Shown: positions 1 to 64,000 of the stretch, piece by piece
Layout: each line of letters opens with the position of its first letter
How positions within the stretch are numbered: position 1 is the stretch's first letter
Assembly: GCF_003443875.1 (NCBI RefSeq)
Contig: NZ_CP027482.1
Location: forward strand, 2,418,001 to 2,482,000
Length of the DNA stretch: 64,000 nt
Direction of reading: 5' to 3'
From: Aeromicrobium sp. A1-2
Lineage (GTDB): Bacteria > Actinomycetota > Actinomycetes > Propionibacteriales > Nocardioidaceae
Position numbers and translations under genes: made by a program
The notes under the pieces: generated by a model
Told to the model about the DNA's origin: nothing
Databases searched by the model: none
The model's input: only the letters and a program-made list of their open reading frames with translations

Positions 1-984
1 GTGGCCCTGGTCGTCACCTCGTACGCGCTCAAGCTCCCGCACACACGTCGCGAGCACACGATCGACTGGCTCGGTGCCGGCGTCCTGGTGTCGGGCGTCT
101 CCTCGCTGCTGCTGTACGTCTCGTGGGCCGGGCCCGACCACGGCTGGGGCTCCAGCCTGGGGCTTGCGCTCCTGGGTGGCGCCATCGCGCTGACGGCGGC
201 GTTCATCGCGATCGAGCTGCGCGCCAAGGAGCCGATCATTCCGATGGAGCTGTTCCGTGGGTCGATCTTCCGCACCACCAACGCGCTGTCGGTCGTGATG
301 GGCATCTCGATGTTCGGTGCGATCATCTTCGTCCCGCTCTACCTGCAGGTCGTGATGGGCATGTCGCCCACCCGGTCGGGCCTCGGCATGCTGCCGATGG
401 TCGCGGGCCTCTTCTCGACCTCGATCCCGTCAGGCCACTGGGTCACCCGGACCGGTCGTTACCGACCCCTGCCGATTGCCAGCACCCTCGTGGTGTTCGT
501 GGCCCTGCTGATCCTGTCCACACTCGGGGCGGACAGCGCGTACTGGCAGGTCGGGGTCGGGATGTTCGCCCTCGGCGCTGGCCTGGGGCTGACGATGCAG
601 CTCCTGACCGTGATCGTGCAGAACTCGGTCAACATGCGCCATCTCGGCATCGCGACGAGCACCATCACGTTCTTCCGCACGCTCGGCGGCGCGTTCGGCG
701 CAGCGCTCTTCGGGGCCGTGCTCAACACGCGTCTGAGTCATCACCTGGCGACAGTCGGCTCACCCACCGGCGGGCCGATCAACACCAACGACTCCTCGGC
801 CATCCGGGGGCTGCCCGAGCCCCTGCAGTCCAAGGTCATCGAAGCGTTCGCGAACTCATTGCACGACGTCTTCCTGGCCGCTCTGCCGATCGTCGCGATC
901 GCATTCGTGATCTCGCTGTTCATCAAGGAGATCCCCTTGCGCACACGGGACACGCCCGTGCCGGCCGAGGCAGCCGAGCTCTAG
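1..984 (+). CDS. MFS drug/multidrug transporter, C-terminal part (DHA2/EmrB-QacA type)
   Basis: Partial gene: the frame is open at the left edge, so the true start lies outside the window and the GTG at position 1 need not be a start. The visible 327 residues hold about eight hydrophobic helices, a basic loop (TRTGRYRPLP) and a QNSVNMRHLGIATSTITFFR-type segment usual in the second half of 14-helix DHA2 proton antiporters. The role would be export of drugs or metabolites across the cytoplasmic membrane; the substrate cannot be told. It converges on the YjbR-like gene with only 8 bp between the stop codons. Confidence 0.85.
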   Translation: MALVVTSYALKLPHTRREHTIDWLGAGVLVSGVSSLLLYVSWAGPDHGWGSSLGLALLGGAIALTAAFIAIELRAKEPIIPMELFRGSIFRTTNALSVVMGISMFGAIIFVPLYLQVVMGMSPTRSGLGMLPMVAGLFSTSIPSGHWVTRTGRYRPLPIASTLVVFVALLILSTLGADSAYWQVGVGMFALGAGLGLTMQLLTVIVQNSVNMRHLGIATSTITFFRTLGGAFGAALFGAVLNTRLSHHLATVGSPTGGPINTNDSSAIRGLPEPLQSKVIEAFANSLHDVFLAALPIVAIAFVISLFIKEIPLRTRDTPVPAEAAEL

Positions 985-992
985 ACCGAACT

Positions 993-1322
993 CTAGGGGC
1001 GGTCGCGAGCCGGCAGCCCGTCGACGACGAGGTCGTACGAGTCCTCGATCAGCTCTGCGAGCAGGCCCGGCGGCAGCGATCGGTCGACCTGCGCGGTGAT
1101 CCAGTGCTTCTTGTTCATGTGATAGCCGCGGACGATCTCGTCGTACGTCTGGACCAGACCGGTCACGTCCGGCGGCTCGGCCTTGAGCGTGACGTGGGCC
1201 GGCGAGTCCGCAGCACTGATCGCGAAAACCTTGCCGCCGACCTTGAACACCGCGGTGTCCTCGCCGAACGGGAAGCTCAACGAGGCTCCCGGCAGGGCGA
1301 GGCACTGCGCATGCACGTCCAT
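993..1322 (-). CDS. MmcQ/YjbR family DNA-binding-like protein
   Basis: A 109-residue protein starting MDVHAQCLALPGA and carrying SFPFGEDTAVFKVGGKVFA and a GYHMNKKHWITAQVD segment, the conserved features of the MmcQ/YjbR fold (CyaY-like, 105-120 residues). The biochemical function of the family is unknown; a DNA-binding role has been proposed. The ATG at 1322 shares one base with the stop of the upstream permease gene (TGATG), so the two are probably translationally coupled. A longer frame continues upstream, but it only reads antisense to the permease and lacks family similarity. Confidence 0.85.
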   Translation of the reverse strand: MDVHAQCLALPGASLSFPFGEDTAVFKVGGKVFAISAADSPAHVTLKAEPPDVTGLVQTYDEIVRGYHMNKKHWITAQVDRSLPPGLLAELIEDSYDLVVDGLPARDRP

Positions 1323-2437
1323 CACGCCGGTTCTGGCTCGATCCCGACGTCCTCCTCGGGATCGTCCTCGTACTCCTGGGCAACCGACACCAGGTGGCGC
1401 ACGACACCGTTGAGGACGGCGGCGAAAGGCACCGCGATCAGCGCGCCGACGACTCCGGCCACCGTGACGCCGGCGGCGATCGCGAAGATGATCGCGAGCG
1501 GGTGGACCGCCACGAGCCGGCCCATCAGGAATGGCTGCAGGACGTGGGCCTCGACCTGCTGGACCACGATGACGACGATCAGCATGAACAGCGCCGTCCA
1601 CGGCCCCTGGGCGACCAGGGCGACCAGCACCGCGACCATGCCCGACAACAGGGCTCCGATGATCGGGACGAAGGCGCCGAGGAACACCAGCACGCCGATC
1701 GCCAAGGACAGCGGCACTCCCAGAACCCACGCACCCAGGGCAATGCCCATCGCATCGGTCGCCGCGACGATCACGGTGGCCCGGACGAACGCGGTCAGCG
1801 ACGCCCACGCGGTGTGACCCGAGGAGTTGACGTGCGCCCGAGCGCCACGGGGGAACAGCGCGACGATCCAGGCCCAGATCCGCCCGCCTTCGTAGAGGAA
1901 GAAGAACGCCGAGAACAGCGCGATGAAGAAGCCCGCCAGGACGTGCGTCAGCGTTGTGCCGACCTCGGTGATCCGGGTCAGCAGTGAGGTGTCACTGGAG
2001 GAGATCGACTCCTTGGCCGAGTCGATCCAGTCCTGGATCTGCGAGTCGCTCAGCTTGAGCGGTCCGGTCCGCGCCCAGTCCTGGACCTGGGTGATCCCGT
2101 CGACGACGTTCGCCCGCAGGTCGGTGACCTGGGTGGCGAGCTGCTGGCCGACCAGGGCGAGCGCGCCGAAGAAGGCCGTGAGCATCATCAGGACGACGAC
2201 GAAGGTCGCGGCGAGCCGCGGCAGCCCGCGCGACTGCAACCAGTTGACGGCGTCAATCGTGAGCGCAGCACCCAGCAGAGCGATGGCGATCGGGACCGTG
2301 ATCTCGGAGAAGAAGCGGAGCAGGAAGAGCCCCAGTGCCGCGGCCGCAGCGATGACCAGGATGCGCCAGGCCCACTGCGTCGCGATCTCAACGCCGATCG
2401 GCACTTGATATCGGCTGGTGGCGCGTTCGTCGGTCAC
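1322..2437 (-). CDS. AI-2E family transporter (PerM/TqsA-like permease)
   Basis: With the GTG start at 2437 the protein has 371 residues: two N-terminal helices, a pair at about 60-85, a soluble segment at about 90-165, then four or more helices including the conserved GxFxPxIGALLSG region and the VEAHVLQPFLMGR motif of the AI-2E exporter family (PF01594). Members export small molecules or sodium, and the substrate is uncertain here. The frame opens further to an ATG at 2515, but GTG 2437 is favoured because TAGGGT lies 7 nt upstream, as in a leaderless mRNA. The acidic C-terminus (YEDDPEEDVG) is normal. It is co-transcribed with the YjbR-like gene. Confidence 0.85.
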   Translation of the reverse strand: MTDERATSRYQVPIGVEIATQWAWRILVIAAAAALGLFLLRFFSEITVPIAIALLGAALTIDAVNWLQSRGLPRLAATFVVVLMMLTAFFGALALVGQQLATQVTDLRANVVDGITQVQDWARTGPLKLSDSQIQDWIDSAKESISSSDTSLLTRITEVGTTLTHVLAGFFIALFSAFFFLYEGGRIWAWIVALFPRGARAHVNSSGHTAWASLTAFVRATVIVAATDAMGIALGAWVLGVPLSLAIGVLVFLGAFVPIIGALLSGMVAVLVALVAQGPWTALFMLIVVIVVQQVEAHVLQPFLMGRLVAVHPLAIIFAIAAGVTVAGVVGALIAVPFAAVLNGVVRHLVSVAQEYEDDPEEDVGIEPEPA

Positions 2438-2444
2438 TCGCGCA

Positions 2445-2450
2445 ACCCTA
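2445..2450 (-). promoter_or_regulatory. -10 box TAGGGT of the AI-2E gene, leaderless arrangement
   Basis: TAGGGT fits the actinobacterial TANNNT consensus and ends 7 nt before the GTG at 2437, so transcription would begin at or next to the start codon. No Shine-Dalgarno sequence is visible between box and codon. Confidence 0.5.
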
Positions 2451-2574
2451 TCCGCAACCCATGCCGCACGAGGTACGGAACAATCGGGCCCCACCGCGTG
2501 TTGAAACGACGCCAATCGCGGTCGCCAAGCGCGCCGCGAACGGATCCGTAGACTTCATCTGAGAGGTGGAACCC

Positions 2575-3210
2575 ATGATTTTTGGTCGAAACAAGTCAGA
2601 GCTTCCTGCGGCTGACGCCGCACTGCCCGGCCGCGAAGGCCGCCGCTTCCAGGTTGGTGGCACTCACCAAACACTCGGCACGCCGGTCGAGACCCAGGCG
2701 CCGGATGGCTTCGGCGTCGCGGTCTTCGGTCTGGGCTGCTTCTGGGGCGAGGAGAAGACGTTCTGGGAGGTGCCGGGCGTGTGGTCGACCTCGGTCGGCT
2801 ACGCCGGCGGCGTGACTCCCAACCCGACGTACGACGAGGTGTGCAGTGGTCGAACGGGGCACGCCGAGGTCGTCCGGGTCATCTTCGACCCCGCCAAGGT
2901 CACGTACGCCGACCTGCTCAGGGTCTTCTGGGAGAACCACGATCCGACGCAGGGCATGCGCCAGGGCAATGACCGGGGCACGCAGTACCGCTCGATCATC
3001 CTGACCACGACGCCCGAGCAGCAGGCCGAGGCCACGGCGTCGCGCGAGGCGTACCAGCAGCGCATGACCTCTGCCGGGTACGGCGAGATCACGACGTCGA
3101 TCCTGGCGCTCGACAAGTACTACTACGCCGAGAGCGAGCACCAGCAGTACCTCGCCAAGAACCCCTACGGCTACTGCCCGCTGCACGCCACCGGCGTCTC
3201 CTACGCCTGA
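2575..3210 (+). CDS. msrA: Peptide-methionine (S)-S-oxide reductase MsrA
   Basis: A 211-residue cytosolic repair enzyme that reduces methionine-(S)-sulfoxide in oxidised proteins. The signature [10 protein letters not shown] gives the catalytic Cys55. [24 protein letters not shown] and RGTQYRS follow in family order, and a C-terminal Cys near residue 201 (GYCPLH) is placed to be a resolving cysteine. The N-terminal extension of about 45 residues matches the long MsrA type. ATG 2575 is chosen because GAGAGGTGG lies at the right distance; a GTG at 2566 falls inside that site. The mug-like gene follows after 15 nt, so a small DNA/protein repair operon is likely. Confidence 0.95.
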
Positions 3211-3225
3211 CAGGTTGCCGCTGAC

Positions 3226-3807
3226 ATGGGACTGACCCGTGCGGAGCTCGAGTCGTGTGCCGGCCGGACGATCCCCGACCTCGTTCCGGACGACGACCTG
3301 AGGCTGCTGTTCGTCGGGATCAACCCCGGCCTGGTCAGCGCGGCGACCGGCCTGCACTTCGCCAGGCCGGGCAACCGGTTCTATCCTGCCCTCCGCCTGG
3401 CCGGAATCCTGCCCGCGGCTTGCCTCACGCCTGAGGCTGCGGTGCCGGAGCTGCTTCGCCGGGGTGTCGGAATCACCAACATCGTCGCCCGCGCCTCGGC
3501 GCGCGCCGACGAGTTGGATGACGTCGAGCTGGTGCAGGGTCGCGAACGGCTCGAGGCGTTCGTTGCGGAGCACCGCCCACGGGTCGTCGCGCTGGCCGGC
3601 ATCACGTCGTACCGGGTCGCCTTCGCGGAGAAGAAGGCGAAGGCCGGACGTCAGGACCGCACGATCGACGGAGCCGAGGTGTGGGTCGTCCCCAACCCCA
3701 GCGGCCTGAACGCGCACGAGACGGTCGCGTCCCTGGCTGCTACGTACCGCGCAGCGGCAGAGGCCGCGGGGATCCCGGTGCCGGAGCCCGCGGCCCAGTC
3801 GGACTAG
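3226..3807 (+). CDS. mug: Mug/TDG-family mismatch-specific uracil/thymine-DNA glycosylase
   Basis: 193 residues. Motif 1 is GINPGLVSAATGLHFARPGN with the catalytic-type Asn33, and motif 2 is NPSGLNAHE at about 157. Both match Mug/thymine-DNA glycosylases, which cleave uracil, ethenocytosine or thymine from G mismatches to begin base-excision repair. Family length is about 170-200, so the gene looks intact. It follows msrA after 15 nt and its stop codon overlaps the stop of the convergent P450 gene. Confidence 0.9.
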   Translation: MGLTRAELESCAGRTIPDLVPDDDLRLLFVGINPGLVSAATGLHFARPGNRFYPALRLAGILPAACLTPEAAVPELLRRGVGITNIVARASARADELDDVELVQGRERLEAFVAEHRPRVVALAGITSYRVAFAEKKAKAGRQDRTIDGAEVWVVPNPSGLNAHETVASLAATYRAAAEAAGIPVPEPAAQSD

Positions 3808-5192
3808 CGCGGCGTCATCGTCAGCTCGAATCCCTTGGGCATCAACGTCAGCCGTTCGACGATCTCGAGCTCGTAGTCGGGGTCGCCGGCGATGTCGTAG
3901 CGGTGCAGCAGCCGTGCGAGGACCAGGATCGCCTCGTGCAGGGCGAACTGCCGCCCGATGCACGACCGCTCCCCCGTACCGAACGGCTTGTACGAGTGCG
4001 GCAGGCGTCCCCGCGAGCGCTCGGGCAGGAAGCGGTCGGGGTCGAACTGATCGGCGTCATCGCCCCAGACCGCAGGATCGCGATGCAGCATCGGGAGCAC
4101 CACGATGGCCCAGTCCTCGGGCCGCATCGTGTGGCCCGAGCTGAGCACCGTCGTCTCGCGTGGGCTCCGGGCGAACGCCGGGGCGGTCGGCCACAGTCGA
4201 AGCCCCTCGTCGAGCACGCGGCGCAGGTACCGGAACTTCGCGACCTGCTCGAACGTCGGCTCGGCATCCCGGTCGTCGCCCAGGATCTGGTCGACCTCGG
4301 CCTGCGCCGCGGCAAGGATCTTGGGATCTCGCGACAGGTAGTACAACGCGAACGACAGTGCGCCCGACGTGGTCTCGTGGCCCGCAACCAGAAAGGTCAG
4401 GATCTGGTGCCGGATGTTGATGTCGTCGAGCCGCGCCCCGGTCTCGGGGTGCGGCGTGTGCAGCATGATGCCCAGCAGATCGCTCTCGTCGATCTCGCCG
4501 GACCTCCGCTCGGCGATGATGTCGTCCAGGAGCGAGTCGATGTACGTCTGGTGGTGCGCATTGGCCTTGTTGATCCGCTTGGCCATCCGCGACGACCCGG
4601 GCATCGAGTTGAGCGCGCCCTTGCGCTGGCCTGCTTTGAGCGCCGCGATCATGGCCGGGATGAACGGGTGCGGCTCGCTGCGGCTGAACGATCCGAAGTC
4701 GGTGCTGAACGCCGTGCGGCTGATGGTCTCCATCGTCAGCTTCGTCATGTCGGCCGAGACGTCGACCGGGCCCGCCTTCAGGTCCCAGAGGTCGAACAGC
4801 TCCTGAGCCGCGGCGAGCATGACGGGGTGGTAGCCGCGCATTGCGTCCTTGGTGAAGGCCGGGCGGAGCAAGTCATGCGCCAGGCCCCAGTTGGTCTCGT
4901 CGTTGTACGCCGTGAAGAGACCCTCGCCAGCAAACTCCCGCAACGCGACAAGGGCTGGCGACAGCCCCTTGACGAACCGCGACTCGTCGGCCAGCTCGGC
5001 GGCCAGCTCAGCACCGACCACGAAGACGAATTTCTGGTCGAAGACCTTGAGCTCGAAGATCGGCCCCAGCCCGGCGCTGCGGCGCATCGTGTTCTGCAGC
5101 GGCGTCGGCCCCACGGAGCCCAGGGCACCCCCCACCAGCGGCTTGCGGCCTGCGGGGTGCGGGAAGTTCTGACCTGACCAGTCGTTCTGCAC
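3804..5192 (-). CDS. Cytochrome P450, CYP102 (P450-BM3)-like stand-alone heme domain
   Basis: 462 residues. Key elements are LTFLVAGHETTSGALSFALY (I-helix oxygen-activating motif), DEGLRLWPTAPAF (ExxR), and KPFGTGERSCIGRQFALHEA with the heme-ligand Cys at about 411. FAGEGLFTAYNDETNW aligns with the substrate-channel segment of P450-BM3, including its active-site Phe. The match to the BM3 heme domain runs end to end, so a fatty-acid-type substrate is likely. The fused FMN/FAD reductase of CYP102 is absent and no ferredoxin or reductase gene is nearby, so electrons must come from elsewhere. The start is GTG 5192, 5 nt after AAGGAG. It is transcribed divergently from a TetR gene. Confidence 0.93.
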   Translation of the reverse strand: MQNDWSGQNFPHPAGRKPLVGGALGSVGPTPLQNTMRRSAGLGPIFELKVFDQKFVFVVGAELAAELADESRFVKGLSPALVALREFAGEGLFTAYNDETNWGLAHDLLRPAFTKDAMRGYHPVMLAAAQELFDLWDLKAGPVDVSADMTKLTMETISRTAFSTDFGSFSRSEPHPFIPAMIAALKAGQRKGALNSMPGSSRMAKRINKANAHHQTYIDSLLDDIIAERRSGEIDESDLLGIMLHTPHPETGARLDDINIRHQILTFLVAGHETTSGALSFALYYLSRDPKILAAAQAEVDQILGDDRDAEPTFEQVAKFRYLRRVLDEGLRLWPTAPAFARSPRETTVLSSGHTMRPEDWAIVVLPMLHRDPAVWGDDADQFDPDRFLPERSRGRLPHSYKPFGTGERSCIGRQFALHEAILVLARLLHRYDIAGDPDYELEIVERLTLMPKGFELTMTPR

Positions 5193-5208
5193 GAAGGCTC
5201 CTTATTGC

Positions 5209-5221
5209 ACTGGAATTCAGT
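5209..5221. promoter_or_regulatory. Possible TetR operator (near-palindrome) in front of the P450 gene
   Basis: ACTGGAATTCAGT is palindromic apart from one extra G and lies between the P450 -10 box and its ribosome binding site. Binding here by the adjacent TetR would block P450 transcription. This is an inference from position and symmetry only. Confidence 0.35.
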
Positions 5222-5227
5222 AGGGCC

Positions 5228-5255
5228 ACTGTAGCCCGTGCTGAATCGATGTCAA
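5228..5255 (-). promoter_or_regulatory. Sigma-A type promoter of the P450 gene
   Basis: On the minus strand TTGACA (5255-5250) is followed after 16 nt by TACAGT (5233-5228), a near-consensus vegetative promoter about 35 nt upstream of the GTG start. Its -35 box lies next to the -10 box of the divergent tetR gene, so the two promoters compete for overlapping DNA. Confidence 0.6.
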
Positions 5256-5256
5256 G

Positions 5257-5262
5257 TAGTGT
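5257..5262 (+). promoter_or_regulatory. -10 box TAGTGT of the tetR gene, leaderless arrangement
   Basis: TAGTGT ends 7 nt before the ATG at 5270 with no Shine-Dalgarno sequence between. This favours ATG 5270 over the in-frame ATG at 5249. Confidence 0.45.
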
Positions 5263-5269
5263 GGCGAGC

Positions 5270-5893
5270 ATGGCCACCCGCACCCGCATGAGCCGTGAGG
5301 CCCGGCAGGACCAGCTGCTCGACCTGGGCGCCGAGCTGTTCGCCGACCGGTCCTATGAGGACGTCCACATCGAGGAGCTCTCCGAGGTTGCTGGCGTCTC
5401 CCGCGGCCTGCTCTACCACTACTTCCCGACCAAGCGGGCGTTCTTCGCCGCGATGGTCCGCCGTGAGTCCGGGCGCATGATCGAGACCACCGTGACCGAC
5501 CCTTCGCTGCCGGTCCTCGACCAGCTGAAGCAGGGCATCGAGACCTACCTCGACTATTGCGAGGACCACAAGCTCGGCGTCAAGGCGATCTTCCATGGCG
5601 CGGCATCGGCCGATCCGGAGATCCAGGAGATCATCGAGCAGGACCTGCGGGTCCACCACGACCGCATCATCGCGGTGGTCGAGCCGAACGGACGATCTAC
5701 CGAGCTGATGCGGATCGCCGTACGTAGCTGGCTGCAGTTCATGCGAAGTGCATGTCACCAGTGGCTCGACGCACAGGAGGCAACCCGCGACGAGATCCGC
5801 GATCTGTGCGCCCAGACGCTGGTGGGTGCGCTGATGGCCCTGCCGGAGGGCTCCCGCCCCTCCGGACTGGCCGGCCTGACCCCGAGCGACTAG
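5270..5893 (+). CDS. TetR/AcrR family transcriptional regulator
   Basis: 207 residues from ATG 5270. The N-terminal helix-turn-helix is textbook TetR: RQDQLLDLGAELFADRSYED, then VAGVSRGLLYHYFPTKRAFF. The C-terminal ligand domain (about 70-200) is of the sort found in small-molecule-sensing repressors. It is divergent from the P450 gene, with promoters overlapping in a 77-bp gap, so it probably represses that gene and itself. The stop codon overlaps the stop of the convergent SDR gene by 4 bp. Alternative upstream starts (ATG 5249, GTG 5261) would put the promoter box inside the coding region. Confidence 0.88.
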   Translation: MATRTRMSREARQDQLLDLGAELFADRSYEDVHIEELSEVAGVSRGLLYHYFPTKRAFFAAMVRRESGRMIETTVTDPSLPVLDQLKQGIETYLDYCEDHKLGVKAIFHGAASADPEIQEIIEQDLRVHHDRIIAVVEPNGRSTELMRIAVRSWLQFMRSACHQWLDAQEATRDEIRDLCAQTLVGALMALPEGSRPSGLAGLTPSD

Positions 5894-6708
5894 AGGCCGT
5901 TGCGCTTGCTGAACGACGCGGTCAGTCGCGCATAGCCCGGTCCACTGATCCGGACGATCTTGTCCAGCACCCATGCGTCGCTGCCGATCAGGACGCGCGC
6001 CTTGTTCTTCTCGACACCCTTGAGGATGACCTTGGCGGCCTTCTCCGGCGACGTGCGAGCCAGCTTGTCGAACGACGTGGCGAGCTGATCGTGATCGCGG
6101 CCCTCGACCTCGCCGCCGTTGCGGGCGATGTTGGTCTTGATGCCGCCGGGGTGGACACAGGTGACCCTGACCGGACGTCCGGTGATGATCATCTCCTGGC
6201 GCAGCGACTCGGTGAATCCGCGCACCGCGAACTTCGCCGCGTTGTACGCGCTCTGCGTCGGCACGGAGAACAGCCCGAAGATGCTCGAAATGTTGACGAT
6301 GTGACCGTCACCGGACTCGATGAGGTGCGGCAGGAAGGCCTTGGTCCCGCTGACGACGCCCCAGAAGTCAACGTCCATGACCCGGTCGAGATCCTTGAAG
6401 GACATCTCCTCAACATTGCCGACGAAGGCGATCCCGGCGTTGTTGAACACCATGTTGACGCCGCCAAAGTGCTCGGCGACGCCATCGGCGTACGCCAGCA
6501 CGAGCTCACGCTGGGCGACGTCGAGGTGATCGGCCTTGACCTCCGCGCCGGCGGCCCTGACCAGGGCCTCCGTCTCGGCCAGGCCGTGCAGGTCGACATC
6601 GCAGATCGCGAGCTTCGCACCCCTGCGGGCCAGCTCGACGGACAACGCGCGGCCGATGCCGGAGGCGGCGCCGGTGACGACGGCGACCTTGTCGGTGAAG
6701 TGGGTCAT
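5890..6708 (-). CDS. Short-chain dehydrogenase/reductase (SDR)
   Basis: 272 residues from ATG 6708, preceded by a GAGG site. The Rossmann motif TGAASGIGR is at 12-20, NNAG at 89-92, catalytic Ser142 in NISSIFG, and YNAAK gives Tyr155 and Lys159: a complete classical SDR. CDVD after strand 2 suggests NAD(H) rather than NADP(H). It would oxidise or reduce an alcohol/ketone in the cytosol; the substrate is unknown, though hydrophobic substrates are common in this group. An inverted repeat upstream suggests regulator control. Confidence 0.9.
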   Translation of the reverse strand: MTHFTDKVAVVTGAASGIGRALSVELARRGAKLAICDVDLHGLAETEALVRAAGAEVKADHLDVAQRELVLAYADGVAEHFGGVNMVFNNAGIAFVGNVEEMSFKDLDRVMDVDFWGVVSGTKAFLPHLIESGDGHIVNISSIFGLFSVPTQSAYNAAKFAVRGFTESLRQEMIITGRPVRVTCVHPGGIKTNIARNGGEVEGRDHDQLATSFDKLARTSPEKAAKVILKGVEKNKARVLIGSDAWVLDKIVRISGPGYARLTASFSKRNGL

Positions 6709-6726
6709 GGGAGGGTCCTCTCGCAA

Positions 6727-6749
6727 TTCAGATACCCAGAGTATCCGAA
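6727..6749. promoter_or_regulatory. Inverted-repeat operator upstream of the SDR gene
   Basis: Two half-sites TTCnGATAC and GTATCnGAA are separated by 5 nt, a 23-bp dyad located 18 nt upstream of the SDR start and overlapping its likely -10 region. The geometry is typical for TetR-family dimers. The regulator is not identified; the tetR gene downstream at 5270 is one candidate. Confidence 0.45.
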
Positions 6750-6772
6750 CGCGAGGCTAGCAGATCATCCGA

Positions 6773-8668
6773 CTATCCAGCAGTGGGTTGATCGATCGTT
6801 TCTGCCTGACCCTGGTCGAACTGGGTGTGGTGCAACTCTTCGTAGCGGCCGCCCAGCGCCAGCAGCTCGCTGTGGGTGCCCTGCTCCACGATCCGACCGT
6901 CCTCGACCACCAGGACGCGGTCTGCGGCCCGGACGGTCGACAAGCGGTGCGCAATGACGACCGAGGTGCGCCCCTCAAGCGCGACCGCGAGGGCCTCCTG
7001 CACTGCCGACTCCGAGGTGGAGTCCAGGTGCGCCGTCGCCTCGTCGAGGATGACGACCCGGGGTTGAGCCAGCAGCAGCCGGGCGATCGTGAGTCGTTGG
7101 CGCTCACCGCCGGACAACCGGTAGCCCCGCTCACCGACCACGGTGTCGAGACCATCGGACAGGCCACTGACCAGGTCATCGAGCCGGGCGTCCCGCAGCG
7201 CCTTCCACAGCTCGGTGTCGCTGGCCTCGGGTCGCGCCAGCAGCAGGTTCTCCCGGATCGATTCGTGGAACAGATGGCCGTCCTGCGTCGCCATGCCCAG
7301 GGTGCCGCGCAAGGATGCCATCGAGACGTCACGGACGTCGACGCCGCCGAGCTTGACGCTGCCGGAGTCGACGTCGTACAGGCGCGGGATCAGGCTCGCG
7401 ATCGTGGACTTGCCGGCACCCGAGGTGCCGACCAGCGCGACCATCTGGCCCGGCTCGACCCGGAACGATATGTCGTGCAGAACGTCGACACCGCCGCGGT
7501 TGTCGAGCATCGCGACCTCCTCGAGCGAGGCCAGCGAGACCTTGTCGGCCGAAGGGTACGCAAACGTGACGTGGGAGAAGTCGACCGAGACCGGGCCGTC
7601 CGGCACCTCGACCGCGCCGTCCTTCTCGCGGATCAACGGCTGCAGGTCGAGGACCTCGAAGACCCGCTCGAAGCTGACCACGGCACTCATGATCTCGACG
7701 CGCGCGCTGGCCAGCGCCGTCAGCGGCGCGTAGAGCCGAGTCAGCAGCAAGGCCAGTGAGACGACCGCCCCCGGGTCGAGCGAGCCCTTGAGCGCGTAGA
7801 AGCCGCCCAAGCCGTAGACCACGGCGAGCGCAAGGGCCGACACCGTGGTCAGGGCGGTGACGAACACCGACTGCAGCATCGCGGACCGGATGCCGATGTC
7901 GCGTACCCGACGAGCTCGCGCAGCGAACTCGACCGACTCCGCGTCGGGCCGGCCGTAGAGCTTGACCAGCGTCGCGCCCGGCGCGGAGAAGCGCTCGGTC
8001 ATGCGCGTGCTCATGACCGCATTGTGGTTGGCCGCCTCGCGTGACAGGGCCGCGAGGCGACTGCCCATCCGCCTCGCCGGTACGACAAACACCGGCAGCA
8101 AGACCAGCGCCACGGCCGTGATCTGCCACGAGATGCTGAGCATCACGATGAGGGTCAGCGTCAGCATCACGACGTTGCTGACGACACCCGACAGTGTGCC
8201 GCTGAACGCGCGCTGTGCGCCGAGGACGTCATTGTTGAGCCGGCTGACCAGCGCTCCGGTGCGGGTGCGGGTGAAGAAGGCGATCGGCATCCGCTGGACG
8301 TGGTCGAAGACAGTCGTGCGGAGGTCGAGGATCAGCCCCTCACCGATCGTCGCGGACAACCAGCGGGTCCAGATGCCGAGCGCCGCGTCCGCGAGCGCGA
8401 TCAGGGCAATCAGGCCCGCGATGCCGAACACTGTGCTCCGGGAGTCGCCGTCGACGATCGCATTGACGACACGGCCGGCGAGCACAGGTGTGGCCACAGC
8501 GAGCGAGGCCGAGACCACGCTCAGGATCAAGAACTGGATCAGCTGCCGCTTGTGGGGCGCAGCGAACGAACCGATGCGGAGCAGCGTCTCCTTGGTGAGC
8601 TTTTGCGGTCCGGTCTCGGTGGTCATGACGCGATGGAGCGATGTCCACGCTGTGACGTCCATGCTCAT
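6773..8668 (-). CDS. ABC exporter, fused transmembrane and ATPase domains
   Basis: 631 residues. The N-terminal six-helix exporter domain lies at about 45-340 and the ATPase at about 365-610. Visible motifs: Walker A GTSGAGKST (414-422), Q-loop MATQDGHLF, signature LSGGERQR (about 518), Walker B VVILDEATAHLD and H-loop IAHRLS. It works as a homodimer or with a partner, exporting lipids, peptides or drugs. No partner gene is adjacent, so a homodimer is likely. The start at 8668 follows AGGAGG. It lies 79 nt downstream of the pirin gene on the same strand. Confidence 0.92.
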   Translation of the reverse strand: MSMDVTAWTSLHRVMTTETGPQKLTKETLLRIGSFAAPHKRQLIQFLILSVVSASLAVATPVLAGRVVNAIVDGDSRSTVFGIAGLIALIALADAALGIWTRWLSATIGEGLILDLRTTVFDHVQRMPIAFFTRTRTGALVSRLNNDVLGAQRAFSGTLSGVVSNVVMLTLTLIVMLSISWQITAVALVLLPVFVVPARRMGSRLAALSREAANHNAVMSTRMTERFSAPGATLVKLYGRPDAESVEFAARARRVRDIGIRSAMLQSVFVTALTTVSALALAVVYGLGGFYALKGSLDPGAVVSLALLLTRLYAPLTALASARVEIMSAVVSFERVFEVLDLQPLIREKDGAVEVPDGPVSVDFSHVTFAYPSADKVSLASLEEVAMLDNRGGVDVLHDISFRVEPGQMVALVGTSGAGKSTIASLIPRLYDVDSGSVKLGGVDVRDVSMASLRGTLGMATQDGHLFHESIRENLLLARPEASDTELWKALRDARLDDLVSGLSDGLDTVVGERGYRLSGGERQRLTIARLLLAQPRVVILDEATAHLDSTSESAVQEALAVALEGRTSVVIAHRLSTVRAADRVLVVEDGRIVEQGTHSELLALGGRYEELHHTQFDQGQAETIDQPTAG

Positions 8669-8747
8669 GGCGTCCTCCTGGATCGACTAGGCCTGCCAAG
8701 TGTCCACCCGGGGCACGACAAACCTAGAACCTCAAGCAGGGTCGAGG

Positions 8748-9668
8748 TCAATCGGGCGCTGGGAGCCGGTCGATCGTGCGTCGTCTGGGCCGTAGTGTGA
8801 CCTCTGGCATGGGCGGCGCCGGGATGCGCTGACCGTCGTGACCCGCGACTTCGCCGAAACGTGCGGAGGCGGCTTCCCACTGGGAGCGCGCGTCGACGAT
8901 GTCCTCGTGCGAGCGCCCGATGAAGTTCCACCACATCACGAGATCCTCCTCGAATGGCACGCCGCCGATCAGGAGCAGAGTCGTTGCGGCCGGCGTGTGG
9001 ATCTGCACCTCGGTGCGGCCCGGAGCCAGATAACGCATCTGGCGGTGGATGATCTCGGTGCCGGCCACCAGCGCCTCGCCGTCGACCGCGAGGATCGCGT
9101 GCTCGAAGTCCGGGCGGAGCGGGATCGTCGCTGCTCCCGCGACGATCCGCAGCTCGGCGCCGACCATCGGGGAGTACGTCGTGGCCGGCGACACCGCGTC
9201 CTCGACCTCGCCCATCAGGACCGTGGCCGACCAGTTGCGGCCCTCGGCGCGGGGCAGATCGGGGTGATGCTCGAATCCGGCCTCGCCGGAAAGCTGGCTG
9301 CTCGGGAGCGCAACCCACAGCTGCAGCCCGTGCATCGGCACCGAGAGGTCGCCGACCGAGAACTCCGAGTGGGAGACACCACGGCCGGAGGTCATCAGGT
9401 TGAGCTCGCCGGGCCGCAGGACGACATCGCTGCCCAGGCTGTCGCGGTGGCGGATCTCGCCGGCCAGTGGCCAGGTCACGGTCTGCAGCCCGGTGTGCGG
9501 GTGCGGCAGCACCGCCATCGGATCGGCCGTGGGTCCGAAGTGATCGACGAAGCACCATGGTCCGACGGTCGGCAGGCCTCGATGCGGCAACGTGCGATGC
9601 ACCGTGACTCCCCGGAGCCCACCCAGGGGCACCTCTCGGGCGTCCAGCGAAAGGTCGCGCAAGGTCAT
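8748..9668 (-). CDS. Pirin family protein
   Basis: 306 residues: a double cupin. The N-terminal cupin carries VGPWCFVDHFGP and PHPHTGLQTVTWPLAGEIRH, which contains the pirin metal-binding His/Glu set, followed by RPGELNLMTSGRGVSHSE. The C-terminal cupin includes HTPAATTLLLIGG. Bacterial pirins are iron proteins, some with quercetinase activity and some acting as redox-responsive regulators. ATG 9668 overlaps the stop of the phosphatase gene (ATGA), so the two are translationally coupled. Confidence 0.9.
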   Translation of the reverse strand: MTLRDLSLDAREVPLGGLRGVTVHRTLPHRGLPTVGPWCFVDHFGPTADPMAVLPHPHTGLQTVTWPLAGEIRHRDSLGSDVVLRPGELNLMTSGRGVSHSEFSVGDLSVPMHGLQLWVALPSSQLSGEAGFEHHPDLPRAEGRNWSATVLMGEVEDAVSPATTYSPMVGAELRIVAGAATIPLRPDFEHAILAVDGEALVAGTEIIHRQMRYLAPGRTEVQIHTPAATTLLLIGGVPFEEDLVMWWNFIGRSHEDIVDARSQWEAASARFGEVAGHDGQRIPAPPMPEVTLRPRRRTIDRLPAPD

Positions 9669-10351
9669 GCGAGAAGCGTACGTCGCAGCTGCTCGACGAC
9701 CGCGTCGCTGCCGCCGATCGTGCGGAACCAACCGTGCACACCGTCGTCATGGGCGTCCCACGCGTCGAGGACACCGTCGATCGCCTCGACCGGCACGGTC
9801 ATGAACTCCGGCGGCAGCGTTGCGCGGTGCTGATGCCCCGGAGCCGTACGGAGCCGGGTCGTGATGGCCCGCTCGGCGTGGAGGGTCTGGAGGTAGTCCG
9901 CCACGATGTCCTCGCGGGACACGCCAACAAGCCTCAGGACCAGGGCCACCGAGACGCCCGTGCGGTCCTTGCCGGCCGCACAGTGGATCAGCGTCGCGCC
10001 TGGAGCCAGCCCGACCTCCCGAACGAGCTCGACGAGGTGCAGTGCCGCGTGGTCGAGCAGCAACAGGTAGAGCCCGGCCAAGTCCAGCACGGGGCCTGCG
10101 TCGGGGCGGAGGGCGCTGAGCAGCGGCAGGTTGACGATGCGGGCGCCAGTGCCGGCCAGGGGATGGATCTGCTCGGACTCACCGGGCGATCGCAGGTCGA
10201 GCACGAGCGATGGAGGCCACACGATCTCCGGGGGTGCGTGATCCAGGTGGGAGGGCACCGCGCTGCGCAGCACCCGACCAGCAAGCACGCGGTTGCCATC
10301 GACGGTCACGACTCCACCGACGTCACGGAGATTGGGGACGAGTTCTGGCAC
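9665..10351 (-). CDS. Tyrosine-protein/lipid phosphatase (Y_phosphatase3 family)
   Basis: 228 residues from GTG 10351. The active-site loop HCAAGKDRTG gives nucleophile Cys124 and Arg130 (CX5R), and LRDVGG near the N-terminus plus DLRSPGE fit the bacterial tyrosine/phosphoinositide phosphatase family (MptpB-like). Substrates are phosphotyrosine or phosphoinositides. The frame extends to 10453, but that would overlap the divergent SGNH gene; GTG 10351 has TATGGT 6 nt upstream. It is coupled to the pirin gene by an ATGA overlap. Confidence 0.88.
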   Translation of the reverse strand: MPELVPNLRDVGGVVTVDGNRVLAGRVLRSAVPSHLDHAPPEIVWPPSLVLDLRSPGESEQIHPLAGTGARIVNLPLLSALRPDAGPVLDLAGLYLLLLDHAALHLVELVREVGLAPGATLIHCAAGKDRTGVSVALVLRLVGVSREDIVADYLQTLHAERAITTRLRTAPGHQHRATLPPEFMTVPVEAIDGVLDAWDAHDDGVHGWFRTIGGSDAVVEQLRRTLLA

Positions 10352-10357
10352 GCCCAC

Positions 10358-10363
10358 ACCATA
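10358..10363 (-). promoter_or_regulatory. -10 box TATGGT of the phosphatase-pirin unit
   Basis: TATGGT lies 6 nt before GTG 10351, which suits a leaderless transcript. It is divergent from the SGNH promoter at 10425. Confidence 0.45.
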
Positions 10364-10424
10364 GACGCAAGCAAGGACACACTCCCGCCCACGGATCTGA
10401 CATGAATCGTTCCACCGGTCCACG

Positions 10425-10430
10425 TAAAGT
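10425..10430 (+). promoter_or_regulatory. -10 box TAAAGT of the SGNH hydrolase gene
   Basis: TAAAGT ends 6 nt before GTG 10437, with no ribosome binding site between. A CTGACA further upstream is spaced too widely (22 nt) to be a normal -35 box. Confidence 0.5.
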
Positions 10431-10436
10431 GACCGC

Positions 10437-11363
10437 GTGCCCCGCTCCCGCAAGATCGCGAAGAAGACCTTGATCGGTGGAGGTGCGACGCTGACGGGCT
10501 TCTACGGTTTCCTCGTCGGTGAGGCCCTGCTCGCACGCCGCTCGATCGGCACCACGGACGACCGGCCGCCATCGCCCGACGGCCTCTACGGCGATGACCT
10601 TCCGGGAGACCCCATCCGGGTCCTGGTGCTCGGCGACTCGGCCGCGGTCGGGTACGGAGTCGACCGGGCCGATGCGACCCCCTCGGGCATGATCGGGCTG
10701 GGACTCGCACACGTCATGGACGCCCCGGTCGAGGTGCAGTGCCGCGCGGTCGTCGGCGCCCAGACCTCGGACCTGATCGGTCAGATCGATCTCGATCCCG
10801 ACTGGCGCCCCGCCGTCACGGTCATCATCGTCGGCACCAACGACGTGACCCACCAGGTGACTCCCCGAGCGTCGGCCCGGATGCTCGCCGAGGTCGTGCG
10901 TCGACTTGTCGCCGAGGACTGTGCGGTCGTGGTCGGCACCTGCCCGGACCTGGGCACGGTGCAACCGATTCTCCAGCCGCTGCGCACGATCGCCCGCTGG
11001 ATGAGCCGCGCCTTGGCGCGCAAGCAGACCATCGCGGTCGTCGAGGCCGGTGGCCGCGCAGTCTCGCTCGGCGATCTGCTGGGCACCCTGTTCACCGAGA
11101 AGCGCGACGTGATGTTCGGCGCCGATGAGTTCCATCCGTCCGAGACCGGCTACGCCAATGTGGTCTCGGTCCTGATCCCCGCAGTCTCGGCGTCGCTGAG
11201 ACAGCAGCAGGTCGTGGTCGAGTATGCGGGCCACCCGGGCGACCTGACCTCGGTCGCCGATGCAGCTGCGGTCTCGATCCGGTACCCCGGCACCCAGGTC
11301 GTCCGTGATGCGGGCGCGGGCGGCCGGTTCGCCTCGGTGCTTCGGCGGCGTCGCGTCTCCTGA
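10437..11363 (+). CDS. SGNH/GDSL hydrolase, membrane-anchored or secreted
   Basis: 308 residues. An N-terminal hydrophobic helix at about 11-31 follows basic residues (a signal anchor). VLVLGDSAAVGYG gives nucleophile Ser68, VGTNDV supplies the oxyanion Asn135, and DEFHPS supplies Asp230 and His233, completing the SGNH triad. Family members hydrolyse esters of lipids or acylated glycans on the outer face of the membrane; the substrate cannot be read here. It ends near a long hairpin shared with the convergent BI-1 gene. Confidence 0.88.
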   Translation: MPRSRKIAKKTLIGGGATLTGFYGFLVGEALLARRSIGTTDDRPPSPDGLYGDDLPGDPIRVLVLGDSAAVGYGVDRADATPSGMIGLGLAHVMDAPVEVQCRAVVGAQTSDLIGQIDLDPDWRPAVTVIIVGTNDVTHQVTPRASARMLAEVVRRLVAEDCAVVVGTCPDLGTVQPILQPLRTIARWMSRALARKQTIAVVEAGGRAVSLGDLLGTLFTEKRDVMFGADEFHPSETGYANVVSVLIPAVSASLRQQQVVVEYAGHPGDLTSVADAAAVSIRYPGTQVVRDAGAGGRFASVLRRRRVS

Positions 11364-11405
11364 CCAGAGGGCCACATCCGGCGTGATCACGATGCGCCGA
11401 ACGCA

Positions 11406-11437
11406 ACGATGGCCGGCTCCGAGGAGCCGGCCATCGT
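11406..11437. terminator. Bidirectional hairpin terminator
   Basis: A perfect 15-bp inverted repeat (arms 11406-11420 and 11423-11437, 2-nt centre) sits between the convergent stops at 11363 and 11457. The GC-rich stem lacks a clear T run, as is common for actinobacterial terminators. Confidence 0.75.
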
Positions 11438-11456
11438 CATGTCGAACGGGTGAGGA

Positions 11457-12296
11457 TCAGTCGCCACGCAGGATGGCGAGGATGCGCAGGATCTCGATGT
11501 ACAGCCACACCAGGGTGACCGTGAGACCGAACGCTGCACGCCACGACTCCCGCTCGGGGATGCCGGCCGCGACGCCCTTCTCGATGTAGTCGAAGTCCAG
11601 GATCAGGAAGAAGATCGCGAGGACGACGAGCGCGCAGGAGACCAGCAGGCCTAGCGTGTTGAAGCCGCGGAGTCCGCCGCTCTCGAACACGCCGGTCAGG
11701 CTGAGGATCCAGTTGAGGACCAGCACGCCGACCACCGTGAATCCGGCGATCATGACGACCCGGCGGAACTTCGGCGTGACCTGGATGTCGAAGAACCGGT
11801 AGGCGGCGAGCGTGCCCGCGAACGCCAGGACCGTGCCGAGCACGGCCTGGAACACGATCGACGGCTCACCGACGTACGAGGCGATGACCTTGGAGAAGGC
11901 GCCGATGAAGACACCTTCGACCAGCGCGTACGCGATGACGAGCGCCGGGCTGACGACCTTCTTGAACGAGTTGACCATCGCCAGGACGAAGCCGATCAGG
12001 GCGCCACCCATCGCGAAGGTGTACGCCGTGCCCTGGGCTGCGTTGGCCTTGGTGATGTCACCGTCGTTGAGGTCCCCGATCAGGAACCACGTCACGGCGG
12101 CTGACAGGACCAGCAGGCCGAGCGTGATGGCGGTCTTCTCGACGACCGTGTCCATCGTCATGCGGCCGCTGCCGCGCTCGGTGTGCGTGGGCGAGCCGTT
12201 GAGGTCAACCTGCCACTGGGACGGGTCGTTGGCGATCGCGCCGCCGCGGCCGTTGAACTCGGCGCTGCGGGCGAAGACGGGGTTGCTGCTCTTCAT
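11457..12296 (-). CDS. Bax inhibitor-1/YccA family membrane protein
   Basis: 279 residues: a soluble N-terminus of about 50 residues, then seven predicted membrane helices (first at about 54-72, last near the C-terminus at ESWRAAFGLTVTLVWLYIE), with the conserved acidic pair in LILDFDYIEKG. This is the Bax1-I/TMBIM family, membrane proteins implicated in calcium/proton leak or protease control; the bacterial role is unclear. ATG 12296 follows GGAGGGA. The gene is monocistronic by spacing (160 nt to fdhD). Confidence 0.9.
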   Translation of the reverse strand: MKSSNPVFARSAEFNGRGGAIANDPSQWQVDLNGSPTHTERGSGRMTMDTVVEKTAITLGLLVLSAAVTWFLIGDLNDGDITKANAAQGTAYTFAMGGALIGFVLAMVNSFKKVVSPALVIAYALVEGVFIGAFSKVIASYVGEPSIVFQAVLGTVLAFAGTLAAYRFFDIQVTPKFRRVVMIAGFTVVGVLVLNWILSLTGVFESGGLRGFNTLGLLVSCALVVLAIFFLILDFDYIEKGVAAGIPERESWRAAFGLTVTLVWLYIEILRILAILRGD

Positions 12297-12456
12297 GATT
12301 CCCTCCGTGGGAGTCGGCTCTCAGATGGAGTCGTAGTGTCTTCACCCTATCCAACGCGTCAGCGCTCCGGTTTGATCCCGTCTCAGTCGTTGGGTTTGGC
12401 AACCTTTTCGGCGCTGACCAGCGCAGAAGGACGCCTGCTGGCCCTGCGCCGTCCCG

Positions 12457-13284
12457 TCAGGAGATGCGGTGCGTGCCGGTGTACGCGTTGAACGCCCCGC
12501 CGCGGCTGAAGCCCAACAACGTCATGCCGGCCGAGCCGGCATGCTCGGCAGCGAGCGAGGACGGGGCCGAGACCGCGGCAAGGACCGGGATGCCAGCCAT
12601 GTGCGCCTTCTGGACGAGCTCGAACGAGGTGCGCCCCGAGACCTGCAACGTCGTGCCTCCCAGCGGCAGCCGACCTTCGCGCAGCGCCCAGCCGACGACC
12701 TTGTCGACCGCGTTGTGCCGGCCGACGTCCTCGCGGAGGCACACGAGATTGCCGGAGGTGTCGAACAGACCCGCCGCATGCACGCCGCCGGTGCGGTCGA
12801 ACACCTTCTGGCCCTCGCGGAGACGGTCCGGCAGCAAGCCGAGCAGCTCGTGACTCCACGTCGAGTCGTCGTCGAGGTGACCGAAGTGGGCGGCCTTGTG
12901 CACCGCATCGATCGAGGCAGTGCCGCAGATGCCGCACGAGCTCGAGGTCAACACGTGCCGCTCGAGCGACACGTCCGGTGGCGGCGTGTCCGCGCTCAGC
13001 TCGGCATCGATGACGTTGAAGGTCTGCAACCCGTCGTCGTCGGTGCCGGCACAGAACCGCATCGAGACCAGTTGATCGGCCGACCAGATCACCCCCTCGG
13101 AAACCAAGAACCCCGCGACCAGGTCGAAGTCATCGCCCGGCGAGCGCATCGTGACCGACAGCGAGGTGCCGTTGACCCTGATCTCGAGCGGCTCCTCGAC
13201 TGCCAGCGCGTCTTCACGGATCGTCGCGGAACCGTCAGCGGCGTAGCGGGTGACCTTGGTGCGCCGGGTGAGTCGACCAGCCAC
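12457..13284 (-). CDS. fdhD: Formate dehydrogenase accessory sulfurtransferase FdhD
   Basis: 275 residues with SSSCGICGTASID, giving the paired cysteines Cys117 and Cys120 that relay sulfur to the molybdenum cofactor of formate dehydrogenases. LREDVGRHNAVDKVVGWAL and SGRTSFELVQKA are also FdhD hallmarks. No formate dehydrogenase gene lies in the window, so the client enzyme is elsewhere. GTG 13284 follows the DUF6457 stop with no gap. The order mobA, DUF6457, fdhD forms a cofactor-maturation operon. Confidence 0.93.
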   Translation of the reverse strand: MAGRLTRRTKVTRYAADGSATIREDALAVEEPLEIRVNGTSLSVTMRSPGDDFDLVAGFLVSEGVIWSADQLVSMRFCAGTDDDGLQTFNVIDAELSADTPPPDVSLERHVLTSSSCGICGTASIDAVHKAAHFGHLDDDSTWSHELLGLLPDRLREGQKVFDRTGGVHAAGLFDTSGNLVCLREDVGRHNAVDKVVGWALREGRLPLGGTTLQVSGRTSFELVQKAHMAGIPVLAAVSAPSSLAAEHAGSAGMTLLGFSRGGAFNAYTGTHRIS

Positions 13285-13539
13285 TCAGGACCCCTCCCCG
13301 ACCCGTTCGCACAACGCGGTCGCAGCGTCGATCGCGTCGCGCAGGTCCGCCTCGGACCCACCCGCCAGGCCTGCCGCCAGGCCCGCCACGAACGTCGTCA
13401 GCGGGGCCGCCGGGCGGATGACCGCGTGCGCCGCCACGGCCGCCAGGTCGAGGACCAGCTCGGGATCGAGGTCGAGCTCGTTGATGCCGAGCTCGGCGGC
13501 AACAGTCGCCATCCAGTCCTCGAGGGAGATCTCAGCCAT
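13285..13539 (-). CDS. DUF6457 small protein of the molybdenum cofactor cluster
   Basis: 84 residues, helical and acidic, with LEDWMATVAAELGI at the start. Small proteins of this kind sit between mobA and fdhD in many actinobacteria, so a helper role in cofactor insertion is plausible but unproven. ATG 13539 has AGGAGG 6 nt upstream. It overlaps the end of mobA by 8 nt and abuts fdhD directly, so all three are co-translated. Confidence 0.75.
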   Translation of the reverse strand: MAEISLEDWMATVAAELGINELDLDPELVLDLAAVAAHAVIRPAAPLTTFVAGLAAGLAGGSEADLRDAIDAATALCERVGEGS

Positions 13540-14089
13540 CGTGTCCTCCTTGCTCGAGCGCCTTGTCACGATCGTGCCACGTGTCGATGTCGAGCGCCGC
13601 TCCAGCGGGCACCGCGATCTCGACCAGCGTCAGCGGCGCCAGCAGCGCGCGGACTGACAGGTCGGTCAGGGTCGGCTGCGCGGCGATCGCCGCGCGCAGT
13701 GCAGCCGTGTCGAGCACGCTCATCAGGTATTGCCTTCGTCCGTCCTGGTCGATCGCGACGACGCCGTCATCCGCAGCCGCGCCGACCAGGGTCTCGACCA
13801 CATCGCCCAGGAAGGGCTGGTCGCACGCGACGACCAGGACGTACGGCGCGCGCACCTTGCCCAGTCCCGCTCCGATCGCCGCAGCCGGGCCGGCGAATCG
13901 GGGCTCCTCCTGCACGACGATCGCACCGGGCGCCCGAGCGTCTCCCACGACGATGACCCGGTCGGCGCCGGCAACCGCCCGCAGAGTACGGGCCAACAGC
14001 GTCTCCCCCGCGATCTCCAACGTCGCCTTGTCGACCCCGCCCAGGCGCGAACCTCGCCCGCCGGCCAGCACGATCGCGTCCCACGTCAT
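13532..14089 (-). CDS. mobA: Molybdenum cofactor guanylyltransferase-like NTP transferase (MobA)
   Basis: 185 residues with the nucleotide-binding start IVLAGGRGSRLGGVDK (residues 6-21), then EEPRFAGPAAAI and the metal-binding VVACDQPFLGDV. These are the MobA/CTP-transferase motifs for adding GMP to molybdopterin. Its position next to fdhD supports MobA over related MocA or IspD proteins. The start overlaps the end of the decayed DinB-like gene by 4 nt (ATGA). Confidence 0.88.
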   Translation of the reverse strand: MTWDAIVLAGGRGSRLGGVDKATLEIAGETLLARTLRAVAGADRVIVVGDARAPGAIVVQEEPRFAGPAAAIGAGLGKVRAPYVLVVACDQPFLGDVVETLVGAAADDGVVAIDQDGRRQYLMSVLDTAALRAAIAAQPTLTDLSVRALLAPLTLVEIAVPAGAALDIDTWHDRDKALEQGGHDG

Positions 14090-14457
14090 GTCAGCCGCCG
14101 ACGCCGTGCAGGTAGTACTGCGCGAGCGTGGCCGCGGCGAACCGCGAGCCGTCGCTGCGCTGACTGGTCCCAGTCGGAGAACTGCGGAGCGTCTCTGTCG
14201 AGCATCAGCTGCGTGCGCTCGACGAACAGAGCGTGGACGTCACGCACGTGGCCGGCGTACTCCGCCGGGGACCATGTGCTCGGGTGCGGACGGACGCGGG
14301 CATCGGCACGGGACAGGACCCCGGACCAGCGCGGCAGGCTCTCCCGCACCCGCCCGGCAATCTCGCCCGGCGGGACGTCTGCGGCGACAAGTCCGCACTC
14401 GGGGCAGGTCGCGTCGAGCACCCAGGTCCAGTCCTTGCTGTCGGGCTCGATGTTCAC
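14086..14457 (-). pseudogene. Decayed DinB-like/mycothiol-transferase-type gene
   Basis: The N-terminal part (MNIEPDSKDWTWVLDATCPE, then STWSPAEYAGHVRDVHALF) is that of an actinobacterial DinB-superfamily protein with its metal-binding His. After SDWDQ the frame turns into arginine-rich sequence with no family likeness. Read one frame over, the same DNA encodes QRSDGSRFAAATLAQYYLHG, the expected C-terminal motif of the family, followed at once by a stop. The usual 40-50 residues between these parts are missing, so an internal deletion that also shifted the frame best explains it. The protein may still be made, but it lacks the C-terminal helix and metal-site His. Confidence 0.7.
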
Positions 14458-14462
14458 GCGTC

Positions 14463-14468
14463 TACGCT
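14463..14468 (+). promoter_or_regulatory. -10 box TACGCT of trmB
   Basis: TACGCT ends 7 nt before GTG 14476, a leaderless arrangement divergent from the DinB-like gene. Confidence 0.45.
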
Positions 14469-14475
14469 AGCGCGA

Positions 14476-15186
14476 GTGGAAGCCCCGACATACCGGACCG
14501 AGCCGGTCTCCTTCGCCCGCCGCGGCGGGCGACTCAGCGACCGCCAACAGGCCGCATGGGACGCACTAGCCGAGAAACACGTCCTGGATGTCCCACGGCT
14601 CGGGACCAACACCTCGGTCGACCCCGCCTACGTCCTCGACACCCGGGCAGCGTTCGGACGCAGCGCACCCCTGGTGGTGGAGATCGGCAGTGGCCGCGGC
14701 GAGGCGCTGGTGCATGCCGCCGCAGAGCAGCCGGAGGTCGACTTCCTGGCCCTCGAGGTCTACGTGCCGGGCGTCGCACAGACCCTCGTGACGATGCGGC
14801 ACCGCGGCGTCACGAACGTGCGCCTGCTCGTCGTGAACGCCGCCGAGGCCCTCACCACGATGCTGCCGCCGGCGTCCGTCCACGAGCTACGGGTGTGGTC
14901 CCCCGATCCGTGGCACAAGAAGCGCCACAACAAGCGCCGGCTCGTGACGGCCTCCTTCGCCGAGCTGGCCGCACGGGTCCTCGAGCCCGGCGGCGCATGG
15001 CGGCTGGCGACCGACTGGGAGGAGTACGCCGAGCAGATCCGCTCGGTCGTCGACGCCTCGCCGGACTTCGACGGAGGCGAGTGGTCACCGCGTTTCGAAG
15101 GTCGCCCGCTGACCCGGTTCGAGAACAAAGGCCTGAGCGTTGGTCGGACGATTCGCGACGTCGAAGCCATCCGCCGGTCCGCCTAG
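14476..15186 (+). CDS. trmB: tRNA (guanine-N7-)-methyltransferase TrmB
   Basis: 236 residues. LVVEIGSGRGEAL is the SAM-binding loop, FLALEVYVPG follows strand 2, and WSPDPWHKKRHNKRRLV is the TrmB signature (usually PDPWPKKRHxKRR). The C-terminal WRLATDWEEYAE also fits. It forms m7G46 in the variable loop of tRNAs. GTG 14476 is preferred to upstream in-frame starts because translated residues before it lie antisense to the DinB-like gene and the promoter box sits just upstream. Confidence 0.93.
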   Translation: MEAPTYRTEPVSFARRGGRLSDRQQAAWDALAEKHVLDVPRLGTNTSVDPAYVLDTRAAFGRSAPLVVEIGSGRGEALVHAAAEQPEVDFLALEVYVPGVAQTLVTMRHRGVTNVRLLVVNAAEALTTMLPPASVHELRVWSPDPWHKKRHNKRRLVTASFAELAARVLEPGGAWRLATDWEEYAEQIRSVVDASPDFDGGEWSPRFEGRPLTRFENKGLSVGRTIRDVEAIRRSA

Positions 15187-15189
15187 GAT
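15184..15189 (+). promoter_or_regulatory. -10 box TAGGAT overlapping the trmB stop codon
   Basis: TAGGAT begins with the TAG stop of trmB and ends 6 nt before ATG 15196, so the small downstream gene probably has its own leaderless transcript. Confidence 0.45.
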
Positions 15190-15195
15190 GGACCG

Positions 15196-15582
15196 ATGAT
15201 CGAGACCAGCAACGCCGAGAAGCTCCACATCTCCGACGGATTCGTCGTCTGGGTCGTCGGCGCCACGGTCGAGGAGACCTCGCTGCTGGATCCGTTGCCC
15301 GAAGGGGCCGTCACGATCGAGGTCCGCGACGAGGAGCGGCCCGAGAGCGTCGATGCCGCGATCATGGTCACCGACAACCGCACGGCGCTGGCCGACGACT
15401 TCGACGAGGTGCTCCCCCAGCTGGGCTCGATCCCGGTCGTCTGGATCGCCTACCCGCTGCACGGCCACTCCGACCTCGACGAGGAGACCCTGCAGTCGCT
15501 GCTGTCGGAGTACGGCTGGGAGGCCATCGAGAGCATCGCCCTCGACGAGACCTGGGCCGCGATGCGGATCCAGCAGTCCTGA
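15196..15582 (+). CDS. Conserved hypothetical protein, 128 aa
   Basis: An acidic soluble protein with no signal peptide. It reads as two alpha/beta halves: FVVWVVGATVEETSLLDPLP at the N-terminus and IPVVWIAYPLHGHSDLDEET with YGWEAIESIALDETWAAMRI at the C-terminus. I recall similar actinobacterial proteins of unknown function (DUF3052-like in places), but I cannot assign a family firmly. It converges on the GNAT gene with a 21-nt gap. Confidence 0.7.
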   Translation: MIETSNAEKLHISDGFVVWVVGATVEETSLLDPLPEGAVTIEVRDEERPESVDAAIMVTDNRTALADDFDEVLPQLGSIPVVWIAYPLHGHSDLDEETLQSLLSEYGWEAIESIALDETWAAMRIQQS

Positions 15583-15603
15583 CTCGCCCTGCTCCTGCAG
15601 GTA

Positions 15604-16059
15604 CTAGGCAGCGTGCCGGAACCGCGTGATCCAGATGCCCGGCGGGACCTGCTCGTCACCCTGGGCTCGGAAGCCGTGCTTGCCGTACAGCGAGACGGCC
15701 GGCGCGTTCGCCCGACCCGTCGCAGCCACGACCGGACGACTCGATGCTGCTTCGAGGACACGGCCCAGCAGGGTGCTGGCGATGCCCCGCCGCATCGCCG
15801 ACGGGCTCACCATGACCTTCTGGATCTCGACCACGTCGACGGACTCCCACCACGCGATGGCACCGACGAGCCGCACGCCGTCCCACGCCGTGACCCAGCG
15901 ACCGCGCCACGCCGTCAGACCTATCTCGTCCTCCTGCAGCGGCGGAATGCGGTCATCGCCGATCAGTGCGGCCTCCATCGCGTAGGAGGTCCGCTGCAGG
16001 CGCAACAGGGCTGCTGCCAGATACGGATCGGCTGCGGGGTCTGGCGACGACAGGATCAT
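15604..16059 (-). CDS. GNAT family N-acetyltransferase
   Basis: 151 residues from ATG 16059. The acetyl-CoA loop is VSPSAMRRGIASTLLGRVL (the Q/RxxGxG/A motif), preceded by VEIQKVMV, and NAPAVSLYGKHGFR is motif B. It transfers an acetyl group to an amine; the substrate is unknown. ATG 16059 overlaps the TfoX-like stop (ATGA), so it is translated together with that gene. An in-frame extension to 16110 lies inside the upstream gene and is not needed. Confidence 0.85.
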   Translation of the reverse strand: MILSSPDPAADPYLAAALLRLQRTSYAMEAALIGDDRIPPLQEDEIGLTAWRGRWVTAWDGVRLVGAIAWWESVDVVEIQKVMVSPSAMRRGIASTLLGRVLEAASSRPVVAATGRANAPAVSLYGKHGFRAQGDEQVPPGIWITRFRHAA

Positions 16060-16379
16060 CCGGAGCCGCCCAGCATTGCGTCCAGGCCGGCCTCGGCGAG
16101 CCGTTGCCACTCGGCGGCGTGCTCGGCGGGCACGACGACCCAGTCCTTCATCGGACGTCCCTTGCCGGACGGATCGAACGGCTGTGCTCCCGTGAGCGCC
16201 AGCGCTTCGGCGTACGCAGCGGTGTCGGCACCGAGCTTGATCGCCAGGCGGTCGCGACCGAAGCTCGCGACCACCCCCCCCTCGTACGTCAGGGAACGTG
16301 ATCCGAACAGCGCACCTGGCAGCACGCCGCGCGGCGCCAGCTCGTCCAGGATCTCGTCGAATCGGGCTTCTGCGTCCAT
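16056..16379 (-). CDS. TfoX N-terminal domain protein
   Basis: 107 residues: MDAEARFDEILDELAP, GALFGSRSLTYEGGVVASF, RLAIKLG and GRPMKDWVVVP are the conserved TfoX_N segments. The short stand-alone form is common in actinobacteria. TfoX itself regulates competence in gammaproteobacteria, but the role of the short proteins is unknown. ATG 16379 is preceded by GAGGTGAGG; the longer frame to 16442 is rejected for lack of family similarity. Confidence 0.82.
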   Translation of the reverse strand: MDAEARFDEILDELAPRGVLPGALFGSRSLTYEGGVVASFGRDRLAIKLGADTAAYAEALALTGAQPFDPSGKGRPMKDWVVVPAEHAAEWQRLAEAGLDAMLGGSG

Positions 16380-16479
16380 CCTCACCTCGCTGGGCGTCAG
16401 CCTACTGCGTGGTCGGACGCAGCGTCCGTGATCACCCGGCAAGACCGTCCGTCTGCTGGGGCGGCGCCTCGCGACGTCC

Positions 16480-16776
16480 CTAACCGACGACCAGCGGCGT
16501 CAGCGGGTGGATCGCCGGCGGAGCGGACAGCTCGGTGCCCAGCACCGCGAGCGCCGACTGGATGTGCGGCGTCTGCATGTGGGAGTCGAGGTCGGACGGA
16601 TCGCTCCACTGCTCGATCGTGACGAACGTGCCCGGCGCCGCGGTGGACTCCGAGAGGTCGTACGCGAGGCAGCCCGCCTCTTCACGGGTCGGCGCCACGA
16701 GCCCCTGCATGGCCGCGCGGACGGCGTCCTCCGATCCCGGCTTGGCAGTGATGACGGCAACGACCTGGACGCTCAT
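16480..16776 (-). CDS. Putative quinol monooxygenase (antibiotic biosynthesis monooxygenase domain)
   Basis: 98 residues forming one ABM domain: VVAVITAKPGSEDAVRAAM, CLAYDLSES, FVTIEQWSD and SHMQTPHIQSAL are in family order. These small dimeric proteins act as cofactor-independent oxygenases or dehydratases (YgiN-like), and the substrate is unknown. ATG 16776 follows GGAGGA. A degraded second copy of the C-terminal half is found at 20861-20995. Confidence 0.88.
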   Translation of the reverse strand: MSVQVVAVITAKPGSEDAVRAAMQGLVAPTREEAGCLAYDLSESTAAPGTFVTIEQWSDPSDLDSHMQTPHIQSALAVLGTELSAPPAIHPLTPLVVG

Positions 16777-16837
16777 GATTCCTCCGATGGTGGATGTCTC
16801 GCCACGATAGGCCGAGTGGGCCCAAAGCGCAGCGCGG

Positions 16838-19207
16838 TCAGCGGTTCTTCCACTGCGGCGTGCGCTTCTCGGCGAAGGCCATGACGCCCTCGAGCGTGTC
16901 CTCGCTGACCAGGAGCTGGTCCATCGCGTCGGTCTCCTTCCGAGCGGCGGCCACGTCGTCCGCGACGCCGCGCGTCTGCTCGATGACCTCCAGCGACAGC
17001 CGCACCGAGGTCGGTGACACCGCCACGATCTCGGCGGCGAGCTCACGTGCCGCAGCGAGCGCGCCGCCGTCCGGCACAACCCGGCTGACCAGCCCGAGAC
17101 GGAGCGCTTCCGCCGCGGGGATGGCTCGACCCGTGAGGATCATGTCGTGCGCGATCTTCGTCGGGATCGCCCTGGGCAGTCGCACCACGCCACCCGCCGC
17201 CGCGAACAGGCCAACTTTGACCTCGGGCAGGGCAAACCGGGCGGACTCGTCGGCCACCGCGAGTTGACAGGCCAGGACGATCTCGAACCCTCCGCCCATC
17301 GCAGCACCGTTGACCGCCGCGATGACAGGCTTGTGCATGCCCTCCCGGGAGGTCAGACCGCCGAAACCGCTGCTGGGGAACCAGGGGAATCCGCCACCCT
17401 CCGTCGTCGTGGCGGTCAGGTCATTGCCGGCGCAGAAGGCGTCGTCGCCCGCGCCCGTGATGATCGCGACCCAGAGTTCCGGATCTGCGAGGTACGCATC
17501 GAAGATGCCATCGAGCTCGACGTGCGCGGCGGCGTGCAGGGCATTGCGCACCTGCGGCCGTTGCAGCGTCACCTCGAGGATGTGGCCATCGCGGCGTACT
17601 GCGACGTGCTCGTAGTCCTCACGCAGGCCCGTCGCAGGGCGAGGCAGCAGTTCGTCCATCCGCTCCGGGGTCAGGGTCACCCGGTTGCCGTAGCCGAACG
17701 ACCGGGCGTATATCCGCGCGCCGATCGGCTCAGCGGCGCCGGTCAGGACCGCCACGAGATCGTCGTCGCCGGCCACAGTCGTGGCCAGAAACCGCCTGCC
17801 GTCGAGGCGTCCGACGACGATCCCGGTCGCGCCGGCCCGGGCGTGCTGCACCGTGTACGTCTCGATGATCGCCCAGCCGTCCGCCGCAGGCACCGAAGGG
17901 GCGGACTCCGGGACATCCAGCGTTTGCTGCAGCGCTGCGTTGTCGACCTTCGGCCACTCTGTCGGGGTAGTCGCGTAGATCCCCGCGGAGTACTTCGACA
18001 GGATCCCGCCGTTGGCGCCGACCAGGCCATACGTCCCCGGATCGCGACGGACCCGGTTCACGATCTCTGCGATCGCGTGCATCGAGTAGTTGTTGCCCGC
18101 GCCGCCGAAGAACGGCAGCCCGCCTGTGACGGTCAGGCCACGTGGATCATCGGCCGCGAGCCCCAGACCGTCGCAGACCGCGGACACCGCGATCGGGTAG
18201 CAGCTGTAGAGGTCGAGGTGCGCAAGGTCGCCCATGCCGATCCCGGCGACCTCGAGCGCATGCGTCACGGCCAGGACCGCGGCCGGGCTCGCCCCGAGGT
18301 CCGGGCGGTCGATGATCGAGCGCTCGGCCGTGTCGGCTCGCCCGTGCACGAAGGTCCACCGGTCCTCTACCACACCGAGCCGGCGGGCGGCCCCGACCGA
18401 CATCATGAGCACGGCAGCACCCTGGTTGACCTGGTCACGGGCGATCACGAAGCGCGGGAACGGATCGGCGACCATGCGGTTGCGGTCCGTGATCGTCATG
18501 AGCTCATCGGCGGTGCGGCTGGTCGGTGCCGCCGCAAGGGGATTGACTGCCGCCACATCGGTGAATGGCGCGAACAGCTCGCCCATCGTGTGGGCGTACG
18601 CCTCGCGGTCCAGCCCGAGGGCTGCTCGCCGGGCGTGCTCCAGCAGGGCGTACTGGCTCGTCGCGTCGGTGAGCCCGTGGCGCACCTGCGGGAGGGTCAC
18701 GATGCCGCGCAACCCATAGCCACGGTCCTCGACCGTCCCGCCCGGGTCCTCGGAGAAGTCCGGCGCGCCCTCGGAGCCGGCCAGGTGGCGAGCCGTCGAG
18801 ATCGCCTCGGAGCCGGCGAGGAGCACGACCTCGGCCCGGCCGGCGGCGATCTCGTCACCGAGCTCTGAGACGAGGTGCTGCGGACCCTGCCCACCGGTGA
18901 CCTCGAGGATCGCCCTCGCCGGGTCCGCACCGATCGCCCGGGCGATGGATCGCGCGACATTGGTCGAGCGACCCAGTGGCGCGTGGCCGATGGGGGTGGA
19001 GATCTCGAACTGCCGGATCGCGGCGATCGTGTCGATCGCGGCAGCGATCCCGGTGCCGGCGGCGTCGGCGAGGGCGTTCGCCGCGGCCCGGGCCGCGAGA
19101 TCGACCGCCGACATGCCGCGGTAGTCAGGGTCGTTGACCTGTTCGGCGCACTGGCCCACTCCGACGATGACGGGCGTACGAGGGTCCAGACCTGCGAGAG
19201 AAGGCAT
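16838..19207 (-). CDS. Fusion protein: thiolase-like (TLP1-type) domain plus enoyl-CoA hydratase
   Basis: 789 residues in one uninterrupted frame. Residues 1 to about 430 are a thiolase-like fold (TPVIVGVGQCAEQ, VLLAGSEAIST, GGLPFFGGAGNNYSMHAIAE), and about 440-510 form an added beta domain like that of mycobacterial thiolase-like protein type 1. The canonical nucleophile Cys position reads EVTGGQGPQ, so normal thiolysis is doubtful. Residues about 533-789 are a crotonase: AFCAGNDL, NGAAMGGGFE with Glu642 and ALPEVKVGLF with Glu662, both hydratase Glu residues present. It probably acts on CoA thioesters in beta-oxidation. ATG 19207 is chosen from the promoter box at 19215. A TetR operator overlaps that promoter. 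Confidence 0.88.
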   Translation of the reverse strand: MPSLAGLDPRTPVIVGVGQCAEQVNDPDYRGMSAVDLAARAAANALADAAGTGIAAAIDTIAAIRQFEISTPIGHAPLGRSTNVARSIARAIGADPARAILEVTGGQGPQHLVSELGDEIAAGRAEVVLLAGSEAISTARHLAGSEGAPDFSEDPGGTVEDRGYGLRGIVTLPQVRHGLTDATSQYALLEHARRAALGLDREAYAHTMGELFAPFTDVAAVNPLAAAPTSRTADELMTITDRNRMVADPFPRFVIARDQVNQGAAVLMMSVGAARRLGVVEDRWTFVHGRADTAERSIIDRPDLGASPAAVLAVTHALEVAGIGMGDLAHLDLYSCYPIAVSAVCDGLGLAADDPRGLTVTGGLPFFGGAGNNYSMHAIAEIVNRVRRDPGTYGLVGANGGILSKYSAGIYATTPTEWPKVDNAALQQTLDVPESAPSVPAADGWAIIETYTVQHARAGATGIVVGRLDGRRFLATTVAGDDDLVAVLTGAAEPIGARIYARSFGYGNRVTLTPERMDELLPRPATGLREDYEHVAVRRDGHILEVTLQRPQVRNALHAAAHVELDGIFDAYLADPELWVAIITGAGDDAFCAGNDLTATTTEGGGFPWFPSSGFGGLTSREGMHKPVIAAVNGAAMGGGFEIVLACQLAVADESARFALPEVKVGLFAAAGGVVRLPRAIPTKIAHDMILTGRAIPAAEALRLGLVSRVVPDGGALAAARELAAEIVAVSPTSVRLSLEVIEQTRGVADDVAAARKETDAMDQLLVSEDTLEGVMAFAEKRTPQWKNR

Positions 19208-19214
19208 GCGGATC

Positions 19215-19220
19215 ACTATA
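19215..19220 (-). promoter_or_regulatory. -10 box TATAGT of the thiolase/hydratase gene
   Basis: TATAGT on the minus strand lies 7 nt before ATG 19207, indicating a leaderless message, and it is partly covered by the operator at 19218-19241. Confidence 0.55.
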
Positions 19221-19241
19221 CTGACGGTTACCGTTCAGTAT
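19218..19241. promoter_or_regulatory. TetR-type operator between the fusion gene and tetR
   Basis: A dyad ATACTGA...TTCAGTAT with a perfect inner ACGGT-T-ACCGT sits in the 47-bp divergent gap. The left arm lacks one base relative to the right. It overlaps the -10 box of the fusion gene and lies just upstream of the tetR ribosome binding site, so one bound dimer could repress both genes. Confidence 0.65.
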
Positions 19242-19254
19242 CAGGGAGAGGTCA

Positions 19255-19875
19255 ATGGCACACGGCGCAACGCTGGGACGTCCCCGCGACCCCGGGATGG
19301 AGCACCGGGTCGAGCGCGCGGCCTGTCGGGTCTACGGCCGGCAGGGATGGGCCGGGTTCAGTATCGACGCGGTGGCCCGCGAGGCAGGGGTCGGCAAGGC
19401 ATCGATCTACCTGCGGTGGAGTGACAAGAAGTCCCTGCTCACCGATGCTCTCGTCGCCACGCTGATCCGCGTCGACGAGGTCGACAGCGGATCGCTGCGC
19501 GGAGATCTCGAGACCTTGGCGCGGCACCACGTCGGCTACTACGTCGGCGACCTCAAGAATGCGGCACTGCGGATGACGACGGAGGCTCCGATGACACCCG
19601 AGCTGCGACCGACGTGGGAGGCGTGGCGCGAGTCCCAGGTCCGTACGGCGCGGGCGACGGTACGCCGCGGAATCGCCCGCGGCGAGCTCGCTGCCGACGC
19701 ATCGGTCACCCTGCTCCTGGACACCCTCTTCGGTGCGGCGCTGATGCACGCGCTGGTCACGCCCGACGAGCTGTCGCTGCACAGCGAGTCCGACATCGAC
19801 GACTACGCCTGCGCGCTGGCCGACTTCGTCCTAGCCGCCGCATCGCTACCAGCGCGGGTGAATCGCCTCACGTAA
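19255..19875 (+). CDS. TetR/AcrR family transcriptional regulator
   Basis: 206 residues. The helix-turn-helix reads GWAGFSIDAVAREAGVGKAS followed by IYLRWSDKKSLLTDAL, a typical TetR recognition region. The ligand domain follows (about 75-200; PF16859-like TetR_C in feel). ATG 19255 is preceded by GGGAGAGG. It is divergent from the thiolase/hydratase fusion gene with an operator between, so a CoA-thioester-responsive repressor of that gene is the simplest reading. The last 30 nt overlap the convergent aldo/keto reductase gene. Confidence 0.9.
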   Translation: MAHGATLGRPRDPGMEHRVERAACRVYGRQGWAGFSIDAVAREAGVGKASIYLRWSDKKSLLTDALVATLIRVDEVDSGSLRGDLETLARHHVGYYVGDLKNAALRMTTEAPMTPELRPTWEAWRESQVRTARATVRRGIARGELAADASVTLLLDTLFGAALMHALVTPDELSLHSESDIDDYACALADFVLAAASLPARVNRLT

Positions 19876-20826
19876 CCGGCGGTCGTAGATGTCGCGGACC
19901 GTCGAGTCGAAGCCCTCGGGCAGCGCGACATCGGCGGCCTCGCTGTTGGACCGCGCCTGGGCGACGTTGCGGGCACCGGGAATTGCCGCCGTGATTCCGT
20001 CCTGAGCGAGGATCCACGCGACCGCAGCCTGCGCGGGACGCACCCCGTCGGGGACCGCGTCCGCAAGCTCCTGGGCCGCGGCGACCCCGGTCGCGAAGTC
20101 GACGCCCGAGAAGGTCTCGCCGACGTCGAATGCCTCGCCGTACCGGTTGTACGACCGGTGGTCGTCCGGCGCGAAGGTCGTGCTGGTCGTGTAGCGCCCC
20201 GACAGCAGCCCCGAGGCCAGAGGTACCCGCGCGATAACGCCGACACCGGCCTCGCGGGCCGCGGGCAGCACCTCGTCGAGCGGCTTGAGCCGAAACGCGT
20301 TGACGATGATCTGGACGCTCGCGACATTCGGCCGGGCGATCGCTGTCAACGCCTCGTCGACGGTCTCGACGCTCACTCCGTACGCGGCGATGGCACCCTC
20401 CTGCACGAGCAGGTCGAGCGCGTCGTACACCGCGTCGTCGGAAAAAACGGGTGTCGGCGGGCAGTGCAGCTGGACCAGGTCAAGCGTCTCGACCCCGAGG
20501 TTGGCGCGGGATCGATCAGTCCACCAACGGAAGTTGTCGAGCATGAAGTGGGCGGGGTCCTGCCCGGCCCGGCGCCCCATCTTGGTGGCCACGAAGATGT
20601 CGAGATCGGGTCGGTCGCGGAGAAACTCCCCGATCAGCTGCTCGCTGCGTCCGTCGCCGTAGACATCGGCCGTGTCGAAGAAGGTCACGCCACCCGCGAC
20701 CGCGGTGTCGAGCACTGCCATGGCCTGGTCGTGGTCGACCTCGCCCCAGTCGGCGCCGAGCTGCCAGGTGCCCAGGCCCACGACCGAGACCTTTCGTCCG
20801 GTGCGGCCCAGTACGCGTGCGTCCAT
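19846..20826 (-). CDS. Aldo/keto reductase
   Basis: 326 residues. The catalytic tetrad is complete: Asp51 and Tyr56 in FFDTADVYG, Lys82 in VATKMG and His121 in LVQLHCPP. GTWQLG and AAIPGARNVAQARSN (cofactor binding) also match. It is a cytosolic NAD(P)H-dependent oxidoreductase; the substrate is unknown. ATG 20826 follows GGGGGAA. A gene remnant lies just upstream (20861-20995). Confidence 0.9.
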   Translation of the reverse strand: MDARVLGRTGRKVSVVGLGTWQLGADWGEVDHDQAMAVLDTAVAGGVTFFDTADVYGDGRSEQLIGEFLRDRPDLDIFVATKMGRRAGQDPAHFMLDNFRWWTDRSRANLGVETLDLVQLHCPPTPVFSDDAVYDALDLLVQEGAIAAYGVSVETVDEALTAIARPNVASVQIIVNAFRLKPLDEVLPAAREAGVGVIARVPLASGLLSGRYTTSTTFAPDDHRSYNRYGEAFDVGETFSGVDFATGVAAAQELADAVPDGVRPAQAAVAWILAQDGITAAIPGARNVAQARSNSEAADVALPEGFDSTVRDIYDRRLREAIHPRW

Positions 20827-20860
20827 GACGTTCCCCCTTCGAGATGTGCTCCGGATCAAC

Positions 20861-20995
20861 CTATGCCGCAACAGGCGTCAGCGGGTAGATCGCAGGAGCT
20901 GCGTCGAGCTCGCTGCCAAGGACCCACGCCGACCGGATGTGGGGCGTCTGCATGGGTCGTTCGAGTTCGGTGGGGCCATTCCGCTCCTCGACCGT
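20861..20995 (-). pseudogene. Remnant of a second quinol-monooxygenase-like (ABM) gene
   Basis: Translation gives TVEERNGPTELERP then MQTPHIRSAWVLGSELDAAP and a PAIYPLTPVAA end at a TAG. This parallels the intact 98-residue protein encoded at 16480-16776 (VTIEQWSD..., MQTPHIQSALAVLGTELSAP, PAIHPLTPLVVG), including the otherwise unusual C-terminal tail. The N-terminal half and start region are gone. It is therefore a paralogue fragment beside a tRNA gene. Confidence 0.75.
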
Positions 20996-21120
20996 CCGTC
21001 GAGCGGTGCGTCATTCGCCCATCCGAGGTCTGATGCACGACCAGCTCACCGCTCCCGCGAGGATGGGCAAAAGACTCACCGCCACATATTCGGGCGCATC
21101 GCGAGCCGCCCTCTGGTCGG

Positions 21121-21194
21121 TGCTCCCGGTGGGGGTCGAACCCACACTGTGACGGGTTTAAGCCATCTGCCTCTGCCGATTGGGCTACGGGAGC
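21121..21194 (-). tRNA. tRNA with anticodon UAA (Leu codon UUA) but class I fold
   Basis: 74 nt. Acceptor GCTCCCG pairs with CGGGAGC, discriminator A. The D arm is GCC(C)/GGC. The anticodon stem GATGG/CCGTC encloses loop CTTAAAC, so the anticodon is TAA. The variable region is only ACAGT, and the T arm is GTGGG/TTCGACC/CCCAC. CCA is not encoded in full (ACCG follows). Bacterial tRNA-Leu normally has a long variable arm, which is absent here, so the amino acid charged is uncertain. Confidence 0.8.
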
Positions 21195-21246
21195 GCAGCG
21201 CCAGCCTAGTCACGCCGCACCGGTGGGTGACACGTACCGCTCGGGT

Positions 21247-22482
21247 TCAGCCGCGCGGAGCCAGCCGCTGGAGCTGGGTCACATGGCCGGGCTCGAGCTC
21301 GGCAACGCTGGTGACTCCCAGGAGGCGCATCGTGCGCTCGATGTCCTTGGTCAGGATCTCGATGGTCCGGTCGACGCCGCGGCGGCCGCCAGCCATCAGC
21401 CCGTAGAGGTACGCGCGGCCGATCAGCGTGAAGTCCGCCCCCCTCGCCAGCGCCGCGACGATGTCCTGGCCCGACATGATCCCGGTGTCCAGATGGATCT
21501 CGACCGAGTCGCCGACCGCCTGCTTGACGTCCGGCAGGAGATGGAACGGGATGGGTGCCCGGTCGAGCTGGCGGCCGCCATGATTGGACAGCAGCACTGC
21601 GTCCACGCCCATCTCTGCGAGCTTGACCGCGTCGGGAACACTCTGGACGCCCTTGACGATGACCTTGCCGTGCCACTGGTCCTTGATCCAGGCCAGGTCG
21701 TCGAACGTGACGGTGGGGTCGAACATCGTGTCCAGCAGCTCGGCCACCGTCCCGGACCACGTGTCGAGCGAGGCGAACGCCAGCGGCTCGGTCGTCAGGA
21801 AGTTGAACCACCACGCGGGCCGCGGGATCGCGTTGAGCACGGTCCGCGGTGACAGCGTCGGCGGGATCGTCATGCCGTTGCGGACATCGCGCAGCCGCGC
21901 ACCGGCGACCGGCACGTCCACCGTGACGAGCAACGTGTCGAAGCCGGCCTTGGCGGCGCGGTCGACCAGCGCCATCGACCGCTCCCGGTCCTTCCACATG
22001 TAGAGCTGGAACCAGTTGCGGCCGTTCGGCGCCGAAGCCGCGACATCCTCGATCGCGGTCGTGGCCATCGTGGACAACGAGTACGGGATGCCGGCCGCCT
22101 CGGCAGCAGTCGCTCCGGCAATCTCACCCTCGGACTGCATCATCCGGGTGAACCCGGTCGGCGCGATGCCGAACGGGAGGGCCGAGCGCACCCCCAGCAC
22201 CTCGACCGACGTGTCCACGACCGACACGTCGCGCAGGATCGCCGGGTGGAACGTGATGTCCTCGAATGCGTGGCGGGCGCGGGCCAGCGACAACTCGGCG
22301 TCCGCGGCACCGTCGGTGTAGTCGAAGGCCGCCCTGGGGGTGCGTCGCTTGGCGATCGTCCGCAGGTCGTCGATCGTGAGCGCCTGGCCGAGCCGGCGGC
22401 GGGTCGGGTTGAAGGTCGGGGTCTTGAACTTCAGCAGCGGCAGGAAGTCCCGTGGACGGGGGAAGCGGCGGCGCTGGGCCAT
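21247..22482 (-). CDS. lldD: L-lactate dehydrogenase (quinone), FMN-dependent LldD
   Basis: 411 residues of the FMN-dependent alpha-hydroxy acid dehydrogenase family. [48 protein letters not shown] and [10 protein letters not shown] with the catalytic His-Gly-Gly-Arg are present, and DTGIMSGQD ends the barrel. As I recall, it resembles mycobacterial LldD2 almost throughout. It oxidises L-lactate to pyruvate and feeds electrons to menaquinone at the membrane. ATG 22482 follows GAAAGGA; the longer frame to 22644 overlaps the upstream gene. It lies 17 nt after the 2-hydroxyacid dehydrogenase gene, in one operon. Confidence 0.93.
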
Positions 22483-22499
22483 GGTGGTCCTTTCGGGTC

Positions 22500-23423
22500 C
22501 TACGCGGAGATGACGACGGAGTCGGGTTCCAGGCCGGCGAGCAAGCGATGGATCTGGTGGCGGACGACCCCCTCGATCCGCGGCCGCATCGCTGTCGACA
22601 TGCCACCGACGTGCGGTGAGACGAGGACGCCCGGGGTCGTCCACAAGGGATGATCGGGCGGCAGCGGCTCGGGATCAGTCACATCGGTGGCGTAGCGGAT
22701 GCGACCTGCCTGCCGCACGACCGCGTCTGTGTCGGTGATCTTGCCGCGCGACACATTGACCACGACCGCGCCATCGGGCAACGCGCTCAGGAACGCGTCG
22801 TCGATCATGCCCTCGGTTGTCTCGGAAAGCGGGACCGCGACGACGACCGCATCAACCCTGGGCAGCAGCCCGGCAAGCTCGTCTGAACCGTGCACGGTCC
22901 CGCGACCGTCCGCCCGTCGGTGGCCTGCGACCCTTACGAGCTCGGCATCGAATCCGGTCAGGCGCTTCTCGATTTCGCCGCCGATGCCGCCGTGGCCGAG
23001 CAGCATGATCCGTCGGTCCAGCAGACTCGCGGTCAGGCGTCGGTTCCACTGCGGGCGTTCGCGGGCAAAGGCATCGATCTCTCGCTGCGAGGCAAGCAGC
23101 AGGGCGACCGCGAGTTCCGCGGTGGAGCCCTCGTGCACACCGATTGCGTTGCAGCAGGTGATGCCGGCGGGCAGCGCGGCCTCGACCCCGTCGAAGCCGA
23201 GGGTCTGCAGCTGCAGGACGCCGAGTCGCTGCGGGTCGATCCGCTCGAGGCCATCCGTGGCGTTGCGGTACGTGCTCACCGCGAGGGCGACGTGGCCGTC
23301 CGGCTGGGGCTGGGCGACGTCCCAGACTTCGAGCTCGACCCGAGAGTCGATGGCGGCGAGGCGCTCGAGCCAGCCCTCGTCAGGGACTGTCACGCGAAGA
23401 GGCGCCGTGGTGAAGTCGATCAT
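22500..23423 (-). CDS. D-2-hydroxyacid dehydrogenase (NAD-dependent)
   Basis: 307 residues. The NAD site is [15 protein letters not shown], slightly altered from GxGxxG. The catalytic Arg lies in [10 protein letters not shown], the acidic residue follows in [15 protein letters not shown], and the catalytic His in SPHVGGMS. It interconverts 2-oxoacids and D-2-hydroxyacids (pyruvate, glyoxylate or hydroxypyruvate class). The start follows GGAGGA. Adjacent lldD suggests joint handling of lactate or related acids. Confidence 0.88.
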
Positions 23424-23479
23424 GCTTTATCCTCCGACACCTGGTGGTGCACGGCAACGGCTCGGGTCGTGCGTCGTGC

Positions 23480-24406
23480 TCAGGTGCTGACCATGTCCCA
23501 GGCGATGCCGTCGAGGATGTCGTGCTCGCTGACGACCAGGGTATCGGTCGCCAGTGGCAGCAGCTCGGCCAGCCGGTCGAGAATCAGCGCACCGGCGCCG
23601 ATGACGTCGGCGCGACCCGGGTGCATGAACGGTAGGGCGCGACGGTCCGCGACGGACATCTGGACCAACGACAGACAGGCCGCGCGGACGTCGCCGATCG
23701 ACATCCGGGCGCCATGGATCGTCGCCGAGTCGTACGAGGGGAGTGCCAGCGAGTGGGCCGCGACCGTCGTCACGGTCCCGGCCACGCCGACGAATGAGGC
23801 GACCGGATCGATCTGGGAGACGATCGGCGCAAGCACACTGTCGACGTGGTTCATGCAGGCGATGACCTCTGCCACCGAAGCCGGGTCGCTGGTCAGGAAG
23901 CGCTCCGTCAACCGCACCGAGCCGATGTCGAGCGAGACCGACCACTCGACGTCCTCCCCCGTGCCGACGACGATCTCGGTCGACCCACCGCCGATGTCGA
24001 TCACCAGAGTGCGCTCGACCTCCAGGTCGCGAGTTGCTCCGAGGAACGAGGCGCGCGCCTCGTCGAGGCCCGCCAGGACGATCGGGCGTACGCCGAGGAT
24101 CCCCTCGATCGCATCCTCGAAGACCGCCGCGTTGTCGGCATCGCGAACAGCCGAGGTAGCGCAGAAGCGGACCTGCGTGGCTTCGAACATCTCGATCATC
24201 GCGGCAAACTCACGGGTCGCCTGGACCGCGCGCTCGATGGCCTCCTCGGCCAGGTGATGCGTGCGATCAACGTCCTGACCCAGGCGCACGATGCGCATCT
24301 CCCGCAGCAGATCGGTCTTGCTGCCGTCCGCGATGTCGCTGATCAGCAGGCGGATCGAGTTGGTCCCGCAGTCGATCACGGCCACACGCGCAGGATGCTC
24401 AGGCAT
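23480..24406 (-). CDS. ppx: Ppx/GppA exopolyphosphatase
   Basis: 308 residues. The ASKHA-type phosphate loops are visible: VAVIDCGTNSIRLLI at the N-terminus, then CATSAVRDADN, LVIDIGGGSTEIVVG and GVAGTVTTVAA. The length matches short actinobacterial Ppx (about 310), lacking the C-terminal HD-like domain of longer forms. It hydrolyses polyphosphate or the pppGpp 5' phosphate. It closes the eno/divIC/DUF501/ppx gene order but is separated from DUF501 by 94 nt and has its own promoter box. Confidence 0.92.
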   Translation of the reverse strand: MPEHPARVAVIDCGTNSIRLLISDIADGSKTDLLREMRIVRLGQDVDRTHHLAEEAIERAVQATREFAAMIEMFEATQVRFCATSAVRDADNAAVFEDAIEGILGVRPIVLAGLDEARASFLGATRDLEVERTLVIDIGGGSTEIVVGTGEDVEWSVSLDIGSVRLTERFLTSDPASVAEVIACMNHVDSVLAPIVSQIDPVASFVGVAGTVTTVAAHSLALPSYDSATIHGARMSIGDVRAACLSLVQMSVADRRALPFMHPGRADVIGAGALILDRLAELLPLATDTLVVSEHDILDGIAWDMVST

Positions 24407-24412
24407 TCGTCG

Positions 24413-24418
24413 AGGGTA
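24413..24418 (-). promoter_or_regulatory. -10 box TACCCT of ppx
   Basis: TACCCT lies 6 nt before ATG 24406, allowing a leaderless ppx message independent of the upstream DUF501 gene. Confidence 0.4.
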
Positions 24419-24500
24419 TCGAGCCGCGTCTTCCGGGCGTCACTCCGCCTCGACACGCGTCACGGCGCGGCGGGGCGGCCATAGGTGGAATACCAGCCCC

Positions 24501-24995
24501 TTAGTCCGTGACGGCACCACAGGCATTGCCGGTCCACCAGTCGCCCAGCAGCTCCAGCGCCTCGTCGCCCAGCGGGTTGACCCCGGGCCCCTTGGCCAAC
24601 GAGTGACCCACCAGGACGTGCAGGCACTTGACCCGGGTCGGCATGCCACCAGCGGTGATGCCGTCGATCTCGGGGACGTGGCCGATGGCTTCCCGCTCGG
24701 CGAGGTAGGCGACGTGCGCCTTCTCGTACGCCTCGGCCAGGACCGGGTCCTCCGCGATCCGTTCGGTCATCTCGCGCATCAGTCCCGAAGCCTCCAACGT
24801 GCCGATCTCGGCGGCGAGGCGGTCGCAGGTCAGGTAGAACATGGTCGGGAATGGCGTGCCGTCGTCGAGCCGCGGCTCGGTCTTGACGACGTTGGGGTGG
24901 CCCGACGGGCAACGCGACATCACTTCGAGGATGCCGCGGGGAGGTCGGCCGAGCTGCTCGGCGACCGCGTCGAGGTCTGCTTGGGGGACCGTCAT
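24501..24995 (-). CDS. DUF501 domain protein
   Basis: 164 residues. SRCPSGHPNVVKTEPRL and GGMPTRVKCLHVLVGHSLA are the conserved DUF501 segments, with Cys and His residues that could bind metal. The function is unknown, but its place between divIC-like and ppx genes is fixed across actinobacteria. ATG 24995 is favoured: before the duplication in the upstream gene, that gene's TGA would have overlapped this ATG (ATGA). Confidence 0.88.
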   Translation of the reverse strand: MTVPQADLDAVAEQLGRPPRGILEVMSRCPSGHPNVVKTEPRLDDGTPFPTMFYLTCDRLAAEIGTLEASGLMREMTERIAEDPVLAEAYEKAHVAYLAEREAIGHVPEIDGITAGGMPTRVKCLHVLVGHSLAKGPGVNPLGDEALELLGDWWTGNACGAVTD

Positions 24996-25002
24996 TTGTT
25001 CT

Positions 25003-25623
25003 TCAGCACCTTGTTCGGATCTGTCGTCGGCTTGCTGGCCTTGGGCGTCTTGCCTGACTCCTTGACGCTGCCCCACAGCTTGTCGTACCACTGCGTTGGC
25101 GCGTCGAGCGTCGGCACATCACCCTTGACTCCTTGACGCTGCCCCACAGCTTGTCGTACCACTGCGTCGAGGCAGCGACAGGTGGCGCGTCGAGCGTCGG
25201 CACATCACCCTTGACGGTCCCGTCGCTGCCGATCACCCGATAGCCGACCTCCCCGGGGGTGACCCAGCCGAAACGCTGCTTGGCCTGCTGCTTGACGTAG
25301 GCGGGATCGTCCCAACGCGTCTTCTGGTCCTCGAGCGCGACGATTTGCTGCTTCTTCATAACGATCTCGGCCTTGGTGGCCTGGATGTCGCCGCGCTGAT
25401 CCCACCAGGCGTGCAGCGTCGAGGTGTAGGACGCGACCAGGAGCAGGACGACCGAGAGCAGGACGATCGCACGCGTCGTGAGCTGGGGACCTGTGCCCGC
25501 CTTGGAGACCGGCTTCTTGGGCGCGCGCGGGCGCGGCGCGGGGCGTCCGCCACGCTGCCCGGACGGCCGTCGCCCGCGATCGGGCGGCTTCCGTCCGGGG
25601 CCGCGTGGAGAACGCTGTGCCAT
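25003..25623 (-). CDS. Septum formation initiator/DivIC (FtsB-like) protein with altered C-terminus
   Basis: 206 residues: a basic Pro/Arg-rich cytoplasmic N-terminus (1-48), one membrane helix at about 50-68, then a short coiled coil (GDIQATKAEIVMKKQQIVAL) and the DivIC-type YVKQQAKQRFGWVTPGEVGY. It should join FtsL/FtsQ-like partners at the divisome. From residue about 167 the frame is shifted by a tandem duplication, replacing an ancestral 20-residue Lys-rich tail with 40 Arg/Ser/Cys-rich residues. The core domain is intact, so function may survive. It starts 5 nt after enolase. Confidence 0.85.
   Translation of the reverse strand: MAQRSPRGPGRKPPDRGRRPSGQRGGRPAPRPRAPKKPVSKAGTGPQLTTRAIVLLSVVLLLVASYTSTLHAWWDQRGDIQATKAEIVMKKQQIVALEDQKTRWDDPAYVKQQAKQRFGWVTPGEVGYRVIGSDGTVKGDVPTLDAPPVAASTQWYDKLWGSVKESRVMCRRSTRQRSGTTSCGAASRSQARRPRPASRRQIRTRC
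25056..25215. repeat. Tandem duplication with 71-bp period in the divIC-like gene
   Basis: Unit A (25056-25129) and unit B (25127-25215) are identical except that B carries 15 extra nt (25168-25182 approximately). On the coding strand the junction has GTCAAGG twice, a likely microhomology for the duplication. The 71-nt shift is not a multiple of three, so it changes the reading frame. Confidence 0.9.
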
Positions 25624-25628
25624 GGTCC

Positions 25629-27692
<2,064 letters not shown>

Positions 27693-27696
<4 letters not shown>

Positions 27697-28544
27697 CCCA
27701 GTAGGCGCACGGCCTGGCGAAGCACCTCTTCGGCGTCCCGACCCTCGCCGCGCGCCTCGGTCACGAGCGCGAGCAGCCGTGAGCCGAGATCCTCACCGGT
27801 CACGTCGATCGTCCCGAGTCGACCTATCACCTTGTCGGCGTACGCGAGCGCGGGAAGGCTCGCCGGGACGCCTTCGAACGCCGACGTCCGCTGCTTCTCG
27901 ATGGCCTTGAGCCGCTGCCAGTTGGCATCGACCTCCTCGGCGCTCGAGACTGTGACGTCGCCGAAGACGTGCGGGTTGCGGCTGACCAGCTTGGCCGCGA
28001 TCCCAGCGGCGACGTCGTCGATGTCCCACCCTTCGCCCTCCGCCGCGATACGGGCGTGGAACACGATCTGCATCAGCAGGTCGCCGAGCTCCTCGCGCAG
28101 ATGGTCGCCGTCGCCGCTGTCCAGAGCCTCGAGGGTCTCGTGCGCCTCCTCGAGCAGATAGTGGCTCAGCGAGTCGTGCGACTGCTGTGCGGTCCAGGGG
28201 CACTCGCGACGCAACCGGTCCATGACCTCCACGACGTCGAGCAGGGCCGACCCGGGCAGGTCGTACGACCCGAAGATCACCTCGACCGCGGGGGCGTCAC
28301 CAGCCATCAGGTCATCAGCCATCGTGCGGGCCCAGGCCGCATCGCCGGTTGGGGCGATCCACACTGTGTCCGCCTCGTACGACGGACGCTCCGCGATCTC
28401 GACCGGGATCCCGGACGACACGATGGCGCGTACGTGCGGATCGTCGACCGACGCGCGCACCGCGCCCGCGGCACGCAGCACGTCCCACGCCTGCAGCGTC
28501 AAGATTCCCGGAGCGACCCGTGGGCTGATGACGACGATCTGCAT
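27693..28544 (-). CDS. mazG: Nucleoside triphosphate pyrophosphohydrolase MazG
   Basis: 283 residues. The C-terminal MazG domain (about 100-215) contains LLEEAHETLEALDSGDGDHL and REELGDLLMQIVFHARI, the EExxE...ExxD metal-binding set, and SRNPHVFGDV and WQRLKAIEK. The N-terminal 95 residues are a divergent Rossmann-like segment, as in other actinobacterial MazG proteins. It hydrolyses aberrant or excess NTPs to NMP and PPi. ATG 28544 shares a base with the stop of the SurA-like gene (TGATG), so they are coupled. Confidence 0.92.
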
Positions 28545-29191
28545 CAGGAACAGCGTTGGGCAGCGGGGAGGTCAGTGGGCTGGGGAGCAGCGAGATCGGC
28601 CGGCGCAACCGAGATCGAACCGGTCGAGGCGATCTGCTTCGTGGTGCTGCTCAGACCGAAGCGTGGAGCGAACTTCACGTCGTTGTCGGCGTACGCCGCG
28701 TTGATCTGGGCCCGTCCCGCTTGGGCCAGCTCTGCCTCGTTGGCCTCGGTGCGTGCCTGGCCGGTGCTGTCCGCACCGAGCGCGATCGAGATGACCGAAA
28801 TCTCCTGGCTGTCCTCGATGGCTGCGTTGATCTGATCAAGGTCACCCTTGGGGAACGCCGTGGCGATCTGATCCTTCTGGGCGCCCGTCAGCTCGTAGTC
28901 GCTCGGCCTCGGCGTCACGCCCGCATCCGCGGCGAGCCGACGAGCGATGACCACCGACACCAACGAGGTGATCGCCTGACGCCGGAGCTCGGCATTGTCC
29001 GGCGCTGCGCCACCCTGGGCCTCGGCCGAGCGCAAGGTCAGCGTGCAATAGATTGCGGCGGTCTGGTTGAGGCTCTTCATGGAGATCGACTCGCCGGCCA
29101 CCACGGCGGCGTCGCCCGGGTGCACTGCGCTGCAGGCAGACAGGGTCAGGGCGGTAAGGGTCAGGACGGCAGCGCGTGCACGGGTCAGCAT
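28544..29191 (-). CDS. SurA N-terminal-like lipoprotein (possible peptidyl-prolyl isomerase relative)
   Basis: 215 residues from ATG 29191. The signal peptide ends in a lipobox (LTLSAC) with the acylated Cys at about residue 20. The mature part starts VVAGESISMKSLNQ and is mostly helical, like the SurA_N chaperone domain, and no parvulin domain is seen. It likely helps folding of exported proteins at the outer face of the membrane. The neighbouring mazG/eno order recalls the lipoprotein seen at this place in mycobacteria. Confidence 0.78.
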   Translation of the reverse strand: MLTRARAAVLTLTALTLSACSAVHPGDAAVVAGESISMKSLNQTAAIYCTLTLRSAEAQGGAAPDNAELRRQAITSLVSVVIARRLAADAGVTPRPSDYELTGAQKDQIATAFPKGDLDQINAAIEDSQEISVISIALGADSTGQARTEANEAELAQAGRAQINAAYADNDVKFAPRFGLSSTTKQIASTGSISVAPADLAAPQPTDLPAAQRCS

Positions 29192-29197
29192 GGACAC

Positions 29198-29203
29198 AGA
29201 TTA
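29198..29203 (-). promoter_or_regulatory. -10 box TAATCT of the SurA-like/mazG unit
   Basis: TAATCT lies 6 nt before ATG 29191, a leaderless arrangement. Between here and the rrn terminator at 29394 I see no gene. Confidence 0.5.
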
Positions 29204-29393
29204 CCCACGCTCTGCTCCGCAGCCCACGACAGACCCGGCAGGACCGAGAACCGCGAGTGGGCAACGACGGATAGCTGCGCTGTTCGACGGGCGCGGATGG
29301 CCTCAGTCGAATGGAGCGAACGCAAGAATGACCGGCACCAGCGACACGAGGTCACCGATACCGGCCATTCCGTCTTGCTCAAAAATGCAGCAA

Positions 29394-29417
29394 GGCCGCT
29401 CCCGTTAGGGAGCGGCC
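29394..29417 (-). terminator. Rho-independent terminator of the rRNA operon
   Basis: GGCCGCTCCC, GTTA loop and GGGAGCGGCC form a 10-bp stem 14 nt beyond the 5S gene. On the transcribed strand a T run follows about 8 nt downstream (AAAAA at 29381-29385 of the plus strand). Confidence 0.85.
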
Positions 29418-29430
29418 TCGCGCAAAATTT

Positions 29431-29547
29431 GTCCGGCGACGTCCTACTCTCCCACACAGTCTCCCGTGCAGTACCATCGGCGCTGAAAGGCTTAACTTCC
29501 GGGTTCGGAATGTTACCGGGTGTTTCCCTTTCGCCATGGTCGCCGAA
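29431..29547 (-). rRNA. rrf: 5S ribosomal RNA
   Basis: About 117 nt on the minus strand, beginning TTCGGCGACCATGGCGAAAG and including ACATTCCGAACCCGGAAG and GGTACTGCACGGGAGACTGT, the conserved 5S helices and loops. The ends pair (TTCGGCGAC with GTCGCCGGA). Confidence 0.95.
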
Positions 29548-29654
29548 ACTCTATTGAGATATCAACAAAACCTTGGAGCCCTTGCGGGCTTTCCGGTTCC
29601 CGAAACATATCTCGGGAACCTCACAGTGGACGCGGTGTACATCTTTGTAAGAAA

Positions 29655-34616
<4,962 letters not shown>

Positions 34617-34847
34617 AACAGCTAAAGCGCTGTCAAACTTCAGTTCGACTCTGACAAACTATTTGCTGACAAATAAATTGTCCGAATTAATCCATCGACC
34701 ATCACAGCAAACCCGAAGGCTCACCGATCAACCTCGACGGGGTACTACTAATTAATCTCGTCGACTTTTGGCACACTGTTGAGTTCTCAAGGATCAGACG
34801 CACACCTAGCCACAACCAAACGGTCACAGCCTCGGGGCAACTCGTCT
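34617..34847 (-). promoter_or_regulatory. rRNA leader with antitermination-type element
   Basis: The AT-richer leader includes CCTTGAGAACTCAACAGTGT (about 34777-34796), the element conserved ahead of actinobacterial 16S genes. Repeated TTTGTCAG-like segments follow before the mature 16S 5' end. No coding sequence. Confidence 0.7.
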
Positions 34848-34877
34848 AACTTACACGGTTCGATTCACCAGGATGAA
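34848..34877 (-). promoter_or_regulatory. Probable rRNA operon promoter
   Basis: TTCATC (34877-34872) and TAAGTT (34853-34848) are separated by 18 nt on the minus strand, about 230 nt ahead of mature 16S. TAAGTTAGAC is a common rrn -10 context in this group. The stretch 34878-35218 holds no gene I can support; other weaker promoters may lie there. Confidence 0.5.
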
Positions 34878-35218
34878 CCCGGGTCTCTCGCTGTGTATCA
34901 GCTTCCGTTATCAGCGATCCGTCTCCGGGAGCCTGTAAAGACCCCGTGCCGTTGATCGTTTCGGTTGAGCTGGCTGGAAGTTCAAGCGGCTGGCTTTTCG
35001 GCCGTTCGCTGCGCTGTCCAACAAGAAGAACACTACCTGCCGTATGCGCGGAACGCCAAATCCAGAGCGGCATGATCTCGCGACTCCTGACGCTCGCTGG
35101 TCGAGCGTGGCGCCGGACGGCCGGAATAGCGCGGTTTCTGCTTGCCGACGTCGCTGCCACGGAGACTGAGAAGTGGCCCACGTCACTGCCGCACGACGCC
35201 TGCGCGCGCGTGCACCCC

Positions 35219-35224
35219 TAGGCT
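35219..35224 (+). promoter_or_regulatory. -10 box TAGGCT of the acyltransferase gene
   Basis: TAGGCT ends 6 nt before ATG 35231, with no ribosome binding site between, so the message is probably leaderless. Confidence 0.5.
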
Positions 35225-35230
35225 CGACCC

Positions 35231-35791
35231 ATGATTCGTCAGCGACTGGCCCGCACCGTCATCCGTGCGAAGGGTTTCACGATGGTCGGCGAGGTGCCCG
35301 AGACCGGCATCCTGGTCGGGGCCCCTCACACTTCGAACTGGGACTTCGTCACGATGCTCATGGTGATGTGGCACGACGGTGCGCATCCACGAGTGCTCGT
35401 CAAGAAGCAGCTGTTCAAGGGCCCACTCGGCTGGGCGCTGCGTGCGTTCGGGGGCGTCCCGCTGGATCGCGACAACGCCAGCCGTGTGGTGGGCGACCTG
35501 GCCCGCGAGGCCAAGAGCGGCGAGCCGTTCCGGTTGATCCTGGCGGCGGAGGGCACCCGTTCCAAGGGCGAGTACTGGAAGTCCGGGTTCCTGCGGCTGT
35601 CGAAGGACACCGGGCTGCCGATCACGCTGGCGTTCTACGATCCGCCAACCAAGACCATGGGATTCGGACCGACGTTCCACGCCACCGACGACGTACGGGC
35701 GGACATGGACCTGGTCCGTGCGTTCTTCGTCGACAAGCACGGAATCAAGCCCAAGAACGCCACCCCGCCCCGTCTCCGCGAAGAGGAGTGA
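35231..35791 (+). CDS. PlsC-like 1-acyl-glycerol-3-phosphate acyltransferase
   Basis: 186 residues. GAPHTSNWDF is the catalytic HX4D motif, FGGVPLDRDN and LILAAEGTRSKGEYWKSGF (EGTRS block) bind the glycerol-phosphate, and LPITLAFY is the fourth motif. It would acylate lysophosphatidate or a related lipid at the inner face of the membrane. At 186 residues it is a short form with no membrane helix of its own. It ends 10 bp before the convergent mfd stop. Confidence 0.9.
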   Translation: MIRQRLARTVIRAKGFTMVGEVPETGILVGAPHTSNWDFVTMLMVMWHDGAHPRVLVKKQLFKGPLGWALRAFGGVPLDRDNASRVVGDLAREAKSGEPFRLILAAEGTRSKGEYWKSGFLRLSKDTGLPITLAFYDPPTKTMGFGPTFHATDDVRADMDLVRAFFVDKHGIKPKNATPPRLREEE

Positions 35792-35801
35792 AGCCGCGCA
35801 G

Positions 35802-38800
35802 CTAGGCCGGCACGAGGGTGTCGACGACGGTGCGCGTCCAGTCCAACAGCTCGCGACCGACCAGCGGCGAGCCGCCCACCGGTGCCGTCCTGGGACGCGG
35901 CACCAGAGCCACCTCTGCGGCGACCTTGTAGGTGCTGCGGGGATAGATCCGCTGCAGGCGCATCTGGGCCGAGTCGGGCAGCTTGAGCGGGGCAAACCGG
36001 ACGTTCGGCCCCGCGGCTGTGACCTCGGTCAGGCCGGCGTCCCGCACGCGGACGCGCAGGCGGGCCACATCGAGCAGCATCTCGACCTCTTCGGGCGGCT
36101 CGCCGTAGCGGTCGACCAGCTCGGAGCGCAGCTCGTCGACATCGGCCAGCAGACGGACGTCCGCGAGTCGTTTGTACATCTCGAGGCGGAGCCGCTCGCT
36201 CTGGACGTACTCGTGGGGCAGGTGCGCCGCGATCGGCAGCTCGATCTTGACTTCGCGCTCGGGCTCGGCGTCGCCGCGGAACTCCGCGACCGCCTCCCCC
36301 ACGAGCCGGACGTACAGGTCGAAGCCAACGTCGGCGATGTGCCCGGACTGCTCGCCACCGAGCAGGTTGCCAGCACCACGGATCTCGAGGTCCTTCATCG
36401 CGACCGCCATGCCGCCGCCGAGCTCGGAATGCTGGGCAATCGTCGCGAGCCGGTCGTGCGCGGTCTCGGTGAGCGGCTTCTCCGGCGGGTAGAGGAAGTA
36501 GGCGTATGCCCGTTCGCGCGAGCGACCGACCCGGCCACGGAGCTGATGCAGCTGCGAGAGCCCGAGCGTGTCGGCGCGCTCGATGATCATGGTGTTGGCG
36601 TTGGAGACGTCGAGCCCCGACTCGACGATCGTGGTGCAGACCAGCACGTCGTAGCGCTTCTCCCAGAAGTCGACCATGACCTCCTCGAGCTGGTGCTCCC
36701 CCATCTGGCCGTGCGCCGCCGCGACCCGCGCCTCAGGCACGAGCTCCTTGATCTTGGCGACGGCCTTGTCGATGCTCTGCACCCGGTTGTGGATATAGAA
36801 CGCCTGGCCCTCGCGCAGAAGCTCCCGCCGGATCGCAGCAACGATCTGCCGGTCCTCGTATGCCCCGACGAACGACAGCACGGGGTGCCTCTCCTCCGGC
36901 GGTGTCGCGATCGTGGACATCTCGCGGATCCCGGTGATCGCCATCTCGAGCGTGCGCGGGATCGGCGTCGCCGACATCGACAGCACGTCCACGGCCGCGC
37001 GGAGCATCTTCATGGCTTCCTTGTGCTCGACGCCGAACCGCTGCTCCTCGTCGACGATCACCAGACCGAGGTCCTTGATCTTGACGCCGGGCTGCAGCAG
37101 TCGGTGCGTGCCGATGACCATGTCGATCGAGCCGTCGGCGAGGCCCGCGAGCGTCTCCTTGGACTCCTTGTCGGTCTGGAACCGCGACAGCGGCTTCATC
37201 GTGACCGGGAACTGGCCGAACCGCTCCGCGAAGGTTGCGTAGTGCTGCTGCACCAACAGGGTCGTCGGGACCAGCAGAATGACCTGCTTGCCGTCCTGGA
37301 TCGCCTTGAACGCTGCGCGCACGGCGATCTCGGTCTTCCCGTAGCCGACGTCACCGCACACCAGCCGGTCCATCGGGACCGTCCGCTCCATGTCGCGCTT
37401 GACCTCGTCGATCGTGACCATCTGGTCAGGTGTCTCAACGAAGGCGAAGGCGTCCTCGAGCTCGGCCTGCCACGGGGTGTCCGGACCGAAGGCGTGCCCC
37501 TTGGTCGCCTGCCGCGCGGCGTAGAGCTTGATCAGCTCGCCAGCGATCTGGCGTACTGCCTTGCGGGCCTTGTTCTTGCGCGTCGTCCAGTCCGAGCCAC
37601 CCAGCCGATCGAGGGTCGGGGACTCGCCGCCGACGTAGCGGCTGATCTGGTCGAGCTGGTCCATCGGGACGAACAGCCGGTCGGCGGGTTGCCCCCGTTT
37701 GGACGGCGCGTACTCCACGACGAGGTACTCACGGGCCGCACCCTGCACGACCCGTTGCATGAGCTCGACGTAGCGGCCCAGGCCGTGCTGCTCATGGACC
37801 ACGAAGTCACCGGCCTTGAGCTCCAGCGGGTCGACCTGCTTACGCCGACGGGCTGGCATCTTGCGCTCGGACCGGTCAGCAGCACGCTGGCCGACGAGAT
37901 CGTCGTACGTCAGGACAACCAGGCCCAGCGGCACCGACACCAGACCGTGGTCGAGCTCTCCGCAGCTGATCTGCACGACGCGTGGCGACGGGCCGGTGAC
38001 CTCGTCGTCGAGCGCGGCGGCGACGTCGTTCTCGGCGAGCCACTCCAGCGTGCGTTGGGCCTGGCCATGACCCGGCGCGACGAACACGACGCGCCGGTCG
38101 ACCGCGATCCACGCCTTGATGTCCGCCAGCGCGGCGGCGGTGTCACCACGGTAGGCAGGCGCCGCCTCCAGGTGCACGGTGCGCGTCTGCTCGTCGAGGT
38201 CCAGACCGAACGGCGACTGGGTGAACCAGGTGTGGCCGAGGCCGAGGGTCTCCAGCCGGACGTCATCGAGCGAGTGGAATGCCGCGGAGCCCAGATCGAT
38301 CGGCGCCTCGGCGCCGGTGGCTGCCGCGGCCCACGATGCCTGCAGGAACTCCTCGCTCGTCGCGACCAAATCGGCCGCACGGGCCTTGACCCGCTCGGGA
38401 TCCATGACCAGGATCGACGACCGCGGCGGGAACAGGGCGACCAGATTCTCCATCTCGTTGGTCAGGACCGGAGTCAGCGACTCCATGCCCTCGACCGCGT
38501 GGCCCAGGGAGATCTTGGTGAAGATCTCGGCCAGCGAAGGGTGCGCTACTGCGAGATCGGCGGCGCGCGCACGGACGTCATCGGTCAGAAGCAGCTCGCG
38601 ACACGGCGGCGCCCACACATGAGTGACCTCCTCGAGGGTGCGCTGGTCGGCCACCGCGAAGCGGCGGATCTCGTCGACCGTGTCGCCCCAGAACTCGATC
38701 CGGAGCGGGTGCTCCTCGGTCGGCGGGAACACGTCGATGATGCCGCCACGCACGGCGAACTCGCCGCGTCGTTCGACCAGGTCGACGCGTGAGTACGCTG

Positions 38801-39311
38801 CACCGGCCAGCCGCTGCACGACGTCGTCCAGAGCGACGTCGTCGCCCTTGTGGAGCTCGACCGGGGTCAGATCGGCCAGGCCCTTGACCTGCGGCTGCAG
38901 CAGGGACCGCACCGGTGCGACCACAACACGCAGCGGTCCTGTGGCGGTCGACGAGTCAGCTGGGCCGGCCTCGGTCGGATGCACCAGTCGACGCAGCACG
39001 GCCAACCGGCGTCCAACGGTGTCCGAGCGCGGCGACAGTCGCTCGTGTGGCAGCGTCTCCCACGCCGGGAAGTACGCCACGGCGTCGGCGCCGAGGAGCC
39101 CGCCGAGCTGGGTCGTCAGGTCTTCGGCCTCGCGGGCGGTCGCGGCCACGGCCAGCACGGTCGACTGCTGGGCCAGGGCGTACGCCAAGAACGGGCGAAG
39201 GGGCTCGGGGGCCTGGAGGTCGAGCTCTTGGAGCCCGTCCCGTCGGTCCGCGAGTGTCTGTACGAGGGTGGGTTCGGTGGCGACGAGATCCGCGAGAGGC
39301 TGCAAGGTCAT
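35802..39311 (-). CDS. mfd: Transcription-repair coupling factor Mfd
   Basis: 1169 residues, normal length. UvrB-homology modules lie at about 1-400 and the CarD-like RNA polymerase interaction domain at about 480-560 (KAGDFVVHEQHGLGRYVELM). The helicase has GDVGYGKTEIA (Walker A, about 650), IVDEEQRFGV (motif II, about 750), SATPIPRTL (III) and GRVGRSRERAYAY (VI). The C-terminal TRCF domain follows. It removes RNA polymerase stalled at DNA lesions and recruits UvrA. ATG 39311 has TAGATT 9 nt upstream. In many actinobacteria mfd directly precedes mazG; here an rRNA operon and the acyltransferase separate them. Confidence 0.96.
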   Translation of the reverse strand: MTLQPLADLVATEPTLVQTLADRRDGLQELDLQAPEPLRPFLAYALAQQSTVLAVAATAREAEDLTTQLGGLLGADAVAYFPAWETLPHERLSPRSDTVGRRLAVLRRLVHPTEAGPADSSTATGPLRVVVAPVRSLLQPQVKGLADLTPVELHKGDDVALDDVVQRLAGAAYSRVDLVERRGEFAVRGGIIDVFPPTEEHPLRIEFWGDTVDEIRRFAVADQRTLEEVTHVWAPPCRELLLTDDVRARAADLAVAHPSLAEIFTKISLGHAVEGMESLTPVLTNEMENLVALFPPRSSILVMDPERVKARAADLVATSEEFLQASWAAAATGAEAPIDLGSAAFHSLDDVRLETLGLGHTWFTQSPFGLDLDEQTRTVHLEAAPAYRGDTAAALADIKAWIAVDRRVVFVAPGHGQAQRTLEWLAENDVAAALDDEVTGPSPRVVQISCGELDHGLVSVPLGLVVLTYDDLVGQRAADRSERKMPARRRKQVDPLELKAGDFVVHEQHGLGRYVELMQRVVQGAAREYLVVEYAPSKRGQPADRLFVPMDQLDQISRYVGGESPTLDRLGGSDWTTRKNKARKAVRQIAGELIKLYAARQATKGHAFGPDTPWQAELEDAFAFVETPDQMVTIDEVKRDMERTVPMDRLVCGDVGYGKTEIAVRAAFKAIQDGKQVILLVPTTLLVQQHYATFAERFGQFPVTMKPLSRFQTDKESKETLAGLADGSIDMVIGTHRLLQPGVKIKDLGLVIVDEEQRFGVEHKEAMKMLRAAVDVLSMSATPIPRTLEMAITGIREMSTIATPPEERHPVLSFVGAYEDRQIVAAIRRELLREGQAFYIHNRVQSIDKAVAKIKELVPEARVAAAHGQMGEHQLEEVMVDFWEKRYDVLVCTTIVESGLDVSNANTMIIERADTLGLSQLHQLRGRVGRSRERAYAYFLYPPEKPLTETAHDRLATIAQHSELGGGMAVAMKDLEIRGAGNLLGGEQSGHIADVGFDLYVRLVGEAVAEFRGDAEPEREVKIELPIAAHLPHEYVQSERLRLEMYKRLADVRLLADVDELRSELVDRYGEPPEEVEMLLDVARLRVRVRDAGLTEVTAAGPNVRFAPLKLPDSAQMRLQRIYPRSTYKVAAEVALVPRPRTAPVGGSPLVGRELLDWTRTVVDTLVPA

Positions 39312-39357
39312 GACCTGCCCAATCTACTGGTCCGCGACAACGGCGCGACGTCCGTGT

Positions 39358-39363
39358 CACGAT
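39358..39363 (+). promoter_or_regulatory. Possible -10 box CACGAT ahead of the GT2 gene
   Basis: CACGAT ends 6 nt before GTG 39370. It deviates from TANNNT at the first base, so support is weak. Confidence 0.25.
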
Positions 39364-39369
39364 GACCAC

Positions 39370-40239
39370 GTGAGCACGACCCCGGCGCCCGACCACGGTC
39401 AGGGCTTCGTCGCGAGCGTGGTGATCCCGGCCCACAACGAGGAACGGGGCATTGCCCGAAATCTTGCCGCCCTGCTCGACGGAGCTGGCCCGCTCGACAT
39501 CATCGTGGTGTGCAACGGCTGCACCGACACCACCGCCGAGGTTGCCCGCGGCTTCGAGCCTGCCGTACGGGTACTCGAGATCACCGAGGCGTCCAAGAGC
39601 GCTGCGACGCGGCTCGGCAATGCCTCGAGCGACGTGTTCCCGCGCGTGCACCTGGATGCCGATGTCGCACTGTCCGGTGCGGATCTCGGCCGGCTGCTCG
39701 AGCCGTTGGCGCGGCCCGGAGTGCTGGCGACCGCGCCACAGCGGGTCATCCCCCGCGACGGCTGTCATCCCGTGGTTCGCTGGTACTACGACGTGTGGGA
39801 GCAGCTGCCCCAGGTGCGCAATGGCCTCTTCGGCCGGGGCGCCTTCGCGCTCAGCCGCGAGGCGCAGGACCGGGTCAGCTCACTGCCCACGGTCATGAGC
39901 GACGACCTGGCCGCCTCCGACGCATTCAGGGACTCCGAACGCCTCGTCGTCGAGACCGCGACCGTCATGGTCTGGCCACCCCGCACGATCGGCGACCTGA
40001 TGCGCCGGCGGATCCGGGTCGTGACCGGCAACGCCCAGGCCAGCCAGGTCGGCGTGCGCCGCGCGGACTCGGCCACCGGCCTCTCGACCCTGTGGGGCCT
40101 CGCTCGTCGGCGGCCGGCGCTGGTCCCCCGGATCGGCGTGTTCCTGGCCGTCACGGTCGTCGCCCGCCTGCGTGCCCGCCGAGCCGCGCGGGCCGGCGAC
40201 TTCACGACATGGCAGCGGGACGAGTCCTCACGCGCCTGA
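39370..40239 (+). CDS. Family 2 glycosyltransferase
   Basis: 289 residues. SVVIPAHNEERGIARNLAAL opens a GT-A fold, CNGCTDTTAE follows strand 2, and HLDADVALSGADL contains the DxD-type metal site. NGLFGRGAFALSREA is the acceptor region, and a C-terminal hydrophobic stretch (about 255-275) may be a membrane anchor. It transfers a sugar from a nucleotide donor during surface glycan synthesis. GTG 39370 is the first plausible start not antisense to mfd. It begins the envelope locus and converges on the LCP gene. Confidence 0.85.
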   Translation: MSTTPAPDHGQGFVASVVIPAHNEERGIARNLAALLDGAGPLDIIVVCNGCTDTTAEVARGFEPAVRVLEITEASKSAATRLGNASSDVFPRVHLDADVALSGADLGRLLEPLARPGVLATAPQRVIPRDGCHPVVRWYYDVWEQLPQVRNGLFGRGAFALSREAQDRVSSLPTVMSDDLAASDAFRDSERLVVETATVMVWPPRTIGDLMRRRIRVVTGNAQASQVGVRRADSATGLSTLWGLARRRPALVPRIGVFLAVTVVARLRARRAARAGDFTTWQRDESSRA

Positions 40240-40242
40240 TGC

Positions 40243-41301
40243 TCAGCTGACCTCGTCGGGTATTCCGCTGTCCGGGTTGGCGCCCAGCCAGTCCGTGACG
40301 CCGTCGTCGCGCACCGCCGTCCAGAGGTCGTCGTTGCCGATCTCGTCGAGATAGACCACGCTCTGCGCGCCCTCCATGCCGGTGCCCGCGAGCGGCACGG
40401 TCAAGTACTGGATGTTGGCCGAGCGCAGGTTGCGCAGCGAGATCAGCAGGCTCCGCATCGAGCCCACCGACCACCCACGGTCGACGGACAGGTTGTTGGT
40501 CAGTGTGTCGAGGACGTCGTAGGCCTGGGTCGGGTCCTTGCGGAACTCCTGTCGCAACGTCTCGTCGAGCAGGGTGCGCAGGAAGTACTGCTGCCGATGG
40601 ATGCGATCGAAGTCCCCACCGGGCAGGCCGGCTCGCTGCCCGACGTAGTCGAGCGCCTCCGCGCCGTCCATCGTGTGCCGGCCCGCCTCCCAGGTGATGT
40701 GCCGGTAGCGGTCGTGAACCGTCTCCGGAATGTCCAGGGTCACCCCACCGAGCGCATCGGTCAGCTCCTTGAAGCCGTCCCAGTCCACGACCGCCAGGTG
40801 GTCGATGCGGACGTTGGTGAGCTTCTCGATCGTCCGCACCGCGAGCGACGGGCCGCCGAACGAGAACGCCGCATTGATCTTGTTGGCGCCGTAGCCCGGC
40901 ACCACGACCCACGAGTCGCGCGGGATCGAGATCACCGATGCGCCACGGCGATCGGCATCGATGTGCAAAATCATGATCGCGTCAGACCGCTGGGCGCCCG
41001 GGACCCACATCGTCGCCTGGGCCAACGCGCCGGTGGTCTGCTTTTCGGACCGGCGGTCGGTGCCCATCAACAGGATGTTGACCGCGTCCGCGGCCTCGCC
41101 GGCAGGCTCGACCGGTCGGGTCGGCAGGCCGACGAACACGTTGTCGATACGGTCGAGCTGGCTCGTCAGCCTGTGCTGGAGGTAGAGCGCGACACCCGCG
41201 AGCGTCAGGACGGGAACCATGATGCTGACGGTCAGGCCAATCAGCACCGTGCGCACGCGATGGCGCCGCCGGGGCGGCTCACGTCCGATCTCCGCGAGCA
41301 C
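40243..41301 (-). CDS. LytR-CpsA-Psr (LCP) family cell-wall glycopolymer ligase
   Basis: 352 residues. One membrane helix at about 18-41 is followed by an extracellular LCP domain: LLMGTDRRS, QRSDAIMILHIDADR and ISIPRDSWVV supply the conserved Asp/Arg residues that bind the polyprenyl-pyrophosphate substrate, and NKINAAFSFGG and GFKELTDALGGV follow. LCP enzymes attach teichoic acids, capsules or arabinogalactan to peptidoglycan. GTG 41301 lies 8 nt after the stop of the acetyltransferase gene, with TGAGGGA as ribosome binding site. The long open frame beyond it (to 42393) is not coding. Confidence 0.92.
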   Translation of the reverse strand: MLAEIGREPPRRRHRVRTVLIGLTVSIMVPVLTLAGVALYLQHRLTSQLDRIDNVFVGLPTRPVEPAGEAADAVNILLMGTDRRSEKQTTGALAQATMWVPGAQRSDAIMILHIDADRRGASVISIPRDSWVVVPGYGANKINAAFSFGGPSLAVRTIEKLTNVRIDHLAVVDWDGFKELTDALGGVTLDIPETVHDRYRHITWEAGRHTMDGAEALDYVGQRAGLPGGDFDRIHRQQYFLRTLLDETLRQEFRKDPTQAYDVLDTLTNNLSVDRGWSVGSMRSLLISLRNLRSANIQYLTVPLAGTGMEGAQSVVYLDEIGNDDLWTAVRDDGVTDWLGANPDSGIPDEVS

Positions 41302-41309
41302 GCTGTCCC

Positions 41310-41921
41310 TCAGAGCCCGAAGGTCTCGGTGAGGAGGTCGTCGACCACGACGTAGGTCTGGGCCGTCCGCGGACACCGGAACGCGCCGCCGCCGACGTCG
41401 TCCAGAGGAACACCGGCCCGGCCGACCCATCCGACCCGACGAGCAGGGACACCCACGACGAGAGCGAAGTCGGGAACGTCCTTCGTCACGACCGAGCCGG
41501 CGGCGACCATGGCCCACCGGCCGATCGTGATCGGCGCAATGCAGACTGATCGGGCGCCGATCGCCGCGCCTTCGTGCACCACGACACCGACTGCTTCCCA
41601 GTCGTCGGCGGACTTGAGCTCGCCGGACGGCGTGACCGCCCGGGGGAACAGATCGTTCGTCAGCACCACGGCCGGACCGATGAAGACCCCGTCGGCCAGG
41701 ACCGCGGGCTCGTAGACGAGCGCATGGTTCTGGATCTTGCACCGGTCGCCGACGACCGCGCCCGGCCCGATGTAAGCCCCGCGGCCGATGACGCACTGGA
41801 CGCCGATCGAGGCCGCCTCGCGCACCTGGGCAAGGTCCCAGACCGTCGTCCCGGCACCGATCGTGGCGCCATCGTCGACGTCGGCGCTGGCCGAAATGCG
41901 CGCAGAACTCAGGTCTTCCAT
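41310..41921 (-). CDS. Left-handed beta-helix N-acetyltransferase, WbpD/WlbB-like
   Basis: 203 residues. Hexapeptide repeats (IGAGTTVWDLAQV, IGRGAYIGPGAVVGDRCKIQ, IGPAVVLTNDLFPRA) span most of the protein, followed by GSVVTKDVPDFALVVGVPAR and the RVGWVGRAG tail typical of WbpD, which acetylates the 3-amino group of UDP-linked 2-acetamido-3-amino uronic acid. ATG 41921 begins the family region; the frame upstream to 42047 is unsupported. It forms an operon with the LCP gene and is divergent from the large DUF4082 gene. Confidence 0.85.
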   Translation of the reverse strand: MEDLSSARISASADVDDGATIGAGTTVWDLAQVREAASIGVQCVIGRGAYIGPGAVVGDRCKIQNHALVYEPAVLADGVFIGPAVVLTNDLFPRAVTPSGELKSADDWEAVGVVVHEGAAIGARSVCIAPITIGRWAMVAAGSVVTKDVPDFALVVGVPARRVGWVGRAGVPLDDVGGGAFRCPRTAQTYVVVDDLLTETFGL

Positions 41922-42109
41922 GATCGCCCCATGTGCCGATTCTCCCCGGGTTCGTGAAATCAGCGTCAAATCTGGAGGCCCTCGACAAATACCTTCTCCA
42001 AACGCCTGTCGCGGGTCCTCGACAGTGGTGATTCTTGCAGGAGTCACAGCAATCCCGGGGCGCCATTCGCCCCGACTGGGCCCGTTCTGTGGCCGGATCC
42101 GAGGTCATC

Positions 42110-45100
42110 ATGTCGATCGCACGCACCGCACGTTGGGCACCGTCGCGAGCCATCGCGACGGCTGCCTCCGTGCTGCTGGTTGCTGGGCTGATGACCGCGC
42201 TGACCACCGCACCTTCATCGGCTGCTGGGGATCCCTGCGGCACCGGCGGCAACAAGATCTCGTGCGAGAACAGCAAACCCGGCACCCCGCAGAGCGTGTG
42301 GGACATCGAGGGCGCGGGCGATGACGACATCCAGGGGTTCGCGACCAACATCAGTGTCAACATCGGGAGCAAGATCGACTTCAAGATCGACACCCGAGCC
42401 TCGGCCTACTCGATCACGATCTATCGCACGGGTTACTACGGCGGAGACGGCGCCCGACAGATTGCCACGGTCAGTCCGACGGCATCCCTGCCCCAGAACC
42501 AGCCCGCCTGCATCACCGACTCCAGCACCGAGCTCTATGACTGCGGCAACTGGGGAGTGTCGGCGTCGTGGAACGTCCCGAGCACCGCGGTGTCCGGCGT
42601 GTACATCGCCAAGCTGCGACGACCCGACACCGGCGGCGTCAGTCACATCACCTTCGTCGTGCGCGACGACTCGAGCCAGTCTGCGATCGTGGCGCAGACC
42701 TCCGACCCGACGTGGCACGCCTACAACATGTACGGCGGCTCCAACTTCTACCGTGGCGCGGCCAACGGCCGGGCCTACAAGCTCAGCTACAACCGACCGT
42801 TCGCGACGCGCGCCGGCATCGAGGCCCGTGACTTCTACTTCGGCGCGGAGTACCCGCTGGTCCGGTTCATGGAGAAGAACGGCTACGACGTCAGCTACAT
42901 CGCGGGCGTCGACACCGACCGCAGCGGCGCCCTGCTCAAGAACCACAAGACGTTCGTTTCGATGGGGCACGACGAGTACTGGAGCAAGGCGCAGCGCGCC
43001 AACGTCGAGTCGGCGCGTGACGCCGGCGTCAACCTGCTCTTCCTCAGCGGCAACGAGGTCTACTGGAAGACGCGCTACGAGGCATCCGCCGATGCGAGCC
43101 ACACCGCCAACCGAACCCTGACCTCCTACAAGGAGACCTGGTCCAACGCGAAGATCGATCCCTCCGCCGAGTGGACCGGGACGTGGCGTGATCCGCGGTT
43201 CGCACCGAAGGACAAGGGCGGCGGCATGCCCGAGAATGGCCTGACCGGCACGCTCTACATGTCGAACAACACCGATCTGCCAGTGACGGTCAGCGCCGCC
43301 GAGGGCAAGCTACGGCTGTGGCGCAACTCCGGCCTCCAGTCCATGGCCGCAGGGTCCAGCACCGCGCTGGCGCCGCACACCGTGGGATACGAGTCCAATG
43401 AGGACCTCGACAACGGCTCACGACCCAACGGCCTGATCCGGCTCTCGACAACGACCGGCGCCGTGCCGCAGTACCTGCAGGACTACGGCAACGAGGTCGA
43501 GCCGGGAAACACGACCCACCACGTCACGATGTACCGCGCACCGAGCGGGGCGCTGGTCTTCTCGGCGGGCTCGATCCAGTGGACCTGGGGGCTCGACGCG
43601 ACGCACGACGGCAACGGCGCCGCCGCGGACCGGCGCATGCAGCAGGCCCAGGTCAACCTTTTCGCCGACATGGGCGCACAGCCGACGACCCTCGACACGA
43701 CGCTCTCCCCCGCGACCAAGTCGACCGACACATCAGGCCCCACCGCGACCATCAGCTCACCGGCCACGAACGCGACGATCGCCAACGGCACCAAGGTCGC
43801 CGCAACCGGCACCGCGTCCGACAACGGCGGAGTCGTCGCCGGGGTCGAGGTCTCCACCGACAACGGCAGCACGTGGCACCCCGCGACGGGCACGACCTCG
43901 TGGACGTACAGCTACATCCAGCACGGCGACGGCGTCACCCCCCTGAAGGTCCGGGCGATCGACGACAGCGCCAACATCGGGTCGATAGTCAGTCGCAACC
44001 TCACGGTCACCTGCCCGTGCTCGGTGTTCGGTGCCGAGGTCCCGTCGAACCCGGCCGCCAACGACTCCAGCAGCGTCGAGCTGGGGCTCCGCTTCTCGCC
44101 GACGAAAGACGGATTCGTCTCCGGCGTGCGGTTCTACAAGGGTGCAGGAAACACCGGCACCCACACCGGATCGCTGTGGAGCAGCAGCGGACAGAAGTTG
44201 GCGACCGTGACGTTCAGTGGCGAGACCGCGACGGGCTGGCAGCAAGCCACCTTCGCCTCGGCGGTCGCGGTGCTGAAGGACAGCACCTACGTCATCTCGT
44301 ACGGAGCGCCCAATGGTCGCTATGCCATCGCCTCGAATGCCTTCACCTCGCTCGGGATCGACGCGACGCCGCTGAAGGTCGCCGGTGGATTCGGCGCGAC
44401 CCCGGCCGGCGTCTACGCCAACCCGGGCCAGTTCCCGAACAACTCCTACAAGAACACCAACTACTACGTCGACGCGATGTTTACGACGACTGACTCCTCG
44501 GCGTTGACCGTCACGTCGCAGTGGCCGCTCGCAGACTCCTCGAGCGTGCCGACCAGCACGACCGTCACTGCCACGTTCTCCAAGCCCGTCACGACGAGCT
44601 CGGCATCGCTCGGGCTCAAGGACGCCAACGGTGCGGCTGTCCCTGGCAGCACGGCCTACAACTCCACGACGCGGGTCGTCACGTTCACTCCCTCATCCGC
44701 GCTGAGCGGGTTCGTGAAGTACACAGCGACAGCCAACGGGGTCGACGCGCAGGGCGGCGGCGTCACCTCCGGCAAGACCTGGTCGTTCACGACGGCCCGG
44801 CCGAACCCGGCCCCAGGCGTGTGCCCCTGCAGCATCTTCAACGACTCCACCGTCCCGACGGTCCTGCAGGACTCCGACCCTGCCGCCGTCACGCTCGGCG
44901 TCCGCTTCGCCGCCGACACTGCCGGGACCATCACCGGGGTCAAGTTCTACAAGGGCCCCAACAACACCGGAACGCACACCGGAACGCTGTGGAGCACGAG
45001 CGGGACCAAGCTCGCGGAGGGCACCTTCACCGGCGAGTCCAGCAGCGGCTGGCAGACGCTGACGTTCAGTCAGCCGGTCACGATCGCGAAGGACACCGAG

Positions 45101-46855
45101 TACATCGCGGCCTACCGCGCGCCAGCAGGCAAGTACTCCGCGACGCCGGGCGGCTTCAGCTCCGACGTCCCAGGGTCGCCGCTGCGCACGCCGTCCGACG
45201 GCGGCTCGTACACCTATGGCACGGGATTCCCGGACGCCCGATCCTCGGCCAACTACCTGGTCGACGTCGTGTTCGAGCGGCCCACGCCGCAGATCGCGAT
45301 CTCGGCCCAGGACCCGGCCTCCGGCGCGGTCGACGTGAGCCGCTCCACCAGCATCGCGGTGTGGTTCACCGACACCATCAAGCCGGGCGCAACCATGACG
45401 GTCAAGCAGGGCACGACGACGATCAGCGGGACCACCACGCTGGGGCCGGATGCGACCAAGCTGACCTTCAAGCCTGCCTCGGCGCTGCCCAAGGACGTCG
45501 AGGTCGCCGTGACACTGACGGGCGTCACGTCCACGAGTGGTGCGACGCTGGGCACCAAGACCTGGAGCTTCCGCACGACGGTCAGTGACGATGCCGGGAC
45601 CGCCCAGTCCTTGTTCAGTGACCAGGTCCCGGCGACCACGGCAGCCAACGACGCCTCCGCCGTCGAGCTCGGCACGGTTTTCACTCCGACCAAGGACGGA
45701 AAGGTCACCTCGATCCGCTTCTACAAGGGGATCGGCAACGCCGGGACCCACGTCGGGCGCATCTGGAGCGCTGGCGGTCAGCAGCTCGCGTCGGCGACGT
45801 TCACCAACGAGACGCCGACGGGCTGGCAGTCCGCGACCCTGAGCCAGCCGCTCTCGGTGACGGCCGGCACGACATACCTCGTGTCCTACCTTGCGCCACA
45901 GGGCCACTACGCCTACACCGGTGGCTTCTTCAACTCAGCCCTGACCAACGGAGACCTGACCGCCCCGGCGGGCAAGAACGGCCGCTACCTGTACGGCGCG
46001 GCCGGCGGATTCCCGCTGTACGACTGGGGCTCGACCAGCTACTTCGTCGACGTCTCATTCGTCGCGGACGCCGCCACGATCGCACTGACCGGCCGCAGTC
46101 CGGCGGCCAACGCCACCGACGTCCCACGCTCCTCCACGATTTCCGCAACGCTGTCTGCGCCTCTCTCCCCTGGTTACTCCCTAACCATCAAACAGGGCAC
46201 GGACAGCGTTGCGGGAACCACCAGCCTGTCCGCCGACAAGAAGACGCTGACCTTCCAGCCGGGCGCTGCACTGCCTGCGGATGCTGACCTCACGGTCACC
46301 CTGAGCGGGGTCACGTCTACCGAGGGAGCGACCCTGCCGACCCAGACGTGGACGTTCCGCACCGAGGCCGGCAGCACGAGCACGTACTCGCTGTTCACCG
46401 GCCAGACCCCGTCGATCCCGTCGATCAACGACAGTGGTGCGGTCGAGCTCGGCACGGCATTCAGCCCCTCGGTGGCAGGGACCATCACGGGCATCCGGTT
46501 CTACAAGGGGTCCGGCAACGACGGTACGCACGTCGGCAACCTGTGGTCATCGACCGGGACCAAGCTCGGCAGCGTGACGTTCACGGGCGAGAGCGCGAGC
46601 GGCTGGCAGACCGCGTCGTTCCCGGCACCGATCACCGCAACCGCCGGGACGACGTACGTCGTGTCCTACCTGGCGCCGCAAGGTCACTACTCCGGGACCC
46701 CGGGATTCTTCAACAGCGCCTATGTGGCCGGGACGCTGTCCGCCAGGGCCGGGAACAACGGGCTCTACAAGTACGGGTCCGCCGGTGGCTTCCCCACCGG
46801 GTCCTACAACTCCACGAACTACTTCATCGACGTCGTGTTCCGGAGCTCGTCATGA
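42110..46855 (+). CDS. Large secreted DUF4082/SbsA-Ig multidomain protein
   Basis: 1581 residues. Signal peptide 1-39 (ending TAPSSA-AG). Then an N,N-dimethylformamidase beta-subunit-like domain at about 43-540 (ITIYRTGYYGGDGA, YNMYGGSNFY, DEYWSKAQRANVE), an Ig-like domain at about 545-630, and four DUF4082 domains at about 635-793, 904-1057, 1163-1320 and 1423-1581, each with a GVRFYKGxGNTGTHTGxLWS core. They are separated by three SbsA-type Ig domains (LTVTSQWPLADSSSVPTSTT and relatives). No LPXTG or transmembrane anchor is visible, so it is released or held noncovalently. Its setting suggests a role in the surface glycan, possibly binding or amide/ester cleavage. ATG 42110 follows GAGG. 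Confidence 0.9.
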   Translation: MSIARTARWAPSRAIATAASVLLVAGLMTALTTAPSSAAGDPCGTGGNKISCENSKPGTPQSVWDIEGAGDDDIQGFATNISVNIGSKIDFKIDTRASAYSITIYRTGYYGGDGARQIATVSPTASLPQNQPACITDSSTELYDCGNWGVSASWNVPSTAVSGVYIAKLRRPDTGGVSHITFVVRDDSSQSAIVAQTSDPTWHAYNMYGGSNFYRGAANGRAYKLSYNRPFATRAGIEARDFYFGAEYPLVRFMEKNGYDVSYIAGVDTDRSGALLKNHKTFVSMGHDEYWSKAQRANVESARDAGVNLLFLSGNEVYWKTRYEASADASHTANRTLTSYKETWSNAKIDPSAEWTGTWRDPRFAPKDKGGGMPENGLTGTLYMSNNTDLPVTVSAAEGKLRLWRNSGLQSMAAGSSTALAPHTVGYESNEDLDNGSRPNGLIRLSTTTGAVPQYLQDYGNEVEPGNTTHHVTMYRAPSGALVFSAGSIQWTWGLDATHDGNGAAADRRMQQAQVNLFADMGAQPTTLDTTLSPATKSTDTSGPTATISSPATNATIANGTKVAATGTASDNGGVVAGVEVSTDNGSTWHPATGTTSWTYSYIQHGDGVTPLKVRAIDDSANIGSIVSRNLTVTCPCSVFGAEVPSNPAANDSSSVELGLRFSPTKDGFVSGVRFYKGAGNTGTHTGSLWSSSGQKLATVTFSGETATGWQQATFASAVAVLKDSTYVISYGAPNGRYAIASNAFTSLGIDATPLKVAGGFGATPAGVYANPGQFPNNSYKNTNYYVDAMFTTTDSSALTVTSQWPLADSSSVPTSTTVTATFSKPVTTSSASLGLKDANGAAVPGSTAYNSTTRVVTFTPSSALSGFVKYTATANGVDAQGGGVTSGKTWSFTTARPNPAPGVCPCSIFNDSTVPTVLQDSDPAAVTLGVRFAADTAGTITGVKFYKGPNNTGTHTGTLWSTSGTKLAEGTFTGESSSGWQTLTFSQPVTIAKDTEYIAAYRAPAGKYSATPGGFSSDVPGSPLRTPSDGGSYTYGTGFPDARSSANYLVDVVFERPTPQIAISAQDPASGAVDVSRSTSIAVWFTDTIKPGATMTVKQGTTTISGTTTLGPDATKLTFKPASALPKDVEVAVTLTGVTSTSGATLGTKTWSFRTTVSDDAGTAQSLFSDQVPATTAANDASAVELGTVFTPTKDGKVTSIRFYKGIGNAGTHVGRIWSAGGQQLASATFTNETPTGWQSATLSQPLSVTAGTTYLVSYLAPQGHYAYTGGFFNSALTNGDLTAPAGKNGRYLYGAAGGFPLYDWGSTSYFVDVSFVADAATIALTGRSPAANATDVPRSSTISATLSAPLSPGYSLTIKQGTDSVAGTTSLSADKKTLTFQPGAALPADADLTVTLSGVTSTEGATLPTQTWTFRTEAGSTSTYSLFTGQTPSIPSINDSGAVELGTAFSPSVAGTITGIRFYKGSGNDGTHVGNLWSSTGTKLGSVTFTGESASGWQTASFPAPITATAGTTYVVSYLAPQGHYSGTPGFFNSAYVAGTLSARAGNNGLYKYGSAGGFPTGSYNSTNYFIDVVFRSSS

Positions 46856-46934
46856 GGGGTGTCTGACGAACCACCGGGTGCACGGCCATCGGGGGCCACA
46901 TCGTGGCCGCATTCATCTCAAACTGGAGGACAGC

Positions 46935-48005
46935 GTGACTACTGGCAAAGAACTCGGGGTTGCCGTCATCGGTGCTGGTTACTGGGGACCGAACCTCGCA
47001 CGAAACTTCCGGTCGAGCGACGACTGGGAACTGCGTGCCATCTGCGATCTCGACCTGGACCGTGCGCGCCGGGTGGCCGGCGAGCACGTCGCCGTGACGA
47101 CCGCGCTCGACGAGGTCCTGGCGCGCGACGACATCGACGCCATCGCGATCGCGACTCCCGCGCGGACGCACCAGGCAGTGGCCCTCCCGGCTCTGGAGGC
47201 CGGCAAGCACGTGCTGGTCGAGAAGCCACTGGCCGACAGCTTCGCGCACGGCGCCCAGATGGTGCGGTCCGCGCGCGAGCGCGATCTCGTGCTGATGGCC
47301 GACCACACGTACTGCTACACCCCGGCCGTGCTGAAGATCCGGGAGCTCATCGCTGCCGGATCGCTCGGCGACATCTTGTTCATCGACTCCGTGCGGATCA
47401 ACCTGGGCCTGATCCAGCCCGATGTCGACGTCTTCTGGGACCTCGCGCCGCACGACCTGTCGATCCTCGACTTCATCCTGCCGGGCGGGCTCCGCCCCAC
47501 GGGGGTCGCGGCGCACGGCGCCGATCCACTGCACGCCGGACGGCCCTGTGTCGGCTACCTGACCCTGCCGTTCGGCGACGGCGCGCTGGCGCACATCCAC
47601 GTCAACTGGCTGAGCCCGACCAAGATCCGGCAGATGGTCATCGGCGGGACCCGGCGCACCCTGGTCTGGGACGACCTCAATCCGCAGCAGCCACTCAGCG
47701 TCTATGACCGCGGGGTCGACCTGGCCGGGCAGTCCACGGGCGGCACCGACCGTTCGGACGCCACGATCTCCTACCGGCTCGGGGACACCTGGGCGCCGGC
47801 GCTGCCACACCGTGAGGCGCTCGGCCAGATGGTGACCGAGTTCGCGTCCAGCATCCGCGAAGGCCGGGCATCACGCACCGACGGCGAGTCCGGACTGCGG
47901 GTCCTGTCGGTGCTCGAGGCGACCGCCGCCAGCGTGCGCGCCGACGGCGCCTTCTCGCAGGTCGAGCGCGAACCGGATCTCCGCGGCAAGGTCAGCGCAG
48001 CATGA
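46935..48005 (+). CDS. Gfo/Idh/MocA family sugar oxidoreductase (WbpB-like)
   Basis: 356 residues. The NAD site is VAVIGAGYWGPNLARNF (residues 9-25), LVEKPLAD carries the conserved Lys of the EKP motif, and MADHTYCYTPAVLKIRELI and WDLAPHDLSILDFI are substrate-domain motifs. WbpB-type members oxidise the 3-position of a UDP-N-acetyl uronic acid ahead of transamination. GTG 46935 has GGAGGA upstream. It starts the eight-gene overlapping chain, 79 nt after the DUF4082 gene. Confidence 0.9.
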   Translation: MTTGKELGVAVIGAGYWGPNLARNFRSSDDWELRAICDLDLDRARRVAGEHVAVTTALDEVLARDDIDAIAIATPARTHQAVALPALEAGKHVLVEKPLADSFAHGAQMVRSARERDLVLMADHTYCYTPAVLKIRELIAAGSLGDILFIDSVRINLGLIQPDVDVFWDLAPHDLSILDFILPGGLRPTGVAAHGADPLHAGRPCVGYLTLPFGDGALAHIHVNWLSPTKIRQMVIGGTRRTLVWDDLNPQQPLSVYDRGVDLAGQSTGGTDRSDATISYRLGDTWAPALPHREALGQMVTEFASSIREGRASRTDGESGLRVLSVLEATAASVRADGAFSQVEREPDLRGKVSAA

Positions 48006-49000
48006 CGGCGCTGGGCGGGGCGCACGTGCTGGTGACCGGCGGTGCCGGCACGATCGGATCCACGATCGTGGACCAGCTGCTCGATGCCGGGGCGGGTCGG
48101 GTCGATGTGCTCGACAACCTCGTACGTGGCCGCATGGGCAACCTTGACGAAGCACTCGCGAGTGGTCGCGTGACCCTGATCGAGGGGGACATCCGGGATC
48201 GCGACCTTGTGCACGACGTCAGCCGGGGAAAGGACCTGGTCTTTCACCAGGCCGCGATCCGCATCACCCAGTGCGCCGAGGAGCCACGGCTGGCGCTGGA
48301 GGTCCTCGTCGACGGCACCTTCAACGTCTACGAGGCCGCGGTCGCCGCCAAGGTCGACAAGATCGTCTCGGCCTCGTCGGCGTCGGTCTACGGTCTGGCC
48401 GAGCACTTCCCCACCGACGAGCGGCACCACCATCACAACAACGACACGTTCTATGGCGCGGCCAAGTCGTTCAACGAGGGCATGCTCCGCAGCTTCCGCG
48501 CGATGCACGGCCTCGAGCACGTCCTGCTCCGCTACTTCAACGTGTACGGCCCGCGCATGGACGTGCACGGCCTGTACACCGAAGTGCTGGTGCGATGGAT
48601 GGAGCGCATCGACGACGGAGAGGCGCCGCTGATCTTCGGTGACGGGATGCAGACCATGGACTTCGCCTTCACGACCGACATCGCCCGGGCCAACATCCTC
48701 GCCGCCGCGAGCAACGTGACCGAGGGTGTCTACAACATCGCCTCCGGCACCGAGACGAGCCTGCTCGACCTGGCGAACACGCTGCTGGACGTCATGGGGT
48801 CGTCCCTGTCCGTCGTGCATGGTCCGGAGCGGGCGGTCAACGGTGTGACCCGACGGCTCGCCGACACCACGGCAGCGGAGCGCGACCTGGGATTCCGGAC
48901 GCAGGTCGATCTCGCGCATGGTCTCGCCGAACTCGTGGGCTGGTGGCGCCCGCTGCGCGCGGAGATCTCGATCGGACCAAGCCTGCGGGAGATCCGATGA
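48002..49000 (+). CDS. NAD-dependent sugar epimerase/dehydratase (extended SDR)
   Basis: 332 residues. VLVTGGAGTIGSTIVD is the Rossmann loop, DNLVRGRMGNL the ribose/adenine region, SASSASVYG supplies the catalytic Ser and FYGAAK the YxxxK pair. The substrate part includes LRYFNVYGPRMD and GDGMQTMDFAFTTDIARA. It acts on a nucleotide sugar, as a 4-epimerase or 4,6-dehydratase; the choice cannot be made from sequence alone. ATGA overlaps join it to both neighbours. Confidence 0.9.
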   Translation: MTALGGAHVLVTGGAGTIGSTIVDQLLDAGAGRVDVLDNLVRGRMGNLDEALASGRVTLIEGDIRDRDLVHDVSRGKDLVFHQAAIRITQCAEEPRLALEVLVDGTFNVYEAAVAAKVDKIVSASSASVYGLAEHFPTDERHHHHNNDTFYGAAKSFNEGMLRSFRAMHGLEHVLLRYFNVYGPRMDVHGLYTEVLVRWMERIDDGEAPLIFGDGMQTMDFAFTTDIARANILAAASNVTEGVYNIASGTETSLLDLANTLLDVMGSSLSVVHGPERAVNGVTRRLADTTAAERDLGFRTQVDLAHGLAELVGWWRPLRAEISIGPSLREIR

Positions 49001-50139
49001 GCCGAATCAACGTCATGCAACCGTGGCTCGGTGCGGAGGAGATCGCCGCAGTCACCGACGTCATCTCTTCGGGCTGGATCGCCCAGGGCCCTCGGGTCGC
49101 CGCGTTCGAGGAGGCGTTCGCCGCCTCCCAGCAGGCTGATCACGCGGTCGCTGTCTCGAGCTGCACCGCGGCCCTCCACCTGGCCCTGCTGGTCGCCGGG
49201 GTCGAGACCGGTGACGACGTGGTCGTCCCCTCGTTCTCATTCGTCGCGACCGCCAACGCGCCCACCTACATCGGGGCCCGCCCGGTCTTCGCCGACATCG
49301 ACCCGTTGACCGGCAACGTCACCGGCGAGACAATCCGCTCGGCCCTGACCGGACGGACCAGCGCCGTGGTCGCGGTGGACCAGGGGGGCGTGCCGGTCGA
49401 CCTGGCCGAGATCCGGGCTGTGTGCGATCCGCTCGGCATCGTGGTCGTCGAGGACGCCGCGTGCGCGATCGGGTCGACGTACCGCGGGCAACCCGTGGGC
49501 GCCGACGCTGAGATCGCCGCCTGGTCGTTCCACCCACGCAAGATCGTCACGACCGGCGAGGGCGGCATGATCACGACGTCGCGCCCGCTCTGGGCCGCGC
49601 GCGCCCGCCGCCTCCGCGAGCACTCGATGTCGGTCTCGGCCGCCGAGCGCCACGGAAGTGTCCTTGCACCCCCCGAGGAGTACACCGAGGTCGGGTTCAA
49701 CTACCGGATGACCGACCTGCAGGCGGCAGTGGGGCTCGTGCAGCTGCAGAAGCTGCCCGAGCTCGTCGAACGCAGGCGCCAGCTCGCCGAGGTGTACGCC
49801 AAGCAGCTCGAGGACATCCCCGGGCTGCGGCCCGTCGCCGACCCACCGTGGGGCACGTCGAACTTCCAGTCGTTCTGGATCGAGGTCTCCGATCCCTACC
49901 CTTGGGACCGCGAAGGGCTGCTGGCGCACCTCGCTTCGTACGACATCTCGGCCCGCCGCGGCATCATGACGTCCCACCGTCAACCCGCCCATGCCAAGTT
50001 CGCCGGGGGCCCGCTGCTCGCCTCCGAACAGCTCAGCGACAGCACCCTGATTCTTCCTCTGTTCCACCAGATGTCCGAGTCCGAGCAGGCCAGGGTCATC
50101 GATGCCCTGAGGTCTGCGGCTGAGGAGAGCCATGGATGA
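48997..50139 (+). CDS. DegT/DnrJ/EryC1 aminotransferase (PglE-like)
   Basis: 380 residues. WLGAEEIAAVTDVISSGWIA, SSCTAALHLAL, VVVPSFSFVATANAPTYIG and WSFHPRKIVTTGEGGM with PLP-Lys182 define the family. VGFNYRMTDLQAAVGL also fits. It transaminates a keto-sugar nucleotide using glutamate. As it directly precedes a PglD/NeuD-like acetyltransferase, a 4-amino sugar (bacillosamine-like) route is plausible. The start overlaps the epimerase stop by 4 nt. Confidence 0.92.
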   Translation: MSRINVMQPWLGAEEIAAVTDVISSGWIAQGPRVAAFEEAFAASQQADHAVAVSSCTAALHLALLVAGVETGDDVVVPSFSFVATANAPTYIGARPVFADIDPLTGNVTGETIRSALTGRTSAVVAVDQGGVPVDLAEIRAVCDPLGIVVVEDAACAIGSTYRGQPVGADAEIAAWSFHPRKIVTTGEGGMITTSRPLWAARARRLREHSMSVSAAERHGSVLAPPEEYTEVGFNYRMTDLQAAVGLVQLQKLPELVERRRQLAEVYAKQLEDIPGLRPVADPPWGTSNFQSFWIEVSDPYPWDREGLLAHLASYDISARRGIMTSHRQPAHAKFAGGPLLASEQLSDSTLILPLFHQMSESEQARVIDALRSAAEESHG

Positions 50140-50812
50140 CCTGATCCTCGTCGCCGCGAGCGGCCTGGTGCGCGAAGTCGCCGAGACCGTCGCGATGGCC
50201 GGCCGCCACCGCATCCTCGGCATCGTCGACGACGATCCCGCGCTCCACGGAACATCGGTCGGCGGGATTCCGGTGATCGGCGGGATCGACCAGCTCTACT
50301 GGGACCGGAGTTCGCACGTCGTCGTCTGCGCCGGCCAGGGAATCGTCCGGCGTCGCATCGTCGAACTGCTGGCCGCGCACGAGATCGGTCCGTCCCGGTT
50401 CGCCACGATCGTGCATCCCTCGGTCCACGTGCCGCCGTCATGTTTCGTCGGCGTGGGCTCGGTACTCCTGGCCCACGTCGCGATCACGGCCGATGCCCGC
50501 ATCGGCCGGCACGTCGTCGTCATGCCGAATGCCACGGTGACGCACGACAACATCCTCGAGGACTTCGTCACGCTGTGCGCCGGAGTGAGCTTGGCTGGGC
50601 ACGTGAGGGTCGGCCAGGGCGCCTACCTCGGGGCCAACGCGAGCGTCCGACAGTACGTGCACATCGGCGTCGACAGCACACTTGGCATGGGATCGGCGCT
50701 GCTCGAGGACCTGCCTGACGGCGAGGTGTGGGTCGGCGCCCCAGCAGCCCGCCCACTGGTCCGAACCGGCGCCGGTGAACGGGCCCCCACCGCGATCGGG
50801 GAAGCGTCATGA
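50132..50812 (+). CDS. NeuD/PglD-like sugar O- or N-acetyltransferase
   Basis: 226 residues. An N-terminal Rossmann-like nucleotide-sugar domain at 1-85 (LILVAASGLVREVAETV, ILGIVDDDPALHG, GGIPVIGGIDQL) is followed by a left-handed beta-helix at about 90-205 (ATIVHPSVHVPPS, GVGSVLLAHVAIT, IGRHVVVMPNATVTHDN). This layout is that of PglD, which N-acetylates UDP-4-amino sugars, and NeuD. It overlaps the upstream gene by 8 nt and the next by 4 nt. Confidence 0.9.
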   Translation: MDDLILVAASGLVREVAETVAMAGRHRILGIVDDDPALHGTSVGGIPVIGGIDQLYWDRSSHVVVCAGQGIVRRRIVELLAAHEIGPSRFATIVHPSVHVPPSCFVGVGSVLLAHVAITADARIGRHVVVMPNATVTHDNILEDFVTLCAGVSLAGHVRVGQGAYLGANASVRQYVHIGVDSTLGMGSALLEDLPDGEVWVGAPAARPLVRTGAGERAPTAIGEAS

Positions 50813-51936
50813 GGGTTCCCCTGGTCGATCTGGGCGCGCAGCAGCGTGAGATAGATGCCGAGGTGCGGGCGGGCCTCGATGCCGTGTTCGCCACGACCTC
50901 GTTCATCGGCGGAGCGGATGTGGCCCGGTTCGAGCAGGAGTACGCGGTCGAGACCGGTGTGACGCACTGCGTGGGGGTCGCCAACGGCACCGATGCGCTC
51001 GAGCTCGCGCTACGCGCCGCAGGAGTCACGGTCGGGGGCGAGGTGATCCTGCCCGCCAACACCTTCATCGCGACGGCCGAGGCGGTGTCCCGCATCGGCG
51101 CGACACCCGTGCTCGTCGACGTCGACCCGGAGTACCTGCTGATCGAGCCGGATCTCGTGGGCGAGGCGGTCACGTCCCGCACGCAGGCCATTGTTCCGGT
51201 CCACCTGTTCGGCCAGGTCGCGCCGGTCGAAAGGCTCACCGGGCTCGCCGCAGCAGCGGGCATCCCGATCGTTGAGGATGCAGCGCAGTCTCAGGGTGCC
51301 CTGCGGCACGACCGTCCCGCCGGAAGCCTGGGGCTCGTCGCCGCCACGAGCTTCTACCCGGGCAAGAATCTTGGTGCGGCGGGCGATGCCGGCGCCGTCA
51401 CGACCAATGACGAAGGCATCGCTCGTACCGTGCGGATGATGGCCGCACATGGCAGCCCCTCGAAGTACGTCCACGACATCATCGGACTCAACTCGCGCCT
51501 CGACACCATCCAGGCCGTCGTCCTGCGTGCCAAGCTCCGACGCCTCGCCGGCTGGAACGAGAACCGGCGCAAGGCCGCCGAACGCTATCGGGAGCTACTG
51601 ACGCAGCTGCCGGGCGTGACCCTCCCGGCCTCGGCCCCAGGCAACCTCGACGTGTGGCACCTGTACGTGGTGCAGGTCGACCACCGCGACACGGTCATCG
51701 AGTCCCTCGCCGCGGCCGGTGTGGGGGCCGGGATCCACTACCCCACCGTGGTGCACCTGACCGGGGCGTACGCCCACTTGGGCCGTGCCCGCGGCAGCTT
51801 CCCGGTTGCAGAAGCCGCAGCAGATCGGATCCTGTCGCTGCCGCTGTTTCCGCACATCACCCCCGAGCAGCAGGAGCATGTGGCCTCGGCGCTGGCGGCG
51901 GCGCTGGCCACCGAGCAGTCCGCACTCCGATGCTGA
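50809..51936 (+). CDS. Second DegT/DnrJ/EryC1 aminotransferase (WbpE-like)
   Basis: 375 residues. VPLVDLGAQQREIDAEVRAG, GVANGTDALELALRAAGV, VILPANTFIATAEAV, EDAAQSQGAL and SFYPGKNLGAAGDAGAV with PLP-Lys186 match WbpE/FdtB-type 3-aminotransferases. Together with the Gfo/Idh protein and the WbpD-like acetyltransferase at 41310 it could form a 3-acetamido sugar route. It is distinct from the DegT protein at 48997, so two amination steps are likely in the locus. Confidence 0.92.
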   Translation: MRVPLVDLGAQQREIDAEVRAGLDAVFATTSFIGGADVARFEQEYAVETGVTHCVGVANGTDALELALRAAGVTVGGEVILPANTFIATAEAVSRIGATPVLVDVDPEYLLIEPDLVGEAVTSRTQAIVPVHLFGQVAPVERLTGLAAAAGIPIVEDAAQSQGALRHDRPAGSLGLVAATSFYPGKNLGAAGDAGAVTTNDEGIARTVRMMAAHGSPSKYVHDIIGLNSRLDTIQAVVLRAKLRRLAGWNENRRKAAERYRELLTQLPGVTLPASAPGNLDVWHLYVVQVDHRDTVIESLAAAGVGAGIHYPTVVHLTGAYAHLGRARGSFPVAEAAADRILSLPLFPHITPEQQEHVASALAAALATEQSALRC

Positions 51937-53393
51937 GTCCAGCCCCGCATGACGACGAGGCGATGCGCGCCGGCAGCGCATCGCGGGCCTTCGCCTGGAG
52001 CTTCGCCAACACCGTCGCCGCGCGCCTCGGCACCCTCGCGATCGGCATTGCGCTGGCCCGGCTGCTGGGACCCGAGGAGTTCGGCACCTATGCGGTCGCG
52101 TTCATCGCCCTGCTCGCAGTGCTCAGCTTCAACGAGCTCGGGGTGAGCCTGGCCATCGTCCGGTGGACCGAAGATCCCCGGGCCATCGCACCAACCGTCA
52201 CGTCGATCTCCCTGGCCACGAGCGCGCTGATCACGTTGGCGATGCTGGTCGCGGCCGGCCCCTTCGCCACCGCGATGGGTGACCCGGAGGCCGCCGGCCT
52301 GGTCCGGATGCTCAGCCTGTGCGTACTGATCAACGGTGCCGTCGCAACCCCCGCTGCCCTGCTCCAGCGGTACTTCCGACAGGACCGCCGGATGATCTGC
52401 GACCAGGTCAACGTGTGGGTCGGCGCCGGGGTCTCGCTCGCCATGGCACTGTCCGGCGCTGGCGCCATCAGCCTGGTCGTCGGCCGGCTCGCGGGCGCCG
52501 TGACATCTGGCATCCTCCTGATCGCCTATTCGCCGCTGCCCTACCGGATCGGCCTGGACGTCCGGTACGTACGACCGCTGCTGCGATTCGGCGGGCCTCT
52601 CGCCGGTGCCAGCATCATCGTGTTCGCAGTCGGCTTCGTCGACCAGCTCTCCGTCGGCCACGCGCTCGGACCGATTGCGCTGGGGTACTACGTCCTCGCG
52701 TTCAACCTCGCGAGCTGGCCGGTCAGCATCTTCTCCCAACCCTTGCGCAGCGTCGCGCCAGCGATGTTCGCACGCCTCCAGCACGATCCCGAGGCGATGG
52801 TCGTGGCATTCCACCGGATCCTGCGCCTGCTGGCCGCCGTCGCGCTGCCCAGCTGCCTGCTGCTTGCCGCGGCCGCACCCGACATCATCCGGTTCGTGTA
52901 CGGCCCGGCCTGGCTGCCTGCTGCCGAGCCCCTGCGCTGGCTCTGCCTCATGGCGGCACTTCGGATCTTCTTCGAGCTGACCTACGACTACCTCGTCGTG
53001 CTGCGCCGCTCACGCTCGATCCTGACGGTCCAGCTGATCTGGTTCGTCGCGCTGGTCCCTGCCGTCGTGATCGGGGTCGAGCTGGGCGGCACTGCCGGCG
53101 CCGGCGCCGCGGTGACCGGCGTCGCGGCGATCGTGGTCCTCCCGTTGTACCTGCGAGCGCTCAGCGCCGTGGGAGTCCGCGGCGGCGCCGTCTGGCGACA
53201 CGTGGCTCCAGCCCTCCTTGCTGCCGTGGCCCTGGCCGCGCTCGTCCTGGGTCTGACCCATGTGGTGCCCGGCACGTTCCTCGCGCTCGCGGCCAGCGGG
53301 TTGCTGACCGCTGCGGTCGTCGCCGCCCTGGTGTGGCACCACCGCGCCGACGTCGCGGCACTCCGAGACCGTCCGGCTGCGGTGAACGCATGA
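51930..53393 (+). CDS. Wzx-type flippase, MOP superfamily polysaccharide transporter
   Basis: 487 residues with about twelve to fourteen membrane helices (the first at FANTVAARLGTLAIGIALAR). RLLGPEEFGTYAVAFIALL and the LRFGGPLAGASIIVFAVGF repeat start are typical of polysaccharide_synt_C/MurJ-like flippases. It moves undecaprenyl-linked repeat units across the membrane. ATG 51930 overlaps the DegT stop by 7 nt; the frame upstream to 51654 is antisense-like and unsupported. Confidence 0.9.
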   Translation: MLSPAPHDDEAMRAGSASRAFAWSFANTVAARLGTLAIGIALARLLGPEEFGTYAVAFIALLAVLSFNELGVSLAIVRWTEDPRAIAPTVTSISLATSALITLAMLVAAGPFATAMGDPEAAGLVRMLSLCVLINGAVATPAALLQRYFRQDRRMICDQVNVWVGAGVSLAMALSGAGAISLVVGRLAGAVTSGILLIAYSPLPYRIGLDVRYVRPLLRFGGPLAGASIIVFAVGFVDQLSVGHALGPIALGYYVLAFNLASWPVSIFSQPLRSVAPAMFARLQHDPEAMVVAFHRILRLLAAVALPSCLLLAAAAPDIIRFVYGPAWLPAAEPLRWLCLMAALRIFFELTYDYLVVLRRSRSILTVQLIWFVALVPAVVIGVELGGTAGAGAAVTGVAAIVVLPLYLRALSAVGVRGGAVWRHVAPALLAAVALAALVLGLTHVVPGTFLALAASGLLTAAVVAALVWHHRADVAALRDRPAAVNA

Positions 53394-55789
53394 AGATCCT
53401 GGTCTACCCGCACGACTTCGGCATCGGCGGCAGCCAGCTCAATGCCATCGAGCTCGCGCACGCTGTCACGCGCCTGGGTCACGAGGCGATCGTCTACGGC
53501 CAGTCGGGGCCGCTCGCAACCCGTGCGTCGCAGCTGGGGCTGGAGCTCATCGAGTCCCCGCCCGTGGGTCGACGGCCGACTCGCAGCATCGCGCAGGACA
53601 TGGCCCGCATCATCGACGAGCGTCAGATCGACATCGCGCACGGCTACGAGTGGCCGCCCGGCCTCGAGTGCTACCTGGCCTGCCGCGGACACACCGGCGC
53701 GCGAGCCGTCACGACCGTGATGTCGATGGCGGTCGCGGACTTCGTGCCCCACACCATGCGTCTGGTCGTCGGGACCGAGCAGATCGCGGCCGTGGAGCGT
53801 GCGCGCGGCAGGTCCCTCGTGTCGGTCATCGAGCCTCCCGTCGACACCGAGACCAACTGTCCCGGGATCCTCACCGATGAACCTGACCTGCGCAGCCGAT
53901 GGGGACTGCGGAGCGACCGCCCGGTCATCGTGTCCGTGTCGCGACTCGCCCGGCAGCTCAAGCTTGAGGGGTTGTTGACCGCAATCGACGCGGTCGAGGC
54001 GCTGCATCGCGTCCGGCCGGTCCACCTGCTGATCGTCGGGGACGGCGACGCCCGTCCAGAGATCGAGGAGCGGGCGGCCCAAGTCAACCGCGCCGTCGGC
54101 TATCGCGCTGTCGTCCTGACCGGAGAGCTGGAGGACCCACGCCCGGCGTACGAGGTCGCAGACATCTGCATCGCGATGGGCGGCTCAGCACTGCGATCGA
54201 TGGCCTTCGCCAAGCCGTTGGTCGTGCAGGGAGAGGGCGGCTTCTTCAGGTTGTTGACCCCCGAGACACTCCCAGAGTTCCTGTGGACGGGTTGGTACGG
54301 CCACGGCAACGGCGGGCACGATCCCGCCGACCGGCTGAGCCGGCTCCTGGACGGGCTGCTCGAGGACCCTCGGCGGCTGCGCGAGCTCGGTCGGTTCGGG
54401 CGCACGATCGTCGAGGAGCGATTTTCCCTCGCGGCCGCCGCGCACCGTCAGCTCGAGGTCTATCAATCCGCGCTGGAGCTGCCGCCCCGCCGATCCCGCC
54501 GGGGTGCCGACGAGCTGGCCGCCACGGCCCGATTTGCTGGCTACCACCTGGACAAGCGGGTCGGACGCGCGTTCGGACGGCGTGCCGCGGACGACTTCAA
54601 TGCCAAGCCGGTCGCACGGTCCGGCCCGGCCCGGCCCGAAACGCCGGACGCAGGACTGCTCGTGCACTTTGCGGGCGTCTCGTGGGATGCCATCGCCGGC
54701 ACCGACCGACATCTTGTCGGCGCACTGTCCGAAGGACAGCAGGTGATCTGGGTCGATCCGCCGATGTCGTGGGTCGCGCGTCGCCGCCGTGGCGTCACGG
54801 TGCCCCCCGTCAGCGAGGTAGGCAACGGCATCCTGCGGGTCAACACCGCTTGTCCGCCCGGCGTGAGTCGACCGTTCCTGCGTCGGCTGGCCCGCTGGTT
54901 GACCCAACGTCAGGCCGCCCGGGCCATTCGTCGGATCAACCGCCCCGTGGCGACAATCATCGTGAGCACGCCCGAGCAGCTCATGCCGACGTGGGCCGGA
55001 GACATCGTCCGCGTCTACTACGAGACCGATGACTTCGTCGCCGGCGCACCGCTGTTGGGCATCACCACCAGGTACGCCCACAGGTGCCGGTCCGTCAACG
55101 TCCGCCGCAGCGACGTGGTCCTGGGCATCACCGAGCCACTCACCGACGACCTCGCCGACGGACATGCCGAGGCGGTGACCCTGCCCAACGGGACGGATCA
55201 CCGACACTTCCTCGGCGTCGACGACACCCCACCGTCCGCCGAGGTTCGGCTCGACCGTCCGATCGTCGGCGTCGTCGGTCAGCTCAACGACCGGCTGGAT
55301 CTCGGGATGCTCGAGGCGGTCGCCGATCTTGAGCTCAATCTGCTCCTTCTCGGCCCACGTCACGGCTGTCCGGTGGAGACCCGCGTTCGGCTCGACGCCC
55401 TGATCGGGCGACCCAATGTCCAATGGATCGACCGCAGGCCCTTCGACCAGTTGCCGTCCTACCTCGCCGCGATCGACGTCGGACTGACGCCCTACGCCTC
55501 GACCGCCTTCAACCGGTCGAGCCACCCATTGAAGACCCTCGAGTACCTCGCGGCCGGACTGCCTGTTGTCTCGACGGACCTCCCCTCGGCGCGCGCCCTC
55601 CGCACCGACCTGGTCCACCTGGCCTCGACCGCGACCGAGTTTGCCAAGTTGACCGCGCAGCTGCTCGACCAACCCGTCGATCCCACTCTGGTGCAGCGTC
55701 GCAGAGCCTTCGCAGCGACCCACGGGTGGGACGCTCGGGCCGACCTGCTCACCGCGATCATTGCCGGGGCGAGAGCAACTCGGCCATGA
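53390..55789 (+). CDS. Tandem glycosyltransferase with two GT-B (GT4-like) modules
   Basis: 799 residues. Module 1, about 1-375: MKILVYPHDFGIGGSQLNAI, VIVSVSRLARQLKLEGL and a degenerate donor site (AMGGSALRSMAFAKPLVVQG). A basic linker at about 375-425 follows. Module 2, about 425-799: FAGVSWDAIAGTDRHLVGAL, VYYETDDFVAGAPL, IVGVVGQLNDRLDLGMLEAV, and SSHPLKTLEYLAAGLPVVST with the conserved Lys-Glu. Module 2 resembles enzymes like TuaH. Two linkages, or one inactive binding module, could be served by this single chain. ATGA overlaps link it on both sides. Confidence 0.88.
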   Translation: MKILVYPHDFGIGGSQLNAIELAHAVTRLGHEAIVYGQSGPLATRASQLGLELIESPPVGRRPTRSIAQDMARIIDERQIDIAHGYEWPPGLECYLACRGHTGARAVTTVMSMAVADFVPHTMRLVVGTEQIAAVERARGRSLVSVIEPPVDTETNCPGILTDEPDLRSRWGLRSDRPVIVSVSRLARQLKLEGLLTAIDAVEALHRVRPVHLLIVGDGDARPEIEERAAQVNRAVGYRAVVLTGELEDPRPAYEVADICIAMGGSALRSMAFAKPLVVQGEGGFFRLLTPETLPEFLWTGWYGHGNGGHDPADRLSRLLDGLLEDPRRLRELGRFGRTIVEERFSLAAAAHRQLEVYQSALELPPRRSRRGADELAATARFAGYHLDKRVGRAFGRRAADDFNAKPVARSGPARPETPDAGLLVHFAGVSWDAIAGTDRHLVGALSEGQQVIWVDPPMSWVARRRRGVTVPPVSEVGNGILRVNTACPPGVSRPFLRRLARWLTQRQAARAIRRINRPVATIIVSTPEQLMPTWAGDIVRVYYETDDFVAGAPLLGITTRYAHRCRSVNVRRSDVVLGITEPLTDDLADGHAEAVTLPNGTDHRHFLGVDDTPPSAEVRLDRPIVGVVGQLNDRLDLGMLEAVADLELNLLLLGPRHGCPVETRVRLDALIGRPNVQWIDRRPFDQLPSYLAAIDVGLTPYASTAFNRSSHPLKTLEYLAAGLPVVSTDLPSARALRTDLVHLASTATEFAKLTAQLLDQPVDPTLVQRRRAFAATHGWDARADLLTAIIAGARATRP

Positions 55790-57528
55790 CGTCCGCGACA
55801 CGCTCCCGACCGCCCGGCTTCGCGGCCTTCACCGCGAAGGAAGGTTTGCGAGCGCGATCCCGCGCCAGGCAGGTTGCAGGTCAGGTGCCCGGCGCCAGGG
55901 TCATCCGGGCCGACGACCACACCTGGGTCGTGCTGTGGGGCGAGCTCTGCGACCAGGAGCTCGACTCACCGATCGCGCTGTGCCGGGCCGGGCAGTCTCG
56001 GCAGGCCGATGCGCTGCACGAGATCCTGCCGCCCTTCGCGGCCATCAACTGGGAGGTCGTACCGTCTCGACTCAGCATCACGGTCGATTGGCTCGGACTG
56101 CGGCACGTCTACGTCACCGAGCTCCCCGAGATCGCTGGGGCGTCGTCCTCGGCGGCCGCGCTGGCGGGTGCCGACCTGGACACCGAGGCGCTGGGAGTCC
56201 AGTCGCTGCTGGGCTGGCAGATCGAGACCCGCACCCCGTTCGCGCAGGTTCGGAAAATTCCGCCCGGGGCCAGGGCCACGCTCTGCCGTGGGAGGCTGAC
56301 GATGCACGTCGAGGCGCCGGCACGAGTCACACCGACCGAGGATCCGCAGGATGCTCCCCGGCGTGCTGCCGAGCTGCTCTCGTCATTCGTCACCGAATGC
56401 CTGGATGACCATCCGGACACTGTTCTCCAGCTGACCGGCGGTCAGGACTCGCGGATCCTGTTGGCGGCGATCCCCCGCAATCGACGCAGCACCGTCGAGG
56501 CCATGACGCTCGCGGTACCCGGCAGCCCGGATGTCGCGATCGCCACGCGACTCGCCGCCGAGTTCGGCATGAAGCACCGCGTGGTCGAGCTCGCTGGGCT
56601 CGGAGGGCTCAGTGATCACGACGCCTACACACTGTGCGTCTCCGCGGCTCGGGACCTGGACTGCGCGGCCGATCCGGTGGGTTTCGCCACGCTTCGCTGG
56701 GCCGAGTCATCGGTCGACCAGCAGCCGAGGCTGGCCGGCCTTGGCGGTGAGGTTGCCCGCGGCTTTTACTACTTCGGTCCGACGGCGCGGGTCGGCGTGT
56801 CACGCCACCTTGCGTCGGCACTGGGCCATTGGCGGATGTTCCCCAACGAACGGGTCGATGCTGGGTCGTTGACGCCCGAGTTCGCGACGATGGCACGCGG
56901 GTGCGCGGTCGATGGTATCCACCGCGCCCTGGCCGCGGGCTCGGACGACTGGTGGACCGCGACCGACGAGTTCTACCTGTGGCAGCGCATGCAGCGCTGG
57001 GCCGGGACGCTCGCGTCAGCGACGTGTTTCGACCGCATCGTGATCAACCCGATGCTCGACCACGGTTTTCTCGAGATTGCCCGCGGCCTGCCACCCGAAG
57101 CCAAGAAGAACATGCGATTCCTGAGTCGGATCCTCCTCGAGCTCGACGCGGACCTGGCCGACGTGCCGCTCGACAACCGTCCGACCCCACGCGCGTACGC
57201 CAGTCCGACCGTGGCGAACAGGGTGAGACTCGGCGCGACGCAGGCGCACAAGGTCGTCAGCAAGGCCCGGCAACGGATGTCAGGAACGACTCATCCCCCC
57301 CCCGGAGCCAACCTCCTCACGGCGAAGGTCATCGGTCACTGGCGAGGCAATCCCGAGCTGCTCGACCCCGTCCACGAGCTGGGGATCTTTCGCCCGGAGT
57401 GGCTCGCCGAGCTGCTCGTCGGCAAACGCTCGGCGGACGCATCGGCTGTCGCGCTGCTGGTCAATCTGACCGTCGCCCTGGACGCGACCCACGCGTTCAG
57501 CGCGGAATCAACGAGTCTGCACAGTTGA
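55786..57528 (+). CDS. Asparagine-synthase-like protein lacking the glutaminase Cys
   Basis: 580 residues. The N-terminal part (1-190) is a degenerate Ntn-type domain with the RxxKxPPG-like VRKIPPGARATL, but residue 2 is Thr, not the required Cys. The synthetase part holds the PP-loop LTGGQDSR (Thr217-Arg223), and DGIHRALA and FDRIVINPMLDHGFLEIARG. It may use free ammonia or another amine to amidate a uronic acid or other carboxylate in the glycan; this is an inference from context. It is the last gene of the overlapping chain and overlaps the convergent GT2 gene by 32 nt. Confidence 0.85.
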   Translation: MTSATRSRPPGFAAFTAKEGLRARSRARQVAGQVPGARVIRADDHTWVVLWGELCDQELDSPIALCRAGQSRQADALHEILPPFAAINWEVVPSRLSITVDWLGLRHVYVTELPEIAGASSSAAALAGADLDTEALGVQSLLGWQIETRTPFAQVRKIPPGARATLCRGRLTMHVEAPARVTPTEDPQDAPRRAAELLSSFVTECLDDHPDTVLQLTGGQDSRILLAAIPRNRRSTVEAMTLAVPGSPDVAIATRLAAEFGMKHRVVELAGLGGLSDHDAYTLCVSAARDLDCAADPVGFATLRWAESSVDQQPRLAGLGGEVARGFYYFGPTARVGVSRHLASALGHWRMFPNERVDAGSLTPEFATMARGCAVDGIHRALAAGSDDWWTATDEFYLWQRMQRWAGTLASATCFDRIVINPMLDHGFLEIARGLPPEAKKNMRFLSRILLELDADLADVPLDNRPTPRAYASPTVANRVRLGATQAHKVVSKARQRMSGTTHPPPGANLLTAKVIGHWRGNPELLDPVHELGIFRPEWLAELLVGKRSADASAVALLVNLTVALDATHAFSAESTSLHS

Positions 57529-58396
57529 GCTGCGGAGGTCGACGATGAGGACGCACCAGGGCAACGATCGAGGCGCGAGACTGTCGACGACCACGCAGCA
57601 GCCAGCTCGTCTCGCTGAGGAGCGTGGCAGCGAAGTAGCACGCCGACGGCAGGAGCCGGTGGCGCCGACGGTACAGGCGGACCCGGTTGATGATCTGCAT
57701 CGTGTGGATCGCGTCGCTCTGCCCGGACTGCCCACCGACGTGCATGGCCGTCGCCTCCGGCTCGAAGCGGGTGCTGAAGCCCCTCGCCCGCGCACGCAGG
57801 CAGAAATCGGTCTCCTCCGAGTACAGGAAGAACGACTCATCCCACTCACCCACTGCGTCGGCGCACCGTCGCGACACCGCGAGGATCGCACCCAGCGCCC
57901 AGTCCACTTCGTGCGCAAAGGAGTAGTCGCCCGGATCCTGCACGTGCTCGGAGAACCTCGCCCGGCCGAGTCGGGAGAAACCGAGCGAGCGGAGCAGCGT
58001 GGGGTCGCGGCGCAACGACGGCTGGAGGACCCCCTCGGCGGACCGGACCCGCGGGACGGTGATGCCTACGCCGTCGTGCTGCAGCGCGTCAACCAGGAGT
58101 CGGATCGACCCGCGATCCATCCGGACGTCCGGGTTGAGGATGACGATCGCGCCGGACGCGTCGGCGGATCGCACGCCGAGATTGATCCCGGCCGAGTAGC
58201 CCCGGTTCTCGGCCTGGATCAGCCGACAGTCCGATCTCGCGCGCACGAGCGTCGAGGTCTCGTCACTCGACCCGTTGTCGACCACCACGACCTCGGCGGT
58301 CAACCCGTCCAACGCCTGGTCGAGCGAGTCGAGCAACCCCAGGATCATCGGCGCACTGTTGTACGTCACGATGACGATCGCAACGTCGGGGTTCAC
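57497..58396 (-). CDS. Family 2 glycosyltransferase, rhamnosyltransferase-like
   Basis: 299 residues. AIVIVTYNSAPMILGLLDSL, VVVDNGSSDET, ENRGYSAGINLGV and VILNPDVRM (DxD-type) are the GT-A motifs, followed by VDWALGAILAVSRR and WDESFFLYSEETDFCLRARA. This is the WbbL/GlfT1-like group that often transfers rhamnose. The start is GTG 58396; an in-frame GTG at 58420 would overlap the promoter box and the divergent gene. It is divergent from the GT4 gene at 58399, with only 2 bp between start codons. Confidence 0.9.
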   Translation of the reverse strand: MNPDVAIVIVTYNSAPMILGLLDSLDQALDGLTAEVVVVDNGSSDETSTLVRARSDCRLIQAENRGYSAGINLGVRSADASGAIVILNPDVRMDRGSIRLLVDALQHDGVGITVPRVRSAEGVLQPSLRRDPTLLRSLGFSRLGRARFSEHVQDPGDYSFAHEVDWALGAILAVSRRCADAVGEWDESFFLYSEETDFCLRARARGFSTRFEPEATAMHVGGQSGQSDAIHTMQIINRVRLYRRRHRLLPSACYFAATLLSETSWLLRGRRQSRASIVALVRPHRRPPQLNCADSLIPR

Positions 58397-58398
58397 CC

Positions 58399-59676
58399 AT
58401 GAATCGTAAGACGAAACCACCGCTCCGGGCGGAAGAACGACCGGCCGTCGCCGCGAATCTGCGGGTCCTCCTGGTTGCGCCCACCATCGACCAGACGGAT
58501 GTCGGGGAGGCCTGGGTCGGCTACCAGTGGGGCCGCCACCTGTCGGAGCGATTCGACACGACGGTCCTGACCTACCGCAAGCGCGATCGCCCCAGCGCGG
58601 TGCCCCAGCTCCCGCGGGCCAGGGTTGTGGAGTGGGTTGAGCCGCGCGGGCTGGGTCGCGCGGAACGGCTCAACAGCCTGGCGAAGCCCGGATACGTGCC
58701 GTTCTACCTCCGGGCCAGGCACTGGATCCGATCGGCGCAGGCCAGCGGAGAGCGATTCGACGTCGGCCACCAGCCCCTCCCGGTCGCGATGCGGTACCCC
58801 TCACCGCTGGCGGGACTCGGCATCCCGTTCGTGCTGGGCCCGGTGGGCGGAAGCCTCGGCTCGCCGGAAGGTTTTGAGGACGGCGACACCGCCCCCTGGT
58901 ACGTCGACCTACGTCGCATCGACCCGTGGCGGTTGCGGCACGACCGACTCTTGCGCAAGACGTACTCCAGCGCGTCCGTCGTGCTGGGGATCGCGCCCTA
59001 CGTCGGCGAGGCGCTCGCATCGGTGCCTGTGCGCGATCTGAAGATCCTGCCCGAGACGGCACTGGATGTGCTCCCGGACGGTGGGCGCATCGCGCACGGC
59101 TCGACAGTGCGCCTGCTGTTCGTCGGACGCCTGGTGCGGACCAAGGGTGCGCGAGAGGCGATCGGTGCGGTCGCACGACTCACGACGCATGATGTGGTCC
59201 TCGACATCGTCGGCGACGGATTCGACCGAGCCGCGTGCGAGACCCTCGTAACCACGCTCGGACTGGGCGAACGGGTCCGGTTCCACGGGTCGCGGAGCCG
59301 GGCCGAGGTCGAGGAGTTCTACCGGACGGCCGACATCTTCGTGTTTCCGAGTTTTCGCGAGCCGGGCGGCAACGTCGTCTTCGAGGCTATGGGGCACCAC
59401 CTTCCGGTCGTGACGTGCGACCGGGGTGGCCCCGGCGCCGCCGTCGACGACAGCAGTGGAATGCGCATCCCGGTGGAGTCGCCGGAGCAGATGGTCCGTG
59501 ACTTCGGAGCCGCTCTCGAGCTCCTGGTGACGGATGCCGCGCTGCGCGCTTCGATGGGTGCGGCGGCCCGCGCCAGGGTCGAACGGATCGGCCTGTGGCC
59601 GGCCAAGATCGAGGCCGTCGCGGACATCTACGCATCGATCTGCCGGGAGCCGAAGGCCCCCGGCAGATCGACGTAG
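58399..59676 (+). CDS. Family 4 glycosyltransferase
   Basis: 425 residues, GT-B fold. The N-terminal domain has LRVLLVAPTIDQTDVGEAWV, and the C-terminal domain has VRLLFVGRLVRTKGAREAIG, LDIVGDGFDRA, RVRFHGSRSRAEVEEFY and FVFPSFREPGGNVVFEAMGH (the E-x7-E donor motif is present). It adds a sugar to the lipid-linked intermediate. No ribosome binding site stands out, and the gene begins 2 bp from the divergent GT2 start. Its last codons form half of a 12-bp inverted repeat. Confidence 0.9.
   Translation: MNRKTKPPLRAEERPAVAANLRVLLVAPTIDQTDVGEAWVGYQWGRHLSERFDTTVLTYRKRDRPSAVPQLPRARVVEWVEPRGLGRAERLNSLAKPGYVPFYLRARHWIRSAQASGERFDVGHQPLPVAMRYPSPLAGLGIPFVLGPVGGSLGSPEGFEDGDTAPWYVDLRRIDPWRLRHDRLLRKTYSSASVVLGIAPYVGEALASVPVRDLKILPETALDVLPDGGRIAHGSTVRLLFVGRLVRTKGAREAIGAVARLTTHDVVLDIVGDGFDRAACETLVTTLGLGERVRFHGSRSRAEVEEFYRTADIFVFPSFREPGGNVVFEAMGHHLPVVTCDRGGPGAAVDDSSGMRIPVESPEQMVRDFGAALELLVTDAALRASMGAAARARVERIGLWPAKIEAVADIYASICREPKAPGRST
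58403..58408 (-). promoter_or_regulatory. -10 box TACGAT of the GT2 gene
   Basis: TACGAT lies 6 nt before GTG 58396 on the minus strand and inside the first codons of the divergent GT4 gene. Confidence 0.45.
59636..59670. terminator. Hairpin at the end of the GT4 gene
   Basis: A perfect 12-bp inverted repeat (59636-59647 and 59659-59670, 11-nt loop) lies across the last codons of the GT4 gene and 15 nt from the convergent beta-helix stop. It probably acts as a shared terminator without a T run. Confidence 0.55.
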
Positions 59677-59684
59677 TCAGATCG

Positions 59685-60911
59685 TCAGCGGTTGACGGCC
59701 TTGAGGTCCTCGTCCCAGTAGTTGCCGGTCCAGGCATTGCCCGAATCGCCCAGGTCGAACGACGCGACGACTCCGTAGTAGCCGCATCGCGGCGAGTACT
59801 TCTTGCTGAACCGGTTGTTGATGAACCGAATGTTCGCGGTCTTGCCCTTCTGTCCAGCGCCGCCGTAGACGCAATAACCACCACCGGCGAGCAGGTTGTC
59901 CTCGACCAGGTTGTTCTTCTGGGTCCCGAAGTCCTGGTAGAACGCCACGGCCGCGGTCTGGTCGTACTGGTTGAAGATCGTGTTGTGTCGCACCGTCATG
60001 CCACCGGAACCGTTGGACGCGACGCCCACATCGTGCGAGAGGCCGGGCACCGAGGCCATGCCGTGGATGTAGGAGTCCTCCACCAAGCCACCTCCGGAGG
60101 AGACGCCCGCACTGCAGGCGTGGATGTTGACCCTCTTGACCGTGGGCTTGGAGTCGCCGATGTTGAAGACACAGGCGATGTCCTGCTGGCTGCCCACCGG
60201 GGTCATGATCTCGGAATCCACGATCGTCAGGTTGTCCGCGCCGGGCCGCACGATGACGACCCAGTCCGCCGTTCCGACGCCCCGGCCGCCAGTCACACGG
60301 GTGTTCTTGATCGTGACGTTCTTGGCCGTCACGTTGATTTCACCCCGGATGTCGAGACCGTCGATGACCTGGCCGTCCTTTGACGCGTTGACCGAGCCGG
60401 AGGCCTTGAGCTTGACGCCCGCGGGAACTCCTGTGTTGGTCTCGTCGGGGTAGCCACAGGAACTGGGCTTGTCGGCGCAGCCGCCCGTGGTCGGAGCGGT
60501 GGTCGTGGTCGGAGGCGTCGTGGGCCCGTCCGTCGGCGTTGGAGTCGTCGTCGTGGCGGTCGGCGTTGTTGTCGCGGCTGTGGGTGACGGCTTGGGTGTC
60601 GTCACCGGAGTCGACGTCACGCTGCGGCAGAACTTCGCCTTGCGGAGCACGTGCTGCTTCGGGGTCCGGTGGGTGTACCGCCACCAGTGGTGCCGGTGCT
60701 GGACCCGGGCGATGCACTTATGCCAGCTCGCTGCACTCTTGGCCTTCGCGGACTGCTCGCCACCGACCGATGGTCGCGAGTGGTTGCTGGTCGCGGTCGC
60801 GGCCGAGGATCCGGCGCCGAGCGCGAGGACCAAGCCCACCGCACACACCATCCGGGCTATCACTGTTCCCCGCGGAGTGGTGTTGCTGGCGTTCTTGTGG
60901 CTTCCGTGCAT
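59685..60911 (-). CDS. Secreted right-handed parallel beta-helix protein
   Basis: 408 residues. A signal peptide of about 38 residues (ARMVCAVGLVLALGAGSSAA) is followed by a basic His/Trp-rich segment, then a Thr/Pro-rich linker at about 100-143. The beta-helix domain follows at about 150-400 (VIDGLDIRGEINVTAKNVTI, NLTIVDSEI, GLVEDSYIHG), similar to Pectate_lyase_3/Beta_helix families. No catalytic set is certain, so it may be a glycan lyase, hydrolase or binding protein acting on the local polysaccharide. The 130 nt upstream contain no gene. Confidence 0.85.
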   Translation of the reverse strand: MHGSHKNASNTTPRGTVIARMVCAVGLVLALGAGSSAATATSNHSRPSVGGEQSAKAKSAASWHKCIARVQHRHHWWRYTHRTPKQHVLRKAKFCRSVTSTPVTTPKPSPTAATTTPTATTTTPTPTDGPTTPPTTTTAPTTGGCADKPSSCGYPDETNTGVPAGVKLKASGSVNASKDGQVIDGLDIRGEINVTAKNVTIKNTRVTGGRGVGTADWVVIVRPGADNLTIVDSEIMTPVGSQQDIACVFNIGDSKPTVKRVNIHACSAGVSSGGGLVEDSYIHGMASVPGLSHDVGVASNGSGGMTVRHNTIFNQYDQTAAVAFYQDFGTQKNNLVEDNLLAGGGYCVYGGAGQKGKTANIRFINNRFSKKYSPRCGYYGVVASFDLGDSGNAWTGNYWDEDLKAVNR

Positions 60912-61041
60912 GAATCAGTCTTTCGGTCAGGCCCCGGCTAGCGAATGGTTCGAAAGGTGTCGTTCGAAGGTTCGATCTGCATGAGCGCGGGCCCGATCCG
61001 CGATTCAACCTTGGAAACGTAACACTTTCCCGGAGTTGACT

Positions 61042-62373
61042 TCAAACCGCGCGCGACCTCCTGGCTGGCCCGGATTCCGTCTCCTGGCGGCCGAGCCGGA
61101 TCGTCGCACCGGCCAGGCCGAGCATCAGGAAGTACAACCCTGCCGACATCGGGAAGCTCAGCCCGTCGAAGACCGCGAACGATGCGGCACCGGCCGCGAC
61201 CGCTGCGGCAAGACCCTGCGCCACCTGTCGCGAGAGCAGCTCGGTCTGGCGACGACGCGTCCTCAGCAGGCAGATGATCGCGGTCAGGATCACCGCGACG
61301 AAGGCGCCGAGGCCGACGATTCCCACTTCGATCAACAGGCCGAGAAACTGGTTGTCGAGGATCCGGTAGCTCGGCAGAAACGTCGAGAACCCCCGGCCGA
61401 ACAGGGGTGACTTCTCGATGAATTCCATGGCGATCGGATAGGAACCGGTGCGGGAGAGGGCGCTGCTGTCCCCACCGATCCGGGTGAAGAGCCCGAGCAG
61501 GCTACCCAACATGCCCGGGACCATGATGTAGACGCATACGCCCAGCAGCGCCGCAGCCGCGGCTGCAATCCGCCGTGTGGCAGGGGGCCAGCTCACCGCG
61601 ATGATGAGGCACCCGACCGCCGCGGAGAGCAACGTCGACCGGGAGATCGACAGCGGCACCGAGATCACCAGCGCCAGCACCGGGAACCAGCGGCGCACCG
61701 CTGAGCGTCCGGTGTCGCTGAGCGCCAGGGCCAGCGCGATCGGCAGGATCATCGTGATCACCGCGCCGTACTCGATCGGGTGCGTCGCCATCCCGGTGGG
61801 CCGGGTGAATCCTTCACGCTCGGTGAGGCCGAACAGGCTGTGGTTCGACACCAGACCAGGGATGCTGATTCCGTCAACCAGCGGCTGCCCGGTCACGAAT
61901 TGCGCGATGCCCAAGGTCGCCATGGCTCCACCAGCGGCGACGACCCGCCGCACCAGGACGTGCAGGCGCTCCATGCTGGGAATGCCGTCGTGGGCGACCA
62001 GGAGCACCCCGCCCCAACCGGCAAGCAGCACCATCCCCAGCTGCGCCCCGTTGAACTCGGGTCCGGCGATGGGCCGAATCATCGCCATGACGAAGCTTGC
62101 GAGGAAGGCGAACACCATCAGCAGGAAGGTCCAGCGCAGCGGCTGGAATCCCGCTCCCGTCGATTCGGGCCTCTGGACGTGCGACCAGATCCACCATGCC
62201 AGGCAACCCAGGCCGATTATCGCCGCCGGCGAGCCCGCTCCACCCAAGGGGCCGAGCACGAGCCGTGACGGTATGCCGATCAGTGCGACCAGGTAGATCG
62301 TGAGGACCGTGACCCCGTCGGCCCTGGGCAGACTTCGGAAGCCACGCAGGCTCTCAACGGCAGATACGGCCAC
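61042..62373 (-). CDS. O-antigen ligase/Wzy-type polymerase family membrane protein
   Basis: 443 residues with about eleven to twelve membrane helices. The large periplasmic loop and the conserved block SPLFGRGFSTFLPSYRILDN lie at about 320-345, the position of the WaaL/Wzy_C signature. In a locus with Wzx and Wzz-like proteins it is more likely a polymerase than a lipid A ligase, since the organism has no lipopolysaccharide. The start is GTG 62373. It lies downstream of the Wzz-like gene on the same strand (33 nt gap). Confidence 0.88.
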   Translation of the reverse strand: MAVSAVESLRGFRSLPRADGVTVLTIYLVALIGIPSRLVLGPLGGAGSPAAIIGLGCLAWWIWSHVQRPESTGAGFQPLRWTFLLMVFAFLASFVMAMIRPIAGPEFNGAQLGMVLLAGWGGVLLVAHDGIPSMERLHVLVRRVVAAGGAMATLGIAQFVTGQPLVDGISIPGLVSNHSLFGLTEREGFTRPTGMATHPIEYGAVITMILPIALALALSDTGRSAVRRWFPVLALVISVPLSISRSTLLSAAVGCLIIAVSWPPATRRIAAAAAALLGVCVYIMVPGMLGSLLGLFTRIGGDSSALSRTGSYPIAMEFIEKSPLFGRGFSTFLPSYRILDNQFLGLLIEVGIVGLGAFVAVILTAIICLLRTRRRQTELLSRQVAQGLAAAVAAGAASFAVFDGLSFPMSAGLYFLMLGLAGATIRLGRQETESGPARRSRAV

Positions 62374-62406
62374 GCGTGATCCCCGTCCGGAGCGCCGAGG
62401 ACCTCA

Positions 62407-63111
62407 TCAGGAGTTCCCGCTCGAAGGCCTGATGGCCTGCAGCTCACGCTCGAGGGCGGTCAGGTCGTCGTCGCCGGGGTGCACCCCGAAGAACGCGTCA
62501 GGATCCTTGCGCAGCTTCCGGGCGAGCAGGACACCGTCGAGATACCCCACCAGGAGGAGGGCCCCGAAGATCGTCACGAGCGCGACCAGCACAACCAGTC
62601 GGTACCGGGCCTTGTTGATGGTCTTGGGCACGTCGTCGGTCGCCACGACAGATGTCGTGATCTGCGAGCCCTTCTTGACACCGAGCGATGACTGGAGCCC
62701 CTGAAGCACCAGCGGCACCTCATCCTTCACCGCGTCGAGCTGCCGCTGCGCTCCGGCCTTGGAGCTGTCGACCGCGGTGATCAGCAGGATCGGTGCACTG
62801 GTCGCCACGTCCGAGACGACCTCGTAGTGGCCCGTCGGGGCGCGCTCGGCGATCCGCTCGAGCGCGCTGTCGGCGCTCAGCGCACGCGCCAGCACGTCGA
62901 CGCTCTGCTGGAGGCCACCGAGAAACAGGTAGGGGTTCCCGGAGTCCCCGGTCGTGGTCCGGGGCGGCACCAGGACCAGGCTGGACTTTGCCTCGTAGGT
63001 CGGAGAGATCAGACTCGCGGCCGCCACGGACAGGCCCACGGTCAGCAGCAGGCCCACCGCAACGAGGTACCAGCGGCGTAGCAGGCTCTCGCTCAAGTCG
63101 CGTAGGTACAT
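62407..63111 (-). CDS. Wzz/YveK-type chain-length determinant protein
   Basis: 234 residues with helices at about 12-33 and 170-195 flanking an extracytoplasmic domain. The N-terminus (LRDLSESLLRRWYLVAVG) and YEAKSSLVLVPPRT after helix 1 fit Wzz. The basic C-terminal tail (LARKLRKDPDAFFGVHPGDD) has no kinase domain or Tyr cluster. It regulates polysaccharide chain length with the polymerase encoded next to it. GGAG precedes ATG 63111. Confidence 0.85.
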   Translation of the reverse strand: MYLRDLSESLLRRWYLVAVGLLLTVGLSVAAASLISPTYEAKSSLVLVPPRTTTGDSGNPYLFLGGLQQSVDVLARALSADSALERIAERAPTGHYEVVSDVATSAPILLITAVDSSKAGAQRQLDAVKDEVPLVLQGLQSSLGVKKGSQITTSVVATDDVPKTINKARYRLVVLVALVTIFGALLLVGYLDGVLLARKLRKDPDAFFGVHPGDDDLTALERELQAIRPSSGNS

Positions 63112-63255
63112 GCCGCCTGCTCCTGCCCTGTCAATGAGGTCATTCTACGTTCGATCCTTGGTCGTGGTGGCGGATATCGAAGCAACATTCTCAGCCTGAA
63201 GGGCTGCGTTCTCCCCGTCACACCTGCGATAATCGACCAGTGCTCGGGAGGCGAG

Positions 63256-63936
63256 ATGACAGTTGACGAGGTGCTCAGGACCCTCTGGCGTCGTCGCGTC
63301 CTGAGCATGGTCGGGCTCGTCACGACCGCGGCAGCGCTGACCTTGGTGTGGTCCCACCAGGGCGTCTACTCGAGCCAGGCCAATGTCGTCTTCCTGGCCC
63401 CGTCGACCGTCGAGAAGCCCAACTCTCTGGTTTCCACGACGACTGGCCTGATCTCGATGGCCGGCTACGTCGAGCGGATCGTCAACGCCGGCGTCGAGAA
63501 GCCCGCGACCACGTCGAACGTGACGTTGGTGGGTCGCGGAGTCCGCGACGGTTACTCGGTCGAGCTCCCCGATGCAGGCGGCCAGTGGTCGCACAACTTC
63601 GAGCAGGCACTGCTCAACGTGCAGGTGACCGGGCCCACCGAGAACGTCGTGCGTGCCCGGCTGTCCCGCCTGTTGCGGTCGATCCGCACGACGACCCAGG
63701 ACCTGCAGACCGCTGCTCACGTCCCCGCCTCGCGAACGATCCAGACCGAGGTCACGCCGGCCGCCCCCCGTGTCATCCACGCGACCGGGAGCCGGATGCG
63801 GGCACTCGCGGCGACGCTGCTGCTGGGTGTGGGACTGACCGCAGGCGCGGTCGTGTCGTTCGATCAGCTGGCAGCCCGACGAAGGCAGGCCGCGGAGCGA
63901 CTGCCGGGAGGGCCTGCACGTCCGGTACTGCCTTGA
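63256..63936 (+). CDS. Second Wzz-like protein (polysaccharide co-polymerase)
   Basis: 226 residues. Helix 1 is at about 15-32 (VLSMVGLVTTAAALTLVW), with YSSQANVVFLAPSTVEKPNS after it, and helix 2 at about 183-202 (LAATLLLGVGLTAGAVVSF). The same layout as the minus-strand Wzz-like protein, but the sequences differ clearly. It ends in an Arg/Pro-rich tail without a kinase. ATG 63256 follows GGGAGGCGAG. The 144-nt divergent gap with the other Wzz gene contains GATAAT at about 63227, a possible -10 box. Nothing further is supported to position 64000. Confidence 0.8.
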   Translation: MTVDEVLRTLWRRRVLSMVGLVTTAAALTLVWSHQGVYSSQANVVFLAPSTVEKPNSLVSTTTGLISMAGYVERIVNAGVEKPATTSNVTLVGRGVRDGYSVELPDAGGQWSHNFEQALLNVQVTGPTENVVRARLSRLLRSIRTTTQDLQTAAHVPASRTIQTEVTPAAPRVIHATGSRMRALAATLLLGVGLTAGAVVSFDQLAARRRQAAERLPGGPARPVLP

Positions 63937-64000
63937 GATCAGGGCCGGACGCGTAAGGCGCCGAGGGACGGAGCCGCTCACGCATCACCAGGGCCAGGAA

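What the first reader, a model, noticed from the sequence alone, without database searches (positions are those of the whole stretch)
16838..19207. Thiolase-like protein fused to an enoyl-CoA hydratase
One open frame joins a TLP1-type thiolase-like module, which lacks the usual nucleophile Cys (EVTGGQGPQ at that place), to a crotonase with both hydratase glutamates (642 and 662). Known multifunctional beta-oxidation proteins fuse hydratase to hydroxyacyl-CoA dehydrogenase, not to thiolase. The thiolase-like part may serve as a substrate-holding domain for the hydratase. A dedicated TetR and operator lie next to it.
Basis: partly seen in the sequence, partly recalled or inferred. Interest (0 to 1): 0.7.

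Follow-up and report, generated by a model that had tools for sequence, protein, structure and literature searches.

The report
Fused hydratase and probable C–C-splitting aldolase
One bacterial protein joins an enzyme that adds water to a fat-like molecule to a long-puzzling "broken thiolase" that carries the active-site residues of enzymes that then cut the molecule in two, which suggests a two-step cutting machine in one chain and a job for a protein family that has had none since 2012.

Summary
The fusion is real: one uninterrupted 789-aa frame (16838-19207, minus strand) joins a TLP1 thiolase-like module, its small OB-barrel domain and a complete crotonase. It is no sequencing artefact: about 80 loci in some 36 genera, in several phyla, hold the same chain. 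"Never described" is wrong for databases but, as far as I could search, right for function.

The "substrate-holding domain" idea is not supported. The thiolase half lacks the nucleophilic Cys but keeps, invariant in 82/82 fusions, the Tyr and Cys (Y334-S-C336) that are the catalytic pair of the bile-acid retro-aldolase Sal, plus Gly106, Tyr186 and Arg244 at Sal's Gly89, Tyr165 and Arg216. The OB domain's best structural matches outside TLP1 include the DUF35 domain of the Ltp2 aldolase complex (tied with other OB folds). Neighbouring genes encode CoA activation, acyl-CoA dehydrogenases and aldehyde dehydrogenase. TLP1 and crotonase also occur as overlapping separate genes in both orders.

Best reading: a bifunctional enoyl-CoA hydratase/retro-aldolase for beta-hydroxyacyl-CoAs that cannot be oxidised to 3-keto, a one-chain counterpart of Shy-Sal and ChsH1-ChsH2-Ltp2. 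The activity is inferred, not shown; Sal's three Gln residues are not conserved. The TetR and a palindrome unique in the genome are confirmed.

The parts
16838..19207 (-). Fused gene, 789 aa plus stop: TLP1 thiolase-like + OB-barrel domain + crotonase
   Evidence: AF2 model pLDDT 91.2, pTM 0.86
17954..19189 (-). Thiolase-like module, residues 7-418 (proposed retro-aldolase)
   Evidence: NF006105 756 bits; Z 52.0 to MsTLP1 4egv, 32.2 to TbSLP, 31.5 to CtSal 9myr, 31.3 to Ltp2 6ok1
18890..18895 (-). Gly105-Gly106 at the lost nucleophile; equals Gly88-Gly89 of CtSal
   Evidence: alignment, 81/82 and 82/82; MsTLP1 Gly102 by structure
18200..18208 (-). Tyr334-Ser335-Cys336, proposed catalytic pair; equals Tyr302/Cys304 of CtSal
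   Evidence: Tyr 82/82, Cys 82/82; YSCF replaces NEAF in the MsTLP1 crystal structure
18065..18124 (-). Residues 362-381 GGLPFFGGAGNNYSMHAIAE, near-invariant active-site loop replacing thiolase GHP
17675..17950 (-). TLP1_add_C, OB-like barrel (residues 420-511)
   Evidence: PF18313; AF2 pLDDT 95.7; VIA Z 9.2 to 4egv, then 6.6 to ChsH2 DUF35 (6ok1_B) and 6.3 to 6esq_F, tied with other OB folds
17609..17674 (-). Linker, residues 512-533, least conserved segment
16841..17608 (-). Crotonase (enoyl-CoA hydratase) module, residues 534-789
   Evidence: PF00378 190 bits; VIA Z 33.9 to Rv0222/EchA1 6ldz
17282..17284 (-). Glu642, first hydratase glutamate
   Evidence: 80/82
17222..17224 (-). Glu662, second hydratase glutamate
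   Evidence: 81/82
19221..19238 (-). Operator-like palindrome CTGAACGGTAACCGTCAG, directly before TATAGT and the start codon
   Evidence: unique in genome; core recurs beside the same TetR in seven other loci
19255..19872 (+). Divergent TetR regulator (start possibly 19297)
   Evidence: PF00440, PF16859; homologues near 27/80 fused loci vs 0/60 control stretches

Best explanation
A bifunctional enoyl-CoA hydratase/retro-aldolase. The crotonase half (E642, E662) adds water to an alpha,beta-enoyl-CoA. The thiolase-fold half, which cannot do thiolysis, cuts the resulting beta-hydroxyacyl-CoA by retro-aldol chemistry: Tyr334 takes the proton of the beta-hydroxyl, the Calpha-Cbeta bond breaks, Cys336 protonates the enolate, and an acyl-CoA plus an aldehyde or ketone leave. 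The OB domain probably ties the two halves together as DUF35 does in Shy-Sal and ChsH1-ChsH2-Ltp2. Likely substrates are enoyl-CoAs whose beta-carbon cannot become a keto group (branched or ring carbon). Shown: architecture, residue conservation, gene context. Inferred: the activity, substrate class and role of the OB domain.
For: Tyr and Cys of the Sal pair, 82/82 each; also Gly89->Gly106 82/82, Tyr165->Tyr186 82/82, Arg216->Arg244 81/82. In CtSal, C304A/S/H gave no detectable activity, Y302F nearly none, and Y165F/R216A/Y305F were impaired (PMC12329534). Y-[SA]-C-[FY]-P kept in 75 of 76 TLP1s at down to about 32% identity. OB domain matches the DUF35 of Ltp2-ChsH2 first after its own family, though tied. 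Neighbours within ~6 kb, 80 fused vs 60 evenly spaced actinobacterial control stretches: CoA activation 31 vs 2, acyl-CoA dehydrogenase 28 vs 4, ALDH 14 vs 0 (families). Unfused TLP1 and crotonase genes adjoin in both orders, two with start/stop overlap, and in Massilia as ligase-TLP1-crotonase with overlaps. In the beta-valine cluster a TLP1 gene overlaps BvaB2, a crotonase-fold enzyme shown to make 3-methylcrotonyl-CoA, whose hydration product is a tertiary alcohol (PMC4619459). Retro-aldol cleavage is said to pull an unfavourable hydration (PMC11321319).
Against: No activity has been shown for any TLP1; MsTLP1 was tested only as a thiolase. Sal's Gln161, Gln347 and Gln352 (proposed oxyanion hole and Cys activators) are Ala/Pro, Leu and Gly here. 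CtSal and Ltp2 are dimers, MsTLP1 a monomer. Overall identity to Sal is about 20%, and the fold alone does not separate aldolases from thiolases. The add_C domain has no zinc-finger cysteines. The nine window-type standalone TLP1 loci have no crotonase nearby. The window's own neighbourhood shows only TetR, aldo-keto reductase and FMN dehydrogenase. Enrichment counts are not corrected for kinship.
Confidence: 0.62

Rival explanations
1. The thiolase-like half is a non-catalytic substrate-holding or oligomerisation scaffold for the hydratase.
For: MsTLP1 shows no thiolase activity and has a CoA groove (PMC3406046).
Against: The near-invariant residues sit in the catalytic loops and reproduce an aldolase pair, 82/82; TLP1s without a crotonase keep them too.
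Confidence: 0.14
2. The thiolase-like half catalyses another CoA reaction with the Tyr/Cys pair, such as decarboxylation or a nucleophile-free Claisen reaction.
For: TbSLP, also Y-x-C, decarboxylates malonyl-CoA very weakly; the GNNYSMHA loop and the loss of Sal's Gln residues suggest a different pocket.
Against: CtSal, with the same pair, lacks that activity; decarboxylation does not explain the steady pairing with a hydratase.
Confidence: 0.16
3. The crotonase half is a beta-aminoacyl-CoA ammonia lyase (BvaB2-like) and the pair works on beta-amino acids.
For: BvaB2, encoded next to a TLP1, deaminates beta-valinyl-CoA in vitro and shares the closest solved relative 3r0o.
Against: Acyl-CoA dehydrogenases near many fused loci make the enoyl-CoA oxidatively, so no amino group is needed.
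Confidence: 0.08

Closest known systems
Sal-Shy bile-acid side-chain aldolase-hydratase, Comamonas testosteroni (9MYR; PMC12329534, PMC11321319)
   Same: Thiolase fold with Gly for Cys, Tyr-x-Cys pair, OB-fold domain, paired with an enoyl-CoA hydratase
   Different: Separate chains; MaoC (hot-dog) hydratase; zinc-finger DUF35; three Gln residues not conserved; about 20% identity
ChsH1-ChsH2-Ltp2 (6OK1)
   Same: Hydratase-DUF35-aldolase assembly; acyl-CoA dehydrogenase upstream in pathway
   Different: YDHF/Tyr344 chemistry, heteromeric MaoC hydratase, separate chains. The window genome has its own Ltp2 homologue elsewhere, 71% identical to 6ok1
MsTLP1, Mycobacterium smegmatis (4EGV; PMC3406046)
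   Same: Same family, 57% identity over the N-terminal part, same YSCF/GGL/NGG motifs
   Different: Stops after the OB domain, no hydratase; function unknown
BvaB2 and its neighbour ORF11, beta-valine cluster (PMC4619459)
   Same: TLP1 and crotonase encoded by overlapping genes
   Different: Two genes; ORF11 function unassigned; BvaB2 assayed as ammonia lyase
Beta-oxidation multifunctional proteins (FadB, MFE1/2) - from general knowledge
   Same: Hydratase fused to a second enzyme of the same pathway
   Different: Second enzyme is 3-hydroxyacyl-CoA dehydrogenase, not a thiolase-fold protein

Membership tests
TLP1 (thiolase-like protein type 1) | Full-length family profile and C-terminal TLP1_add_C domain above curated cut-offs | tested here: met
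   NF006105 756 vs 683 bits; PF18313 43 vs 26 bits
TLP1 (thiolase-like protein type 1) | YSCF, GGL and NGG motifs, Gly at the nucleophile position | tested here: met
   YSCY/F 82/82, GGL 82/82, NGG about 80/82, Gly106 82/82
TLP1 (thiolase-like protein type 1) | Monomeric in solution | not testable with these tools
   crotonases are usually trimers or hexamers (general knowledge), so the fusion may not be monomeric
Thiolase (EC 2.3.1.9/16) | Nucleophilic Cys, Asn/His of NEAF/HDAF, His of GHP, Cys of CxG | tested here: not met
   Gly106, Tyr334, Gly369, ANGG; structural assignment in MsTLP1
Sal/Ltp2 retro-aldolases | Catalytic Tyr plus Cys (Sal type) with Gly at the lost Cys | tested here: met
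   82/82 each
Sal/Ltp2 retro-aldolases | Gln161/Gln347/Gln352 (Sal) or the second Tyr, Tyr344 (Ltp2) | tested here: not met
   Ala/Pro, Leu, Gly in TLP1; Tyr374 lies nearby but does not align with Tyr344
Sal/Ltp2 retro-aldolases | DUF35 partner: zinc finger plus OB fold | tested here: inconclusive
   OB-like domain in the chain but no Cys in residues 420-524, so no zinc finger
Sal/Ltp2 retro-aldolases | Retro-aldol activity | not testable with these tools
   needs an assay
Crotonase / enoyl-CoA hydratase | Fold and both catalytic Glu | tested here: met
Specific hydratase equivalogs (EchA19, DpgD, CaiD) | Score above curated cut-off | tested here: not met
   best are EchA19 260 vs 400 and DpgD 227 vs 400 bits
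Beta-oxidation multifunctional enzyme | Hydratase fused to 3-hydroxyacyl-CoA dehydrogenase | tested here: not met
   no such domain in the Pfam scan

The most novel reading that the evidence does not exclude
The whole TLP1 family is a class of CoA-dependent retro-aldolases outside steroid catabolism, and TLP1-crotonase fusions are single-chain hydratase-lyases that let diverse bacteria bypass thiolysis on beta-branched or alicyclic acyl-CoAs (for example 3-methylcrotonyl-CoA to acetone plus acetyl-CoA).
Probability: 0.45. Interest if true: 0.75.

Novelty: new variant of a known kind. Interest (0 to 1): 0.62.

Why it matters
TLP1 has had a crystal structure and no function since 2012. If the reading holds, the family gets a reaction, the label "acetyl-CoA acetyltransferase" on these genes is wrong, and hydratase-aldolase coupling, known from steroid side chains, becomes a wider route for acyl-CoAs that ordinary beta-oxidation cannot cut. 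The fused form is a single-chain test object and a possible C-C bond-forming biocatalyst in reverse.

Tried and rejected
Sequencing error at the junction: rejected by some 80 homologous fusions and a uniform codon pattern. Ordinary thiolase: rejected by residues. Two independent fusions: the TLP1 tree shows a second fused clade (about 35-40% identical in the thiolase part) among standalones, and its crotonase halves group with a single crotonase, but a common clade of both fused groups with the nested mycobacterial standalones is not rejected (AU p 0.26); only "all fused and nothing else as one clade" is rejected (p 1e-6). So independence is not claimed. Fold ranking as functional evidence: rejected, since thiolases and aldolases score alike; add_C's DUF35 matches tie with other OB folds. 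Literature searches for a described TLP1-hydratase fusion found none in the held open-access library. One family-scan call failed on wrong coordinates and was repeated.

Full report
What is there. The frame 16838-19207 (minus) codes for 789 residues with no stop or frame break, and third-position GC stays at 0.82-0.96 throughout. Residues 7-512 are a full TLP1 (NF006105, 756 bits, cut-off 683), ending in its own C-terminal domain (PF18313, residues 426-501); residues 541-788 are a crotonase. The AlphaFold2 model (47 homologues) has pLDDT 91.2 and pTM 0.86. Its first 510 residues match the crystal structure of M. smegmatis TLP1 (4egv, Z 52.0, rmsd 1.2 over 449 residues) and its last 256 match mycobacterial hydratases (6ldz, Z 33.9).

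How common it is. A scan of 85,000 species genomes returned the maximum of 80 loci, 45-82% identical, in Actinomycetota (Aeromicrobium, Nocardia, Prauserella, Gordonia, Frankia, Streptomyces and others), Burkholderia, Bradyrhizobium, Spongiibacter, an Opitutia MAG and a Lewinella MAG; 81 of the ORFs collected run through both halves. Among 25 genomes of the window's genus, 12 hold a TLP1 at E <= 1e-60, one each: four of the window type of fusion (G000, G011-G013), six of a second, more distant fusion type (35-40% identity in the thiolase part), two standalone. In the whole phylum the add_C domain occurs in 45 of 396 genomes, mostly in unfused proteins, so fusion is a minority state.

The thiolase half is probably not a passive holder. 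Aligned to solved relatives, it has Gly106 at the thiolase nucleophile and Gly369 at the catalytic His, so no thiolysis; the MsTLP1 authors assigned the same changes from their structure and measured no thiolase activity (PMC3406046). But position by position it agrees with Sal, the bile-acid side-chain retro-aldolase: Tyr302 = Tyr334 (82/82), Cys304 = Cys336 (82/82), Gly89 = Gly106 (82/82), Tyr165 = Tyr186 (82/82), Arg216 = Arg244 (81/82). In Sal, Cys304 variants had no detectable activity, Y302F almost none, and Y165F, Y305F and R216A were impaired (PMC12329534). The same paper proposed aldolase activity for the trypanosome protein TbSLP on this basis and does not mention TLP1. The motif survives in 75 of 76 TLP1 sequences down to about 32% identity. 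What does not agree: Sal's Gln161, Gln347 and Gln352; instead TLP1 has an invariant GNNYSMHA stretch.

The OB domain. Folded alone (pLDDT 95.7), the add_C domain matches, after its own family (Z 9.2), the DUF35 domain of the Ltp2-ChsH2 aldolase complex (6ok1_B, Z 6.6) and the DUF35 of an archaeal thiolase/HMG-CoA synthase complex (6esq_F, Z 6.3); ordinary OB folds follow at 5.7-6.1, so this is a tie that shows an OB fold and only hints at DUF35. It has no cysteines, hence no zinc finger. In ChsH2 and Shy the hydratase is covalently joined to a DUF35 that grips the aldolase. Here the order aldolase - OB - hydratase gives the same connectivity in one chain, with a crotonase in place of a MaoC hydratase.

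Gene context. With a home-made gene caller and BLAST, 80 fused loci were compared with 60 evenly spaced stretches of other actinobacterial genomes. CoA-activating enzymes (tandem family-III CoA-transferase or ADP-forming ligase) lie near 31/80 vs 2/60, acyl-CoA dehydrogenases (often a tandem or paired type) 28/80 vs 4/60, aldehyde dehydrogenases 14/80 vs 0/60 (families). The loci are related to one another, so the p-values are optimistic, but the hits spread over 14, 17 and 10 genera or higher-rank names for dehydrogenase, activation and ALDH respectively. The implied order - activation, dehydrogenation, hydration, C-C cleavage, aldehyde oxidation - is that of the steroid side-chain pathway. 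The window's own locus does not carry these genes.

Pairing without fusion. Separate TLP1 and crotonase genes adjoin in G063 (31-nt gap), in G295 (TLP1 stop overlapping crotonase start, with acyl-CoA dehydrogenase and CoA-transferase nearby) and, in reverse order with overlap, in G172; and on a Massilia putida plasmid as ADP-forming ligase - TLP1 - crotonase with 4-nt overlaps. In the published beta-valine cluster of Pseudomonas SBV1 the coordinates show ORF11 (closest solved relative 4EGV) overlapping BvaB2, a crotonase-fold enzyme that makes 3-methylcrotonyl-CoA; ORF11 was left without a function (PMC4619459). Hydrating 3-methylcrotonyl-CoA gives a tertiary alcohol that cannot be oxidised to a 3-keto acid, the situation in which a retro-aldolase replaces dehydrogenase plus thiolase (inference). 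Not every TLP1 is paired: nine standalone relatives of the window type, eight of them mycobacterial-type, have no crotonase within several kilobases; the tree nests those eight inside the fused clade, which suggests loss of the hydratase. Whether fusion arose once or twice is open.

Regulation. The gene is divergent from a TetR. The palindrome between them, CTGAACGGTAACCGTCAG, abuts TATAGT seven bases before the start codon, is the only such site in the genome, and its core recurs beside the same TetR in Aeromicrobium (two), Actinoplanes, Paractinoplanes, a Streptosporangiales and a Streptosporangiaceae MAG and Nocardia. A local, dedicated switch is well supported; its inducer is unknown.

Verdict. 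Observation confirmed; "holding domain" replaced by "probable second enzyme". The hydratase half is secure at the residue level; the aldolase half is a specific inference that a simple assay can settle.

Noticed in passing
29431-34616 (-): rRNA operon: 16S 33100-34616, 23S 29650-32747, 5S 29431-29547; explains the GC dip at 28-36 kb.
   Followed up: yes
L260 (G000:C1 645000-662000): The window genome carries an Ltp2 aldolase homologue 71% identical to 6ok1 next to a tandem acyl-CoA dehydrogenase, so it probably also degrades steroid side chains, far from the fused gene.
   Followed up: partly
L160-L165, L245: A second, distant TLP1-crotonase fusion clade; in the sampled genomes of the window's genus each has one fusion type or the other, never both.
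   Followed up: partly
L103, L106 (Burkholderia): Fusion lies beside P450, ferredoxin reductase, FadL/TodX-like porin, CoA-transferase, a MaoC/FAS1-like dehydratase and a true thiolase, suggesting breakdown of a hydrophobic compound.
   Followed up: no
L041, L042, L045, L049, L054 and others (Prauserella): An MBL-fold hydrolase (Strvi_7410 type) sits directly before the fusion in about 15 loci; role unknown.
   Followed up: no
21250-22482 (-): FMN-dependent dehydrogenase related to lactate dehydrogenase and MftD, below both cut-offs.
   Followed up: no
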